Shown one piece after another: positions 1-46,485 of a stretch of DNA of 46,485 bases. Origin of the DNA: an uncultured Eubacteriales bacterium (GTDB lineage: Bacteria; Bacillota; Clostridia; Oscillospirales; Oscillospiraceae); NCBI GenBank assembly GCA_949296115.1, contig CASFNR010000010.1, positions 1 to 46,485 of the forward strand, read 5' to 3'. Below the pieces are notes generated by a model. The model searched no databases. It worked only from the letters and a program-made list of their open reading frames with translations, and was not told the DNA's origin. The position numbers and the translations under genes are program-made. How positions within the stretch are numbered: the stretch's first letter is position 1; every line of letters starts with the position of its first letter.

Positions 1-783
1 GGTCATCTGGGGGGCGTTCTCCAGCACCGCCTTGCGGATGCCGGGAACGAAGATGTAGTCGCCCAGCTCGAACACTTCGGGGTTCTCCACCAGGAAGGGA
101 GTCATGCCCCAGTTGATGCAGTTGGAGCGGTAACGCTTGGTGGCGTACTGCTTGGCGAAGTTGGCGCTGGCGCCCTGCTTCACGGCCAGCATGCCCAGCA
201 GGACAGCCAGCACGATGTTGAACACCAGACCGGCAATCTGAATGGGAATCAGGATGTGCCACAGGTCATTGGCGTCCATCTGCAGAACCGTGGCGGCACG
301 GGCCACAGGGCCGCCCCAGGGCAGCAGGTTCATCACGCCCATGCAGGCGCCGGTGAGGCACAGCAGGATCTTGCTGTCGATGTTCATGCGCTTGTACACA
401 GGGTACAGAGCGGGGATGGTGATCAGAACGGTGGTGGCGGTGGTGCCGTCCAGGTGGGCGATGGTGGCGATGATGGCGGTGGCGACGGTGACGGCGATGA
501 CGTTGTTGCCGGCCTTCTTCACCAGGAAGTTCACGATAACGTCAAACATGCCGGTGTCGGACATCACGCCGAAGTAAATCACCGAGAAAATAAACAGGAT
601 ACCGTTGCTGGTTGTGGTGCCGATGCCGTCTTTGATGAATCCGGCGATCTCAATGGGGGTATATCCCAGCAGGAGGGCTGCGACCACAGGAATCAGGGTC
701 AGCACCACGATGGGGGACATTTTGCCCTTCAGAAGCAGGAATACGATTGCGGCAATCATAATAAAGCCGATAAGAGCAACCAT
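1..783 (-). CDS. CitMHS citrate transporter N-terminal half fused in frame to an aconitase C-terminus (partial)
   Basis: The frame opens with ATG at 783, preceded by a GAGG ribosome site, and stays open past the window edge (261 codons seen). Residues 1-200 are strongly hydrophobic and match the N-terminal half of CitMHS citrate-metal:H+ symporters, including [10 protein letters not shown] near residue 155 and the DGTTATTV segment. From about residue 204 the protein changes abruptly to a soluble sequence with [15 protein letters not shown] and [13 protein letters not shown], typical of the C-terminal domain of bacterial aconitases. The second half of the transporter and nearly all of the aconitase are missing. 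The junction lies near 165-180. It could be an in-frame deletion between neighbouring transporter and aconitase genes, or a misassembly at a contig end. A working fusion is unlikely because the transporter lacks about half of its helices. Confidence 0.75.
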
Positions 784-991
784 AATATTCGACCTCTTTC
801 TTTAATATTTTACTGTGGATTTCTGAATGGGGCTGCGGCGGTAATCCCCGGATTTCCTCCTTTCCTGTGCGCTGTCTGGGGCAGCCTGTGCTCAGAAATA
901 TTCTATCTGTAATATAGCAGTCCTTGCTGAATACTCCGTGACTGCTCTCTTACAATTGGTTAAGATTTGCACAAAAAAAGAAAGACGGAAT

Positions 992-1020
992 TTGACCTTG
1001 TGCAAAAAGCATGGTATACT
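992..1020 (+). promoter_or_regulatory. Sigma-A promoter for the HD hydrolase
   Basis: TTGACC (992-997), a 17-base spacer and TATACT (1015-1020). The predicted transcript starts near 1027, so translation must begin at 1051 or 1057 and not at the upstream in-frame TTG at 967. Confidence 0.8.
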
Positions 1021-1056
1021 GAACTTCCCAAACAGACGGACAGGAGGAAGATGCAA

Positions 1057-1635
1057 ATGCTGCCAACCAGAGAAGAAGCGGAAAAACTGCTGAAGGAAGC
1101 AGCGTCCAGAAATCCCGGCCCTTGGGAAAATCACAGCCGGGTGGCTGCACATTGTGCCGGATGCATCGCAAGGTACTGCCCAGACCTGGACGAGGAAAAG
1201 GCCTATATTCTGGGCCTGCTTCACGATATTGGCAGACGGTTCGGCGTGACGGGGATGCGGCATGTGTATGATGGATACCGCTATCTGGAGGAATTGGGAT
1301 ATGACGAGGCGGCTCGGGTCTGCCTGACCCACAGCTTTGTAACGGCGTCCGTTGCGGAGTATGTAGGCCCCAGGGATACAACCCCGGAGGAGACGGAAGA
1401 AATATCCCGGTTCCTGGCAGAACACCCGATGAATGACTATGACCGGCTGATTATTCTGTGCGATGCACTGGCGGGGAGTGAGGGCGTGCTGCGCGTGGAA
1501 GAGCGAATGAATGATGTGAAACGGAGATATGGTACCTATCCTCAGAAGAAATGGGATGGAAACCTCAGACTTAAGTCGTATTTTGAGGATAAAACCGGAA
1601 AGGACCTGTATGAAATTCTGGGAATGAACGGATAA
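1057..1635 (+). CDS. HD-domain hydrolase
   Basis: A 192-residue soluble protein of the HD phosphohydrolase superfamily. The metal-binding His-Asp pair is in LLHDIG (residues 54-59), with an upstream ligand candidate at ENHS (H26) and further His residues in HVYDGYRY and LTHSF. Such proteins usually hydrolyse phosphate esters or nucleotides; the substrate cannot be read from the sequence. AGGAGG at 1042-1047 favours ATG 1057 (9-base spacing) over ATG 1051 (3-base spacing). The gene has its own promoter and a strong terminator, so it appears monocistronic. Confidence 0.85.
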   Translation: MLPTREEAEKLLKEAASRNPGPWENHSRVAAHCAGCIARYCPDLDEEKAYILGLLHDIGRRFGVTGMRHVYDGYRYLEELGYDEAARVCLTHSFVTASVAEYVGPRDTTPEETEEISRFLAEHPMNDYDRLIILCDALAGSEGVLRVEERMNDVKRRYGTYPQKKWDGNLRLKSYFEDKTGKDLYEILGMNG

Positions 1636-1639
1636 GTCA

Positions 1640-1681
1640 CCCCCGGGCCGATGCGCATTGCGCCGGCCCGGGGGGCTTTTT
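1640..1681 (+). terminator. Intrinsic terminator after the HD gene
   Basis: An 11-bp GC stem (CCCCCGGGCCG at 1640-1650 with its complement at 1664-1674) followed by a T-rich tail. An in-frame ATG at 1651 lies inside the hairpin and is not the start of the next gene. Confidence 0.85.
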
Positions 1682-1737
1682 GGCACCTTTTCCTCTGCTC
1701 CGGAATAGACTGTTCCAGGAAACAGGAGGGAACTGCC

Positions 1738-2310
1738 ATGCCAATCCGGATTTTTATCGATCAGGGCCATAACCCCAGCGGCCACAATGCGGGGGCGGAG
1801 GGGAACGGCCTGCGGGAACAGGATATTACCTACACGGTGGGAACATACCTGGCGGAACTGCTCAGCGCCGACCCCCGATTTGCCGTCCGGGTTTCCCGCC
1901 CCACCCCGGACACCGTGCTGGGCACCAATAATCTGACCAGCCTTCAGGACCGGGTCTACCTGGCCAATTCCTGGCCGGCGAACTATTTTATCAGCATTCA
2001 CTGCAACGCCAACGCCAACCCGGCCATCAACGGGGCGGAGGTGTATGTGTATCGGGAATACACCCAGTCCTACTGGCTGGCTCAGCACATCCTTAACGGA
2101 CTGGTTGCCTGGACGGGAATCCGGGACAACGGAGTCCGGGTAAACCCGTCCTTATATGTGCTTCGCCGTACTGCCATGCCGGCAGTTCTGGTGGAACTGG
2201 GCTACCTGACCAATGAGGCGGATGCGCAGAAACTGGATGGTAATCTCTGGGGGTTCGCCCAGGGAATCTATGCCGGGCTACTGAGCTACTTCGGACTGCC
2301 GCCCCTGTGA
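1738..2310 (+). CDS. N-acetylmuramoyl-L-alanine amidase (Amidase_3)
   Basis: A 190-residue zinc amidase that cleaves the bond between N-acetylmuramic acid and L-alanine in peptidoglycan. Family motifs are visible in order: DQGHNPSG (zinc ligand H11), LREQD (ligand E27), SIHCNAN (third zinc His) and LVELGYLTN (catalytic Glu). AGGAGG at 1724-1729 fixes ATG 1738. There is no signal peptide and no cell-wall binding domain, so the protein is the bare catalytic core. It may act from inside the cell, in the forespore/mother-cell system, or leave by another route. The 3' end overlaps the convergent gene below by 33 bases. Confidence 0.88.
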   Translation: MPIRIFIDQGHNPSGHNAGAEGNGLREQDITYTVGTYLAELLSADPRFAVRVSRPTPDTVLGTNNLTSLQDRVYLANSWPANYFISIHCNANANPAINGAEVYVYREYTQSYWLAQHILNGLVAWTGIRDNGVRVNPSLYVLRRTAMPAVLVELGYLTNEADAQKLDGNLWGFAQGIYAGLLSYFGLPPL

Positions 2311-3024
2311 CGGTTCCGGCAGCCCCTCCGGAAGCTGCTGATACAGGGACATGGCCCCCAACACCCCCAGGGTTTCTGCCTGGGCCAGCAGCTGCGCCAG
2401 ATCCTCCGGGGTGCGCCAGAGGGTGAAAACCGCCTGATCGTCCATGCATTGTACAGCGTAATGACAGTGCAGCCGGGGTTCCGCCTGCCCTGCGGGCAGA
2501 GGCTCCGGGGTGGAGCGAGGCATCCTCTGCGCACCCTGCGCCGTCAGGACAATCTCCTGCCGCTCCAGGGAAAGCTCCAGCCAGATTTTTCGGTCCTTCC
2601 AGGGAGCCAGAAAGTCCTCCAGGGGCTGGTCGGGCGGACACGGGGGGAGAAAAACCGGACAGTCCAGACCATAGGCATAGGGCAGGGAAACCACGGTCAG
2701 CTCCGGATATGCCTGGACCAGCCAGCTTGTCAAAGCTTGGGTTTCCGGATTATTTTCCCGCTGAAAATCCAGCACCAGGGCGGGACAATTCCATTTTTCC
2801 AGCACGGTGCCCAGCTGCTGCACAATCCGCTGGGGGTCGTGGCCGGAAATAGGAGTCCGGTCATTAAGCATCAGAACCGTTCCCACGGGAAGCTGGACAG
2901 GCAGATTGGACAGACCGGTGCCGTAGGGGGAAAAATGGCAGGCCATCCAGGCGGCCCGCTCTGGAATCCGGGCCGCAGCGGCCAGTTCCGCTCCGGTCAT
3001 AGCCAGATAATGCGCAATCGCCAT
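2278..3024 (-). CDS. Uncharacterised 248-residue protein
   Basis: I do not recognise a family. AGGAGG (complement of 3033-3038) sits 8 bases before ATG 3024, which supports this strand over the long opposing frame. The protein is soluble with no signal peptide. It shows repeated hydrophobic-strand then helix units (GTVLMLND, CPALVLDFQ, LTVVSLPYA, KIWLELSL, LGVLGAMSLYQQ), which loosely suggests an alpha/beta barrel. The single Cys-Pro-rich stretch CPVFLPPCPP lies near residue 125. Its end overlaps the convergent amidase gene by 33 bases. No function is assigned. Confidence 0.7.
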   Translation of the reverse strand: MAIAHYLAMTGAELAAAARIPERAAWMACHFSPYGTGLSNLPVQLPVGTVLMLNDRTPISGHDPQRIVQQLGTVLEKWNCPALVLDFQRENNPETQALTSWLVQAYPELTVVSLPYAYGLDCPVFLPPCPPDQPLEDFLAPWKDRKIWLELSLERQEIVLTAQGAQRMPRSTPEPLPAGQAEPRLHCHYAVQCMDDQAVFTLWRTPEDLAQLLAQAETLGVLGAMSLYQQLPEGLPEPSQGRQSEVAQ

Positions 3025-3052
3025 GGACAAATCCTCCTTTCCGTGCTATAAT
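3024..3052 (+). promoter_or_regulatory. Promoter for yqeG and downstream genes
   Basis: TGGACA (3024-3029), 17-base spacer, TATAAT (3047-3052). It overlaps the start codon and ribosome site of the divergent unknown gene, so the two transcription units may interfere. Confidence 0.65.
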
Positions 3053-3123
3053 CCCAGGTGGAATGGAATCCGGCCCGGCGGGCGGGGATTCTGCCACTAC
3101 TATATCAATTCCAGGAGGACGAT

Positions 3124-3627
3124 ATGCCCTTTTCTTTTTTGCCGAAATTTGTAACGGACCGCGTTACAGATCTGACGCCCCAGTTCCTGTCCCGGCAGGG
3201 GATTCGCCTGCTGATGCTGGACTTTGACAATACCCTGGTGCCCTACACCCGGGACGAGCCAACCCAGGAGATTCAGGACTGGCTGGAGGAGATGAAGCGT
3301 TCAGATATTCAGGTATGCGTCGTCTCCAACAGCCACCGGCAGCGGGTGCCCGATTTCTGCCGGGCGTATGGCCTGGATTGCATTACCTATGCCCGGAAGC
3401 CCTTCCCCAAGGGCATCCGCCAGTGCCTGGAGCGCTATCAGATTCCGGCCTCTCAGGCGGCGCTGGTGGGCGATCAGATTTACACCGACACCCTGGGGGG
3501 CAATGGAGTGGGGGTGGCCCCCATTCTGGTGCGGGCCATTGACAACCATAATTTTTGGCTGAAAGCGCGTCATGTGCTGGAAATGCCATTTATTTTTGCT
3601 GCAAGAAACAGGAGGATCAACAAATGA
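3124..3627 (+). CDS. yqeG: YqeG family HAD IIIA-type phosphatase
   Basis: A 167-residue haloacid-dehalogenase phosphatase of the YqeG type. The nucleophile motif DFDNTL (D33, D35) is followed by motif II in VVSNSH and motif IV in GDQIYTD. YqeG proteins are soluble HAD hydrolases, and the physiological substrate is not settled. AGGAGG at 3113-3118 places the start at ATG 3124; an earlier in-frame ATG at 3058 lies close to the predicted transcription start and lacks a ribosome site. The stop overlaps the next start as ATGA, indicating translational coupling to the peptidase gene. Confidence 0.88.
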   Translation: MPFSFLPKFVTDRVTDLTPQFLSRQGIRLLMLDFDNTLVPYTRDEPTQEIQDWLEEMKRSDIQVCVVSNSHRQRVPDFCRAYGLDCITYARKPFPKGIRQCLERYQIPASQAALVGDQIYTDTLGGNGVGVAPILVRAIDNHNFWLKARHVLEMPFIFAARNRRINK

Positions 3628-4688
3628 AGAATCTGGACAAGTATCTGTCCCTTTTGGATGGGGAAGTGGACGGCCTGCTGCTGACATCCCGCTACAGCCG
3701 CCACTACGGCGCCGAGTTTGACATTGCCGAGGGCGTGGCCATTGTGACCAAGAAGGGCTGCCGCTACTTTACCGACAGCCGCTACATCGAATCTGCGGAG
3801 AATAATCTGAAGGGATTCGAGGTCCTGGAAGTGAACCGCTCCTTCAGCTATTTCACCCGGCTGAACGATGCCATCCGGGATTTCGGCGTGACGGTTCTGG
3901 GCTATGAGGAAACTTACCTGACCGCCGCGGAGCTGATGGGCTACGAGAAGCACCTGAACGCCAAGCTGGTTCCCTTCAACAAGGAGATTTACGCCTTCCG
4001 GGGTACCAAGGAGGACTGGGAGCTGGAGCTGATGCGAAAGGCCCAGGCCATTACCGACAAGGCCTTCTCTGATATTCTGACCCGGATCAAGCCCGGCATG
4101 ACCGAGCTGGAGCTTCAGGCGGAGCTGATCTATTGTATGTACAAGAATGGCGGCACCGGGCTGGCCTTCGACCCCATTGTGGTATCCGGCCCCAACACCA
4201 GCCTGCCCCACGGTGTGGCCGGCGAGCGGGTGATTCAGGCGGGTGATTTCATCACCATGGACTTCGGCGCTTCCTATAGGGGCTACTGCTCCGACATGAC
4301 CCGCACCGTGGCGGTGGGCTTTGTTACGGATGAGATGAAGGAAGTGTATGAGGTGGTGCTGAAGGCGCAAAAGACTGCCATTGCCGCCACCAAGGCCGGA
4401 GTGCCCGGGAAGGACATCGACGCCGTGGCCCGTCAGGTGATTGCCGATGCCGGATACGGCCAGTATTTCGGCCATGGCTACGGCCACAGCCTGGGCCTGG
4501 AAATCCACGAGAATCCCGGCGTCAATACCAGCAATACCGAACCTCTGCCGGTCAACGCCATCTGCTCCGCAGAGCCCGGCATCTATCTGCCCGGGAAGTT
4601 CGGCGTGCGGATTGAGGACGTGACCATTATCAAGGAAAATGGCTGCGAGGACATCACCGCCAGCCCCAAACACTTGATTATTGTATAA
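3624..4688 (+). CDS. Xaa-Pro aminopeptidase (M24 family)
   Basis: A 354-residue M24B metallopeptidase that removes an N-terminal residue preceding proline. An N-terminal creatinase-like domain (about 1-125) precedes the pita-bread catalytic domain. All five metal ligands are present: D213 (MDFGA), D224 (CSDMTRT), H288 (GHGYGHSLG), E317 (SAEPGIY) and E331 (RIEDV). AGGAGG lies upstream of ATG 3624, which overlaps the yqeG stop. The gene is followed by a separate promoter for efp; M24 peptidase and efp are neighbours in many Firmicutes. Confidence 0.92.
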   Translation: MKNLDKYLSLLDGEVDGLLLTSRYSRHYGAEFDIAEGVAIVTKKGCRYFTDSRYIESAENNLKGFEVLEVNRSFSYFTRLNDAIRDFGVTVLGYEETYLTAAELMGYEKHLNAKLVPFNKEIYAFRGTKEDWELELMRKAQAITDKAFSDILTRIKPGMTELELQAELIYCMYKNGGTGLAFDPIVVSGPNTSLPHGVAGERVIQAGDFITMDFGASYRGYCSDMTRTVAVGFVTDEMKEVYEVVLKAQKTAIAATKAGVPGKDIDAVARQVIADAGYGQYFGHGYGHSLGLEIHENPGVNTSNTEPLPVNAICSAEPGIYLPGKFGVRIEDVTIIKENGCEDITASPKHLIIV

Positions 4689-4727
4689 AGAAATCTGGTA
4701 TCCCATCGGAAAAAATTCAATTTGCTC

Positions 4728-4756
4728 TTGCATATTTCCGGCTTTTACGCTAGAAT
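4728..4756 (+). promoter_or_regulatory. Promoter for efp
   Basis: TTGCAT (4728-4733), 17-base spacer, TAGAAT (4751-4756), giving a leader of about 60 bases before the efp start. Confidence 0.7.
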
Positions 4757-4784
4757 ATATGGAGTAGAGTTATGTACACAAATC

Positions 4785-4815
4785 ACCTCCCGGCTGCGGA
4801 GGTAGTTTTAGGAGG
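4785..4815 (+). promoter_or_regulatory. efp leader hairpin with anti-Shine-Dalgarno element
   Basis: ACCTCC (4785-4790) pairs with GGAGGT (4798-4803) to form a small hairpin. The same CCTCC could instead pair with the efp ribosome site AGGAGG (4810-4815). The two pairings exclude each other, so the leader could modulate efp translation. This is inferred from base pairing only. Confidence 0.35.
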
Positions 4816-4824
4816 ACAAAGATA

Positions 4825-5388
4825 ATGATTTCTGCAGGTGAATTTAGAAACGGTATTACCTTTGACATGGATGGCAAGGTCATGCAGGTCGTGGAATTCC
4901 AGCACGTCAAGCCTGGTAAGGGCGCGGCCTTCGTCCGTGTGAAGATGAAGAACGTCATCACCGGCGGCGTTACCGAAACCAGCTTCAACCCCACCGCAAA
5001 GTTCCCCACCGCTTACGTCGAGCGCAAGAAGATGGAGTATTCCTACAACGACGGTTCCCTGTATTACTTCATGGATCAGGAGACCTACGAGCTGGAGCCT
5101 CTGGATGCTTCCGCCCTGGACGATTCCTTCCGTTTCGTCAAGGAGAATGACGTCTGCACCATCATGAGCTACAAGGGCAAGGTGTTCGGTGTGGAAGTGC
5201 CCAACTTTGTTGACCTGGTTGTCACCAAGACCGAGCCTGGCTTTGCCGGCAACACTGCCACCAACGTGACCAAGCCCGCCACTGTGGAGACCGGTGCGGA
5301 GGTGAAGGTGCCTCTGTTCATCAACGAGGGCGATAAGATTCAGATCGACACCCGCACCGGCGAGTACCTGGGCCGTTCCAAGGCCTGA
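4825..5388 (+). CDS. efp: Translation elongation factor P
   Basis: A 187-residue EF-P, the ribosomal factor that relieves stalling at consecutive prolines. The three-barrel architecture is intact: the KOW-like N-domain ([10 protein letters not shown]), the modification loop KPGKGAAF with its tip lysine near residue 33, and the C-terminal OB domain ending in [22 protein letters not shown] at 4810-4815 lies 9 bases before ATG 4825. No dedicated loop-modifying enzyme (EpmA, EarP or YmfI type) is recognised nearby. It is probably cotranscribed with the CD1247-type gene 13 bases downstream. Confidence 0.95.
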
Positions 5389-5401
5389 TAAGGAGAACGC
5401 T

Positions 5402-5860
5402 ATGACCATTTCGGAAAAGTCCGCTTACCTGAAGGGCCTGATGGATGGCCTGTCTCTGGACACCAAGTCTGACGAGGGCAAGATGATTGCCGCCATTGTG
5501 GATCTGCTGGGCGACATGGCCAAGCGGGTGACCGACATCGAGGAAACCACCATCGCCATCTCCGACGAGCTGGACGAGATCGAAGAGGATCTGGACGCCA
5601 TCGAGGACTACATCCTGGATGAAGAGGATGAGGACTACGATGACTACGAAGAGGACGACGATGAGGACTGGGACGACGAGGACGAGGACCCGGAAGAGGG
5701 CTTCGACTTTGGCGATGAGGATTCCACCATCTACGAGGTGACCTGCTCCTGCGGGGAAGTCATTAACTTTGACGAGGAAACCCTGGAGAAGGGAAGCATT
5801 GTCTGCCCCAACTGCGGAGAGACGCTGGAGTTCTCCCTGGACGACGAGGACGACGAATAA
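5402..5860 (+). CDS. CD1247 N-terminal domain protein with zinc ribbon
   Basis: A 152-residue acidic protein in three parts. The N-terminal helical domain (about 1-75, starting MTISEKSAYLKGLMDGL) resembles the CD1247-type domain found beside efp in Clostridia. A very acidic stretch rich in Asp/Glu follows at about 76-108. The C-terminal zinc ribbon has CSCG and CPNCG pairs (about residues 117-140). The function is unknown; the linkage to efp suggests a translation-related or regulatory role, by inference. An AAGGAG site precedes ATG 5402 and a terminator follows. Confidence 0.85.
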   Translation: MTISEKSAYLKGLMDGLSLDTKSDEGKMIAAIVDLLGDMAKRVTDIEETTIAISDELDEIEEDLDAIEDYILDEEDEDYDDYEEDDDEDWDDEDEDPEEGFDFGDEDSTIYEVTCSCGEVINFDEETLEKGSIVCPNCGETLEFSLDDEDDE

Positions 5861-5867
5861 TCGCAAG

Positions 5868-5920
5868 CGGCCGCCGGAAACCCGGCGGCCGTTCTGTATT
5901 TGCCGGGGCGCTGCCCCGGC
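5868..5920. terminator. Two adjacent hairpins between convergent genes
   Basis: CGGCCGCCGG/CCGGCGGCCG (5868-5891, loop AAAC) serves the + strand. GCCGGGGC/GCCCCGGC (5902-5920) serves the - strand gene ending at 5926. T-tracts are short, so termination may be imperfect. Confidence 0.6.
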
Positions 5921-5925
5921 ATTAT

Positions 5926-6282
5926 TCATTTCAGCAGTTCCTGCTCCCACTGGGCTTCCCGGAAGCCGGTGAGCACTTTTCCGTCCTCCGTAACTGCCAC
6001 AGGGCGTTTCACCAGCATTCCATCGGTGGCCAGCAGCCGCAGCTGCTCTTCTACGCTCATACCGGGCAGCTTGTCTTTTAGTTCCAGAGCTTTGTACTGC
6101 AGGCCGCTGGTGTTGAAGAATTTCTTCACCGGCTGCCCTGATTTTTCCAGCCAATCCTTTAATTCCTCGTAACTGGGATTCTGCTCCTTGATGTGGCGGG
6201 ACGTGTAGGCAATGCCGTGATCGTCCAGCCATTTTTTTGCTTTCTTGCAGGTGGAACAGGGGGGATATTCCAAAAACAACAT
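5926..6282 (-). CDS. ArsC/Spx-family thioredoxin-fold protein
   Basis: A 118-residue protein of the ArsC/Spx superfamily, beginning MLFLEYPPCSTCKKAKKWL with a CxxC pair at C9 and C12. Later family residues are visible in the KKFFNTSG and VKRPVAV segments. Single-domain members include arsenate reductase-like proteins (YffB/ArsC) and Spx-type RNA polymerase partners. The CSTC motif and Arg in KRP fit the uncharacterised reductase-like branch better than Spx, but this is not certain. AGGAG 7 bases upstream favours ATG 6282 over GTG 6285. It follows the GT61 gene by 11 bases on the same strand. Confidence 0.8.
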   Translation of the reverse strand: MLFLEYPPCSTCKKAKKWLDDHGIAYTSRHIKEQNPSYEELKDWLEKSGQPVKKFFNTSGLQYKALELKDKLPGMSVEEQLRLLATDGMLVKRPVAVTEDGKVLTGFREAQWEQELLK

Positions 6283-6293
6283 CACATTTCTCC

Positions 6294-7574
6294 TTATTGC
6301 CGCCCGATCAGGCGCTTGACGAACTGTTTGGCATAGTGCAGCTCCAGATAGTGGTGCCAGCGGAAGGGCCGTTTCCCGTCCAGGTAGTCGGCAAAATACC
6401 GGTGCCCCGCCTGGTAGCCTTCATACAGGGAATCGGCAAAGGGGCCATACCAGTCATCCTGGAACCAGTTGTAGCGGTACAGATCCTGGTAGGACTTCAT
6501 ATAGCGCACGAAGCAGGACTTGTAGTGCTTCCTGGTCAGGAACTGTTCATCCGGAGGCAGATACCCCTGATCCTTGGCGAAACGCTCCAGCTCTGGGGTG
6601 TAGCCCATGATAAAGGGGCCGACGAAATCGATGGTGTAAAGGGGAATGTTGGCGTCGATGTAGGTTACATGGAGCTGGCGCATTCGGTTCACGTCGGTCT
6701 GGTTGTCGTCACTGATGACCAGCCGCTCCACGATTTCCACCTTCTGCCCGGAATTGCCGAAGAGCATATTGTGGGGCAGGGAACCGGACAGGGTCGCCAC
6801 CACCTTTGCGCTGCGGATGTAGTGAATCATCCGATCCAGGGGAACCTTTTCCGGATAGAGGATGGCATACCCGTTTTTTTCAAAGAAGTTGTCCAGGGCG
6901 TCGAAGCCAAACTCAAACTGCTTGCCCTTCTGGAACTGGCTCCGGCTGAAGTAGATTTTTTCCGGGGTGTCCCAGGCAGGGTCCACAGTGACGTTGGCAG
7001 CAATGGCATCGAATACGTTCAGCAGCTTTGGCGTGTAAGCGGTCCGCATCTGAATGCCCAGCTCCGGCACAATCACTTCCCGATAGACCGTGGGGCGGTT
7101 GATGATTTCCAGCTTGTCCCAGATTTTCAGCAGGTCCAGAAACGCCCGGTAATTCCCCCTGATCTCCCGCTGCTCGTTTTCATCCAGAAAGAATACGTAC
7201 TTGTCCACCGTCGGGTCCTTTTCCAGAAAGTACCACAGCCGGGTAATCCCTTCAATGAGAAAGTGCCCCCAGTGGTCTACCAGATAGCCGCAGTATACCA
7301 CGGTTTCATCCCGATATTCCGGCTTTTCCACCGGGTAGGCGTACTGCACCCGGCCGGGAATGGCAGACAAATCCACATAGGTTCCATCCTCTGCCACAAC
7401 GCCGCCCTTGCCGAAGAGCAGACCAAAGCTGGGGTCTCGGCGCAGGGGCAGAATCGCAGCGTTTTTTCCCCGCCAGACCTGGGGGGTGTCCAGAATTTCC
7501 ACCGGGGCATCGTACCATTTCTTCAGGGCCTCCGCCTTCTTGGGGCGAAGATATTGATAATCAATTTCCATCAT
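6294..7574 (-). CDS. Glycosyltransferase family 61 protein
   Basis: A 426-residue protein of the DUF563/GT61 type. Recognisable segments are DHWGHFLIEGITRLWYFLE (about 127-145), YFSRSQF, and the nucleotide-binding-like region KVVATLSGSLPHNMLFG (about 295-311). GT61 enzymes add sugars such as xylose or GlcNAc to glycans, and bacterial members sit in surface-polysaccharide loci. Here it stands without other polysaccharide genes, which is unusual. The promoter TTGACA-N17-TATAAT (7641-7613) and a GAGGAG site precede ATG 7574. It is probably cotranscribed with the ArsC-like gene. Confidence 0.85.
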   Translation of the reverse strand: MMEIDYQYLRPKKAEALKKWYDAPVEILDTPQVWRGKNAAILPLRRDPSFGLLFGKGGVVAEDGTYVDLSAIPGRVQYAYPVEKPEYRDETVVYCGYLVDHWGHFLIEGITRLWYFLEKDPTVDKYVFFLDENEQREIRGNYRAFLDLLKIWDKLEIINRPTVYREVIVPELGIQMRTAYTPKLLNVFDAIAANVTVDPAWDTPEKIYFSRSQFQKGKQFEFGFDALDNFFEKNGYAILYPEKVPLDRMIHYIRSAKVVATLSGSLPHNMLFGNSGQKVEIVERLVISDDNQTDVNRMRQLHVTYIDANIPLYTIDFVGPFIMGYTPELERFAKDQGYLPPDEQFLTRKHYKSCFVRYMKSYQDLYRYNWFQDDWYGPFADSLYEGYQAGHRYFADYLDGKRPFRWHHYLELHYAKQFVKRLIGRQ

Positions 7575-7612
7575 TGTGAAAGCGCTCCTCGAAAAAGTTA
7601 TACGTTTCTGTC

Positions 7613-7641
7613 ATTATAATCGGTGGCTGGAAACTTGTCAA
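7613..7641 (-). promoter_or_regulatory. Consensus promoter for the GT61 gene
   Basis: On the minus strand: TTGACA (7641-7636), 17-base spacer, TATAAT (7618-7613). A perfect consensus promoter. Confidence 0.85.
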
Positions 7642-7687
7642 CAAGGGTGGAAACGGGAAGAAAAGCAGAGAGAAGAGCAGCCTGGTC

Positions 7688-7715
7688 TTGATTTCTTTCA
7701 GAGCAACGGTATAAT
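7688..7715 (+). promoter_or_regulatory. Promoter for the LysR operon
   Basis: TTGATT (7688-7693), 16-base spacer, TATAAT (7710-7715), divergent from the GT61 promoter. Confidence 0.7.
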
Positions 7716-7747
7716 AGGCAGTAATATTGACGAAGGGGAGGGCGGCT

Positions 7748-8656
7748 ATGGACCTGCGGAGCCTGAATATTTTCCTGGAGGCGGCGGAGCTGGGCAGCTT
7801 CACCCGGACCGGGGAAAAGCTGGGGTATTCCCAGCCCACCATTTCCTTTCAGATCAAGCTGCTGGAAAAGGAACTGGGGGTGCAGCTGTTTGACCGCATC
7901 GGGCACACCGTCAGCCTGACGGATGCCGGGCGGAATCTGCTGCCCTATGCCCAGCAGATCTGCCACCTGTCGGAAGAAATGCTCTCCGGCGGGACTGCCC
8001 AGGGGGAGCCGGATGGAATTTTGCGTCTGGGAATCCCGGACTCTTTGTGCGGGACGCTGATTGCGGCGCATTTCCGGCAGTTCAGCCAAACCTACCCGAA
8101 AATATCGCTGCACCTTGCCACAGGAGACACCGGACAGCTGCTGGACTATCTGGACCATAACGAGGTGGACATGATCTGCACCATTGACGAGCGGGTGTAC
8201 AACACCAACTATGTGATCGCCGACGAGGAGGAGATTGGGGTGCATTTTGTGGCGTCGCCGCAGAACCCTCTGGCGGGGCGGGGAACGGTTTCTCTGGCGG
8301 AGCTGGTAACCCAGCCCTGCCTGCTGACAGAAAAGGGAATGAGTTACCGCCGCCTGATGGAGGAACGGCTGGCCCGGAATTCTCTGGAAATCCAGCCGGT
8401 GCTGGAAACCGGACGGGCGGACCTGCTGTGCAGCCTGGCGGAGGAAAATGCCGGCATTGCCTTCCTGCCGGACTATGTGACGAAGCAGAGTGTGAGCGCC
8501 GGGCGGCTGGTCCGGCTGGAGGTGCCCCAGTGCCGGGTGGTGGTGTGGAAGCAGCTGCTCTACCGCCGGGAGAAATGGGTGTCTCTGCAGATGCGGGCCA
8601 TGATTGACCATCTGTCCCGGATTCGCCTCACCGGACCGAAGGAGACATCATTATGA
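7748..8656 (+). CDS. LysR-family transcriptional regulator
   Basis: A 302-residue LysR regulator. The N-terminal winged helix-turn-helix (about 1-62) is clear: FLEAAELGSFTRTGEKLGYS, QPTISFQIKLLEKELG and LFDR...LTDAGR. A type-2 periplasmic-binding-like effector domain follows (about 90-295). The ligand is unknown. ATG 7748 follows a purine-rich AGGGGAGG site. The stop overlaps the start of the VanX-like gene as ATGA, so regulator and dipeptidase are translationally coupled, and the target is likely its own operon or the divergent GT61 gene. Confidence 0.92.
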   Translation: MDLRSLNIFLEAAELGSFTRTGEKLGYSQPTISFQIKLLEKELGVQLFDRIGHTVSLTDAGRNLLPYAQQICHLSEEMLSGGTAQGEPDGILRLGIPDSLCGTLIAAHFRQFSQTYPKISLHLATGDTGQLLDYLDHNEVDMICTIDERVYNTNYVIADEEEIGVHFVASPQNPLAGRGTVSLAELVTQPCLLTEKGMSYRRLMEERLARNSLEIQPVLETGRADLLCSLAEENAGIAFLPDYVTKQSVSAGRLVRLEVPQCRVVVWKQLLYRREKWVSLQMRAMIDHLSRIRLTGPKETSL

Positions 8657-9354
8657 AGCGGCTGGCGGCCTTTTTCCTGGCGGCGCTGTTTCTGCTTTCC
8701 GGCTGCGGAAAGCCGGAGGCGGAGCAGACGTTGCCTTCCACGGTTGCCACGACGGCAGCTCCAGAGACCACGTCTTTCCAGACGGTTCCGGCCCTTACGG
8801 AGCCGGAGACGGAGGATGCGTTTGTCCGGGTGGCGGATTATCTTCCCGGTGTTTTCCTGGATCTGCGCTACGCCACGGAGGACAACTTCACCGGTCAGCG
8901 GATCTACGATTTTTCCGATGCCTACCTGCGCTGGGGAACGGTGAAAAAGCTGATGGCGGTCAGCCGGGAGTTGGAGGACCAAGGCCTGTACCTGAAAATC
9001 TGGGACGCCTACCGCCCGGTGAGCGCCCAGTTCCGGCTGTGGGAGGTGTGTCCGGACCCCACCTTTGTGGCCAACCCGGAGACGGGCTACAGCAGCCACA
9101 GCCGGGGCAACACCGTGGACTTGACCCTGGTGAACAGCCAGGGGCAGGAGCTGGAAATGCCCACGGGATTTGATGACTTCACCGCCCTGGCGGACCGGGA
9201 TTATTCCGACTGCCCGGAAACGGCGGCGGCCAACGCCCGGGCCTTGGAGGACCTGATGGAGCGGCACGGATTTTCCGGATATTTCGGGGAATGGTGGCAT
9301 TTTTCCGACACCCAGACCTATCCGGTGGAATTGGAATTTACGCCCCCGGCATAG
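8653..9354 (+). CDS. VanX-like D-Ala-D-Ala dipeptidase lipoprotein (M15D)
   Basis: A 233-residue exported lipoprotein: signal peptide with lipobox LLSGC (lipidated C18), a Thr/Pro-rich linker (about 22-55), then an M15D catalytic domain. VanX active-site residues are conserved: R121 in WDAYRP, zinc ligands H149 and D156 in SSHSRGNTVDL, and E213/H216 in EWWHF. It is expected to cut D-alanyl-D-alanine or related D-peptides outside the membrane. This differs from vancomycin-resistance VanX, which is cytoplasmic; no vanH/vanA ligase is nearby. A role in peptidoglycan D-Ala recovery is more likely than resistance. Confidence 0.88.
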   Translation: MKRLAAFFLAALFLLSGCGKPEAEQTLPSTVATTAAPETTSFQTVPALTEPETEDAFVRVADYLPGVFLDLRYATEDNFTGQRIYDFSDAYLRWGTVKKLMAVSRELEDQGLYLKIWDAYRPVSAQFRLWEVCPDPTFVANPETGYSSHSRGNTVDLTLVNSQGQELEMPTGFDDFTALADRDYSDCPETAAANARALEDLMERHGFSGYFGEWWHFSDTQTYPVELEFTPPA

Positions 9355-9384
9355 GGGGATAACAGGAAAGAGAGGAAGATCACC

Positions 9385-9864
9385 ATGTCCATTGAAAAAG
9401 TGAAAGCCTATTTTGCCCAATACGGGATGGAGAACCGGGTGCTGGAGTTCCCGGTATCCAGCGCCACGGTAGAGCTGGCGGCCCAGGCCCTGAATTGTGA
9501 GCCGAAGCGGATTGCCAAGACCCTGTCCTTCCGGGTGGGGGAGCGGCCCATTCTGGTGGTGGCGGCAGGGGATGCCAAGGTGGATAACGCCAAGTACAAG
9601 AACCGGTTCGGCGTGAAGGCGAAGATGCTCTCCCGGGAGGAGGCGTCGGACCTGATCGGCCATGCCGTAGGCGGGGTCTGCCCCTTTGCCGTGAAGGATG
9701 GGGTGGAAGTGTATCTGGACACCTCCCTGAAGCGGTTTCCCACGGTGTTTCCGGCGGCGGGCAGCAGCAACAGCGCCATCGAGCTGACCATTGCCGAACT
9801 GGAAACCTACTCCCGGTTCACCGACTGGGTGGACGTGTGCAAGGGCTGGCAGGAAACTGTGTAA
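9385..9864 (+). CDS. YbaK/EbsC-type aminoacyl-tRNA deacylase
   Basis: A 159-residue single-domain member of the YbaK/ProX editing family, which hydrolyses mischarged aminoacyl-tRNA. The conserved lysine is K45 in RIAKTLSF, and GGVCPFAV (about 97-104) and AGSSNSAIEL (about 118-127) are typical. It is about the usual length for the stand-alone protein. A purine-rich site (GAGAGGAAG) precedes ATG 9385. It lies 30 bases after the VanX-like gene in the same direction and is probably in the same operon. Confidence 0.9.
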   Translation: MSIEKVKAYFAQYGMENRVLEFPVSSATVELAAQALNCEPKRIAKTLSFRVGERPILVVAAGDAKVDNAKYKNRFGVKAKMLSREEASDLIGHAVGGVCPFAVKDGVEVYLDTSLKRFPTVFPAAGSSNSAIELTIAELETYSRFTDWVDVCKGWQETV

Positions 9865-9934
9865 AATCGAAAAAAGACTTACGCTCCTGAATGCAGGATG
9901 CGTGCCTTGGAACTGCCGGAGAAAAGGAGATGCC

Positions 9935-10621
9935 ATGAACAAAGAAAAATTCGACCTTGTGGAATCTTATATGCTCCAGTGCATGGAGGACAGCGCCCAT
10001 GACAAGGAGCATGTCTATCGTGTTTTGTATAATGCGCTGCGGATTGCAGCAGGGGAGGATGGGGTGGATTTCGATGTGCTGATTTGCAGCTGCCTGCTTC
10101 ATGACATTGGACGGAAAGAACAGTTTGAAAACGCAAACATCTGTCACGCAATTGCCGGCGGTGAAAAAGCATATCAGTTTCTTCTGGGAAATGGCTTTCC
10201 TTTGGATTTTGCCCAAAATGTAAAGGAGTGCATCCAGTCCCACAGATTTCGCAAAAGCAATCCGCCCCAAAGTCTGGAAGCAAAAATACTGTTTGATGCG
10301 GATAAACTGGATGTCTGCGGTGCCCTTGGAATTGCGCGATCTTTGCTGTATGTGGGAATTGTTTCGGAGCCGTTATATTCATTATGCCCTGACGGAACGG
10401 TATCTGACGGGAAATATGATGAAGAGCCATCTTTTTTTCACGAATACAAGTTTAAATTGGAAAAGCTGTACGATTGCTTCTATACCGAAACAGGGAAAAA
10501 ACTTGCCCTGAACCGGCGAAAAGCAGCCGTAGATTTTTATGAAAATATCTATCGGGAGGTCAGCATCTCCCATCGAGAGGGACAAGAACTTCTCCAAAAG
10601 CAGCTGTTGGAGAACCAATAA
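9935..10621 (+). CDS. HD-domain phosphohydrolase (YedJ-like)
   Basis: A 228-residue cytoplasmic HD protein of the predicted YedJ-like hydrolase group. Metal ligands are H26 (DKEHVYRV), H56-D57 (LLHDIGR), the later SHRF histidine and the DADKLD aspartate. Substrate unknown. AAGGAG is followed by ATG 9935. The gene sits 70 bases after the YbaK gene with no terminator between them. A strong terminator follows. Codon use is somewhat more A/T-rich than its neighbours, so it may be a later arrival. Confidence 0.85.
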   Translation: MNKEKFDLVESYMLQCMEDSAHDKEHVYRVLYNALRIAAGEDGVDFDVLICSCLLHDIGRKEQFENANICHAIAGGEKAYQFLLGNGFPLDFAQNVKECIQSHRFRKSNPPQSLEAKILFDADKLDVCGALGIARSLLYVGIVSEPLYSLCPDGTVSDGKYDEEPSFFHEYKFKLEKLYDCFYTETGKKLALNRRKAAVDFYENIYREVSISHREGQELLQKQLLENQ

Positions 10622-10709
10622 GCTGAATTTCTCCGGGCAGTCAAAAATTCCACAATGTGGTTGTGCAGAATCCATGTTTGAAATTTTCGTTCAGGTGGCT
10701 GAAAACAGA

Positions 10710-10755
10710 ATCGGGAGGATTGCTGCGTTCGCAGTAATCCTCCCGATATTTTTTT
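10710..10755. terminator. Strong terminator between convergent units
   Basis: ATCGGGAGGATT (10710-10721) pairs with AATCCTCCCGAT (10736-10747), with an inner CTGC/GCAG stem, then a run of seven T (10749-10755) on the + strand. It can also act on the convergent S51 gene. Confidence 0.9.
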
Positions 10756-11485
10756 AATTCCACTCGTCCAGATTCAGGATTTCCCCGTTGTGCAGCAAGG
10801 GATGAATTTCGCCGTCCTGAATCACCCAGGATTCCCCGATCAGCAGGAGCTGGTCCTCGTCCTGGTAAAAATAGCTTCCGTCCGGCAGGACAAAGAACAT
10901 CCGGCCGAAGCTGTCGGGGTAGGTGATGTCCTCGAACAGCCGCCGCCCGTCCAGCCAGAAATCCTTTACCTTCTGATAGTGGGGCAGAATGTTCACATCT
11001 GTCAGTCCCAGGCCCGGGGCGAACCGGACAAAGTCCGGGCTGGATTCCCCCTCTTCCTCCGGCTGGATGTAAACCTCCTCCGCCAGATTCATGGACCCGG
11101 CGCTGATGCCCATGATGGTGCCGGGGAATTCCCGGAGCAGCTCTCCCAGGTTAATGTCCCGGAAGAAGGCGTTCTGGGTGGGGACATGGCCTCCGGCCAG
11201 AATGATGAAATCCGTCTGGGCAATCAGTTCGGCGGCATCTTCGGCATTTTCTCCGTCCAGAACCTGATAGGCGGAGAAGGGAATCCTGGCCCGGGCAAAG
11301 GCTGCCATGGTCTCCGCGCCGAATTGGCAGGTCATTTCATGGCCGTTGGGGTCGGAGCAGACGAACAGTACCCGGGGGGTGGGGGGAAGGGCCTGGCGGA
11401 TGCGGTCAAGAAAGCCGTTGGCGTTGCTTAAGAGCGCCCGGTCAGCCCCCTCCAGGAAGGGACTGCTGGTGATAAACAAGGTCAT
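10754..11485 (-). CDS. Peptidase S51 family protein (PepE/cyanophycinase-like)
   Basis: A 243-residue serine hydrolase with a class-I glutamine-amidotransferase-like fold. The nucleophile serine lies in the elbow MGISAGSMN, preceded by ILAGGHVPTQ, and a catalytic histidine candidate lies in NILPHYQ. Relatives are aspartyl dipeptidase E and cyanophycinase. An oligopeptide or isopeptide substrate is likely, but specificity cannot be read. AGGAG 8 bases upstream favours ATG 11485. It follows the pseudouridine synthase gene by 14 bases and is the last gene of the hprK operon. Confidence 0.85.
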   Translation of the reverse strand: MTLFITSSPFLEGADRALLSNANGFLDRIRQALPPTPRVLFVCSDPNGHEMTCQFGAETMAAFARARIPFSAYQVLDGENAEDAAELIAQTDFIILAGGHVPTQNAFFRDINLGELLREFPGTIMGISAGSMNLAEEVYIQPEEEGESSPDFVRFAPGLGLTDVNILPHYQKVKDFWLDGRRLFEDITYPDSFGRMFFVLPDGSYFYQDEDQLLLIGESWVIQDGEIHPLLHNGEILNLDEWN

Positions 11486-11499
11486 AGAAAACACTCCTT

Positions 11500-12465
11500 T
11501 TATACGTTGACGCCGGGGAAATACTCCTGAACGAAGTCCACTTCCTTCACCTGGAAGGACTTCCCGTTCAGGTATTCCAGGGCTCCGGCGTCGGTGGTGA
11601 AGCGAAAGGTCAGCTTGTAGGAATACAGGGCCTGATAATTCCGGTCAAACCGCTTGTCCAGCTTGCCGTACTTTCCGTCTCCCAGGAGGGGATGCCCGGC
11701 GTGGGCAAACTGGGCCCGAATCTGGTGGGTCCGCCCGGTGATCAGCTCGCACTCCACCAGGCTCAGCCCGTTCCGGGAAGCCAGGGTGACGTAGTTTGTC
11801 TGGCAGGTTTTGGAGCCCGGCTGGGGGGTGTCGGTGACGAATACACGGTTCTGCTTGGCGTCTTTGAAGAGGTACCCTTTCAGACTGCCCTTCTGGGGCC
11901 GGGGCGTGCCTTCCACAATGGCAAGGTACCGCTTGTCCATTTCCCGGTCCTTGATCTTCTGGTTCATGACACGAAGGGCCTCGGCGGTTTTGGCGGCGAT
12001 GACGATGCCGCCGGTGTTCCGGTCAATCCGGTTGCACAGGGCGGGGGTGAAGGCATTTTCCTCCCGGGGCCGCCACTCCCGCTTCTGGTAGAGATAGGAC
12101 TGGATGTGGTCAATCAGAGTCCGCCCGTACTCCGCCCCGTCGTGGGGATGAACGGCCAGCCCAGGCCGCTTGTCCACCAGGAGAATGTGCTCGTCCTCGT
12201 AGACAATGTTTAGTTTGGGCACGGCCACAGTCAGGTAGGCGTTGTCCTCCCGGGGCTTGTCAAAAAATTCGTCGTTGATGTAGAGCTGAAGCACGTCCCC
12301 TTCTTTCAGGCGGGTGTCCCGCTCCACCCGTTTTCCGCCCAGCTTGATGCGCTTGATGCGGATGTACTTCTGGGCCAAGGAGGCAGGGAGGAGGGGGACG
12401 GCCTTGGCCAGGAACCGGTCCAGGCGCTGCCCTGCGTCGTTGGGGCCGATGGTAAATTCTTTCAT
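11500..12465 (-). CDS. RluA-family 23S rRNA pseudouridine synthase with S4 domain
   Basis: A 321-residue enzyme that isomerises uridine to pseudouridine in RNA. An S4 RNA-binding domain (about 13-75) leads into the RluA catalytic domain. The catalytic aspartate is D148 in NRIDRNTGG, where many homologues have HRLD. ITGRTHQIRAQFAHAGHPLLGD is the family's C-terminal motif. The length and architecture fit RluC-type enzymes. The start overlaps the hprK stop by four bases (ATGA). Confidence 0.92.
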   Translation of the reverse strand: MKEFTIGPNDAGQRLDRFLAKAVPLLPASLAQKYIRIKRIKLGGKRVERDTRLKEGDVLQLYINDEFFDKPREDNAYLTVAVPKLNIVYEDEHILLVDKRPGLAVHPHDGAEYGRTLIDHIQSYLYQKREWRPREENAFTPALCNRIDRNTGGIVIAAKTAEALRVMNQKIKDREMDKRYLAIVEGTPRPQKGSLKGYLFKDAKQNRVFVTDTPQPGSKTCQTNYVTLASRNGLSLVECELITGRTHQIRAQFAHAGHPLLGDGKYGKLDKRFDRNYQALYSYKLTFRFTTDAGALEYLNGKSFQVKEVDFVQEYFPGVNV

Positions 12466-13409
12466 AATCCGGAACCCATACTCTCGTCAAAATGACGGTT
12501 CATTTGATCGGTAAACTCCTTGGCGGCGTTGTAGCCCATCTTCTTCTGACGGTTGTTCATGGCGGCAACCTCCAGAATAACGGCCAGATTTCGCCCGGGG
12601 GTAATGGGAATGGTGTTCATGGGAACTTTCACACCGAGAATTTCTTCGAACTGGTCATCCAGCCCCAGCCGGTCATAGGGCTGCCGCTTGTCCCAGGACA
12701 CAACATTCACCACCAGGTTGATTTCGTTTTCCAGCTTAACGGCGCCCATGCCGAACAGCTTTGCCACGTTGATGATGCCGATGCCCCGCAGCTCAATGTA
12801 GTTGCGGATCAGTTCCGGTGCGGTACCCACCAGGGAGTTGGTGGAAACCCGTCGGATTTCCACGGCGTCATCGGCAATCAGCCGGTGGCCCCGCTTCAGC
12901 AGTTCCACGGCGGCCTCGCTCTTGCCGATTCCGCTGTCACCGGTGAGGAACACGCCCTCGCCGTAAATTTCCGCCAGGACACCGTGCCGGGTGATCCGTG
13001 GAGCCAGGGCGGCCTTGAGATAGGTGATGACGGTGGAGACCAGGGCGCTGGTAGGTTCGACAGTGCGCAGAATGGAGACGTTGTGCTTGCGGGCCATGAC
13101 CAGCAGCTCCGGGTGCGGGACGATGCCCCGGGCAATAATCATAGCGGGGAATTTGTAAGAAAACAGCCGGTCGTAGATGGCGCAGCGGTCTCCGTGGGAG
13201 AGCTTGGTGATGTAGCTCATTTCCACATTGCCCATGACCTGCAGCCGCATAGGCTCAAAATGATCGAAATAGCCCGCCAGCTGCAGCCCGGGCCGGGCTA
13301 CATCCTCCACGGTGATCCGGATGGCAGAAAAATCTGTAGAGGCAGAGACAATTTCCAGATGAAATTCCTTCACAATCTGGGACAGGAGAACGCTGTAGGT
13401 ATCAACCAT
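12462..13409 (-). CDS. hprK: HPr kinase/phosphorylase
   Basis: A 315-residue bifunctional enzyme that phosphorylates HPr on Ser46 and removes that phosphate, the central switch of carbon catabolite repression in Firmicutes. The N-terminal domain (about 1-130) precedes the catalytic domain with Walker A GDSGIGKS (157-164), LIADD downstream of it, and the family signature ELRGIGIINVAKLFG. GGAGG 8 bases before ATG 13409 excludes the upstream GTG. The promoter TTGATA-N17-TATAAT is at 13468-13440. Its presence implies HPr/CcpA-type control, relevant to the galactosidase locus here. Confidence 0.95.
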   Translation of the reverse strand: MVDTYSVLLSQIVKEFHLEIVSASTDFSAIRITVEDVARPGLQLAGYFDHFEPMRLQVMGNVEMSYITKLSHGDRCAIYDRLFSYKFPAMIIARGIVPHPELLVMARKHNVSILRTVEPTSALVSTVITYLKAALAPRITRHGVLAEIYGEGVFLTGDSGIGKSEAAVELLKRGHRLIADDAVEIRRVSTNSLVGTAPELIRNYIELRGIGIINVAKLFGMGAVKLENEINLVVNVVSWDKRQPYDRLGLDDQFEEILGVKVPMNTIPITPGRNLAVILEVAAMNNRQKKMGYNAAKEFTDQMNRHFDESMGSGL

Positions 13410-13439
13410 GAGTGCCACCTCCGAAAACGGTATTTTTAC

Positions 13440-13468
13440 ATTATATCCGCCCTCCCTGGGAATATCAA
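13440..13468 (-). promoter_or_regulatory. hprK promoter
   Basis: Minus strand: TTGATA (13468-13463), 17-base spacer, TATAAT (13445-13440). Confidence 0.8.
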
Positions 13469-13505
13469 TAGATTTTCACAAAACAAAAAATTTTGAAAAA
13501 AATAC

Positions 13506-13534
13506 TTGCTTTTTTGCGGAAAGTTTGCTATCAT
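13506..13534 (+). promoter_or_regulatory. rpmB promoter
   Basis: TTGCTT (13506-13511), 17-base spacer, TATCAT (13529-13534), divergent from the hprK promoter. Confidence 0.65.
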
Positions 13535-13596
13535 ATCTAAGCGCCTTCAGTGGGCGTAGTTTGTTGAGTAAACATCCGGATGGGAGGTGCAATGAA

Positions 13597-13785
13597 ATGG
13601 CTAAGTGCGATTTTTGTGGTAAGGGTGTCACTTTCGGCATCAAGGTTTCTCACTCCCACAGACGTTCCAACCGTGCATGGAAGCCCAACGTCAAGCGCGT
13701 TAAGGCTGTCGTGAATGGAACTCCCTGCCATGTGTACGCTTGTACCAGATGCCTCCGCTCCAACAAGGTTGAGCGTGCCATCTGA
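13597..13785 (+). CDS. rpmB: 50S ribosomal protein L28 (zinc-ribbon form)
   Basis: A 62-residue L28 of the large ribosomal subunit. It is the zinc-binding form, with C4-x2-C7 and C49-x2-C52. The basic core SHSHRRSNRAWKPNVKRV is typical. GGGAGGTG lies upstream of ATG 13597; the overlapping ATG at 13592 is in another frame. The gene is monocistronic, with its own promoter and two hairpin terminators. Confidence 0.96.
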   Translation: MAKCDFCGKGVTFGIKVSHSHRRSNRAWKPNVKRVKAVVNGTPCHVYACTRCLRSNKVERAI

Positions 13786-13804
13786 TTTATCAGGCCTATA
13801 AATC

Positions 13805-13895
13805 CGCTGCTGATTGATTTCAGCAGCGTTTTTATTTTTGCGGAACACAGTTCGCCCCGGCTTCCTGGTAAAACCCAGGAGGCCGGGGCGTTTTT
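13805..13895 (+). terminator. Tandem terminators after rpmB
   Basis: First hairpin: CGCTGCTGA/TCAGCAGCG (13805-13828) with a T-rich tail to 13838. Second: an imperfect GC-rich hairpin at 13855-13888 followed by TTTTT at 13891-13895. The second lies just beyond the stop of the convergent ABC gene. Confidence 0.8.
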
Positions 13896-13897
13896 GA

Positions 13898-15703
13898 TTA
13901 GGCCAGGAATTTTGCGGTAGTTTCTTCTTCAAACTGCCGGGTGTAAAGTTCGTAGTAATATCCACGCCGCTTCAGCAGTTCCGGATGGGTGCCCTGCTCC
14001 ACAATTTTGCCGTTGCGGACCACCAGAATCAGGTCGGCGTCCTTTACGGTGGAGAGCCGGTGGGCAATCATCAGGGAGGTCCGCCCGGCGGTAACGCCTT
14101 CCAGGGCCGCCTGAATCTTTGCCTCCGTGATGGTATCCACGGAAGCGGTGGCTTCGTCCAGAATCAGAATCCGGGGGTCCGCCAGAACGGCCCGGGCAAA
14201 GGAAATCAGCTGCTTTTCCCCGGTGGAGAGCAGGTCGCCGCCCTCGCCCACGTCGGTGTCCAGGCCGTTTTCCAGGTGGGCCAGCACATCGTCGGCGGAC
14301 ACCGCCCGGATGGCCTGCCAGATTTGTTCTTCTGTGGCGTCGGGGTTGCCCATGAGCAGATTTTCCCGGATGGTGCCGGAGAACAGGTGCGGAGTCTGGA
14401 GCACATAGCCGATGGCGGAGTGGAGCCACAGCTGGGAGCGCTCCCGGGCGTCCCGCCCGTCGATGAGCACCTGACCTTCCGTGGGTTCAAAGAACCGGCA
14501 GACCAGATTGACCAGGGTGGATTTTCCGGCGCCGGTCTCACCAACAATCGCCAGGTGGGTGCCGAAGGGAATTTTCAGGGAGAAATGTTCCAGCACCTTT
14601 TCTTCCCCGTCGGGGTAGATGAAGGTAACGTCCCGGAATTCGATGTCGCCCTTTACCGGCTCCCAGTTTTCCTTTTTGGGATTCATGCTGTCGCCGTATT
14701 TCTCCACAACCTCCGGGGTGTCGGTCACATCGGAGCGGACCGCCATCAGGTTGGTAAAGCGCTCGATGTTCACCTGGGTGGTAATCAGATCGGAGATGAT
14801 GTCCACCAGCCACCGCAGGGGCTCCATCATGCCCTGGGCGTAGGACATGAACACGGAGAAGGTTCCCATCTGCTCCAGGGCAATATAGCCGCCCTTCCAC
14901 AGCACAATGGCCAGAGCCACGCTGGAAGCAAAGTTCATGGTGCCGGCGAACAGGCCCCGCAGCCGGGCGGCGTGGACGCTTTTGGTTTTCATGTTCAGGG
15001 ATTCTGCAGTGAACTGCTCCTCCATTTTCTCCTCAATGGCCAGGGACTTGATGGTCTTGGCGCCGGTGATGCCTTCGTTGAAGTTCCCGGTAATCTTGGA
15101 ATTGATCTCCCGGATTTCCCGGTTGACCCGGATCAGCTTGCGTTGGAACAGGGAGAACAGAATCACCAGCAGGGGCAGAATGGCCAGAATCATGGCGGCC
15201 AGCCGGAGGTTCAGCACCAGCATGACGCCGATGGCGCCCACCAGGTATGCCATGTGCCAGACACCTTCCACCAGGGTCCAGGAAACCAGGGAACCGATGC
15301 GGGAGGTGTCGCTCATCAGCCGGGCGTGGATGTAGCCCACATTGTTCTGATTGTAGTAGGAGAAGGACAGGGTCTGCAGGTGCTCAAATCCCCGCTGACG
15401 CAGCTCCTGATTTACCAGCATTTCCACGGCAGTGGCCAGGGCGCAGGCGATGTAGTTGGAGCCGGCGGCGGTGAGAATGGTGAGAAGATACAAAATGACG
15501 AAGGGGAGAATGGTGTCGAAAGTGCCCAGACCGATGAAGTGGTCCAGAGCATACCGCTGGAACAGGGGCAGGACAATGTCTGTTGCGCTGCCCACCAGAC
15601 CCAGGGTGACCATAATCAATATTTTTTTGCGGACGTGGTGCAGGTAGGGCAGAACCCGTCCGATGCCAAAGTAGGGCAGATGGGACTGTTTTGCCTGGTG
15701 CAT
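13898..15703 (-). CDS. ABC exporter half-transporter, catalytically complete subunit (left pair)
   Basis: A 601-residue ABC exporter subunit: six membrane helices (about 25-320) and a C-terminal nucleotide-binding domain. Walker A is GETGAGKST, Walker B LILDEAT with the catalytic Glu, and the switch is IAHRLS. The signature is LLSTGEKQL, slightly off the usual LSGGQ. It starts with ATG 15703, overlapping the upstream gene's stop by one base (TAATG), so the two subunits are made together. The pair fits heterodimeric multidrug or lipid exporters such as BmrC/BmrD or TM287/288. Substrate unknown. Confidence 0.92.
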   Translation of the reverse strand: MHQAKQSHLPYFGIGRVLPYLHHVRKKILIMVTLGLVGSATDIVLPLFQRYALDHFIGLGTFDTILPFVILYLLTILTAAGSNYIACALATAVEMLVNQELRQRGFEHLQTLSFSYYNQNNVGYIHARLMSDTSRIGSLVSWTLVEGVWHMAYLVGAIGVMLVLNLRLAAMILAILPLLVILFSLFQRKLIRVNREIREINSKITGNFNEGITGAKTIKSLAIEEKMEEQFTAESLNMKTKSVHAARLRGLFAGTMNFASSVALAIVLWKGGYIALEQMGTFSVFMSYAQGMMEPLRWLVDIISDLITTQVNIERFTNLMAVRSDVTDTPEVVEKYGDSMNPKKENWEPVKGDIEFRDVTFIYPDGEEKVLEHFSLKIPFGTHLAIVGETGAGKSTLVNLVCRFFEPTEGQVLIDGRDARERSQLWLHSAIGYVLQTPHLFSGTIRENLLMGNPDATEEQIWQAIRAVSADDVLAHLENGLDTDVGEGGDLLSTGEKQLISFARAVLADPRILILDEATASVDTITEAKIQAALEGVTAGRTSLMIAHRLSTVKDADLILVVRNGKIVEQGTHPELLKRRGYYYELYTRQFEEETTAKFLA

Positions 15704-17523
15704 TACGCCGTCACCTCCTGACAGCCGCTTTGGGCCTCGTAAATTTTCTGGTAAATGCCCCCCGCCTGCTTCAGCTGATCGTGGGTGCCTTCCTCCACAA
15801 TTCTGCCCCGATCCAGAACCAGGATTTTGTCGGCGGCGGAGAGAGTGGTGATCCGGTGAGAGATGAGAATGACGCTGGCTTTGCCGAATTTCTGGGAGAT
15901 GGCCTTCCGGATTTTTGCGTCGGTCTCGGTGTCCACCGCAGACAGGGAGTCGTCGAAGATCAGAATGGGGGTATTCTGGGTCAGGGTCCGGGCGATGGCG
16001 GCCCGCTGTTTCTGACCGCCGGAGAGGGTGACGCCCCGCTCGCCTACCATGGTCTCGTAGCCGGCGGCAAAGGATGTGATGGATTCATCCAGGGCAGCGG
16101 CGGAGGCGGCGGAACGGACGGCCTCCATATCCAGCCGGGGGGAGACGATGCCGATGTTTTCAGCGATGGTCCGGGAGAACAGGAAGGGCTCCTGGAGCAC
16201 CATGCCGATGTTCCGGCGCAGGTGCTCCGTCCGGATTTTCCGGATGTCGGTGCCGCCGATGGTGATGCGGCCGCCGCCTTCCTCCAGCAGATACAGCTTG
16301 TCCAGCAGGAGCATCATGGTGGACTTGCCGCTGCCGGTTCCGCCCAGAATGCCCAGGGTGGTGCCGGCTTTCATGGTGAAGGTGATGTCGTGGAGCATCT
16401 GGGGGGCGTTTTCGTAGCCGAAGTTCACATGCTCAAAGCGGATGTCCCCGTCCATGGGAGCGTCAAAAGCGTCGGGGTCATCCTGCTCCGCCTGGGAGTT
16501 CATGATGTAGGCCACCCGTTCAATGGAGACGCCGGCCTTGCTCATTTCAGAAATCATCCGGCCCAGCTGACGGATGGGCCAGATCAGCATGGAATTGTAG
16601 GAGATGAAGGCGATGTATTCGCCCTCGGATAGGCTGCCACGGACGCAGAACCAGGCGCCGAAGATGACGACCAGCATCACCTGGGCGCCAGAGAGCATGT
16701 CGGATGTGCTCCAGAACTGGGACAGAACCTTGCCCATGCGAACCCACAAAGAGGTATAGTAGTCGTTCTGCTTCTGGAATTTATCGATTTCCGCCCGCTC
16801 CTGACCGAAGGCCCGGACCACCCGGACACCGGTGAGGTTTTCCTGGGCCATGGCGGAGAGCTTGCCCTCATTCTCGTCGCAGTCCAGGAAACCGTCATAG
16901 ACCCGTTTGTGAAAGTAAAACGAGTAGACGATGATTGCCGGCATGGGAATCAGGGCGATTCCTGCCAGCAGGGGATGCATGGACAGCATGAAGCTGATGG
17001 AGAGAATCAGCAAAATAATAATCCGGAAGATGGATGTCAGCTGCTCCGACAGGAACCGCTTGGTGGTTTCAATGTCGGAGGTACACCGCTGGATAATGTC
17101 GCCGGTGCGGTTCTGCATATGCCAGGAAAAGGGGAGCCGTTCAATGTGGGAGAACAGCCCGTCCCGCATGGACTTGACCAAGGTTTCCGCTGCCTTGGTG
17201 TTATTGACTCGGAAGGTGTATTGACTTACCACCTGGAACAGGGCAACCACAACCACAGCCAGCGCCATAATCCACAGATGCTGACCCAGGTAGGGAAAGC
17301 CGCCCACCCGGTTCACCAGGTCCATGACGAAATCCGGGAAATTCCCTTCTTTTCCGCCGATGGCGCAGTCCACCGCAGCCCGGATGATCTGGGGCTGAAT
17401 CATGTCTGCCAGGGCGGTCACTGCCGCTGCCAGAATGCTGATAAGGAAGTAGCGCTTCGCTCCCCGCATAAATGCCCACAGAAGTGCAGCGGACGAGCGG
17501 CCTGAGGGATTCTCTTGTTTCAT
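15703..17523 (-). CDS. ABC exporter half-transporter, degenerate-site subunit (left pair)
   Basis: A 606-residue ABC exporter subunit with an N-terminal membrane domain (about 25-325) and a nucleotide-binding domain. Walker A is GGTGSGKST, the signature is LSGGQKQR and the switch is ISHRIT. Walker B reads LIFDDSLSAVD, with Asp in place of the catalytic Glu, as in the degenerate-site partner of heterodimeric exporters. GGAGG 6 bases before ATG 17523 sets the start; the frame runs further upstream by chance through the leader. Expression appears to be controlled by the leader peptide and terminator at 17606-17723. Confidence 0.92.
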   Translation of the reverse strand: MKQENPSGRSSAALLWAFMRGAKRYFLISILAAAVTALADMIQPQIIRAAVDCAIGGKEGNFPDFVMDLVNRVGGFPYLGQHLWIMALAVVVVALFQVVSQYTFRVNNTKAAETLVKSMRDGLFSHIERLPFSWHMQNRTGDIIQRCTSDIETTKRFLSEQLTSIFRIIILLILSISFMLSMHPLLAGIALIPMPAIIVYSFYFHKRVYDGFLDCDENEGKLSAMAQENLTGVRVVRAFGQERAEIDKFQKQNDYYTSLWVRMGKVLSQFWSTSDMLSGAQVMLVVIFGAWFCVRGSLSEGEYIAFISYNSMLIWPIRQLGRMISEMSKAGVSIERVAYIMNSQAEQDDPDAFDAPMDGDIRFEHVNFGYENAPQMLHDITFTMKAGTTLGILGGTGSGKSTMMLLLDKLYLLEEGGGRITIGGTDIRKIRTEHLRRNIGMVLQEPFLFSRTIAENIGIVSPRLDMEAVRSAASAAALDESITSFAAGYETMVGERGVTLSGGQKQRAAIARTLTQNTPILIFDDSLSAVDTETDAKIRKAISQKFGKASVILISHRITTLSAADKILVLDRGRIVEEGTHDQLKQAGGIYQKIYEAQSGCQEVTA

Positions 17524-17605
17524 TTCTTTCCTCCAATCTCTTTCAACTGTCTGCGGAAGCCGTGAGAAATCCTCAGCAGGCAGGGAATTTTGCTCCAATT
17601 GACGC

Positions 17606-17632
17606 AAAAAGGCGCAGGCCGAAGCCTGCGCC
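17606..17632 (-). terminator. Intrinsic terminator inside the leader of the ABC exporter (attenuator)
   Basis: On the minus strand, GGCGCAGGC-TTCG-GCCTGCGCC (17632-17611), a perfect 9-bp stem with a stable tetraloop, is followed by TTTTT (17610-17606). It lies between the only visible minus-strand promoter (17793-17765) and the ABC start at 17523. There is no upstream gene for it to terminate, so it most likely works as an attenuator. Confidence 0.85.
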
Positions 17633-17660
17633 CGATAGAAAGCCGCATTGCACAATGCCG

Positions 17661-17723
17661 CTATGCGTCTGCCGGAGCCAAGCTTCTGATTGCACAAGTG
17701 ATAACAAACCGGTTAAACAACAT
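17661..17723 (-). CDS. Leader peptide of the ABC exporter operon (20 residues)
   Basis: A 20-codon ORF, MLFNRFVITCAIRSLAPADA, with AAAGGAG (17739-17733) 9 bases before its ATG. It starts about 35 bases after the predicted transcription start and ends 28 bases before the terminator hairpin. The segment covering codons 13-15 (17686-17679, GAAGCTTG) can pair with CAGGCTTC (17628-17621), the inner 5' arm and loop of the terminator, with one G-U pair. This could be an antiterminator that forms when a ribosome stalls early in the peptide. The layout resembles bmrB-bmrCD of Bacillus subtilis; the peptide itself is not one I recognise. Confidence 0.65.
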   Translation of the reverse strand: MLFNRFVITCAIRSLAPADA

Positions 17724-17764
17724 GAAACTCAACTCCTTTCTTCCTTAATTTTGATGACAGCAGT

Positions 17765-17793
17765 ATCATAGCATCATTGGGCATTACTGTCAA
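17765..17793 (-). promoter_or_regulatory. Promoter of the attenuated ABC exporter operon
   Basis: Minus strand: TTGACA (17793-17788), 17-base spacer, TATGAT (17770-17765). The predicted start is near 17758, giving a leader of about 235 bases. Confidence 0.85.
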
Positions 17794-17869
17794 TAGACTT
17801 AGATAAAATACCGCCTTTTTTTCACGGAGAGGATACAGAAGTGAAAATGCGGGGAAAAGAATTCAAAAA

Positions 17870-17917
17870 AACGGAATATGGTTTTCCGTTGCATTCCTGT
17901 GGAAGGAATGGTATAAT
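17870..17917 (+). promoter_or_regulatory. Promoter and overlapping inverted repeat for the right ABC pair
   Basis: TTGCAT (17889-17894), 17-base spacer, TATAAT (17912-17917). A 7-bp inverted repeat, AACGGAA (17870-17876) and TTCCGTT (17884-17890), ends in the -35 element and could be an operator for an unlinked repressor. The leader is only about 20 bases, so this pair has no attenuator. Confidence 0.65.
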
Positions 17918-17943
17918 CTCCCTGTATTTTAGGAGGTGGTACT

Positions 17944-19671
17944 TTGAAACGATTGCTTCGCTATATGAAAGGATATGAAAAACAGTGTGTTCTCGGGCCG
18001 CTGTTCAAGTTGCTGGAGGCGCTGTTTGAATTGCTTGTTCCCCTGGTTGTTGCCCGGATTGTGGATCAGGGCATTGCCAACGGTGACCGGGGCTATGTGG
18101 TTCAGATGTGCCTGGTGATGGTTGCGCTGGGCGTGGTGGGTCTGGTGATGTCCGTGTCGGCCCAGTATTTTTCTGCGGTGGCGGCAGTGGGCTTTTCCAC
18201 CCGGCTGCGTCATGCTCTGATGGAGAACATTCTGGGCCTGAGCTACAGCCAGGTGGATCAGCTGGGCAGCTCTACCATGATTACCCGGATGACCTCGGAT
18301 GTCAATCAGGTGCAGAACGGCGTCAACCTGACCCTGCGGCTGCTGCTTCGCTCTCCCTTTGTGGTGTTTGGCGCCATGGTGATGGCGTTCACCATTGACT
18401 TCTCTGCGGCGCTGGTGTTTGTTGGGGTGATCCCGGTGCTGTGCGTCATTGTTTTCGGCCTGATGATCATCACCATACCCATGTACCGCCGGGTACAGGT
18501 ATCTCTGGACGGCGTGACGTCCGCCACCCGGCAGAATCTGTCCGGTGTCCGGGTGCTCCGGGCCTTCTGCAAGGAGGATACAGAGGTAGAGTCCTTCTGC
18601 GGCAGCACTGCCAAGCTGACCCAGGCCCAATTGATTGCGGGCCGGGTTTCTGCCCTGATGAATCCCCTGACCTATGTGGTCATCAATTTGGCGGTGGTTC
18701 TGCTGGTGCGGGTGGGCGCCATCCAGGTGGAAAACGGCATTCTGACCCAGGGCCTGGTCATTGCCCTGTACAACTACATGTCTCAGATCCTGGTGGAACT
18801 GATTAAGATGGCCAATCTGATTATCACCATCTCCAAATCCCTGGCCTGCGCGAACCGGGTGGCCAAGGTGTTGGAACTCAAGAGCAGCCAGGAAAACGGC
18901 ACATTGGATGCGGGGAGCCTGCGGGGCGAAGTGGAGTTCCGGGATGTGTCCGCCCAGTATGCCGGAGCGGCGAACCCCTCTCTGGAGCACATCAGCTTCC
19001 ATGCCCATCCCGGTCAGACCATCGGCATCATTGGCGGCACCGGCTCCGGCAAGACCACCCTGGTCAACCTGATTCCCCGGCTGTATGATGCGTTGTCCGG
19101 ACAGGTTCTGCTGGATGGGGCGGAAGCGGCTCAATATGACCAGAATTCCCTGCGTCAGGTGATTGGACTGGTGCCCCAGAAGGCGGTGATCTTCAAGGGA
19201 ACCATCCGGGAAAACCTCCGCTGGGGCAATCCGGACGCCACCGACGATGAGCTGTGGGCGGCGCTGGAGACGGCCCAGGCCCGGGAAGTGGTGAAGGATA
19301 AGGAAGGCGAACTGAACGCACCGGTGGAACAGGGGGGCGTGAACTTCTCCGGTGGTCAGCGTCAGCGGCTGACCATCGCCCGTGCACTGGTGCGCAAACC
19401 CAAAATTCTGATTCTGGATGACAGCGCCTCCGCCCTGGACTACGCCACGGATGCCAATCTGCGGATGGCCATCCGGAAGATGGAAAATCCACCCACTACC
19501 TTCCTGGTGTCCCAGCGGGCGGCTTCTGTTCGCTACGCCGATGAAATTCTGGTGCTGGACGACGGTATCCTGGTGGGACAGGGCACCCATGACCAGCTGC
19601 TGGAAAGCTGCTCCGTCTACCAGGAAATTTATTACTCCCAGTTCCCGAAGGAGGTGCGGCATCATGCTTAG
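17944..19671 (+). CDS. ABC exporter half-transporter, degenerate-site subunit (right pair)
   Basis: A 575-residue exporter subunit with six helices (about 15-300) and a nucleotide-binding domain: Walker A GGTGSGKTT, signature FSGGQRQR, Walker B LILDDSASALD. Two catalytic positions are altered: Asp replaces the Walker B Glu, and the switch histidine is Gln in LVSQRAAS. It is therefore the non-hydrolysing half of a heterodimer. AGGAGG (17931-17936) lies 7 bases before a TTG start at 17944; the next in-frame ATG (17968) would lose the ribosome site. It overlaps its partner gene by 8 bases. Confidence 0.92.
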   Translation: MKRLLRYMKGYEKQCVLGPLFKLLEALFELLVPLVVARIVDQGIANGDRGYVVQMCLVMVALGVVGLVMSVSAQYFSAVAAVGFSTRLRHALMENILGLSYSQVDQLGSSTMITRMTSDVNQVQNGVNLTLRLLLRSPFVVFGAMVMAFTIDFSAALVFVGVIPVLCVIVFGLMIITIPMYRRVQVSLDGVTSATRQNLSGVRVLRAFCKEDTEVESFCGSTAKLTQAQLIAGRVSALMNPLTYVVINLAVVLLVRVGAIQVENGILTQGLVIALYNYMSQILVELIKMANLIITISKSLACANRVAKVLELKSSQENGTLDAGSLRGEVEFRDVSAQYAGAANPSLEHISFHAHPGQTIGIIGGTGSGKTTLVNLIPRLYDALSGQVLLDGAEAAQYDQNSLRQVIGLVPQKAVIFKGTIRENLRWGNPDATDDELWAALETAQAREVVKDKEGELNAPVEQGGVNFSGGQRQRLTIARALVRKPKILILDDSASALDYATDANLRMAIRKMENPPTTFLVSQRAASVRYADEILVLDDGILVGQGTHDQLLESCSVYQEIYYSQFPKEVRHHA

Positions 19672-21403
19672 TCAATGGCAAACCATGAAGAAGGTTCTGC
19701 TGCGGATTCGCCGGTACTGGCCCACCCTGATTGCCGCCATTATTCTGGCCACGGTGAATGTGGGGATGACCCTGTACATGCCCATTCTGGTGGGCAACGC
19801 CATCGACTGCATTGTGGACGCAGGACAGGTGGATTTCGACCAAATGTGGGTGTTCCTCCGGGGCGTGATTCTCTGCGCCGCCATTGGGGGACTGGCCCAG
19901 TGGGTGATGAGTGAACTGTGCAACCGGATGACCTATCAGGTCACCCGGGACATCCGGAATGAAGCCTTCCGGCACATCCAGGTGCTGCCCATTTCCTACA
20001 TAGATCAGCACGCCCAGGGTGATCTGGTCAGCCGGGTGATTGCGGATGTGGATACCTTTGCCGACGGCCTGCTCATGGGCTTTACCCAGCTGTTCACCGG
20101 CGTGATGACCATTCTGGGTACCCTGGTATTTATGATGCGGATTCATTGGGGTACTGCGCTGGTGGTGGTGTGCATCACCCCGCTGTCACTGGTGGTTGCC
20201 AACTTCATCGCAACCCGGACCTACTCCATGTTCCGGGTTCAGACCGTGACCCGTGGGGAGCAGACATCCCTGATTGACGAGACCATCGGCAATGTGAAGG
20301 TGGTGCAGGCCTTCGGACATGAGCGGGCCTCCATGGAGCAGTTCGACGAGATCAACGGAAGGCTGCAAAAGGCATCCTTGCGGGCGATTTTCTTCTCCTC
20401 TCTGGTCAATCCCTGCACCCGGTTCGTCAACTCCATGGCCTATGCGGGGGTGGGACTCACCGGCGCCCTGATGGCAATCAGCGGCGGCATTACCGTGGGC
20501 AACCTGACCAGCTTCCTGAACTACGCCAACCAGTATACCAAACCCTTCAACGAGATTTCCGGTGTCATCACCGAGCTGCAGAATGCGCTGGCCTGCTCTG
20601 CCCGGGTCTTTGAACTGATCGAAGCCCCCGCCCGGACACCGGAGCCGGAGCATCCCCAGCGCCCGGAGAAGGTGGAAGGAGCCGTGGAAATCCGGGATCT
20701 GAAATTCTCCTATGTACCGGAGAAACCTCTGATTGACAGCTTCAATCTCTCTGTAAAGCCGGGCCAGCGGATTGCCATTGTGGGGCCCACCGGCTGCGGC
20801 AAGACCACCTTCATCAACCTGCTGATGCGCTTCTACGACCCCCAGGGCGGTGAGATTCGTCTGGATGGGGTGGACACCATGCAGATGCGCCGGGACGATC
20901 TGCGCCGGAGTGTGGGTATGGTGCTCCAGGACACCTGGCTCCGGGCCGGTACCATCCGGGAGAACATTGCCATGGGCAAGCCCGACGCCACCCAGGAGGA
21001 GATTGAGGCTGCGGCCAGGCAGGCCCATGCCCACAGCTTTATCCGCCGCCTGCCGGATGGGTACGACACGGTGATCTCCGAGGCCGGAGGAAACCTGTCC
21101 CAGGGCCAGAAGCAGCTGCTGTGCATCGCCCGGGTGATGCTTTGCCTGCCGCCCATGCTGTTCCTGGACGAGGCTACCTCGTCCATTGATACCCGGACGG
21201 AGATTCGGATTCAGAAGGCCTTCGACACCATGATGCAGGGCCGGACCTCCTTCATTGTGGCCCACCGCCTGTCCACCATCCAGGAGGCGGACCTGATTCT
21301 GGTAATGCGGGACGGCCATATTGTGGAGCAGGGCAAACACGAGGAGCTGCTGAAAAAGCGGGGCTGCTACTCTCAGCTGTATATGAGCCAGTTCGCCCAT
21401 TGA
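19664..21403 (+). CDS. ABC exporter half-transporter, catalytic subunit (right pair)
   Basis: A 579-residue partner of the preceding gene, with a membrane domain (about 15-310) then a nucleotide-binding domain with Walker A GPTGCGKTT, signature NLSQGQKQL, Walker B LFLDEATSSID and switch VAHRLST. The catalytic Glu and His are present, so this half carries the hydrolytic site. GGAGG (19650-19654) lies 9 bases before ATG 19664, inside the end of the upstream gene. A strong terminator follows. Substrate unknown; the family exports drugs, lipids or peptides. Confidence 0.92.
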   Translation: MLSQWQTMKKVLLRIRRYWPTLIAAIILATVNVGMTLYMPILVGNAIDCIVDAGQVDFDQMWVFLRGVILCAAIGGLAQWVMSELCNRMTYQVTRDIRNEAFRHIQVLPISYIDQHAQGDLVSRVIADVDTFADGLLMGFTQLFTGVMTILGTLVFMMRIHWGTALVVVCITPLSLVVANFIATRTYSMFRVQTVTRGEQTSLIDETIGNVKVVQAFGHERASMEQFDEINGRLQKASLRAIFFSSLVNPCTRFVNSMAYAGVGLTGALMAISGGITVGNLTSFLNYANQYTKPFNEISGVITELQNALACSARVFELIEAPARTPEPEHPQRPEKVEGAVEIRDLKFSYVPEKPLIDSFNLSVKPGQRIAIVGPTGCGKTTFINLLMRFYDPQGGEIRLDGVDTMQMRRDDLRRSVGMVLQDTWLRAGTIRENIAMGKPDATQEEIEAAARQAHAHSFIRRLPDGYDTVISEAGGNLSQGQKQLLCIARVMLCLPPMLFLDEATSSIDTRTEIRIQKAFDTMMQGRTSFIVAHRLSTIQEADLILVMRDGHIVEQGKHEELLKKRGCYSQLYMSQFAH

Positions 21404-21409
21404 TTTGTG

Positions 21410-21446
21410 TTCCCCCGCCTGGTCCAGACCGGCGGGGGAATTTTTT
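21410..21446 (+). terminator. Terminator after the right ABC pair
   Basis: TTCCCCCGCC (21410-21419) pairs with GGCGGGGGAA (21431-21440), then six T (21441-21446). Confidence 0.9.
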
Positions 21447-21468
21447 CAGGATTTCTGGAAGAAAGTTC

Positions 21469-21497
21469 TTGACAAATAGGGGGAAGTGTTGTATGAT
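21469..21497 (+). promoter_or_regulatory. tRNA-Ser promoter
   Basis: TTGACA (21469-21474), 17-base spacer, TATGAT (21492-21497), about 30 bases before the tRNA. Confidence 0.85.
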
Positions 21498-21527
21498 ATC
21501 CGGGCTGGCAGCGTGAGCTGAGCGTAT

Positions 21528-21619
21528 GGAGAAGTCGCGTAGCTGGCCGAGCGCGCACGATTGGAAATCGTGTATACCCCAAAAGGGTATCGAGGGTTCA
21601 AATCCCTCCTTCTCCGCCA
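21528..21619 (+). tRNA. tRNA-Ser(GGA)
   Basis: A class II tRNA. The acceptor stem is GGAGAAG (21528-21534) with CTTCTCC (21609-21615), then G and an encoded CCA (21617-21619). The anticodon loop TTGGAAA places GGA at 21563-21565, reading UCC/UCU. A long variable arm (TACCCC/GGGTA around 21575-21590) and a T-arm GAGGGTTCAAATCCCTC follow. It has its own promoter and terminator. Confidence 0.97.
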
Positions 21620-21623
21620 TGAA

Positions 21624-21657
21624 AACCCGGTATTCCGTCAGGAATGCCGGGTTTTTC
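21624..21657 (+). terminator. Terminator after tRNA-Ser
   Basis: AACCCGG-T-ATTCC (21624-21636) pairs with GGAAT-G-CCGGGTT (21641-21653), running into TTTTT. Confidence 0.85.
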
Positions 21658-21703
21658 CTTTGCCGGTAAGCTGGACCGGAATCCAGCTCCGGCGGTGCCG
21701 TCA

Positions 21704-21778
21704 TTAAAGAATCAAGCAGGCGGCAAAGACGAACACCGTCGCCAGAATCACAGTACCACTCAGTAAAATCAACGCCAT
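21704..21778 (-). CDS. Putative 24-residue single-span membrane peptide
   Basis: A 24-codon ORF from ATG 21778 to TAA 21704. The product is almost wholly hydrophobic (MALILLSGTVILATVF... ending AACLIL) and would form one membrane helix. A GGGGG purine run sits 7 bases before the ATG. A promoter (TTGACA-N17-TAAACT, 21858-21830) lies about 50 bases upstream. No homologue is recognised; in size and nature it resembles KdpF-like or small stress membrane peptides, without evidence for either. It is divergent from the cyclic-di-AMP receptor gene. Confidence 0.5.
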   Translation of the reverse strand: MALILLSGTVILATVFVFAACLIL

Positions 21779-21800
21779 CCGGATGCCCCCTTCATAAATA

Positions 21801-21858
21801 AGTTTAATAGATTCAATCTATCTGATTGAAGTTTAACACATTAAACTCCTGCTGTCAA
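21801..21858 (-). promoter_or_regulatory. Palindrome-dense promoter of the micro-ORF
   Basis: Minus-strand promoter TTGACA (21858-21853), 17 bases, TAAACT (21835-21830). Three perfect inverted repeats overlap or follow it: GTTTAA-CACA-TTAAAC (21831-21846) between -10 and -35, TTCAATC-TATCT-GATTGAA (21812-21830), and ATAGATT-C-AATCTAT (21807-21821). AGTTTAAT at 21801 and ATTAAACT at 21840 mirror each other across the whole block. This looks like a multi-site operator; some repeats could also fold in the RNA leader. Confidence 0.6.
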
Positions 21859-21919
21859 TCTTCCCGGTCCATTTTCCTGCCGTCGTGGAAAGAAATTGCC
21901 GGTTCCGGAGAGATTTTCC

Positions 21920-21948
21920 TTTACACCGGCAGACGAAGCGGGTACAAT
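21920..21948 (+). promoter_or_regulatory. Promoter of the darA operon
   Basis: TTTACA (21920-21925), 17-base spacer, TACAAT (21943-21948). Confidence 0.7.
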
Positions 21949-21997
21949 GGGGGTATTGCAGTGGGGAACTCCCTGAGAAGAGAAAGGATGCAAGGCT

Positions 21998-22327
21998 ATG
22001 AAAATGATTACAGCCATTATCAACAACAACGACAGCGATGCCGTGTGCGGCAGTCTGCGTGCCGAAGGGTTTTATTTTACCAAGATGAGTACCACCGGCG
22101 GTTTCCTGCGCAGTGGAAACACCACCCTGCTCCTGGGCACGGAGGACGACCGGGTGGCGCGAGTCCTGGAGATCATTCGCAGCAACAGCCGCAAGCGTAC
22201 CGTCAGTGCGCCGGTCCCGGTTATGCCCACGGGAGGCGATCTGGAATTGGGGCTGCCCATGGCCTCGGTTACGGTGGGCGGTGCCACTGTGTTCGTGACC
22301 GCAGTGGAACAGTTTGAAAAGATGTGA
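21998..22327 (+). CDS. darA: Cyclic-di-AMP receptor, DarA/PstA type
   Basis: A 109-residue PII-like protein of the DUF970/YaaQ family, which binds cyclic-di-AMP as a trimer in Firmicutes. It opens with MKMITAIINNNDSDAV, and the ligand-loop motif STTGGFLRSGNTTLLLG (about 31-47) is well conserved. The downstream target of DarA proteins is not established. AAGGA lies about 9 bases upstream of ATG 21998. The 3' end overlaps the EamA gene, so it heads a three-gene operon. Confidence 0.92.
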   Translation: MKMITAIINNNDSDAVCGSLRAEGFYFTKMSTTGGFLRSGNTTLLLGTEDDRVARVLEIIRSNSRKRTVSAPVPVMPTGGDLELGLPMASVTVGGATVFVTAVEQFEKM

Positions 22328-23243
22328 TGTTCAGCGCCCCCGGCGGACGCACCCCAACGGGAGGGAGCCGTCTGCTTACCGCCGCAGCATCCTGGCCCTG
22401 CACGGGGCAGTGATGCTGTTTGGCTTATCGGCGGTACTGGGACGATGGATTGCGGTTCCGGCGGTGTGGATTGCCGGGGGGCGGGTTCTCTGCTCCTCTG
22501 CGGCACTTTTTGCCTATGCCCTTATCCGACGATCTCCGTTGCGGTTAAATTCCATCCGGGATTATGGGATGGCCCTGGGGGCGGGAGTGGTGCTGGCGGT
22601 TCACTGGACCACCTTTTTCCTGTCGATTCAGGAGGCCTCCGTTGCAGTGGGCACCATCACCTTTTCAGCGTTTCCTCTGTTTCTGACGGTTCTGGAGCCG
22701 ATGGTTTTCCGGGAGCCTGTCCGGGGCAGAAGCGCACTTTGGGCCTGTGTTCTGCTGTTGGGGGTGGGCATCACCATTCCGGAATTCTCCCTGGAGAATC
22801 CCATGACCATGGGGGTGCTCTGGGGTCTGATTTCCAGCCTGTCCTACGGGGTGCTGTCCCTGTTTAACCGGTATCTGTCCGGGCAGTATTCTGCCAATGT
22901 AGTCTGCCTGTACGAGCAGGCCACAGCGGCGGTGGCGCTTCTGCCGTGTTTTTTCCTGGTGGATGGTCACTGGACTGCGCAGGATTTGGCGGCCGTTGGG
23001 GTGCTGGGCTTTGTCTGCACGGCCTTTGCCCACAGTTTGTACGTTGCGGCGCAGAAGCGGGTAAAGGCCCAGACAGCGGGGATTATCTCCGGGATGGAAA
23101 CGGTATATGCAGTTGTGTATGCCATGATTTTGCTGGGGGAAATGCCCAGCGGCCGGGAATGGCTGTGCGGCGCCGTGATTCTCTGTGCGGCGCTGGCCAA
23201 TTCTGTGATGGGGGAAGCAGAAAAAGAGGGAATATCAACATGA
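22314..23243 (+). CDS. EamA/DMT-family transporter
   Basis: A membrane protein of up to 309 residues with about ten helices in two EamA repeats, the drug/metabolite exporter fold. The first helix spans ILALHGAVMLFGLSAVLG, and the second repeat begins near MGVLWGLISSLSYGVLSLFNRY. The substrate is unknown. The start is uncertain: the only suitable upstream codon is TTG 22314 inside the darA end, without a clear ribosome site, and the next ATG (22412) would cut into the first helix. The stop overlaps the GNAT start as ATGA. Confidence 0.85.
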   Translation: MKRCDVQRPRRTHPNGREPSAYRRSILALHGAVMLFGLSAVLGRWIAVPAVWIAGGRVLCSSAALFAYALIRRSPLRLNSIRDYGMALGAGVVLAVHWTTFFLSIQEASVAVGTITFSAFPLFLTVLEPMVFREPVRGRSALWACVLLLGVGITIPEFSLENPMTMGVLWGLISSLSYGVLSLFNRYLSGQYSANVVCLYEQATAAVALLPCFFLVDGHWTAQDLAAVGVLGFVCTAFAHSLYVAAQKRVKAQTAGIISGMETVYAVVYAMILLGEMPSGREWLCGAVILCAALANSVMGEAEKEGIST

Positions 23244-23755
23244 CGATTGAATTGAGTCCATTTACATGCAAAGACGAGGAAACGTCTTTGAAATTAATCC
23301 ATGATTTCTGGCTGGCTCACAATGGAGAATCTCAGACCAGGGAAGAAAGCCGGGGCGATCTGGAAAGGTGGACATCCCCGGACCACAGATTCTATCTGAT
23401 TACCATGGAAGGAACTGCGGTGGGATTCGTGCATCTGGGCAGCAGGGGAGGGGCCTGCGATTGGCTGGAGGACTTGTTCGTTCTCCCGGATTTTCAGAAC
23501 CGGGGAATCGGAACACGGGCAATCCAGCTGGCGGAGGAAATAGTCCGGGGGTACTCTGTCTCCATGTACATTGAGGCGGCTGCAAGAAACCAAAGGGCCA
23601 TTGCACTTTACCGGCGGCTGGGGTATGACTGTTTGAATACCATTACAATCCGCAAGGATTTTCCGGGATATGACTATGATGTCAAACGGCGGGAGACGAT
23701 CTGGGGAGACTCCTTTGAAATTCGGACAACCAAGAATTTATCATCTGAATCATAA
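23240..23755 (+). CDS. GNAT-family N-acetyltransferase
   Basis: A 171-residue acetyltransferase. The acetyl-CoA pyrophosphate loop is QNRGIGTRAI (about 86-95), preceded by the strand LEDLFVLPDF. AARNQRAIALYRRLGY (about 113-128) is the usual C-terminal motif. The acceptor substrate is unknown. It is translationally coupled to the EamA transporter, so both may deal with the same small molecule; that is inference. A bidirectional terminator follows directly. Confidence 0.88.
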   Translation: MTIELSPFTCKDEETSLKLIHDFWLAHNGESQTREESRGDLERWTSPDHRFYLITMEGTAVGFVHLGSRGGACDWLEDLFVLPDFQNRGIGTRAIQLAEEIVRGYSVSMYIEAAARNQRAIALYRRLGYDCLNTITIRKDFPGYDYDVKRRETIWGDSFEIRTTKNLSSES

Positions 23756-23757
23756 AT

Positions 23758-23800
23758 GCAGGCCGCAGATACAGTTCGTATCTGCGGCCTGCTGTTTTTT
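23758..23800. terminator. Bidirectional terminator
   Basis: GCAGGCCGCAGATAC (23758-23772) pairs with GTATCTGCGGCCTGC (23778-23792), followed by TGTTTTTT on the + strand. The convergent ClC gene ends at 23799. Confidence 0.9.
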
Positions 23801-25079
23801 ATTCTTCTTCTGATTCCAGGAGCCGTCCCGGGGTGCCGTACCGGCGCTTTACCATCCGGGATTTGGAAAATTGGACTATCTGACTGCTGTAGAGTCCCCA
23901 GTTGCCGGAGATCACAAAGCCGATCACGCAGACCAGTGCAAACAGCGGCAGATTGGCGCTGCCGAACATCTCCACGCTGAGCATCATGGCGGCAATGGGG
24001 CTGTTGGTTACACAGCAGAACAGCCCTGCCAGCCCCAGGGCGGCGGCGAACCCTGCATCCAGCCCCAGCAGCCCGCCCAGGGTGCAGCCGAAGGTGGCGC
24101 CGATGCAGAAGGTGGGAACAATTTCGCCCCCCTTGTATCCGGCGGAAAGGGTGACGGCGGTAAAGAGCAGCTTCAACAGGAAGTCGTACCAGGCGGCATT
24201 TCCGCCCACGGCGTTCAGCGCCATGTCCATACCGGCGCCATTGTAGCGGTGGTCGCCCACCAGCAGAGTCAGCAGAATGACCATGCCGCCGCCCAGGACA
24301 ATCCGCACCATGCTGTTTGGCAGCAGTTTCTTGGCCAGATGCTCCGCCTGATGCAGGGTGAAGCACATGAAAATCCCCAGAATTCCCACCCCGATTGCCA
24401 GTACAACCAGCTGCGCAGCCTGAGACAGGGTGAAGGGAGCGGCTTGGGACAGCATTACAGTTTCCGGATGAACCCCCAGGGCGGCAGAGACCCGGCTGGC
24501 GGTGAGAGCCGCCAGATAGCAGGGCAGCAGAGCGGGGGAGAAGATGGTTCCCACCGAGGCGAACTCCATGGTGAACAGGGTAGCGGTGAGGGGGGTGCCA
24601 AACAGCCCGGAGAATACTGCCGCCATGCCTGCCATGGTGAGCACCGCCAGCTCATTGTCTTTCAGCCGCAGCATCCGGCCCAGCAGGGAGGCAGTGGAGC
24701 CGCCCAGCTGCAAGGCGGCGCCTTCCCGACCGGCGGAGCCGCCCAGAAAATGGGTAATGGCGGTGGAGAGGAAAATCGCCGGGGCCACGGCAGGAGATAC
24801 CTTTCCGTCGTTGAGAATGGCGTCGATGACCTCGTTGGTTCCCCGGTTGTTCCGCAGCCGGAGCACCCGATAGATGGCCAGGGTTGCCAGACCGCCCAGG
24901 GGCAGGAAGAAGATCACCCAGGGGTGGCTGAGCCGAACGCCGGTGACATAGCTCAGGGCGTGGTGAAATCCTCCGCCGATCAGACCGCCGAGAAGGCCCA
25001 CCAGAATCCCGAGAGAGCCCCATTTAATCAGGGTTTTCCCATATTTCTCCGGATGATGCATGGTTTCAAGCACTGACAT
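23799..25079 (-). CDS. ClC-family anion channel/antiporter
   Basis: A 426-residue membrane protein of the ClC family with about ten or more hydrophobic segments. Signature motifs are GGSAGREGAAL (gating glutamate E119) and GGEIVPTFCIGATFG. The GSGIP selectivity motif of chloride antiporters is not evident, so fluoride-type or other anion specificity is possible. No C-terminal CBS domains. The ribosome site before ATG 25079 is weak. It is 58 bases after the TIGR04076-like gene on the same strand and may be the last gene of the sbcDC unit. Confidence 0.9.
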   Translation of the reverse strand: MSVLETMHHPEKYGKTLIKWGSLGILVGLLGGLIGGGFHHALSYVTGVRLSHPWVIFFLPLGGLATLAIYRVLRLRNNRGTNEVIDAILNDGKVSPAVAPAIFLSTAITHFLGGSAGREGAALQLGGSTASLLGRMLRLKDNELAVLTMAGMAAVFSGLFGTPLTATLFTMEFASVGTIFSPALLPCYLAALTASRVSAALGVHPETVMLSQAAPFTLSQAAQLVVLAIGVGILGIFMCFTLHQAEHLAKKLLPNSMVRIVLGGGMVILLTLLVGDHRYNGAGMDMALNAVGGNAAWYDFLLKLLFTAVTLSAGYKGGEIVPTFCIGATFGCTLGGLLGLDAGFAAALGLAGLFCCVTNSPIAAMMLSVEMFGSANLPLFALVCVIGFVISGNWGLYSSQIVQFSKSRMVKRRYGTPGRLLESEEE

Positions 25080-25137
25080 AACAACGCTTCTTTCTATTGT
25101 GTGATGATTCCCGGTCCATGAATCCAGGACAGGAGGG

Positions 25138-25455
25138 TCAGAGTGCTGCGTCCTCTTCCAGGGCTTCGATCAGAAAACTCACCGGTCGGAACCCGTCGTT
25201 GCAGGAGATCATGGCGGATCTTGGATTTTTCATCCAGCCGCCATACAGTCCTTCCCCGCCGTGGCTCAGGGCAAGCACAAAGGGGGACATGCTGTCCCAG
25301 GCGCTTTGGCAGAGCCCCTCCGGCTTCTGCCAGCCGTTGGCGAGAAAGACCTGCCCCTGGCTGAGATCACAGGGATGGTCCAGGGGATTTTCGTACTGGG
25401 CGGATAGGTCCGGGTACGACGCCATCCGCATGACGGTGATACGGCATTTCTTCAT
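25138..25455 (-). CDS. TIGR04076-like protein
   Basis: A 105-residue soluble protein from ATG 25455, preceded by AGGAG at 7-base spacing. It resembles the small TIGR04076 family by its opening KKCRITVMR and the central CQSAWDSMSPFVLALSHGG (about 52-70). Several Cys residues are present, including the conserved one in CQSAW. The function of the family is unknown. It lies 13 bases after sbcC on the same strand, and so is probably made with the repair nuclease, though functional linkage is unproven. Confidence 0.75.
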   Translation of the reverse strand: MKKCRITVMRMASYPDLSAQYENPLDHPCDLSQGQVFLANGWQKPEGLCQSAWDSMSPFVLALSHGGEGLYGGWMKNPRSAMISCNDGFRPVSFLIEALEEDAAL

Positions 25456-25468
25456 GGCTGCACTCCTT

Positions 25469-28400
25469 TCAGCTGACAGACCAGCGGACATGACTGCCGT
25501 TTCTGTCTTTGGTGACGATCAGCTGGTTTTCAATTTCCTGCTTCAGCTCCGTGACGTGGGAGATAATGCCGATGAGTTTGTCGCCCCCGGCCATTTGCTG
25601 GAGCACTTTCACCGCCTGGGTCCGGGCGTGGTCATCCAGAGAGCCGAAGCCCTCGTCAATGAACATCATATCCAACTGGATGGAGGCGGTATTTTCCTGA
25701 ATCTGGTCTGCCATTCCCAGGGCCAGAGCCAGGGCGGCCAGGAAGGATTCACCGCCGGAGAGGGTTCGGACCTCCCGCTCCTTCCCGGTGACGGTGGAAT
25801 AGACCATCAGGTCCAGGCCACGGTTTTTTCCTTCTCCGGCTTGAGAGTCCTCCACCAGACGAAGCTCAAACTGACCGGCGGACATGGTCTGGAACCGCAG
25901 ATTTGCCCCGTATAAAATCCGCTGAAGATAGCACCGCTGGACATAGGTTTCCAGGTCCATGCGGGCGCCGCTGACTTTCCCGGACAGCCGCTGGTACAGG
26001 CTGTCCACCCGGGCGAATGTCCGGACCAGACGGCTGCGCTCCTCCATTTTGGGGGCAAGTGACGCATAGAGGGCAGTATTCTGCTCCCAGGCGGCTTGCA
26101 GGGTATTCCGGTGGGTCTGCGCCTGGTCCAGGGTCTCCTGCGCAGCTGCTGCGTCCCGGGCCAGCTGCGCCGTGTCCGGTCTGGGCCGACCGCCGATGGC
26201 CTGCCGGGCGGTATCCCGGGCGCTTTCGGCGGCGGCTTTTTTGGTGCTGTGGGTTTCGATTTCCTGCCGAAGTGCCGACAGGTCCTCTTTGCTGTGGCGG
26301 TTCAGAACTGCCTCCCATTGAGACTGAGACATCCCGTGCCGGGCGGAAATATCCTGGTATTCCGCTTCCCGCCGGCGCAGCTGATCCAGCCGGTCCGGAA
26401 GTTCCTTTTGAAACTGATCCATCAGGGCCTGTGCGTTATGGAAGGCGGAGACGGCGGAAATCTCCTGCTGACGGGCGGTGGCATATGCCGTCTCAGCCTG
26501 CTTTTTCTGCGTTTCGGCCTGAGAAAGAGCCGCGTTTGCGGTATCTTCATCGGGGTAATCTTTTTGGGCAATCAGGCCCCGCAGGGCTTCCTGGGCTTCG
26601 GCGGCGCCGACCTTGGCATTCGATACGGCGGCTTCTGCCTGAAGGATTGCGTTCCGGCAGACTTCTTCCTCTTTTCCGATGGTCAGGAGAAGAGCCTGGG
26701 CCTGCTCCAGGGTTTTGGCCTGGGACTGAAGGGCGGCCCCTTCCTGCTCCAGGGCGGCGCCCTGCTGCGTCAGCAGCTGCTTAAGCCGGGGGAGGGAGGG
26801 AATTTCTCCCTGCTCCGGCTGAAGTTTGCTCCAAAGGGCATCCAGACTGGATTTTGCGTTTTCCTGCAGCTGGCTGAGCCGCTGAGAAGCGGCTCCCGCC
26901 AGATGGGATTTTTCCTCTTGACACTGCTGAAGCTGCTCTGCCTGTGCGGACAGAGAATCCAGCTTTTCACGGGTCAGGGGTGGATGATCTTCCGGCAAAC
27001 GGCAGGGAGCGGGATGCTCCGTGGAGCCGCAGACGGGGCAGGGCAGTCCTGGACGCAGCTTTTCCCGGGCCAGGTATCCGGCCTGGGCATCCAGAAAGGC
27101 AGTCTGGGCGTCCAGCCAGGCGGCTTGGGCCTCCAGAAAGGCCTGCCGGGCCTGCCGGTAAGTTTCCTGGGCCAGACTGGACAGCTCTTCCTGACGAAGA
27201 ATCTCTGACTGCAGCTGTTCCAGGGCGGATAATTCTACGGTGAGGGCGTCGAAGGCTGCCTTTTTTCCCTCCCAGCGGGCCAGATCAGCGGGGACGGAGG
27301 ACAGGGACTGCACCAGCTCCTGGCTGTGCCGTTCTTTTTCTTCCAGGACGGTCCTCTCTTCTTTTGCGGCGTCAAGACGGGTTTGGGCCTGGGACAGCTG
27401 CAGCTCCTGCTGTGCGGCGTATGCTTCCGCCTTTGCAATGGCCCTGAGATTGTCCAGTGAATGCCGGACCCGCAGGGAAATTCTGGAATAATAATTCAGC
27501 TGGGTCTCCTGCGCCAGTTTTGCCTGCTGTGCCTGAAGTGCGGCTTCTTCCATGGAGTGCTTCAATCCCGGGAGCAGCAGCTCCTGGGCCTGGAGATTGA
27601 CCTGGGTGGCGTCCAGGTTTTTCCGGGCGTCATGCAGGCGCTGGAAAACTGCCTGAATATCCCATGCGGCCTGAATTTCCTGCACCAGGGTACGCAGCCC
27701 CGCAATTCTCGGGGCTTCCGCTTCGTATGCCTGCAGCTGTTCTTCCGCCTGTGCCAGCCGGTCAAAACTGGCCTGCAGCAGTTCCGCCTGACGGCAGGCA
27801 TCCCGGGTCTGGTCCCGGAGAACGCTTGCCTTTGTGAAGTCCTCCTGCGCCTGGGTCATTTGCTGTTCCAGACGGTTGCAGAATGCGGCCAGTTGTTCAA
27901 CCAACTGCTCCAGATCCACTGGATTGGGGGCTTCTCCGCTGAGCATCCGCCGCCGGTGTTCCGCCAGTTCCTCTGCGCCGGACAGTTCCTCCGGGAGGAG
28001 AATGTGGCTAGCTTCTGTCCGGCAGATGGTTTGGATTTGATTGATTTGGGACTGGCTTTCCTCCCGACGGCGTTTCAGTTCCTCGATAATGTCCCGGTAA
28101 CGCTCTGTGTGGAACAGCTTGCGGAAAATTTCCTTTTTCTTGTTGGAGTCCGCCCGGAGCAGGGCCATGAACTCTCCTTGGGCAATCATGGCGACCTGCA
28201 TGAACTGCTGTTTGGTCAGCCCCAGAATCTGCTCCAGTTTTTCATCGGTTTCCTTTTGATTCTGAGAATACTCACTGCCGTCAGGGAGAATCAGGTGGAC
28301 GGATTCTTTTTCTTCCAGGAATCCGCCGCCCCGCTTTCGGGAGCGCAGATGCCGTGGAATCCGACGCACGGTATAGATCTGCGACAAACTGCCCGTTGAC

Positions 28401-28657
28401 TGGGAAAAGGTCAGTTCCACAAAGGGCTTGCAGGACAGAGCAGCGTACTGGCTCTGCAGCTCCGTCCCGTCTTTTTTGTTGCTGGAAGAGCTTGCCTCCC
28501 CATAGAGGGCAAAGACAATGGCATCGAAAATGGTGGTTTTGCCGGAGCCGGTGTCTCCGGTGATGAGGAAGAGATTCTGATTGGGGCGGGTAAAATCAAT
28601 GGTGGTTCGCTGCCCGTAGGAACCAAAGGCCTCCATGGTCAGGGTAATGGGCCTCAT
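25469..28657 (-). CDS. sbcC: Exonuclease subunit SbcC (Rad50-like SMC ATPase)
   Basis: A 1062-residue ATPase of the SbcCD complex, which with SbcD cuts hairpins and protein-blocked DNA ends. The Walker A motif GDTGSGKTT (about 34-42) is at the N-terminus. Long coiled coils follow on both sides of a zinc hook CPVCG near residue 540. The C-terminal lobe has the ABC signature LSGGESF and Walker B MMFIDEGFGSLDD. GGAGG lies 7 bases before ATG 28657, which overlaps the sbcD stop as ATGA. Confidence 0.95.
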   Translation of the reverse strand: MRPITLTMEAFGSYGQRTTIDFTRPNQNLFLITGDTGSGKTTIFDAIVFALYGEASSSSNKKDGTELQSQYAALSCKPFVELTFSQSTGSLSQIYTVRRIPRHLRSRKRGGGFLEEKESVHLILPDGSEYSQNQKETDEKLEQILGLTKQQFMQVAMIAQGEFMALLRADSNKKKEIFRKLFHTERYRDIIEELKRRREESQSQINQIQTICRTEASHILLPEELSGAEELAEHRRRMLSGEAPNPVDLEQLVEQLAAFCNRLEQQMTQAQEDFTKASVLRDQTRDACRQAELLQASFDRLAQAEEQLQAYEAEAPRIAGLRTLVQEIQAAWDIQAVFQRLHDARKNLDATQVNLQAQELLLPGLKHSMEEAALQAQQAKLAQETQLNYYSRISLRVRHSLDNLRAIAKAEAYAAQQELQLSQAQTRLDAAKEERTVLEEKERHSQELVQSLSSVPADLARWEGKKAAFDALTVELSALEQLQSEILRQEELSSLAQETYRQARQAFLEAQAAWLDAQTAFLDAQAGYLAREKLRPGLPCPVCGSTEHPAPCRLPEDHPPLTREKLDSLSAQAEQLQQCQEEKSHLAGAASQRLSQLQENAKSSLDALWSKLQPEQGEIPSLPRLKQLLTQQGAALEQEGAALQSQAKTLEQAQALLLTIGKEEEVCRNAILQAEAAVSNAKVGAAEAQEALRGLIAQKDYPDEDTANAALSQAETQKKQAETAYATARQQEISAVSAFHNAQALMDQFQKELPDRLDQLRRREAEYQDISARHGMSQSQWEAVLNRHSKEDLSALRQEIETHSTKKAAAESARDTARQAIGGRPRPDTAQLARDAAAAQETLDQAQTHRNTLQAAWEQNTALYASLAPKMEERSRLVRTFARVDSLYQRLSGKVSGARMDLETYVQRCYLQRILYGANLRFQTMSAGQFELRLVEDSQAGEGKNRGLDLMVYSTVTGKEREVRTLSGGESFLAALALALGMADQIQENTASIQLDMMFIDEGFGSLDDHARTQAVKVLQQMAGGDKLIGIISHVTELKQEIENQLIVTKDRNGSHVRWSVS

Positions 28658-29802
28658 ACGCACACCTCCCCCAGGGTGTTGATTACTTCCTGAAGAAGGG
28701 CTTTCTCTGCTTCCTCCAGCCCACCCAGAAAAGCGCTGCACAGGGCCAGGGGGTCCATCTCCTGGGCAGATGCAATTTGCCCCCGGCGTTCCACTCCGGG
28801 CAGGGTGTTCCTGCGAACTTCCAGCAGGTTGGGGAAGGCAGCCCGGAGCCGGTCCTGGGTGTCAAAGACATCCAGATCCGTGGGATCGGTGAGAACCACG
28901 GATACATAATCCTCGCAGCCCTGGGAAAGAACCTCCAGCAGGGAGCCCTGCAGGACCCGAACCTGCCGCAGGGGAACCAGCGGGATGGTTTTCATGGAGC
29001 AAACCCCTTTTTCTTCCAGAGAAATCACTGCGATTCCCTTTTCCTGCCCGGCTTCACTGACGGAGCAGGCCAGGGGCGTGCCGCAGTAGCGGAATCGGCT
29101 GTCTCCCAGGGACATGGGCTTGTGGATGTGCCCCAGAGCGGCGTAGTCAAACAATTCCAGAAAATCCCCGGATACCGCATCAATGTTTCCCACGGTGACT
29201 GTCTCCGAGTCCATTCGGGCGACACTTGCGGCATCTCCTCCCGGGGGAAGGTAGAATTGGTGGCTGACCAGCACATTCCGGGCGCTTTGGTCGATGGTTT
29301 CCCGCTGAATCAGTCGGTGCAGAGCTTCGTCATAGCTCAGACTGCCTTCTTCCGCCTTGCCCACAACGGCGGACACCATGGAGGGCCGGACGAAGGGCAG
29401 CAGGTAGAAGTGTACAGGGCCGAACGGATCCGTCAGCGTGACCTGTTCAATAAATTCCGATTGAGTCTGAGGGGGGAGCCCGATCATGTGGATGTGCTGC
29501 CGTTGAAGAACGCCCCGGTACAGGTTGACCCGGGGGCCGCTGTCGTGGTTGCCGCTGATAACCATGATTTCCCCCTGGGGGATGGCCTGGTGCAGACCGG
29601 AGAGAAACCGGTCGAACAGGGAAACCGCTTCGGCGGAGGGAATGGCCTTGTCATATACATCGCCGGCAATGACCACGGCGCCCGGCTGCTCTTCGGCAGC
29701 GGCCTGGATGATCTGGTCAAACACAAAACTCTGGTCCTCGCTCAGGTCCCGGTTGTATAGCCGCAGTCCGATGTGCAGGTCGGACAGGTGGAAAAACTTC
29801 AT
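28654..29802 (-). CDS. sbcD: Exonuclease subunit SbcD (Mre11-like nuclease)
   Basis: A 382-residue metallophosphoesterase nuclease, partner of SbcC. Phosphoesterase motifs are in order: SDLHIG (D8, H10), AGDVYD, SGNHD, SHQF and GHIHKP. A C-terminal SbcC-binding region follows from about residue 270. AAGGAG is 8 bases before ATG 29802. The promoter TTGCAT-N17-TATGAT is at 29868-29840. It is divergent from the BlaI gene. Confidence 0.95.
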   Translation of the reverse strand: MKFFHLSDLHIGLRLYNRDLSEDQSFVFDQIIQAAAEEQPGAVVIAGDVYDKAIPSAEAVSLFDRFLSGLHQAIPQGEIMVISGNHDSGPRVNLYRGVLQRQHIHMIGLPPQTQSEFIEQVTLTDPFGPVHFYLLPFVRPSMVSAVVGKAEEGSLSYDEALHRLIQRETIDQSARNVLVSHQFYLPPGGDAASVARMDSETVTVGNIDAVSGDFLELFDYAALGHIHKPMSLGDSRFRYCGTPLACSVSEAGQEKGIAVISLEEKGVCSMKTIPLVPLRQVRVLQGSLLEVLSQGCEDYVSVVLTDPTDLDVFDTQDRLRAAFPNLLEVRRNTLPGVERRGQIASAQEMDPLALCSAFLGGLEEAEKALLQEVINTLGEVCV

Positions 29803-29839
29803 GGCGGATGCTCCTTGGCAATTGTGTTATCTTTCGACC

Positions 29840-29868
29840 ATCATACCATCTGAAACTCCAAAATGCAA
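29840..29868 (-). promoter_or_regulatory. sbcD promoter
   Basis: Minus strand: TTGCAT (29868-29863), 17-base spacer, TATGAT (29845-29840). Confidence 0.75.
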
Positions 29869-29891
29869 TGACAATCGGGGAAAGGAAGGCC

Positions 29892-29942
29892 TTGACAATT
29901 GCAGTCTAATCTGTTAGAATACAATTACTCTAATGGATTAGA
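29892..29942 (+). promoter_or_regulatory. blaI promoter with two matching operators
   Basis: TTGACA (29892-29897), 17-base spacer, TAGAAT (29915-29920). Two dyads of one design are present: TCTAA-TCTG-TTAGA (29905-29918), which overlaps the -10, and TCTAATGGATTAGA (29929-29942), just after the transcription start. Their centres are 24 bases apart. This is the expected layout for autorepression by a BlaI/MecI dimer at two sites. Confidence 0.85.
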
Positions 29943-29960
29943 ATAAGGAGGCGAGGCCAT

Positions 29961-30311
29961 ATGCCCACACCGAAAATATTTGAAAGCGAATACCGCTTCT
30001 GTCTGATTTTGTGGGAGCATGAGCCCATCAAGAGCAGCGACCTGGCGAGACTGTGCAAGGAGCAGCTGGACTGGTCCAAAACTACCACTTACACCGTCAT
30101 CAAGCGGCTGTCCGACCGGGGGGTGGTGAAGAACGAAAATACCATTGTCACGTCCTTGATTTCCAAGGAGGAAGCCCAGCTCAGTGAGCTGGACGAACTG
30201 ATGGAGAAAAAGTTTGAAGGCTCTTTGCCTGCCTTTATCGCAGCCTTTGGAAAACGGCAGGCGCTTTCGCCGGAGGAGATTGCGGAAATTCAGCGGATTA
30301 TCGAAGGGTAA
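29961..30311 (+). CDS. BlaI/MecI-family repressor
   Basis: A 116-residue winged-helix repressor of the BlaI/MecI/CopY family. The DNA-binding helix region is SSDLARLCKEQLDWSKTTTYTVIKRLSDRG (about 25-54), and dimerisation helices follow. In this family a partner metalloprotease inactivates the repressor when the signal is present. The cleavage region cannot be fixed from sequence alone. AAGGAGG precedes ATG 29961, and the M56 gene follows after 11 bases. Two dyads in its promoter are the probable binding sites. Confidence 0.93.
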   Translation: MPTPKIFESEYRFCLILWEHEPIKSSDLARLCKEQLDWSKTTTYTVIKRLSDRGVVKNENTIVTSLISKEEAQLSELDELMEKKFEGSLPAFIAAFGKRQALSPEEIAEIQRIIEG

Positions 30312-30322
30312 GGAGGCGCCGT

Positions 30323-32926
30323 ATGGAGGCATTCTTTCTGAAATTGGTGAATATGAGCATCACCGCCAGCTGGCTGGTGCTGGCGGTGGCGGCCATCCGG
30401 CTGATCTTCCGCCGGACTCCCAAATGGGTGCTGTGTCTGCTGTGGGGATTGGTTGCCCTGCGGCTGGTGTGTCCCGTCTCTATGGAAAGCGCCCTCAGTC
30501 TGATTCCCAGCGGGGAGCCGCTGCCCCAGGAGATTATCTACACCGCCGCACCCCGGATTCAAAGCGGTGTGGCAGTGGTGGACCAGGCGGTGAACACGGT
30601 GCTGGAGCAGTCCTTGACCCCTGCGCCGGGGGCCAGCGCCAATCCCACCCAGGTCTGGTCTTTTATTCTGGCATGGCTCTGGGCAGTTGGAGCGGCGGGA
30701 ATGCTGCTGTATGCGCTGCTCAGCTATCTGCGCCTGAAATACCGGGTCCGGACGGCAATTCCGGCGGAGCCGGGAATCAAGCGCAGTGAATTTGTAGAGT
30801 CCCCCTTTGTGCTGGGGCTGTTCCGCCCGGTGATCTATCTGCCCATTCATCTGGAGGGGCAGGACCGGGACTATGTCATTGCCCACGAGCGGGCCCACAT
30901 CCGCCGCCGGGACCATTGGTGGAAGCCTCTGGGTTTTGCGCTCCTGAGCGTGTATTGGTTCAACCCGGTGCTGTGGCTGGCCTATGTTCTGCTGTGCCGG
31001 GATATTGAGGCCGCCTGCGACGAGAAGGTGATCCGGGACCTGTCCCGAGAGGAGCGGCAGGCCTATTCCACGGCCCTGCTCCATTGCAGCATCCGCCGCA
31101 AGTCCATTGCCGCCTGTCCCCTGGCTTTTGGGGAAGTGGGGGTAAAGGACCGGATCAAAAGCGTGATGCGCTACAAAAGGCCGGGCTTCTGGGTCATGGC
31201 CGCTGCCCTGCTGCTGTGCATTGTGGTGGCGGTGGGATTTCTGACAGACCCGGAGGGAATGCCGCTGATGGGGATTCAGGACGCCAGGAACTATGGGGAC
31301 CTGCTGGACAATGTGACGGAAATGACATTGGTGCAGGAGGGAAAATCCCGGACTGTGGCGGATTTGGATGGCGCTGTGGCGGCTCTGGGAGAAGTTCAGG
31401 TGAAAATCAGGGAAGTTTCCCGGAGCCGGTCGGAGAACCGGGATGCCAGTAATCAGGTTGTACTGAATGACCGCCTTTTTATCAATTTCAGCCGGGACTT
31501 CTCTCGGGTGTGGATTGATAACCAGGTAAAGCCAACCTACACCTATGCAGTTCTGCAGCCCGCCCGGGTGAAGGATTTGTTTGATCGCTTTGGGGCCGAT
31601 TCTGGACAAGGAGAACAGAATGCCCTGCCGGAGGATATTTCCGATATTGCGGTCATGTATGAAAAGCGGTTTGCCAGCCTTTCCAGTGAAGATGCGGCTC
31701 AGGTCCTGTCCCTGCTGGAGACTTCCCTCCAGGGAGCGCCTGTCCCGGAGTCCGAAGTACCGCAATCCATTTTGGAGGATACCCGGAATCCTTATGTTTC
31801 GGTGTCCTATTCTCAAGGGAATAACGTGTATTATATGGTTTCCCTGGATTTTCAGTATGTATGGGAATTTCAGGAGGAAGAACACGGAGAAATTTACCGT
31901 CTGGAGCAGGGATCCCGCCTGGAGGAGCTGGCCGCTGCCGTTACGGATGGCGTGAAAGATCGTTCCACCTCCGGCGCACCCTTTGCCACCAAAGAGGAGC
32001 CCTGGAACTGGACCCAGAATGTGACGTCTGATGTGATTGAAACCGCCCGGGTATACCATGTTCTGAAGAAACATAACACAGGAAATGTCTACAGCACATC
32101 CAATAGCTCCGGAATTCTGAATGCTCAGGTGTTGGAAGCCCTTGTGGATATTCTGCACCAGATTCCCCGCAATGCGTTTGTGCAGGATGAAAATCCTGAT
32201 ATCCGGGGCGGCTATATGGGACTCTACTCCGATCTGGAAGAAGGGGGATCCTCGGTAACCTTGCTGGACCCGGTGAACGGTCTGGGGGTGGTGATTCGCT
32301 CCGATTCTGAGGGGCTGTCTATGGTCGTGTGCGGAGAACTGGAAAAACTGAAGAACGATATGGGATATAAGATTCGGGAGGGAGAGGTTACCTTCTGGAA
32401 TCTGGAGGATGAGCCGCTCCGCGTCTTTATGGAGAACCTGATGACAAGCGCCTCTTTGGTGAACTACTTTGTAGGCGGCGAGTATGCCTGGCAAGAGCCG
32501 GTGCGTTTTGAGCAGGGCGGATGCGCTCTGCTGCTGCAGCTCATCGACGGCTGGGAGTACCAGGTTGTGGACTACAGTCCGGAGGCAGAGAGTTTCGGCA
32601 TCCGCTGCCGGCCGGAGGGGGTGTCGGAAGGGTGGCTGTATTTCAGCTTCTGGCCTGATGGATACCACTCCCAGGAGGACCCGGACACCCGCTACTATCA
32701 GGTGGGACAGGGTGAAAACGGCGAAGTGGAAAGAAGCTATCCTGCTTCCGTTGCAGGGGATGGATACGTCATCACCGAAGGCGCTGTCTGGTCCTATGAC
32801 ATCACCCGGTCGGAATGGGGAGACTGCGGCGTCATCAACGAAGGCGCCGACAGCTGGTTCGGGAACTATCTGGGCCAGATTGAAGATATCGTAATACTGT
32901 GCCAAATGGAGACTGCGGACGATTGA
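30323..32926 (+). CDS. M56-family metalloprotease sensor with a non-PBP ectodomain
   Basis: An 867-residue BlaR1-like membrane protein. Several helices in the first 310 residues enclose the M56 zinc protease motif HERAH (about 188-192) with a downstream glutamate in EAACDEKV. The last helix FWVMAAALLLCIVVAVGF ends near 310. The remaining 555 residues lie outside the membrane and lack the SxxK/SxN/KTG motifs of a penicillin-binding sensor. This part is acidic and aromatic-rich and seems to contain at least two separate domains. The signal is therefore probably not a beta-lactam; its identity is unknown. No effector gene is linked on the same transcript before the terminator. Confidence 0.88.
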   Translation: MEAFFLKLVNMSITASWLVLAVAAIRLIFRRTPKWVLCLLWGLVALRLVCPVSMESALSLIPSGEPLPQEIIYTAAPRIQSGVAVVDQAVNTVLEQSLTPAPGASANPTQVWSFILAWLWAVGAAGMLLYALLSYLRLKYRVRTAIPAEPGIKRSEFVESPFVLGLFRPVIYLPIHLEGQDRDYVIAHERAHIRRRDHWWKPLGFALLSVYWFNPVLWLAYVLLCRDIEAACDEKVIRDLSREERQAYSTALLHCSIRRKSIAACPLAFGEVGVKDRIKSVMRYKRPGFWVMAAALLLCIVVAVGFLTDPEGMPLMGIQDARNYGDLLDNVTEMTLVQEGKSRTVADLDGAVAALGEVQVKIREVSRSRSENRDASNQVVLNDRLFINFSRDFSRVWIDNQVKPTYTYAVLQPARVKDLFDRFGADSGQGEQNALPEDISDIAVMYEKRFASLSSEDAAQVLSLLETSLQGAPVPESEVPQSILEDTRNPYVSVSYSQGNNVYYMVSLDFQYVWEFQEEEHGEIYRLEQGSRLEELAAAVTDGVKDRSTSGAPFATKEEPWNWTQNVTSDVIETARVYHVLKKHNTGNVYSTSNSSGILNAQVLEALVDILHQIPRNAFVQDENPDIRGGYMGLYSDLEEGGSSVTLLDPVNGLGVVIRSDSEGLSMVVCGELEKLKNDMGYKIREGEVTFWNLEDEPLRVFMENLMTSASLVNYFVGGEYAWQEPVRFEQGGCALLLQLIDGWEYQVVDYSPEAESFGIRCRPEGVSEGWLYFSFWPDGYHSQEDPDTRYYQVGQGENGEVERSYPASVAGDGYVITEGAVWSYDITRSEWGDCGVINEGADSWFGNYLGQIEDIVILCQMETADD

Positions 32927-33024
32927 GCGGGTATTGCATGACGGCTCCTGTAAGGATACAGGAAAATCCAACGCTGGGAACGCGTCGGCGTGCCGCTGTT
33001 TGACAGTCAGATGCCTGAAAAAAT

Positions 33025-33059
33025 ACATCCGCCGGTGAAATCCGGCGGATGTGTTTTTT
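33025..33059 (+). terminator. Terminator after the BlaI/M56 operon
   Basis: ACATCCGCCGG (33025-33035) pairs with CCGGCGGATGT (33042-33052), then G and six T. Confidence 0.92.
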
Positions 33060-33091
33060 CGCTCTGTTAAAATAAGAATCTGTTGGCCGAC

Positions 33092-34021
33092 TCACTCGGC
33101 GTGATGGACCACAACCTGAGGGAAGGGAATTTCAATGCCGCTGCTGTCCATTACCAGTTTCAGATCCCGGGTCAGAGCACGGCGTCCGGAGAAGAAGTTC
33201 TCCTCGGATACTTCCACGGTGAAGCGCAGTACAACCGCAGAATCTGCCAGGGCCTCAACGCCGGCGTAATGGGGCACAGAAAGGAACAGATCCTTGTGGT
33301 TCTCATAAATTTCAGGCAATGCACCAACGAGGATGTCCTCCACCTGTTTCAGATCTGCGTCATAGGAGATCGACATATCGCAAACCGCCACAGAGGACTG
33401 CCGGGAACGCTGCTGCAAATTCCGGATGTCGGAGTTGTTGACGATTTTCAGGTTGCCGCCGGCGTCCGCAATGCTGGTTGTACGAATGCCGATGCTTTTC
33501 ACCGTGCCCCGGAAATCGTCCAGGACAATGATGTCGCCCACCTGATACTGACCTTCGAAAATGATGAAGATTCCCGTCACGGCGTCCTCAATCAGACTCT
33601 GGGCGCCGAACCCGATAATCAGAGAAGCAACACCCAGGGAGGCGAAAATGCTGGCCAGATTCACGCCCAGAATTCCAAGGGCCCAGACCACGCCCACGAT
33701 GGTGCCGATGAACCGGGTCAGGCTGGCAAACAGACCGGCCATGGACTGCCGTTGCTTGCCCTTCTTGGCAACCAGTTCCAGAATCCAGCAGATGACCAGA
33801 CAAACCAGACAGACAAACACCACAACCGCAGCGGCGCTGATTAACCGCGCAGGGGTCAACACGCCAACGCCGCCGAACAGTCCGCCAAAGGCCTGCTGAA
33901 TCTGAACGGTGACGGCCTGCTTTCCGCCCTCATCCAACAGCGGATTCCATCCGGGGAAAACCAGCAATGCAAGGACAACTGCCAGTACAAGGATAAAACC
34001 AAGTCTTTTCTTTTTTTTCAT
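33092..34021 (-). CDS. MscS-family mechanosensitive channel
   Basis: A 309-residue small-conductance mechanosensitive channel. Three membrane helices occur (about 7-25, 58-85, 95-145). The pore helix SLGVASLIIGFGAQSLIEDAVTG and the following FEGQYQVGD are the family signature, and the cytoplasmic vestibule follows to the C-terminus. It would release solutes on hypo-osmotic shock. GGAGG 8 bases upstream fixes ATG 34021. It lies 18 bases after the stalk-protein gene on the same strand. Confidence 0.93.
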   Translation of the reverse strand: MKKKKRLGFILVLAVVLALLVFPGWNPLLDEGGKQAVTVQIQQAFGGLFGGVGVLTPARLISAAAVVVFVCLVCLVICWILELVAKKGKQRQSMAGLFASLTRFIGTIVGVVWALGILGVNLASIFASLGVASLIIGFGAQSLIEDAVTGIFIIFEGQYQVGDIIVLDDFRGTVKSIGIRTTSIADAGGNLKIVNNSDIRNLQQRSRQSSVAVCDMSISYDADLKQVEDILVGALPEIYENHKDLFLSVPHYAGVEALADSAVVLRFTVEVSEENFFSGRRALTRDLKLVMDSSGIEIPFPQVVVHHAE

Positions 34022-34039
34022 TTTAAAATCCTCCGTTTG

Positions 34040-35557
34040 TCAGGATGTGGGAATATCCGTATCTGCCGAGTCAATGGAGACGGTGGGATTGATTAACTCC
34101 TCTTCTGGATGCGTCTCCGGAAGGCTTTCCGTGACACTTAATGCTGAAATCTCCGGATAGACTGTACTGGTACTTATCCAAAGCTGGGTGGACATGCTGC
34201 CTACGGACCAGTAGCCGGAAATGACAGCGGTTGCGCTGACGGGGGCTGAGAGAAAGTCCATTGGCTCCGTTATCGTAAACTGGAAGGTCTCCCCCAAATC
34301 TGCGCTGGAAAGAGGCCGGACGAAAGACTCGTCGTATTCATCGTAGGGCCAGATTTTAACCTGCAGATCTGTCAGTTCACCAACGCTGGGAAGGGTACAA
34401 GTTCCACTTACATTGAAATCTACACTCGTCACTTCTTCACTCGGGGACATCGTCAGCACCAGCGAGTCCAGCTTAGCGGAACGGACTGTCGCGGAACTCT
34501 CGCCGCTGCTGCCGTCGGCAAAATCAACCTGGACCAAGGAAGTGGCCTGCTCACCGGGGGGAAGCAGAAGCCCTTCGAATTCGATGGTCAGAGTCCGGGA
34601 ATCAGGGGCGTACTTGGAGGTATACCCGGACTGGATGACTTCGCCCGATTGGCTGATGACAATTTCCGCCGGTTCGGACACATCGGTAAAGGTATGTCTT
34701 TCGTAGAAAATGTAACCAAAGAGGATTCCATCGACTTCCTGTGAGTTAACATTCAGAATCTGGGCGGTACCCTCGACCAGGACGGGTTCCGGCTCTGTGG
34801 GCGGTTCTGTCGGCGGCTCTGTGGGTGGTTCTGTCGGCGGCTCCGTGGCTGGCACTGTCGGCGGCTGTGTGGGAGGCTGCGTTGCTGGCACAGTGGTCGG
34901 GGGAGCCGGGTCCGGATCCGGTTCCGGCTTGGGTGTGGGGCGAACCGTCGGCCTTGTTGTCGGCTCGGTAACGGGTTCTGTGGTGGGCTCCGTGGTCGGC
35001 TCTGTGGTCGGGGGAACCGTGGTGGCAGCGGTGGGCTCCGTGGTCGGTTCGGCGGTTGTTTCCGGGATCGTTGTTGGCGTCTCCGGCTCGCTTGTGGGAA
35101 CAGTCGGAACCAAAGTGTCAGGACCGGTGCGGAAGGGATACTCGGCCACCTTTTCTCCATTTATAAAAAAGGTGATGATATAGTTCGTCTCGCCGGTTAG
35201 TCCCAAGAACTCCAAATCCTGGGGACTGCTGTGCAGCGAACCGCTGAATATTGTTTCGCCGGGGGACTGAAGAGGAGCCAAAACATAGGTCAATTCCCCT
35301 TCCTCCGGCCAGTTGTGGACGTTCACTTCAAAATAGGCTCTATCGCCAAGAATAGACAGGGGAGAGGGTACAACGGAAGGGGACAGCAACGCATAGGCCA
35401 GCGCCAACGCGGCCAATGCGGCGGCAACCAGCTCCAAACCGCTCAGCAGTGCGGCGGGGAAGCTGCCCTTTTTGCTATTCAATGGGCCGGACTCACGGCA
35501 ATATTCCTGATACCCGTCATGCAGTTCCTGATGAGCGTCCTGATTGGGGGCCTTCAT
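34040..35557 (-). CDS. Single-pass membrane protein with Pro/Thr-rich stalk
   Basis: A 505-residue protein from ATG 35557. A hydrophilic cytoplasmic segment (about 1-32) precedes one membrane helix (about 33-60, LELVAAALAALALAYALLSP). Outside there is a folded domain (about 65-150), a long Pro/Thr/Glu-rich stalk of TEP, TTEP and TEPP repeats (about 150-270), and a second beta-rich region to the end. Fibronectin-like or Ig-like folding of the two outer parts is possible but not shown. No sortase motif or catalytic motif is seen. It is probably cotranscribed with mscS, an unusual pairing. Confidence 0.8.
   Translation of the reverse strand: MKAPNQDAHQELHDGYQEYCRESGPLNSKKGSFPAALLSGLELVAAALAALALAYALLSPSVVPSPLSILGDRAYFEVNVHNWPEEGELTYVLAPLQSPGETIFSGSLHSSPQDLEFLGLTGETNYIITFFINGEKVAEYPFRTGPDTLVPTVPTSEPETPTTIPETTAEPTTEPTAATTVPPTTEPTTEPTTEPVTEPTTRPTVRPTPKPEPDPDPAPPTTVPATQPPTQPPTVPATEPPTEPPTEPPTEPPTEPEPVLVEGTAQILNVNSQEVDGILFGYIFYERHTFTDVSEPAEIVISQSGEVIQSGYTSKYAPDSRTLTIEFEGLLLPPGEQATSLVQVDFADGSSGESSATVRSAKLDSLVLTMSPSEEVTSVDFNVSGTCTLPSVGELTDLQVKIWPYDEYDESFVRPLSSADLGETFQFTITEPMDFLSAPVSATAVISGYWSVGSMSTQLWISTSTVYPEISALSVTESLPETHPEEELINPTVSIDSADTDIPTS
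34785..35115 (-). repeat. Pro/Thr/Glu stalk-coding repeats
   Basis: Short tandem repeats of 9-12 bases encode TEP, TTEP and TEPP units of the stalk. Copy number is likely to vary between strains by slippage. Confidence 0.8.
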
Positions 35558-35617
35558 ATCTCCGAGATCCCTTCCTTTCCCGTGCGATACCGCAGAATTC
35601 GACAATAGTTAACACTT

Positions 35618-35646
35618 ATTTTACAATCTGAACTTCCGCCCGTCAA
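35618..35646 (-). promoter_or_regulatory. Promoter of the stalk-protein/mscS operon
   Basis: Minus strand: TTGACG (35646-35641), 17-base spacer, TAAAAT (35623-35618). Confidence 0.75.
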
Positions 35647-35724
35647 TCCCCTTTTATAATTTTCCAATTTTCGAACCAGGGAAACGGCGCTGCGGCATAT
35701 CAGGGACGCTTTTTACGGCAAACC

Positions 35725-35766
35725 AAGTAACAGCCGGACATGGAATTCCATGCCCGGCTGTTACTT
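35725..35766 (-). terminator. Hairpin after the sugar-symporter gene
   Basis: A 13-bp stem, AAGTAACAGCCGG (35725-35737) with its complement (35754-35766), topped by the palindrome CATGGAATTCCATG. There is no long T-tract on either strand, so it may end transcription weakly or protect the RNA 3' end. Confidence 0.55.
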
Positions 35767-35787
35767 GATGCACATTGAGATGATTGC

Positions 35788-37152
35788 TTATGTTTTTTTC
35801 TTGTTTGCGGCCAGCTGACGGGTAATTTCCTCCAGGTAGCTGCCTTCCAGCTTATAGCTCTTGACATAGATCACAAAGGCGAGAACCGTGACAATGGAGG
35901 GAATCACACCCATGAGAATCCGCATCCCCCAAATGGTAGTCTCCGTCTGAGGCACATTCTGCACATAGCCCACGATGGTCAGCCCCACGCCGATGAGCCA
36001 GCCTGCAACGGCGGAGGCAGTCTTGACCAGCAGGGTCTGGAAGGAGGCCACAATGCTCTCATTCCGCGTGCCCAGCTTCACTTCACCATAGTCGATCACA
36101 TCGGCCAGCATCACTGTGGTGGCGCCCAGGGTCAGGCCGGAGCCGAATTTAAAGAACAGGCCGCACACAATAATCAGGGGAATGTTGGTGGGCAGAATCA
36201 GACCGAACACAATCAGGGCAATCAGACCGACGGCAGGGGTAAAGCTGGCGACGGCAAACACCTGCTTCTTGCTCATGAAGCGGGAGAGGACGGGGAAGGC
36301 GAACAGAGCGATAATTTACGCCACGGAAGCGGCGGTGGTGAAGTAGGGGAACAGATCCTCGTCACCGGTGACATACTTGAAGTAGTACAGGGCCATGCCG
36401 CCGGCCAGCTGAACCAGCATGTTGTAGGCCAGCACCACACCGATGTAAACCTTCAGCTGATCGTTGGCGGTGATGACGTGGATGGCTTCCTTCAGAGAAA
36501 TCCGCTGGGCCTTCTTGCCGGTGGCAGCTTCCAGGCTGCTCCGGTCCCGGACAAAAATCACGGTGATCAGGATGGTGCCGACGAATGCAGCAGCGATGAC
36601 CACAGCCAGGGAGGCATAGCCCTTGGCGGTGTCGCCTTCGCCCAGAACGGAGATCAGCTTCAGGCCGAAGGCGCCCATCAGCAGCCAGGCGCTGCTGGCG
36701 AAGATTCGGGGAATGACGGACATGGACTCCCGCTCCTGCTGGGTGGAGGACAGGGAGGGCAGCATGGACCAGTAGGGGATGTCCATCACGGTGTAGGTCA
36801 TGCCCCAGAGAATGTACATTACGGAGTAGTAGGCATACAGGCTGAAGCCTTCTATGTTGGGACGGCGGAAAATGAAGATCATAATCACCGCATTGAGCAG
36901 GGTACCGATGAGAATCCAGGGGCGGAACTTGCCCCAGCGGGTGCGGGTGTTGTCCACCATAAAGCCCATCATAGGGTCGTTCACGGCGTCCCAGACCCGG
37001 GCCACCAGGAACAGGTTGCCCACAAACAGCGGCGCCAGTCCCACGGTATCGGTGAAGTAGATCATCAGATAGGTGGAGATCATGGCGTAGCACAGGTCCT
37101 TGCCCAGTGCGCCGACGCCAAAGCAGAGTTTTCTTCCAGCTGACAGTTTCAT
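35788..37152 (-). pseudogene. GPH-family sugar:cation symporter interrupted by an in-frame stop
   Basis: Reading from ATG 37152, a MelB-type glycoside-pentoside-hexuronide symporter is encoded over 454 codons, with family motifs LVARVWDAVNDPMMGFMVDNT and RTRWGKFRPWILIG. A single TAA at 36318-36316 splits it after residue 278 (TTAASVA, then stop, then IIALFAFPVLSRF in the same frame). No bases are missing. The second part carries its own hydrophobic helices to the end. Explanations are a recent nonsense mutation, a base-call error, or suppression of the stop. It lies 24 bases after the alpha-galactosidase gene, so alpha-galactosides such as melibiose are the likely substrate. Confidence 0.85.
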
Positions 37153-37176
37153 AACATTCTTCCTTCAAATTGTTTG

Positions 37177-39270
37177 TTAACCCTTTTGCGTGTGCTTCTT
37201 TTCGAAGCGAATAACGGCGCTGGCGTAATCGCCTGCAAGCCGGAGGGGAAGGCCGTGGTACATCAAATAGCTTCCGCTCTTGACAACTTCCCCTTGGCTG
37301 GTGTACACGGTATACGCTTCGTTTTCCTCCAGATTTCGCAGCCGGACCGTGGTCCCACGGTGTCCCACTTTGCTCTGGGGCAGGAAGGCGAAGATCACGC
37401 CCTGGTCGTCCTTCAGATACTCGTACAGGAAATATCCGTTGGCAGAGGGATTTTCCAGCCGATAGAAGTCGCCGTCCTGGATTACGGGGCGGATTTGCTT
37501 GTACTGGCTGATCATCCGCTGAGAAAGCTCCATTTCTTCCGGAGAGAACTTCAGAATGTTGCACCCCACCCCCAGGCTGCCCATCATTGCGCTGTGATAG
37601 CGGAAGGTCAAAGGGATGACCCGCCCGGACAGGAAGTTGGGGCAGTCGGTGACCCAGGCCCGCATGGCCTTGATGGGGTAAACCGTGGAATAGGAATCCT
37701 GGATGTACAGACGGTCATAGGCGTCGGTATTGTCGCTGGTCCAGAAATCATCGAAGATACCCAGAATGCCGTAGTCAATCCGGCCGCCGCCGGAAGCACA
37801 TGCCTCGAAGAGAACATCGGGGTGCTTCTTTTTCAGCTCTGTCACAACCTGATAAATGGTCTGGATGTGCTTGCACCAGATGTCGGTCTGAGGGCCGGTC
37901 TGAGAGATGGGACGGTTGGCGTCCCACTTGATGTAGTCGATGTCATACCGGGTAAGCAAATTGTCCAGCATGTTGTAGATGAACTCCCGCACCTCCGGCT
38001 TTGTCATGTTCAGAACATACTGGACCCGGGAGGTATCGGTGACTCTGGTTTCATAGTGGTAAATCCAGTCCGGATGCTGCTGATACAGCTGAGCCTTGGG
38101 ATTGACCATCTCAGGCTCCACCCAGATACCGAACTTCATGCCCAGCCCTTTGACGGCGTCCACCAGCTCTTCCAGGCCGTTGGGGAATTTTCCCTCGTTG
38201 ACATACCAGTTGCCGAGACCATTCTGGGTGCTGTGCCGTTCTCCGAACCATCCGTCATCCAGAACGAAGAGCTCCGCACCCATTTCACTGGCCTTGTGCG
38301 CCAGTTTGATCTGTTCCTGACTGGTGACGTGGAATTCCGTGGCTTCCCAGGAATTGTACAGTACCGGCTTCAGCTCCTGGCGCATCAGTTCCTTTCGGGC
38401 AAAATGGTGCAGGTTGTGGGACATGGTTTCGAACCCGCTGTCCGAATAACCGAAGAGAAGTCCGGGGGCCTGGAAGCTTTCCCCGGGAGTCAGCTCCAGG
38501 GTGAAGTCATGATCGTTCAGGCCCATCTGAACCAGGGTTTCCCCGTAGGGAGTCTGCTCCACGATGCCTTTGAAGTTGCCGGTCAGCCGGAGAGCGCCGA
38601 AGTATACCTCACCGCTGGTCTCGGTGGCGTCCCGGTCCAGAATGAAATAGGGATTGTGGTTGTGGGAGGAAATGCCCCGGCGGTTTTCAATGACAATTTT
38701 GCCGTAGCTGACCTTCTGGGTGAACCGCTGCTGTTCTGCCCCCCAGTGGCCGTGAACATTGGAGAAGTTCAGGTTTTCGTAGGGAATATGCAGCTGTGCG
38801 CTGTGGATTCGGTCAATCCGGACAGGGCTTTCGGTTTGGTTCCGGATCACCACGCTGCGCTCCATCAGGTCGTAGGCCGGGTATAATAGGTACTGAAGGT
38901 CAATGCAGAATTCATAGTGATCGTCTTTCAGATGCACGACCAGCTTCTCCCAATTTTCTTCCTGTTCCACATCATAGCCGCAGTATTGATAGACCAGCTC
39001 CCGGGTGCCGTCGGCGAAGGCGGCTTTCAGGCAGTGCTCCTTGTACCGCAGGCCGCCATGGACGGGGAATTCCCCCGGGGTAATCTCAAACACCGGGTCA
39101 TTGGTGGAGACTTCCGTCAGGGAAGGGACCTCCAGCTCCTCGGCAGAGGGAAGTTTCTTTCCCCAGTACAAATGCCGAAGCAGCCCACGGTCATCAACGC
39201 CGAAAGCGTAGCTGGTGGAGGCTGTGCTGAGGAGAAACACATTGTTTTCTGTGTTGACTGTAACGCTCAT
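37177..39270 (-). CDS. Alpha-galactosidase, GH36
   Basis: A 697-residue glycoside hydrolase family 36 enzyme that releases terminal alpha-galactose from melibiose and raffinose-type sugars. An N-terminal beta-supersandwich domain precedes the catalytic barrel, with NSWEATEF and VLDDGWFG. The nucleophile is D450 in YIKWDANR, and the acid/base lies in SDNTD (513-516). CASGGGRIDYGIL is the typical substrate loop. There is no signal peptide, so the enzyme is cytoplasmic and depends on a sugar importer. GGGAGAG precedes ATG 39270. A LacI gene lies upstream on the same strand. Confidence 0.95.
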   Translation of the reverse strand: MSVTVNTENNVFLLSTASTSYAFGVDDRGLLRHLYWGKKLPSAEELEVPSLTEVSTNDPVFEITPGEFPVHGGLRYKEHCLKAAFADGTRELVYQYCGYDVEQEENWEKLVVHLKDDHYEFCIDLQYLLYPAYDLMERSVVIRNQTESPVRIDRIHSAQLHIPYENLNFSNVHGHWGAEQQRFTQKVSYGKIVIENRRGISSHNHNPYFILDRDATETSGEVYFGALRLTGNFKGIVEQTPYGETLVQMGLNDHDFTLELTPGESFQAPGLLFGYSDSGFETMSHNLHHFARKELMRQELKPVLYNSWEATEFHVTSQEQIKLAHKASEMGAELFVLDDGWFGERHSTQNGLGNWYVNEGKFPNGLEELVDAVKGLGMKFGIWVEPEMVNPKAQLYQQHPDWIYHYETRVTDTSRVQYVLNMTKPEVREFIYNMLDNLLTRYDIDYIKWDANRPISQTGPQTDIWCKHIQTIYQVVTELKKKHPDVLFEACASGGGRIDYGILGIFDDFWTSDNTDAYDRLYIQDSYSTVYPIKAMRAWVTDCPNFLSGRVIPLTFRYHSAMMGSLGVGCNILKFSPEEMELSQRMISQYKQIRPVIQDGDFYRLENPSANGYFLYEYLKDDQGVIFAFLPQSKVGHRGTTVRLRNLEENEAYTVYTSQGEVVKSGSYLMYHGLPLRLAGDYASAVIRFEKKHTQKG

Positions 39271-39407
39271 GTCTTTTTCTCTCCCGTTTTGTATTATCTA
39301 TAGAGAGAACATCATTCGACAAAGTCTGTGTCAACATTTCTGATAAAAGTTTTAGTCATGTAGATTTATTTTCGTAAATCATTAACTAAAATTATTACCT
39401 CAATTTA
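39271..39407 (-). promoter_or_regulatory. AT-rich control region upstream of the alpha-galactosidase gene
   Basis: This gap holds a minus-strand TTGACA (39334-39329), but the -10 at 17 bases is poor (TGTTCT), so the promoter is uncertain and may need an activator. A perfect dyad GATTTA-TTTTCG-TAAATC (39363-39380) and a distant TTTTAGT/ACTAAAA pair flank it and could bind the adjacent LacI-type regulator. No clear catabolite-repression site is seen. Confidence 0.45.
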
Positions 39408-39439
39408 TGAAAAATGCAGAAGAGACAATCTTCTGCATT
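39408..39439 (-). terminator. Terminator after the LacI gene
   Basis: On the minus strand an 11-bp stem, AATGCAGAAGA/TCTTCTGCATT (39439-39413), continues into a T-tract (39412-39408). Confidence 0.85.
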
Positions 39440-39449
39440 ATCCATCTAT

Positions 39450-40609
<1,160 letters not shown>

Positions 40610-40623
40610 TTACCAGGCATGAG

Positions 40624-40654
40624 AAAAACCGGGCAGGGGAAAGGCCCTGCCCGG
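40624..40654 (-). terminator. Terminator of the sigma/anti-sigma operon
   Basis: On the minus strand CCGGGCAGGG/CCCTGCCCGG (40654-40629) is followed by TTTTT (40628-40624). Confidence 0.9.
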
Positions 40655-40667
40655 GGAGGAAATGAGA

Positions 40668-41747
40668 CTACCCGTTTTTCTCCAGTTTGCGCAGCCATTG
40701 CCACAGCAGGGCGGTGACCGCCAGCAGCACCGTCACCGACAGCAGGTGCTGGCCCCAGAAGTAGAAGCGCTGCCCGGTTGGGTCGGTGAGGTCAAATCCG
40801 CTGACAATTAGCAGCGCCGCCGCCAGGCTGGCTGCAATGGTTCCCAGAATCCGAAGATGGGGCTTCAGTTTAGGGTTGGGGAGAAACCGGATGCCCAGAA
40901 ATGCGGCTGCGGCGAAAACGGCGCTGGCCAGGAATGCAGCCAGATAGAGAAATGCAAAGTCATTTCGGCCGGAGATTGCCACATCCGGGTTGGTCTCCCC
41001 GTCTCCTCCGCCCCAGAGCAGGGTCATGGTTCCGTCTCCGTCTACATACCACAGGTCATAGTTGTGCTCCGTCTGGGTGTACGGCCCCCACTGCTCCTGT
41101 ACCTGGTCTTCCAATTCCGGTGTGTAGGATATATATAAACCACCCTGCTCATTGACAAAGCAGTAGCGAGTGGAAACGGTGTAGAATCGGTCCCAATCCT
41201 CCTGGGTCAGATGCTGCTTGACATAGCGTTTCTGAACATAGTCTTCCAGTTCGTCCTCGGACATCTGAGAAATTTGCCGGTCCTCCCATTTCCCCCGGAG
41301 CCAGTCGTAGCGGGTGGAACTCACATAGGCGAATTCATCATGGGAATCCGGGAAGGACCAGGAGCCGGTGCCGAGGTACCCCCTGGCCCGGTCAATGGCC
41401 AGCGCTCCATCCTCCCGCAGTTCCACCGACTCAATGGCATCTTCATAGGACAGGGCAATGGGGGTTACCATGAAGACCATACCAGACCAGATCAGACTGA
41501 CCAGGGTCATCACCACGCACACCACCGTCAGGATCCGCCGGTTCCGCAGCCCGGCGCTGACCCGCTGCAAGGAGTGGACATCCGTATCCACTGGAATTTT
41601 CTGGGCTTTTTTCAGCCGCTCCAGCTCCTGGGAGCAGCCCTCACAGCCGGAAAGGTGGGATTCCACCAGTTCCCGGGTGGCGGGACTGGCCAGATCCTCT
41701 GCGTACAGGGGCAAAATGTCCCGGATCACATCACAGGAAATATCCAT
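40668..41747 (-). CDS. Anti-sigma factor with zinc-finger domain
   Basis: A 359-residue membrane protein from ATG 41747 (GGAGG at 7-base spacing; ATG 41753 would leave one base). The N-terminal zinc-binding anti-sigma domain has C5 and HLSGCEGC (HxxxCxxC, about 31-38). A membrane helix follows near 75-95, then an extracytoplasmic part (about 95-265), and further helices to the C-terminus. It should hold the ECF sigma factor encoded immediately upstream inactive until a signal arrives. The ectodomain is of a type I do not recognise. Confidence 0.88.
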   Translation of the reverse strand: MDISCDVIRDILPLYAEDLASPATRELVESHLSGCEGCSQELERLKKAQKIPVDTDVHSLQRVSAGLRNRRILTVVCVVMTLVSLIWSGMVFMVTPIALSYEDAIESVELREDGALAIDRARGYLGTGSWSFPDSHDEFAYVSSTRYDWLRGKWEDRQISQMSEDELEDYVQKRYVKQHLTQEDWDRFYTVSTRYCFVNEQGGLYISYTPELEDQVQEQWGPYTQTEHNYDLWYVDGDGTMTLLWGGGDGETNPDVAISGRNDFAFLYLAAFLASAVFAAAAFLGIRFLPNPKLKPHLRILGTIAASLAAALLIVSGFDLTDPTGQRFYFWGQHLLSVTVLLAVTALLWQWLRKLEKNG

Positions 41748-41749
41748 AT

Positions 41750-42229
41750 TCATTCCTCCAATTTCGCTAAAATTTTCTGCCTGGCCCGGTGATAGGTCAC
41801 GCAGGCCCAGTTTGCCGTGCGTCCGAAGAGACTGCCAATGTCCTCGAAGGATAACTGCCCGAATACCCGCAGGGAAAAGACCTCCTTGTATGGCTCCGGC
41901 AGGTCGTGAAGAATCCGGTGGATGGCCAGAGCCTGACTTTTGTCCACCAATTGTTCCTCCATGCTTTTCCGTGGGTCTGGGATTTGCAGCTCATCCAGAT
42001 TCGCCTGGGGCCTGTTCCGCCGCAGGTGGGTCAGGTAGCAGTTGCGCCCGATGGCGCACAGCCAGGTGCGCACGTCACAGTCTCCCCGGAACCGGGGCAG
42101 CTCTTTCATGGCCTGGAAAAAGGTCTGCTCTGTCAGTTCCTCCGCCAGCAGTTCATCCTTGCACACAGCCCGTAAGTACAGCTCCACCTCCCGGAAGTAA
42201 TCCCGGTAGATGCGCTCAAACTCTGTCAC
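41750..42229 (-). CDS. ECF RNA polymerase sigma factor
   Basis: A 159-residue extracytoplasmic-function sigma factor. Region 2 (about 3-70) includes AEELTEQTFFQAMKEL and DVRTWLCAIGRN. Region 4 (about 100-155) includes LPEPYKEVFSLRVFGQLSFEDIGSLFGRT. GGAGG at 7-base spacing supports GTG 42229, not the earlier ATG 42250. The stop overlaps the region of the anti-sigma start. A TATACT -10 lies at 42263-42258 with a poor -35, so the promoter is uncertain. Confidence 0.9.
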   Translation of the reverse strand: MTEFERIYRDYFREVELYLRAVCKDELLAEELTEQTFFQAMKELPRFRGDCDVRTWLCAIGRNCYLTHLRRNRPQANLDELQIPDPRKSMEEQLVDKSQALAIHRILHDLPEPYKEVFSLRVFGQLSFEDIGSLFGRTANWACVTYHRARQKILAKLEE

Positions 42230-42359
42230 AGCCTCACCTCCTACACCCATTAGACGCAGTATAGCAGAAAATCTTACAAGAAAAAACTCTTTTTTTACCC
42301 CAAAAACAACCGTCAGGTGTTTCACAATAGCAGTTCAAACACTTGAAATTTTATTTCCC

Positions 42360-42655
42360 CAATTTCTGACAGCGTGTTCTTTGCACAACAGGTCACTGGC
42401 CCGGCGTATCTCGTGGTGGCTGCGTTTGCTGGAATGCCAGTGCCTGTGATCGAAGAAGCTAGTCGATCACATCGTCTGCGTCCCGGACCCGTCCAGTGGC
42501 GGCGAAATACTGGCGCTTGGCTGGCGTCGGCCACACGGCTGTCACACGCAAAGCCGGTGATGAGCCTGCCGTGGTCTGCCTTTTGCGGGGTGGGCACATA
42601 GTCGATAATCTTACTGATTGCACGGCTCTCGGTGCGGCATGATGCTGTTATCAGC
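42360..42655 (-). pseudogene. Relaxase (MobA/VirD2-type) remnant
   Basis: Three fragments in different frames resemble a mobilisation relaxase read right to left. The first is SKIIDYVPTPQKADHGRLIT and onward to FACDSRVADA (about 42618-42530). The second is AKRQYFAATGRVRDADDVID followed by a stop (42521-42459). The third is HSSKRSHHEIRRASDLLCKE (about 42430-42375). Frameshifts and internal deletions separate them, and most of the protein is gone. An AAAGGAGGGCTGAT sequence at 42665-42652 looks like the old ribosome site. Together with the IstB remnant it marks a decayed mobile element. Confidence 0.7.
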
Positions 42656-42932
42656 CCTCCTTTGTAAGAAACGGCCCGCAGCTGCGATTATTCCGCTGCT
42701 TTTTTGCTATTCCGTCTTTTCGGAGCCTGATGTCCGGCGTATGGGAGCCACCATTCCGGTGGGGCAGAGCCGGCGTTCCGGACGGTTAGAGCCGGTATCT
42801 CTCTGCCGCTGTTGTGCATCACCACTACATGAGCTGGGGATGGCGGCCGGGTGTGCTGTGTATGGCCGCAATGCCGGCTATCTGTTTTCTCTCAGGAATT
42901 TGTGTGCCGTGGGCTCACGAAAACTTGAATTT
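42656..42932. other. Non-coding stretch inside the decayed element
   Basis: No ORF with a ribosome site or recognisable product is visible on either strand. Short, patchy reading frames suggest further mobile-element debris. Confidence 0.5.
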
Positions 42933-43100
42933 TCACTTACTGCCTACACCAAAGACCTCCTGCATAGACTTTTGGTTTCTGTCGTCTGCACCCCGGATCT
43001 CAATGGTACAGGCATTCTGGACAATCCGGTCCAGGATACCAAGGGCGCAGCCAATGCAGGTCTTGCCGCTGCCGGCGGCACCCATAATGATGATACTGTA
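42933..43100 (-). pseudogene. IstB-like ATPase remnant with internal deletion
   Basis: Read on the minus strand, SIIIMGAAGSGKTCIGCALG (Walker A of an IstB/DnaC-like transposition helper) is joined directly to LDRIVQNACTIEIRGADDRN and KSMQEVFGVGSK, then TGA at 42935-42933. The second part matches the C-terminal end of IstB proteins. The central 150 or so residues, with Walker B, are absent, and so is any start. It is a deletion remnant of an IS21-type helper gene. Confidence 0.65.
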
Positions 43101-43123
43101 TCAGGGGGATTCCTTCCTTCTGA

Positions 43124-43178
43124 ACCACAACATATTGTGGTAAAAGAAATTGATTTCCGTCGAGAAGTACGCTATACT
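43124..43178 (+). promoter_or_regulatory. Promoter of the surface-protein gene with upstream inverted repeat
   Basis: TTGATT (43150-43155), 17-base spacer, TATACT (43173-43178). ACCACAA-CATA-TTGTGGT (43124-43141), a perfect 7-bp inverted repeat, lies just upstream of the -35 and could be a regulator site or a mobile-element end. Confidence 0.7.
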
Positions 43179-43238
43179 GATCGGGATAAAACATTCCCGC
43201 TCGATGCGGGGGCGTGTTCCAGCGAAGGAGTTGAGAGA

Positions 43239-46200
43239 ATGCACATTTGTAGAAGAGGTTTAGCGGTAGTTTTGGCGTTTGCGCTGTGTGTGGCGTCTAT
43301 TCCGGGGATTGTTCCGACAGTATATGCGGAAGAAACGGTTCCGGAAGCGACCGAAGCAGAAATGCAGTCTGTGGAAGAAACCACAGATTCCACGTTGCCT
43401 ACACAGGAGACCACCGGACCCAACGGGGAATTAACGCCGCCGGTGGGAGATGCGGTGGAATCTGCCAATGAGACCACGGCCCCCACGGAAGCGACCACGG
43501 CCCCCACGGAAGTGACCACGGCCCCCACGGAAGTGACCACGGCCCCCACGGAAGCGACGACAACTCTCACGGAAGAAGTGGAAGCTATCCAACCAGAGAC
43601 AGTGGTAACGGGCAATCCCTGCGGTGAAAATTTGACTTGGGAACTCGATACCGGAACAGGGATACTCACGGTCACTGGTGTTGGGGATATGTATAATACG
43701 TGGTGGCCTTATGATATTTTTAAGACTCAAGGCTTTGCTCCGTGGCATGAATTTGCGGCGGATATTACGTGTGTTAAAATTGACGGCGGCGTAACTGGGA
43801 TAGGACATTTTGCCTTTTTTGACTGCACAAACCTAACCGAAGTATTGATCCCGGAAGGGGTCACGTTCATAGGATGCGCGTTTATAGGTTGCGACGCATT
43901 AAAAGAGATACACATTCCCGCAAGTGTAACTGAATTCCGGTATCCTACAAATGAGGGTTTGTGCGCAAATCTGGAAAAAATCATTGTTTCAGATGAGAAT
44001 AGTGTGTACAGCAGTGATGAAGCAGGCATGCTATACAGCAAGGATAAGACGCAATTTATTGCTTGTCCCACCGGATATCAGGGTTCTTATAGAATTGCGG
44101 AAGGTGTTACAGAAATTGGGGGATGGGCGTTTAATTCCTGTGCCGATTTGGTTTCTGTCGAGATTCCCACAACCGTAAAAACAATTGGTATGAATGCATT
44201 TTGGGAATGCACTGGACTGGCAGAAATCACAATCCCAGCTAGTGTCACGGAGATTGCAACATGCGCATTTGGTATGTGTACTTCCTTGAAGGAAGTATAC
44301 TTTAAGGGGGATGCCCCGGAATATAATGCTTACGCAGATCACTGCTTTGATGATATGAATGGCACTGTCTATTATCCTGCAGACAATGATACTTGGACAG
44401 AGGATGTCATGAAAGATTATGGTGCGCATCTCACATGGATTGCTGTTGACGAAACAGGAGCGCCCGTTGAGCCGAAGGAGATGACACAAGCAGAGTTCCT
44501 GGAAGCTTTGAATTCTGCCATTGCTGCGGGGGAAAAGACTTATCAGTTAGGCCAGTCTGTTGTTTTTACAGAAAATGTCACACTTCCGGAAATCAAACTT
44601 CAAATCAGCGGAGAAGATACAGTGTTGACTGTGTCCGATGGGGTAACTTTGGATGGAAACGGGCAGTATTGGGACAACAATGGCGCACAAATTGCGGTTG
44701 AAAGCGATGCAACTTTATGCAACACGGATTTGGAAATTCGAAATGGGGCGAATCTGACAGTAAAACCTGGCGGAACGCTGATTGCAGATGATCAATGCAG
44801 GGTAGTAGTATGGCGAGAAAGCACGTTAAACGTGATGGATGGTGCGAACTTGCAGAACTCCGCTGGAATTTATGTATTTATCAACGACACTGCACAGCCC
44901 GAGCTTCCAATATTGGAGGGGGTTGACAAAAAGGACGTGTGCGCCACGGCGGAAGTGTGGAGACCCAACGAGGAGAACTTAGGAGAGTATTTTTCTGTCG
45001 GAGCGCAATATGGCAATTTCCAGCTGCGTCTCCTGGACACCTGCGAACTTAAATATGATCTAGAGATTCCTGCCGGCGCAACCTTGGATACCTGTGGAAT
45101 TGTGGTACCTCAAGGCGTTACCTTGACCAATAATGGAACGGTTTTGGCATCTATGGAAGATGTTACGGTAGACGGAACGCTGATAAATAACGGCAAGTTA
45201 ACCTATTATGGACAAAGGCAGCTGCATTTCAATGGAACATTCCGGGGAAATCCCCCGGAATTGGCGGATGTGGGTACGCTTTCTCAAGAGGAACTGGAGT
45301 CTATGATCCAGGGGGCTGTGGAATCGGGAGAATGGCACCTGGGTATTTCCAAACAGGTGACCTTGACCCGAGATCTGGAGATTCCTGCGGGAATGATGCT
45401 GGAAATTGTGCAGGGGGGAGGGCTTACGCTTACAGAAGGCGTGACCATGACCTGCGCAGGAGAGGCTGCCGTCTATAACTGCGCAACGATCTGGGTGTGC
45501 AGTGGCGCTGTTCTGGAGATTCCTGGGAAGGTCAAGCTATCCCTCGACAGTTCTTTCGCTGTTGAAAATGGTGCTGTTGTGAAAATCCAGGGAAGTCTGA
45601 CAGCAAAGGATGTGGAGCTGTGGATTGAGGACGGAAGTGACATTCAGGTTACCGGCATTTTCCAGGTTTCCGGAGACATGGATGCAGTCATTCCCCTGAC
45701 TCTGGCGGATACCATCAATGGACTTCTCGCAGAATGCACCACCGTTACTTCTCAATGTGCAACAGCCGAAGAGCTGGCATTTGCCCTGCGGACCAGTCAA
45801 GACTATCGCCGTCATCTGGTTACGATAATGGGTGAAATCAGTCTGACTGGAAATGCTTCTGTTCCGGCGATCTGCACGATTAAGATGGGCAAGGGGGCCA
45901 CGCTGAAAATCCCGGAGGGCGTGACTTTGACCAACCTTGGAACCATCGAACTGAGCAAGGGCTCACAATTGCTCGTGCTGGGAGCGCTGGATAACCAGGG
46001 ACAGATTGTGGAAAATGGCGGAATATTTTCTGACGGAGGAGAGAGCGGTTTCCAGATGGTGGAAGAGAATCTGGAATCGCTTCTGACCAATGCAGGTTCC
46101 CTTTCCAGCGAAGAAATTCGCAAGGAAGTTCAGGCCATGGACCGGGATGAACTGGCAGGAGCCATGGAAGGTGAGAATTCCGCCGCAGCAGAGACGATCA

Positions 46201-46485
46201 AAAAGCTGGAGTCCCAGCTGGACGTGAAAACAGAGGTCCAGTCCGGGATTGCGGAAATTACGGGGAGCCAGGTTTCCGTTGTGGGCGCCGGACTGAACAA
46301 TGTGATTCAGGAGGGGACGGACATTGTCCTGACCATTGCGGCGCCGTCCAGTGACGAGCTGGATGTTCCCCCGGAGTATGACCAGAAAACCATGCTTGCA
46401 TTCTCCATGACCCTGGAAAATGTGGAGAATACAGGGGAGCTGGCTGTTCCGGTGAAGATCACGCTGCCCGTACCGGCAGAAATGG
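43239..46485 (+). CDS. Large secreted surface protein with BspA-type leucine-rich repeats (incomplete at 3' end)
   Basis: The frame is open from ATG 43239 to the window end (1082 codons); AAGGAG lies 8 bases upstream. A signal peptide ends at VYA (residue 30). A Thr/Pro linker with four TTAPTE-type repeats follows (about 79-106). A leucine-rich-repeat block of the BspA/LRR_5 kind spans about 140-385, with LTEVLIPEGVTFIG, LAEITIPASVTEIATCAF and similar units. From about 410 on it is Gly/Asn/Thr-rich beta-repeat sequence, likely an extended adhesin-like stalk. BspA-like proteins act in adhesion to host or other cells. The cell-wall anchor would lie beyond the window. Bases 43.7-45.1 kb are visibly more A/T-rich than the rest. 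Confidence 0.85.
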   Translation, partial: MHICRRGLAVVLAFALCVASIPGIVPTVYAEETVPEATEAEMQSVEETTDSTLPTQETTGPNGELTPPVGDAVESANETTAPTEATTAPTEVTTAPTEVTTAPTEATTTLTEEVEAIQPETVVTGNPCGENLTWELDTGTGILTVTGVGDMYNTWWPYDIFKTQGFAPWHEFAADITCVKIDGGVTGIGHFAFFDCTNLTEVLIPEGVTFIGCAFIGCDALKEIHIPASVTEFRYPTNEGLCANLEKIIVSDENSVYSSDEAGMLYSKDKTQFIACPTGYQGSYRIAEGVTEIGGWAFNSCADLVSVEIPTTVKTIGMNAFWECTGLAEITIPASVTEIATCAFGMCTSLKEVYFKGDAPEYNAYADHCFDDMNGTVYYPADNDTWTEDVMKDYGAHLTWIAVDETGAPVEPKEMTQAEFLEALNSAIAAGEKTYQLGQSVVFTENVTLPEIKLQISGEDTVLTVSDGVTLDGNGQYWDNNGAQIAVESDATLCNTDLEIRNGANLTVKPGGTLIADDQCRVVVWRESTLNVMDGANLQNSAGIYVFINDTAQPELPILEGVDKKDVCATAEVWRPNEENLGEYFSVGAQYGNFQLRLLDTCELKYDLEIPAGATLDTCGIVVPQGVTLTNNGTVLASMEDVTVDGTLINNGKLTYYGQRQLHFNGTFRGNPPELADVGTLSQEELESMIQGAVESGEWHLGISKQVTLTRDLEIPAGMMLEIVQGGGLTLTEGVTMTCAGEAAVYNCATIWVCSGAVLEIPGKVKLSLDSSFAVENGAVVKIQGSLTAKDVELWIEDGSDIQVTGIFQVSGDMDAVIPLTLADTINGLLAECTTVTSQCATAEELAFALRTSQDYRRHLVTIMGEISLTGNASVPAICTIKMGKGATLKIPEGVTLTNLGTIELSKGSQLLVLGALDNQGQIVENGGIFSDGGESGFQMVEENLESLLTNAGSLSSEEIRKEVQAMDRDELAGAMEGENSAAAETIKKLESQLDVKTEVQSGIAEITGSQVSVVGAGLNNVIQEGTDIVLTIAAPSSDELDVPPEYDQKTMLAFSMTLENVENTGELAVPVKITLPVPAEM
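43472..43555 (+). repeat. Four 21-bp tandem repeats
   Basis: Unit GACCACGGCCCCCACGGAAG plus C or T, four copies in a row, encoding Thr-Thr-Ala-Pro-Thr-Glu-Val/Ala. A likely site of length variation in the surface-protein linker. Confidence 0.9.

Follow-up and report, generated by a model that had tools for sequence, protein, structure and literature searches.

What determines whether RNA polymerase, having started at the promoter of an ABC exporter operon, goes on to transcribe the operon itself? The question is raised by a 46,485-nucleotide stretch of DNA from an uncultured Eubacteriales bacterium (the window), in which a promoter, a short leader reading frame and an intrinsic terminator all precede the first exporter gene on the minus strand. 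The two genes of the operon, P0001 (15703–17523) and P0002 (13898–15703), both on the minus strand, overlap at the stop of the first and the start of the second (TAATG), and each encodes an ABC exporter half with ABC_membrane and ABC_tran domains (Pfam). P0001 has the Walker B motif IFDD, with a non-consensus aspartate, and P0002 has ILDE together with an altered signature, STGEKQ; we read the IFDD and STGEKQ motifs on the assumption that what is generally known of heterodimeric ABC exporters applies to this pair. In comparisons with solved chains, P0001 matches the YheI chain (4.5e-86) and P0002 the YheH chain (3.1e-89), YheI and YheH presumably being the two halves of BmrCD (BmrC and BmrD). 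This is a likeness to the bmrB-bmrCD system, though full-length ABCB-type transporters score higher and take the top places among the best 60 of 154 and 151 matches, respectively, which also include the half-transporters 6raf_B and TM_0288.

The putative promoter (17793–17765, minus strand) consists of TTGACA at 17793–17788, a 17-nucleotide spacer and TATGAT at 17770–17765, with 11 of 12 consensus matches and a TG before the -10 hexamer. The leader ORF (17723–17661, minus strand) begins with ATG and comprises 20 codons and a stop, with the product MLFNRFVITCAIRSLAPADA; the last base of its Shine-Dalgarno sequence, AAAGGAG, is 9 nucleotides 5′ of the ATG. The terminator (17632–17606, minus strand) has a 9-bp stem, GGCGCAGGC/GCCTGCGCC, closed by a TTCG loop (the hairpin spanning 17632–17611), and five T residues running down to 17606, and the exporter ATG at 17523 is 82 nucleotides 3′ of this T run. 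The initial annotation gave the coordinates of all three parts correctly to the base, and it was also right that no other minus-strand gene needs the terminator: the gene upstream (17944–19671) is on the plus strand, and the terminator thus serves the exporter operon alone on the minus strand. Individually, such signals prove little, a 1.5-kb scan containing three promoter-like sites where 1.2 are expected and three terminator-like sites where 1.7 are expected. That terminator-like hairpins are so common speaks for reading the region as an ordinary terminator beside a chance ORF, unregulated, but the conservation, covariation and swap tests described below exclude chance, and we find this reading hardly credible. 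The promoter is itself conserved: among 50 related elements, 49 have a -35/-10 pair with at least nine of 12 matches, compared with 64 of 1000 random stretches from the same loci, and the spacer is 17 nucleotides in 48.

The leader transcript can be divided into segments with alternative pairing partners, all on the minus strand. Segment 1 (GGAGTTGAGTTTC, 17736–17724) extends from the leader Shine-Dalgarno sequence to the start codon, and its role as the 5′ strand of an anti-antiterminator is predicted from the minimum free energy (MFE) fold, duplex energies and covariation. Segment 2 (GAAGCTTGGCTCC, 17686–17674) lies inside codons 13–17 (R-S-L-A-P) and is common to helices 1:2 and 2:3, as judged from folding, duplexes and the swap test. 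Segment 3 (GGGCGCAGGCTTCG, 17633–17620) comprises the terminator's 5′ arm together with its loop; it is the antiterminator partner of segment 2 according to duplexes, swap tests and folding, and it also pairs with segment 4 in the terminator itself (3:4), which is supported by sequence and covariation. The 13-bp 1:2 helix, which holds the leader's own Shine-Dalgarno sequence, forms in the leader's predicted MFE structure (z -2.03, with nine of 200 shuffles folding equally well), and the best duplexes have energies of -19.1 kcal/mol for 1:2 (13 bp) and -18.3 kcal/mol for 2:3. The initial annotation had proposed the antiterminator from GAAGCTTG (17686–17679), which does lie at leader codons 13–15; the Shine-Dalgarno-containing 1:2 helix, which would supply the OFF state, was absent from it.

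A search with P0001 of 101 genomes of the genus yields 18 orthologs at E≤1e-100, and leaders of the same layout lie upstream of 14 of them and of L029, giving 15; the nearest named relatives of P0001 (L022–L030 and L040) are in ten Oscillospiraceae metagenome-assembled genomes, five of which come from goat or water-deer gut. A covariance model built from the 15 exporter leaders only (R1), run over 136 genomes of the genus, has 26 non-training places that we judged real, 25 of them before other genes and one a relic. A second model built from 40 members (R2) finds 47 places in 42 of the 136 genomes at E≤2.3e-9, of which 40 are training sequences that match by construction and seven are not, and it separates the accepted places from the rejected ones; these E-values are rough, as are all of those from the covariance models. 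The window copy, itself a training sequence of R2, matches at 17606–17745 on the minus strand (93.4 bits, E 2.6e-24). The next R2 place (L176, E 4.8e-7) proved on inspection to be another kind of sequence. With R1 there is overlap at the weak end, rejected places in G012 (6.0e-5) and G132 (7.8e-5) scoring alongside the accepted L134 (1.0e-4) and L137 (2.1e-4), and acceptance there thus rested on reading the promoter, leader and terminator. The other weak matches that we inspected were bare terminators or other sequence (L132, L133, L135, L136, L138, L139, L141, L142, and likewise L179, L180, L095 and L096).

The element is not found at every related exporter. Four of the 18 genus orthologs have no R2 match: the L016 locus is truncated at the edge of its contig; L018 carries a possible promoter, TTGACA/TATGAT, followed by different sequence; and at L020 and L021, both at 50% identity, the leader ORF and terminator differ in sequence from those of the family. 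R2 also matches none of the ten more distant exporter relatives (48–70% identity; L031–L039 and L041), among which L033 has only about 290 bases upstream. Beyond the genus, there are only three places at E<1e-9 in 400 genomes of the family (G547, G480 and G445). In 391 genomes of the class, the window's own aside, no place reaches E<1e-9 (best 7.6e-7), and three of the eight places there were inspected and are not the element; in 295 genomes of the order the best R1 match, G000 and G021 aside, is 4.4e-5, and the two places inspected are again not the element. Whenever a search spanned more than 40 genomes, the filters were stricter and weak matches are lost. Nucleotide BLAST of a 351-bp region against 40 relatives gives, beyond the window, two short matches of 38 and 45 bases, which belong to copies of the element in G018 and G010, and there is no leader match in plasmid and phage collections. 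Copy numbers are lower bounds because the assemblies are incomplete; G022 has three, and G018, G047 and G071 have two each, while the window's own genome has one above noise (next E 0.58).

The alignments of these elements support the proposed helices. RNAalifold, given a MAFFT alignment of the 15 exporter leaders with no structure supplied, yields both 1:2 (Shine-Dalgarno region with leader codons) and 3:4 (the terminator). In the 40-member alignment, which excludes L089, 95.1% of cells can pair compared with 39.5–49.9% in slid controls, both partners have changed in 13 of 18 base pairs, and there are 85 double-changed cells against a shuffled mean of 23.2; this alignment was fitted to the covariance model, and the unfitted MAFFT alignment gives the same helices. 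Because 2:3 is in the structure of neither model, a swap test in which each segment is paired with partners from other elements provides an independent check. Among 29 representatives with less than 75% identity (11 of the 40 members being left out, and the nine later-retrieved elements excluded), own partners average -16.20 kcal/mol for 1:2 compared with -13.11 when swapped, and -16.26 for 2:3 compared with -14.60, with none of 20,000 permutations as good in either case. When swaps are confined within groups, the as-good permutations of 20,000 number 163 for 1:2 and 26 for 2:3 among ten exporter orthologs, and 0 and 12, respectively, among the 19 others; relatedness inflates such counts, and the use of representatives and within-group tests lessens this inflation without removing it. 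The within-group effect is weaker for 1:2 among the exporter orthologs. Individual members show compensating pairs: the terminator loop region is GCATAG in L124 and segment 2 is CTATGC; in L066 and L067 CTTCCG is accompanied by CGGAAG; and in L077 GCTTT lies opposite AAAGC. The ORF, the hairpin and the antiterminator pairing proposed in the initial annotation are thus all conserved in relatives, and the 2:3 pairing covaries.

Alternative helices by themselves could equally serve a ligand or a protein, with the ORF being incidental to a riboswitch-like leader. The Rfam collection contains no relevant match: in the window there is nothing at gathering level except a tRNA and nothing at E≤1 within 17500–17850, and in 16 related loci there are only 5S rRNA and tRNA. 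Furthermore, the leader Shine-Dalgarno sequence is one strand of a helix, and both the reading frame and the position of the stop have been kept, which argues against an incidental ORF; we consider a riboswitch-like leader most unlikely. The reading frame of the leader runs through segment 2 without a shift in 47 of the 49 family members (segment 2 is out of frame in L124 and L129), L089, which lacks a start codon at the expected place, being excluded from the leader, swap and folding counts. The alanine codon in segment 2 ranges in position from codon 13 to codon 23, and is followed by four to seven codons to the leader end in 46 of 47 (five or six in 39). The other leaders of the family compared here have 19–29 codons, and that of the window has 20, and the L175 ORF has no stop and runs through the terminator.

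The peptide itself presents a different picture. Residue 2 is leucine in 24 of 47 leaders, there is no dominant residue at positions 3–7, and the commonest residues of the N-terminal part are leucine (11.5%) and asparagine (11.1%); as compared across the family, the N-terminal part of the peptide looks unconstrained. These residue tallies use an earlier pattern anchoring of segment 2 that mis-set the anchor (as 'AR') in some leaders. Of the two kinds of conservation that the initial annotation named, compensatory changes are present, and the peptide varies in its N-terminal half. This bears on whether ribosomes might pause at early codons for a scarce amino acid, as in a trp-type charged-tRNA attenuator, which the four-segment logic would serve equally well and to which the leucine and asparagine frequencies, and the leucine at residue 2, might be thought to point. 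However, the window leader, read by eye, has no run of a single codon, no residue dominates at positions 3–7 over the 47 leaders tallied, and the downstream genes that have a Pfam assignment encode exporters or enzymes of modification and hydrolysis, with none for the biosynthesis of amino acids; a charged-tRNA attenuator is therefore quite improbable.

To see where a ribosome would have to be in order to release segment 2, we folded the RNA as far as the loop of the terminator while masking the footprint of a ribosome, assumed to extend from 15 nucleotides upstream to 17 nucleotides downstream of the first base of the P-site codon. For the window, the expected numbers of 1:2 and 2:3 pairs are 14.0 and 0.2 with no ribosome, 0.0 and 11.9 when one occupies the start codon, and 6.1 and 0.1 when it is at the stop. 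Across 49 members, 2:3 forms at least six pairs in 12 with no ribosome, in 43 with the ribosome on the start codon, in 28 at codon 5 and in five at the stop. Stepping codon by codon through 48 leaders (L175 excluded as it lacks a stop), with the P site at codons 1 to 5, 2:3 is predicted to form in 42, 43, 40, 39 and 27, and from codon 6 onward in no more than 14; the ON range of the family is thus about codons 1–5, and the ON span of the window leader is P-site codons 1–8. By a stricter criterion, 31 of 49 real leaders behave as switches, compared with 34 of 490 in which the leader codons had been dinucleotide-shuffled, and 18 of the 49 real leaders do not. There is also counter-evidence, in that six of the 49 fall short of six antiterminator pairs when the start codon is occupied by a ribosome. 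Because 12 of the 49 form 2:3 with no ribosome and 18 fail the stricter criterion, the ribosome-free OFF state is not uniform. The model calculations nevertheless agree with the earlier proposal that an early stall would free the antiterminator segment.

The same calculations bear on the possibility that a drug stalls the ribosome at the conserved [LF]AP motif, making the leader an arrest-peptide sensor. AP is present at the anchor in 33 of 47 leaders and leucine or phenylalanine precedes it in 36, although the alanine is there by construction, as the anchor is a GC dinucleotide and alanine follows when it is in frame; the other forms are AS (seven), AL (four), AH (two) and AR (one). We located the anchor in segment 2 from the sequence pattern and by inspection. 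With the P site anywhere from six codons before to two codons after the anchor alanine, none of 48 leaders reaches six antiterminator pairs at any of these positions, and the motif is explained at the RNA level as a complement of the Shine-Dalgarno sequence, since the AS, AL, AH and AR forms could mostly still pair with the purine-rich Shine-Dalgarno. Drug-induced arrest at the motif is improbable, and the suggestion in the initial annotation of a new ribosome-mediated sensor survives as a matter of RNA and ribosome geometry, not as a new arrest peptide, given that the N-terminal half of the peptide looks unconstrained.

Taken together, these comparisons strongly support reading the window leader as an attenuator, and we consider it very likely to be a four-segment ribosome-mediated transcription attenuator. 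What we have computed are its parts, their conservation, the covariation of 1:2 and 2:3, the placement of frame and stop, and the folding switch under masks; leader translation in vivo, and termination and readthrough at the window leader, we infer from these. In a leader free of ribosomes, segment 1 would pair with segment 2, leaving segment 3 to segment 4, and transcription would terminate before the exporter. During normal translation, ribosomes would reach segment 2 just before the stop, 2:3 would be blocked, and termination would follow too. A ribosome held with its P site in about the first five codons would cover segment 1 and leave segment 2 free, so that 2:3 could form ahead of 3:4 and the exporter would be transcribed. 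The terminator is expected to win at equilibrium, and the switch therefore rests on kinetics, with the antiterminator having to win kinetically. The natural signal would most likely be an inhibitor that halts ribosomes as they initiate or immediately afterwards; this view of antibiotic induction and of the inducer derives from the geometry and the neighboring genes, and the exporter would then presumably export the inducer.

The initial annotation did not recognize that the element belongs to a multi-gene family, and the genes behind the 50 elements are varied. Fifteen precede P0001 orthologs and 14 a second exporter subfamily (identified by Pfam for L090, L128 and L134, and by the first 70 residues for the other 11), and one in another genus (L177) precedes an ABC ATPase. 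GNAT proteins come first at four (L183, L126, L140 and L129, the last with its gene 325 nucleotides away) and S66 peptidases at four (L178, L187 and L124 by Pfam, L127 by similarity); PNP/UDP phosphorylases are found at three (L131, L137 and L184, a 137-residue piece). Single elements precede a methyltransferase (L185), a NUDIX-HIT protein (L125), a histidine phosphatase followed by an APH-family protein (L123), a metallophosphoesterase (L182), and GrpB followed by GNAT (L186). The first genes of L174 and L175 have no Pfam family at E≤0.001, L145 is at a contig edge, and L089/L188, without a promoter, a leader start codon at the expected place or a convincing nearby gene, looks from its sequence like a relic. 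Within the genus there are nine kinds of first gene. None of ten proteins compared with NCBIfam (eight downstream products, P0001 and P0002) matches at the curated cut-off (for P0001, P0002 and L185, among the best 25 of 185, 187 and 49 matches); 'resistance-like' is thus a statement about families, and the antibiotic reading has no named resistance gene behind it.

The mechanism class is already known from vmlR, bmrB and hflXr, and four of its features are present here: an intrinsic terminator between promoter and gene (from sequence and covariation), a leader ORF with a ribosome site (in frame in 47 of 49), an antiterminator that excludes the terminator (2:3, from swap tests and folding), and an anti-antiterminator (1:2) whose formation would be prevented by a ribosome at the start of the leader. 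The logic of the design is that of Bacillus subtilis vmlR, in which a uORF lies within the anti-antiterminator helix and a ribosome stalled there keeps this helix from forming, so that the antiterminator forms and intrinsic termination is avoided (PMC9226507); in both cases the uORF is in the anti-antiterminator and ribosomes are, or here would be, stalled at initiation. However, the uORF of vmlR is only three codons long (Met-Ile-Asn), its leader also contains a pause hairpin and a further helix covering the Shine-Dalgarno sequence of vmlR, and it controls one ABCF gene (PMC9226507), whereas the window leader has 20 codons and the family leaders 19–29, segment 2 lies in their own codons, and many gene families follow. 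The parallel with bmrB-bmrCD drawn in the initial annotation is apt in logic and not in layout, since the terminator of bmrB, which is described for one operon, is within the coding region (PMC4191407), and that of the window begins 28 nucleotides past the leader stop (17661 compared with 17632).

Other systems differ in further respects. In Listeria rli80-hflXr, which the element also resembles, mutation of the start codon abolishes induction and an RLR macrolide motif is present (PMC6310831), and a structured-RNA search reported that hflX is preceded by a uORF motif whose peptide contains RLR (PMC8632094); RLR is absent from all 49 leaders here, read by eye, although some have another R-x-R, e.g. 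L130. The E. coli toiL uORF responds to inhibitors of several classes, with ribosomes stalling at a different position for each, and it acts on topAI translation and Rho-dependent termination, unlike the intrinsic terminator of the window (PMC12121999). Actinobacterial whiB7 has a uORF attenuator with a terminator and anti-terminator that senses translation stress, and its regulon includes acetyltransferases, phosphotransferases and transporters (PMC10727445); there, one attenuated transcription factor acts in trans, whereas here copies of the attenuator precede individual genes. Attenuators common to different genes were proposed earlier in general terms (PMC2965389). We did not find the element described in the open-access literature searched, and the family and its multi-gene use appear to be new.

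Each of the resistance-gene uORF attenuators in the literature compared is described for one gene or operon, whereas in this family one element lies before exporters, acetyltransferases, phosphorylases, a methyltransferase, peptidases and phosphatases, with a phosphotransferase-family protein as a second gene. The family probably forms a cis-distributed translation-stress regulon that is free of a transcription factor. We lean towards the fuller view in which the element, portable and independent of the peptide that it encodes, senses ribosomes halted within the first five codons and has spread with its promoter before at least nine unrelated kinds of resistance-like gene in one gut Oscillospiraceae genus, forming a cis-distributed counterpart of WhiB7. 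The design predicts that specificity is set by the position of the stall and not by the peptide, and the shared element ties unannotated enzymes to one likely signal, which makes them testable as a candidate resistance repertoire of little-studied gut bacteria.

The P0001/P0002 exporter operon shares its intergenic region with a second, divergently oriented ABC exporter-like gene pair on the + strand (17944–21403 of the window), directly 3′ of which lies a tRNA-Ser (GGA) gene (21528–21619, + strand). The first half of this pair, P0003, has a TTG start and contains ABC_membrane and ABC_tran domains (Pfam), and its Walker B aspartate is non-consensus, as in P0001. A search of the window with R2, the covariance model built from 40 family members, gave no attenuator match for the divergent pair.

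Relatives of P0001 at two other loci, L020 and L021, are preceded by diverged leaders that differ in sequence from the family, and R2 matches neither locus; at L020, a stretch late in the leader ORF, TTGTGCGCC, is the exact complement of GGCGCACAA at the ribosome site. Outside the P0001 group, arginine is the last leader residue in 21 of the 32 in-frame family leaders. In four example leaders (L123, L140, L087, and L125) the stop codon is flanked by CCCG and by a CGGG or GCGGG stretch, which could form a small hairpin, with a possible role in RNA polymerase pausing.

Around weak R2 matches in four genomes (L176, L181, L191, and L192) we note another recurring arrangement, in which a GGAG-containing stretch and then a terminator follow a long inverted repeat, whose sequence in L176 and L191 is GCGACACAATT...AATTGTGTCGC. 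This arrangement apparently sits 5′ of genes, and has no match in Rfam at the gathering level.

A further copy, L188/L089 (G057:C2), has segment 2 (the late leader codons) and the terminator, and it lacks a promoter, a start codon where one would be expected, and any convincing gene nearby. This copy is an apparent relic and provides a natural negative control.
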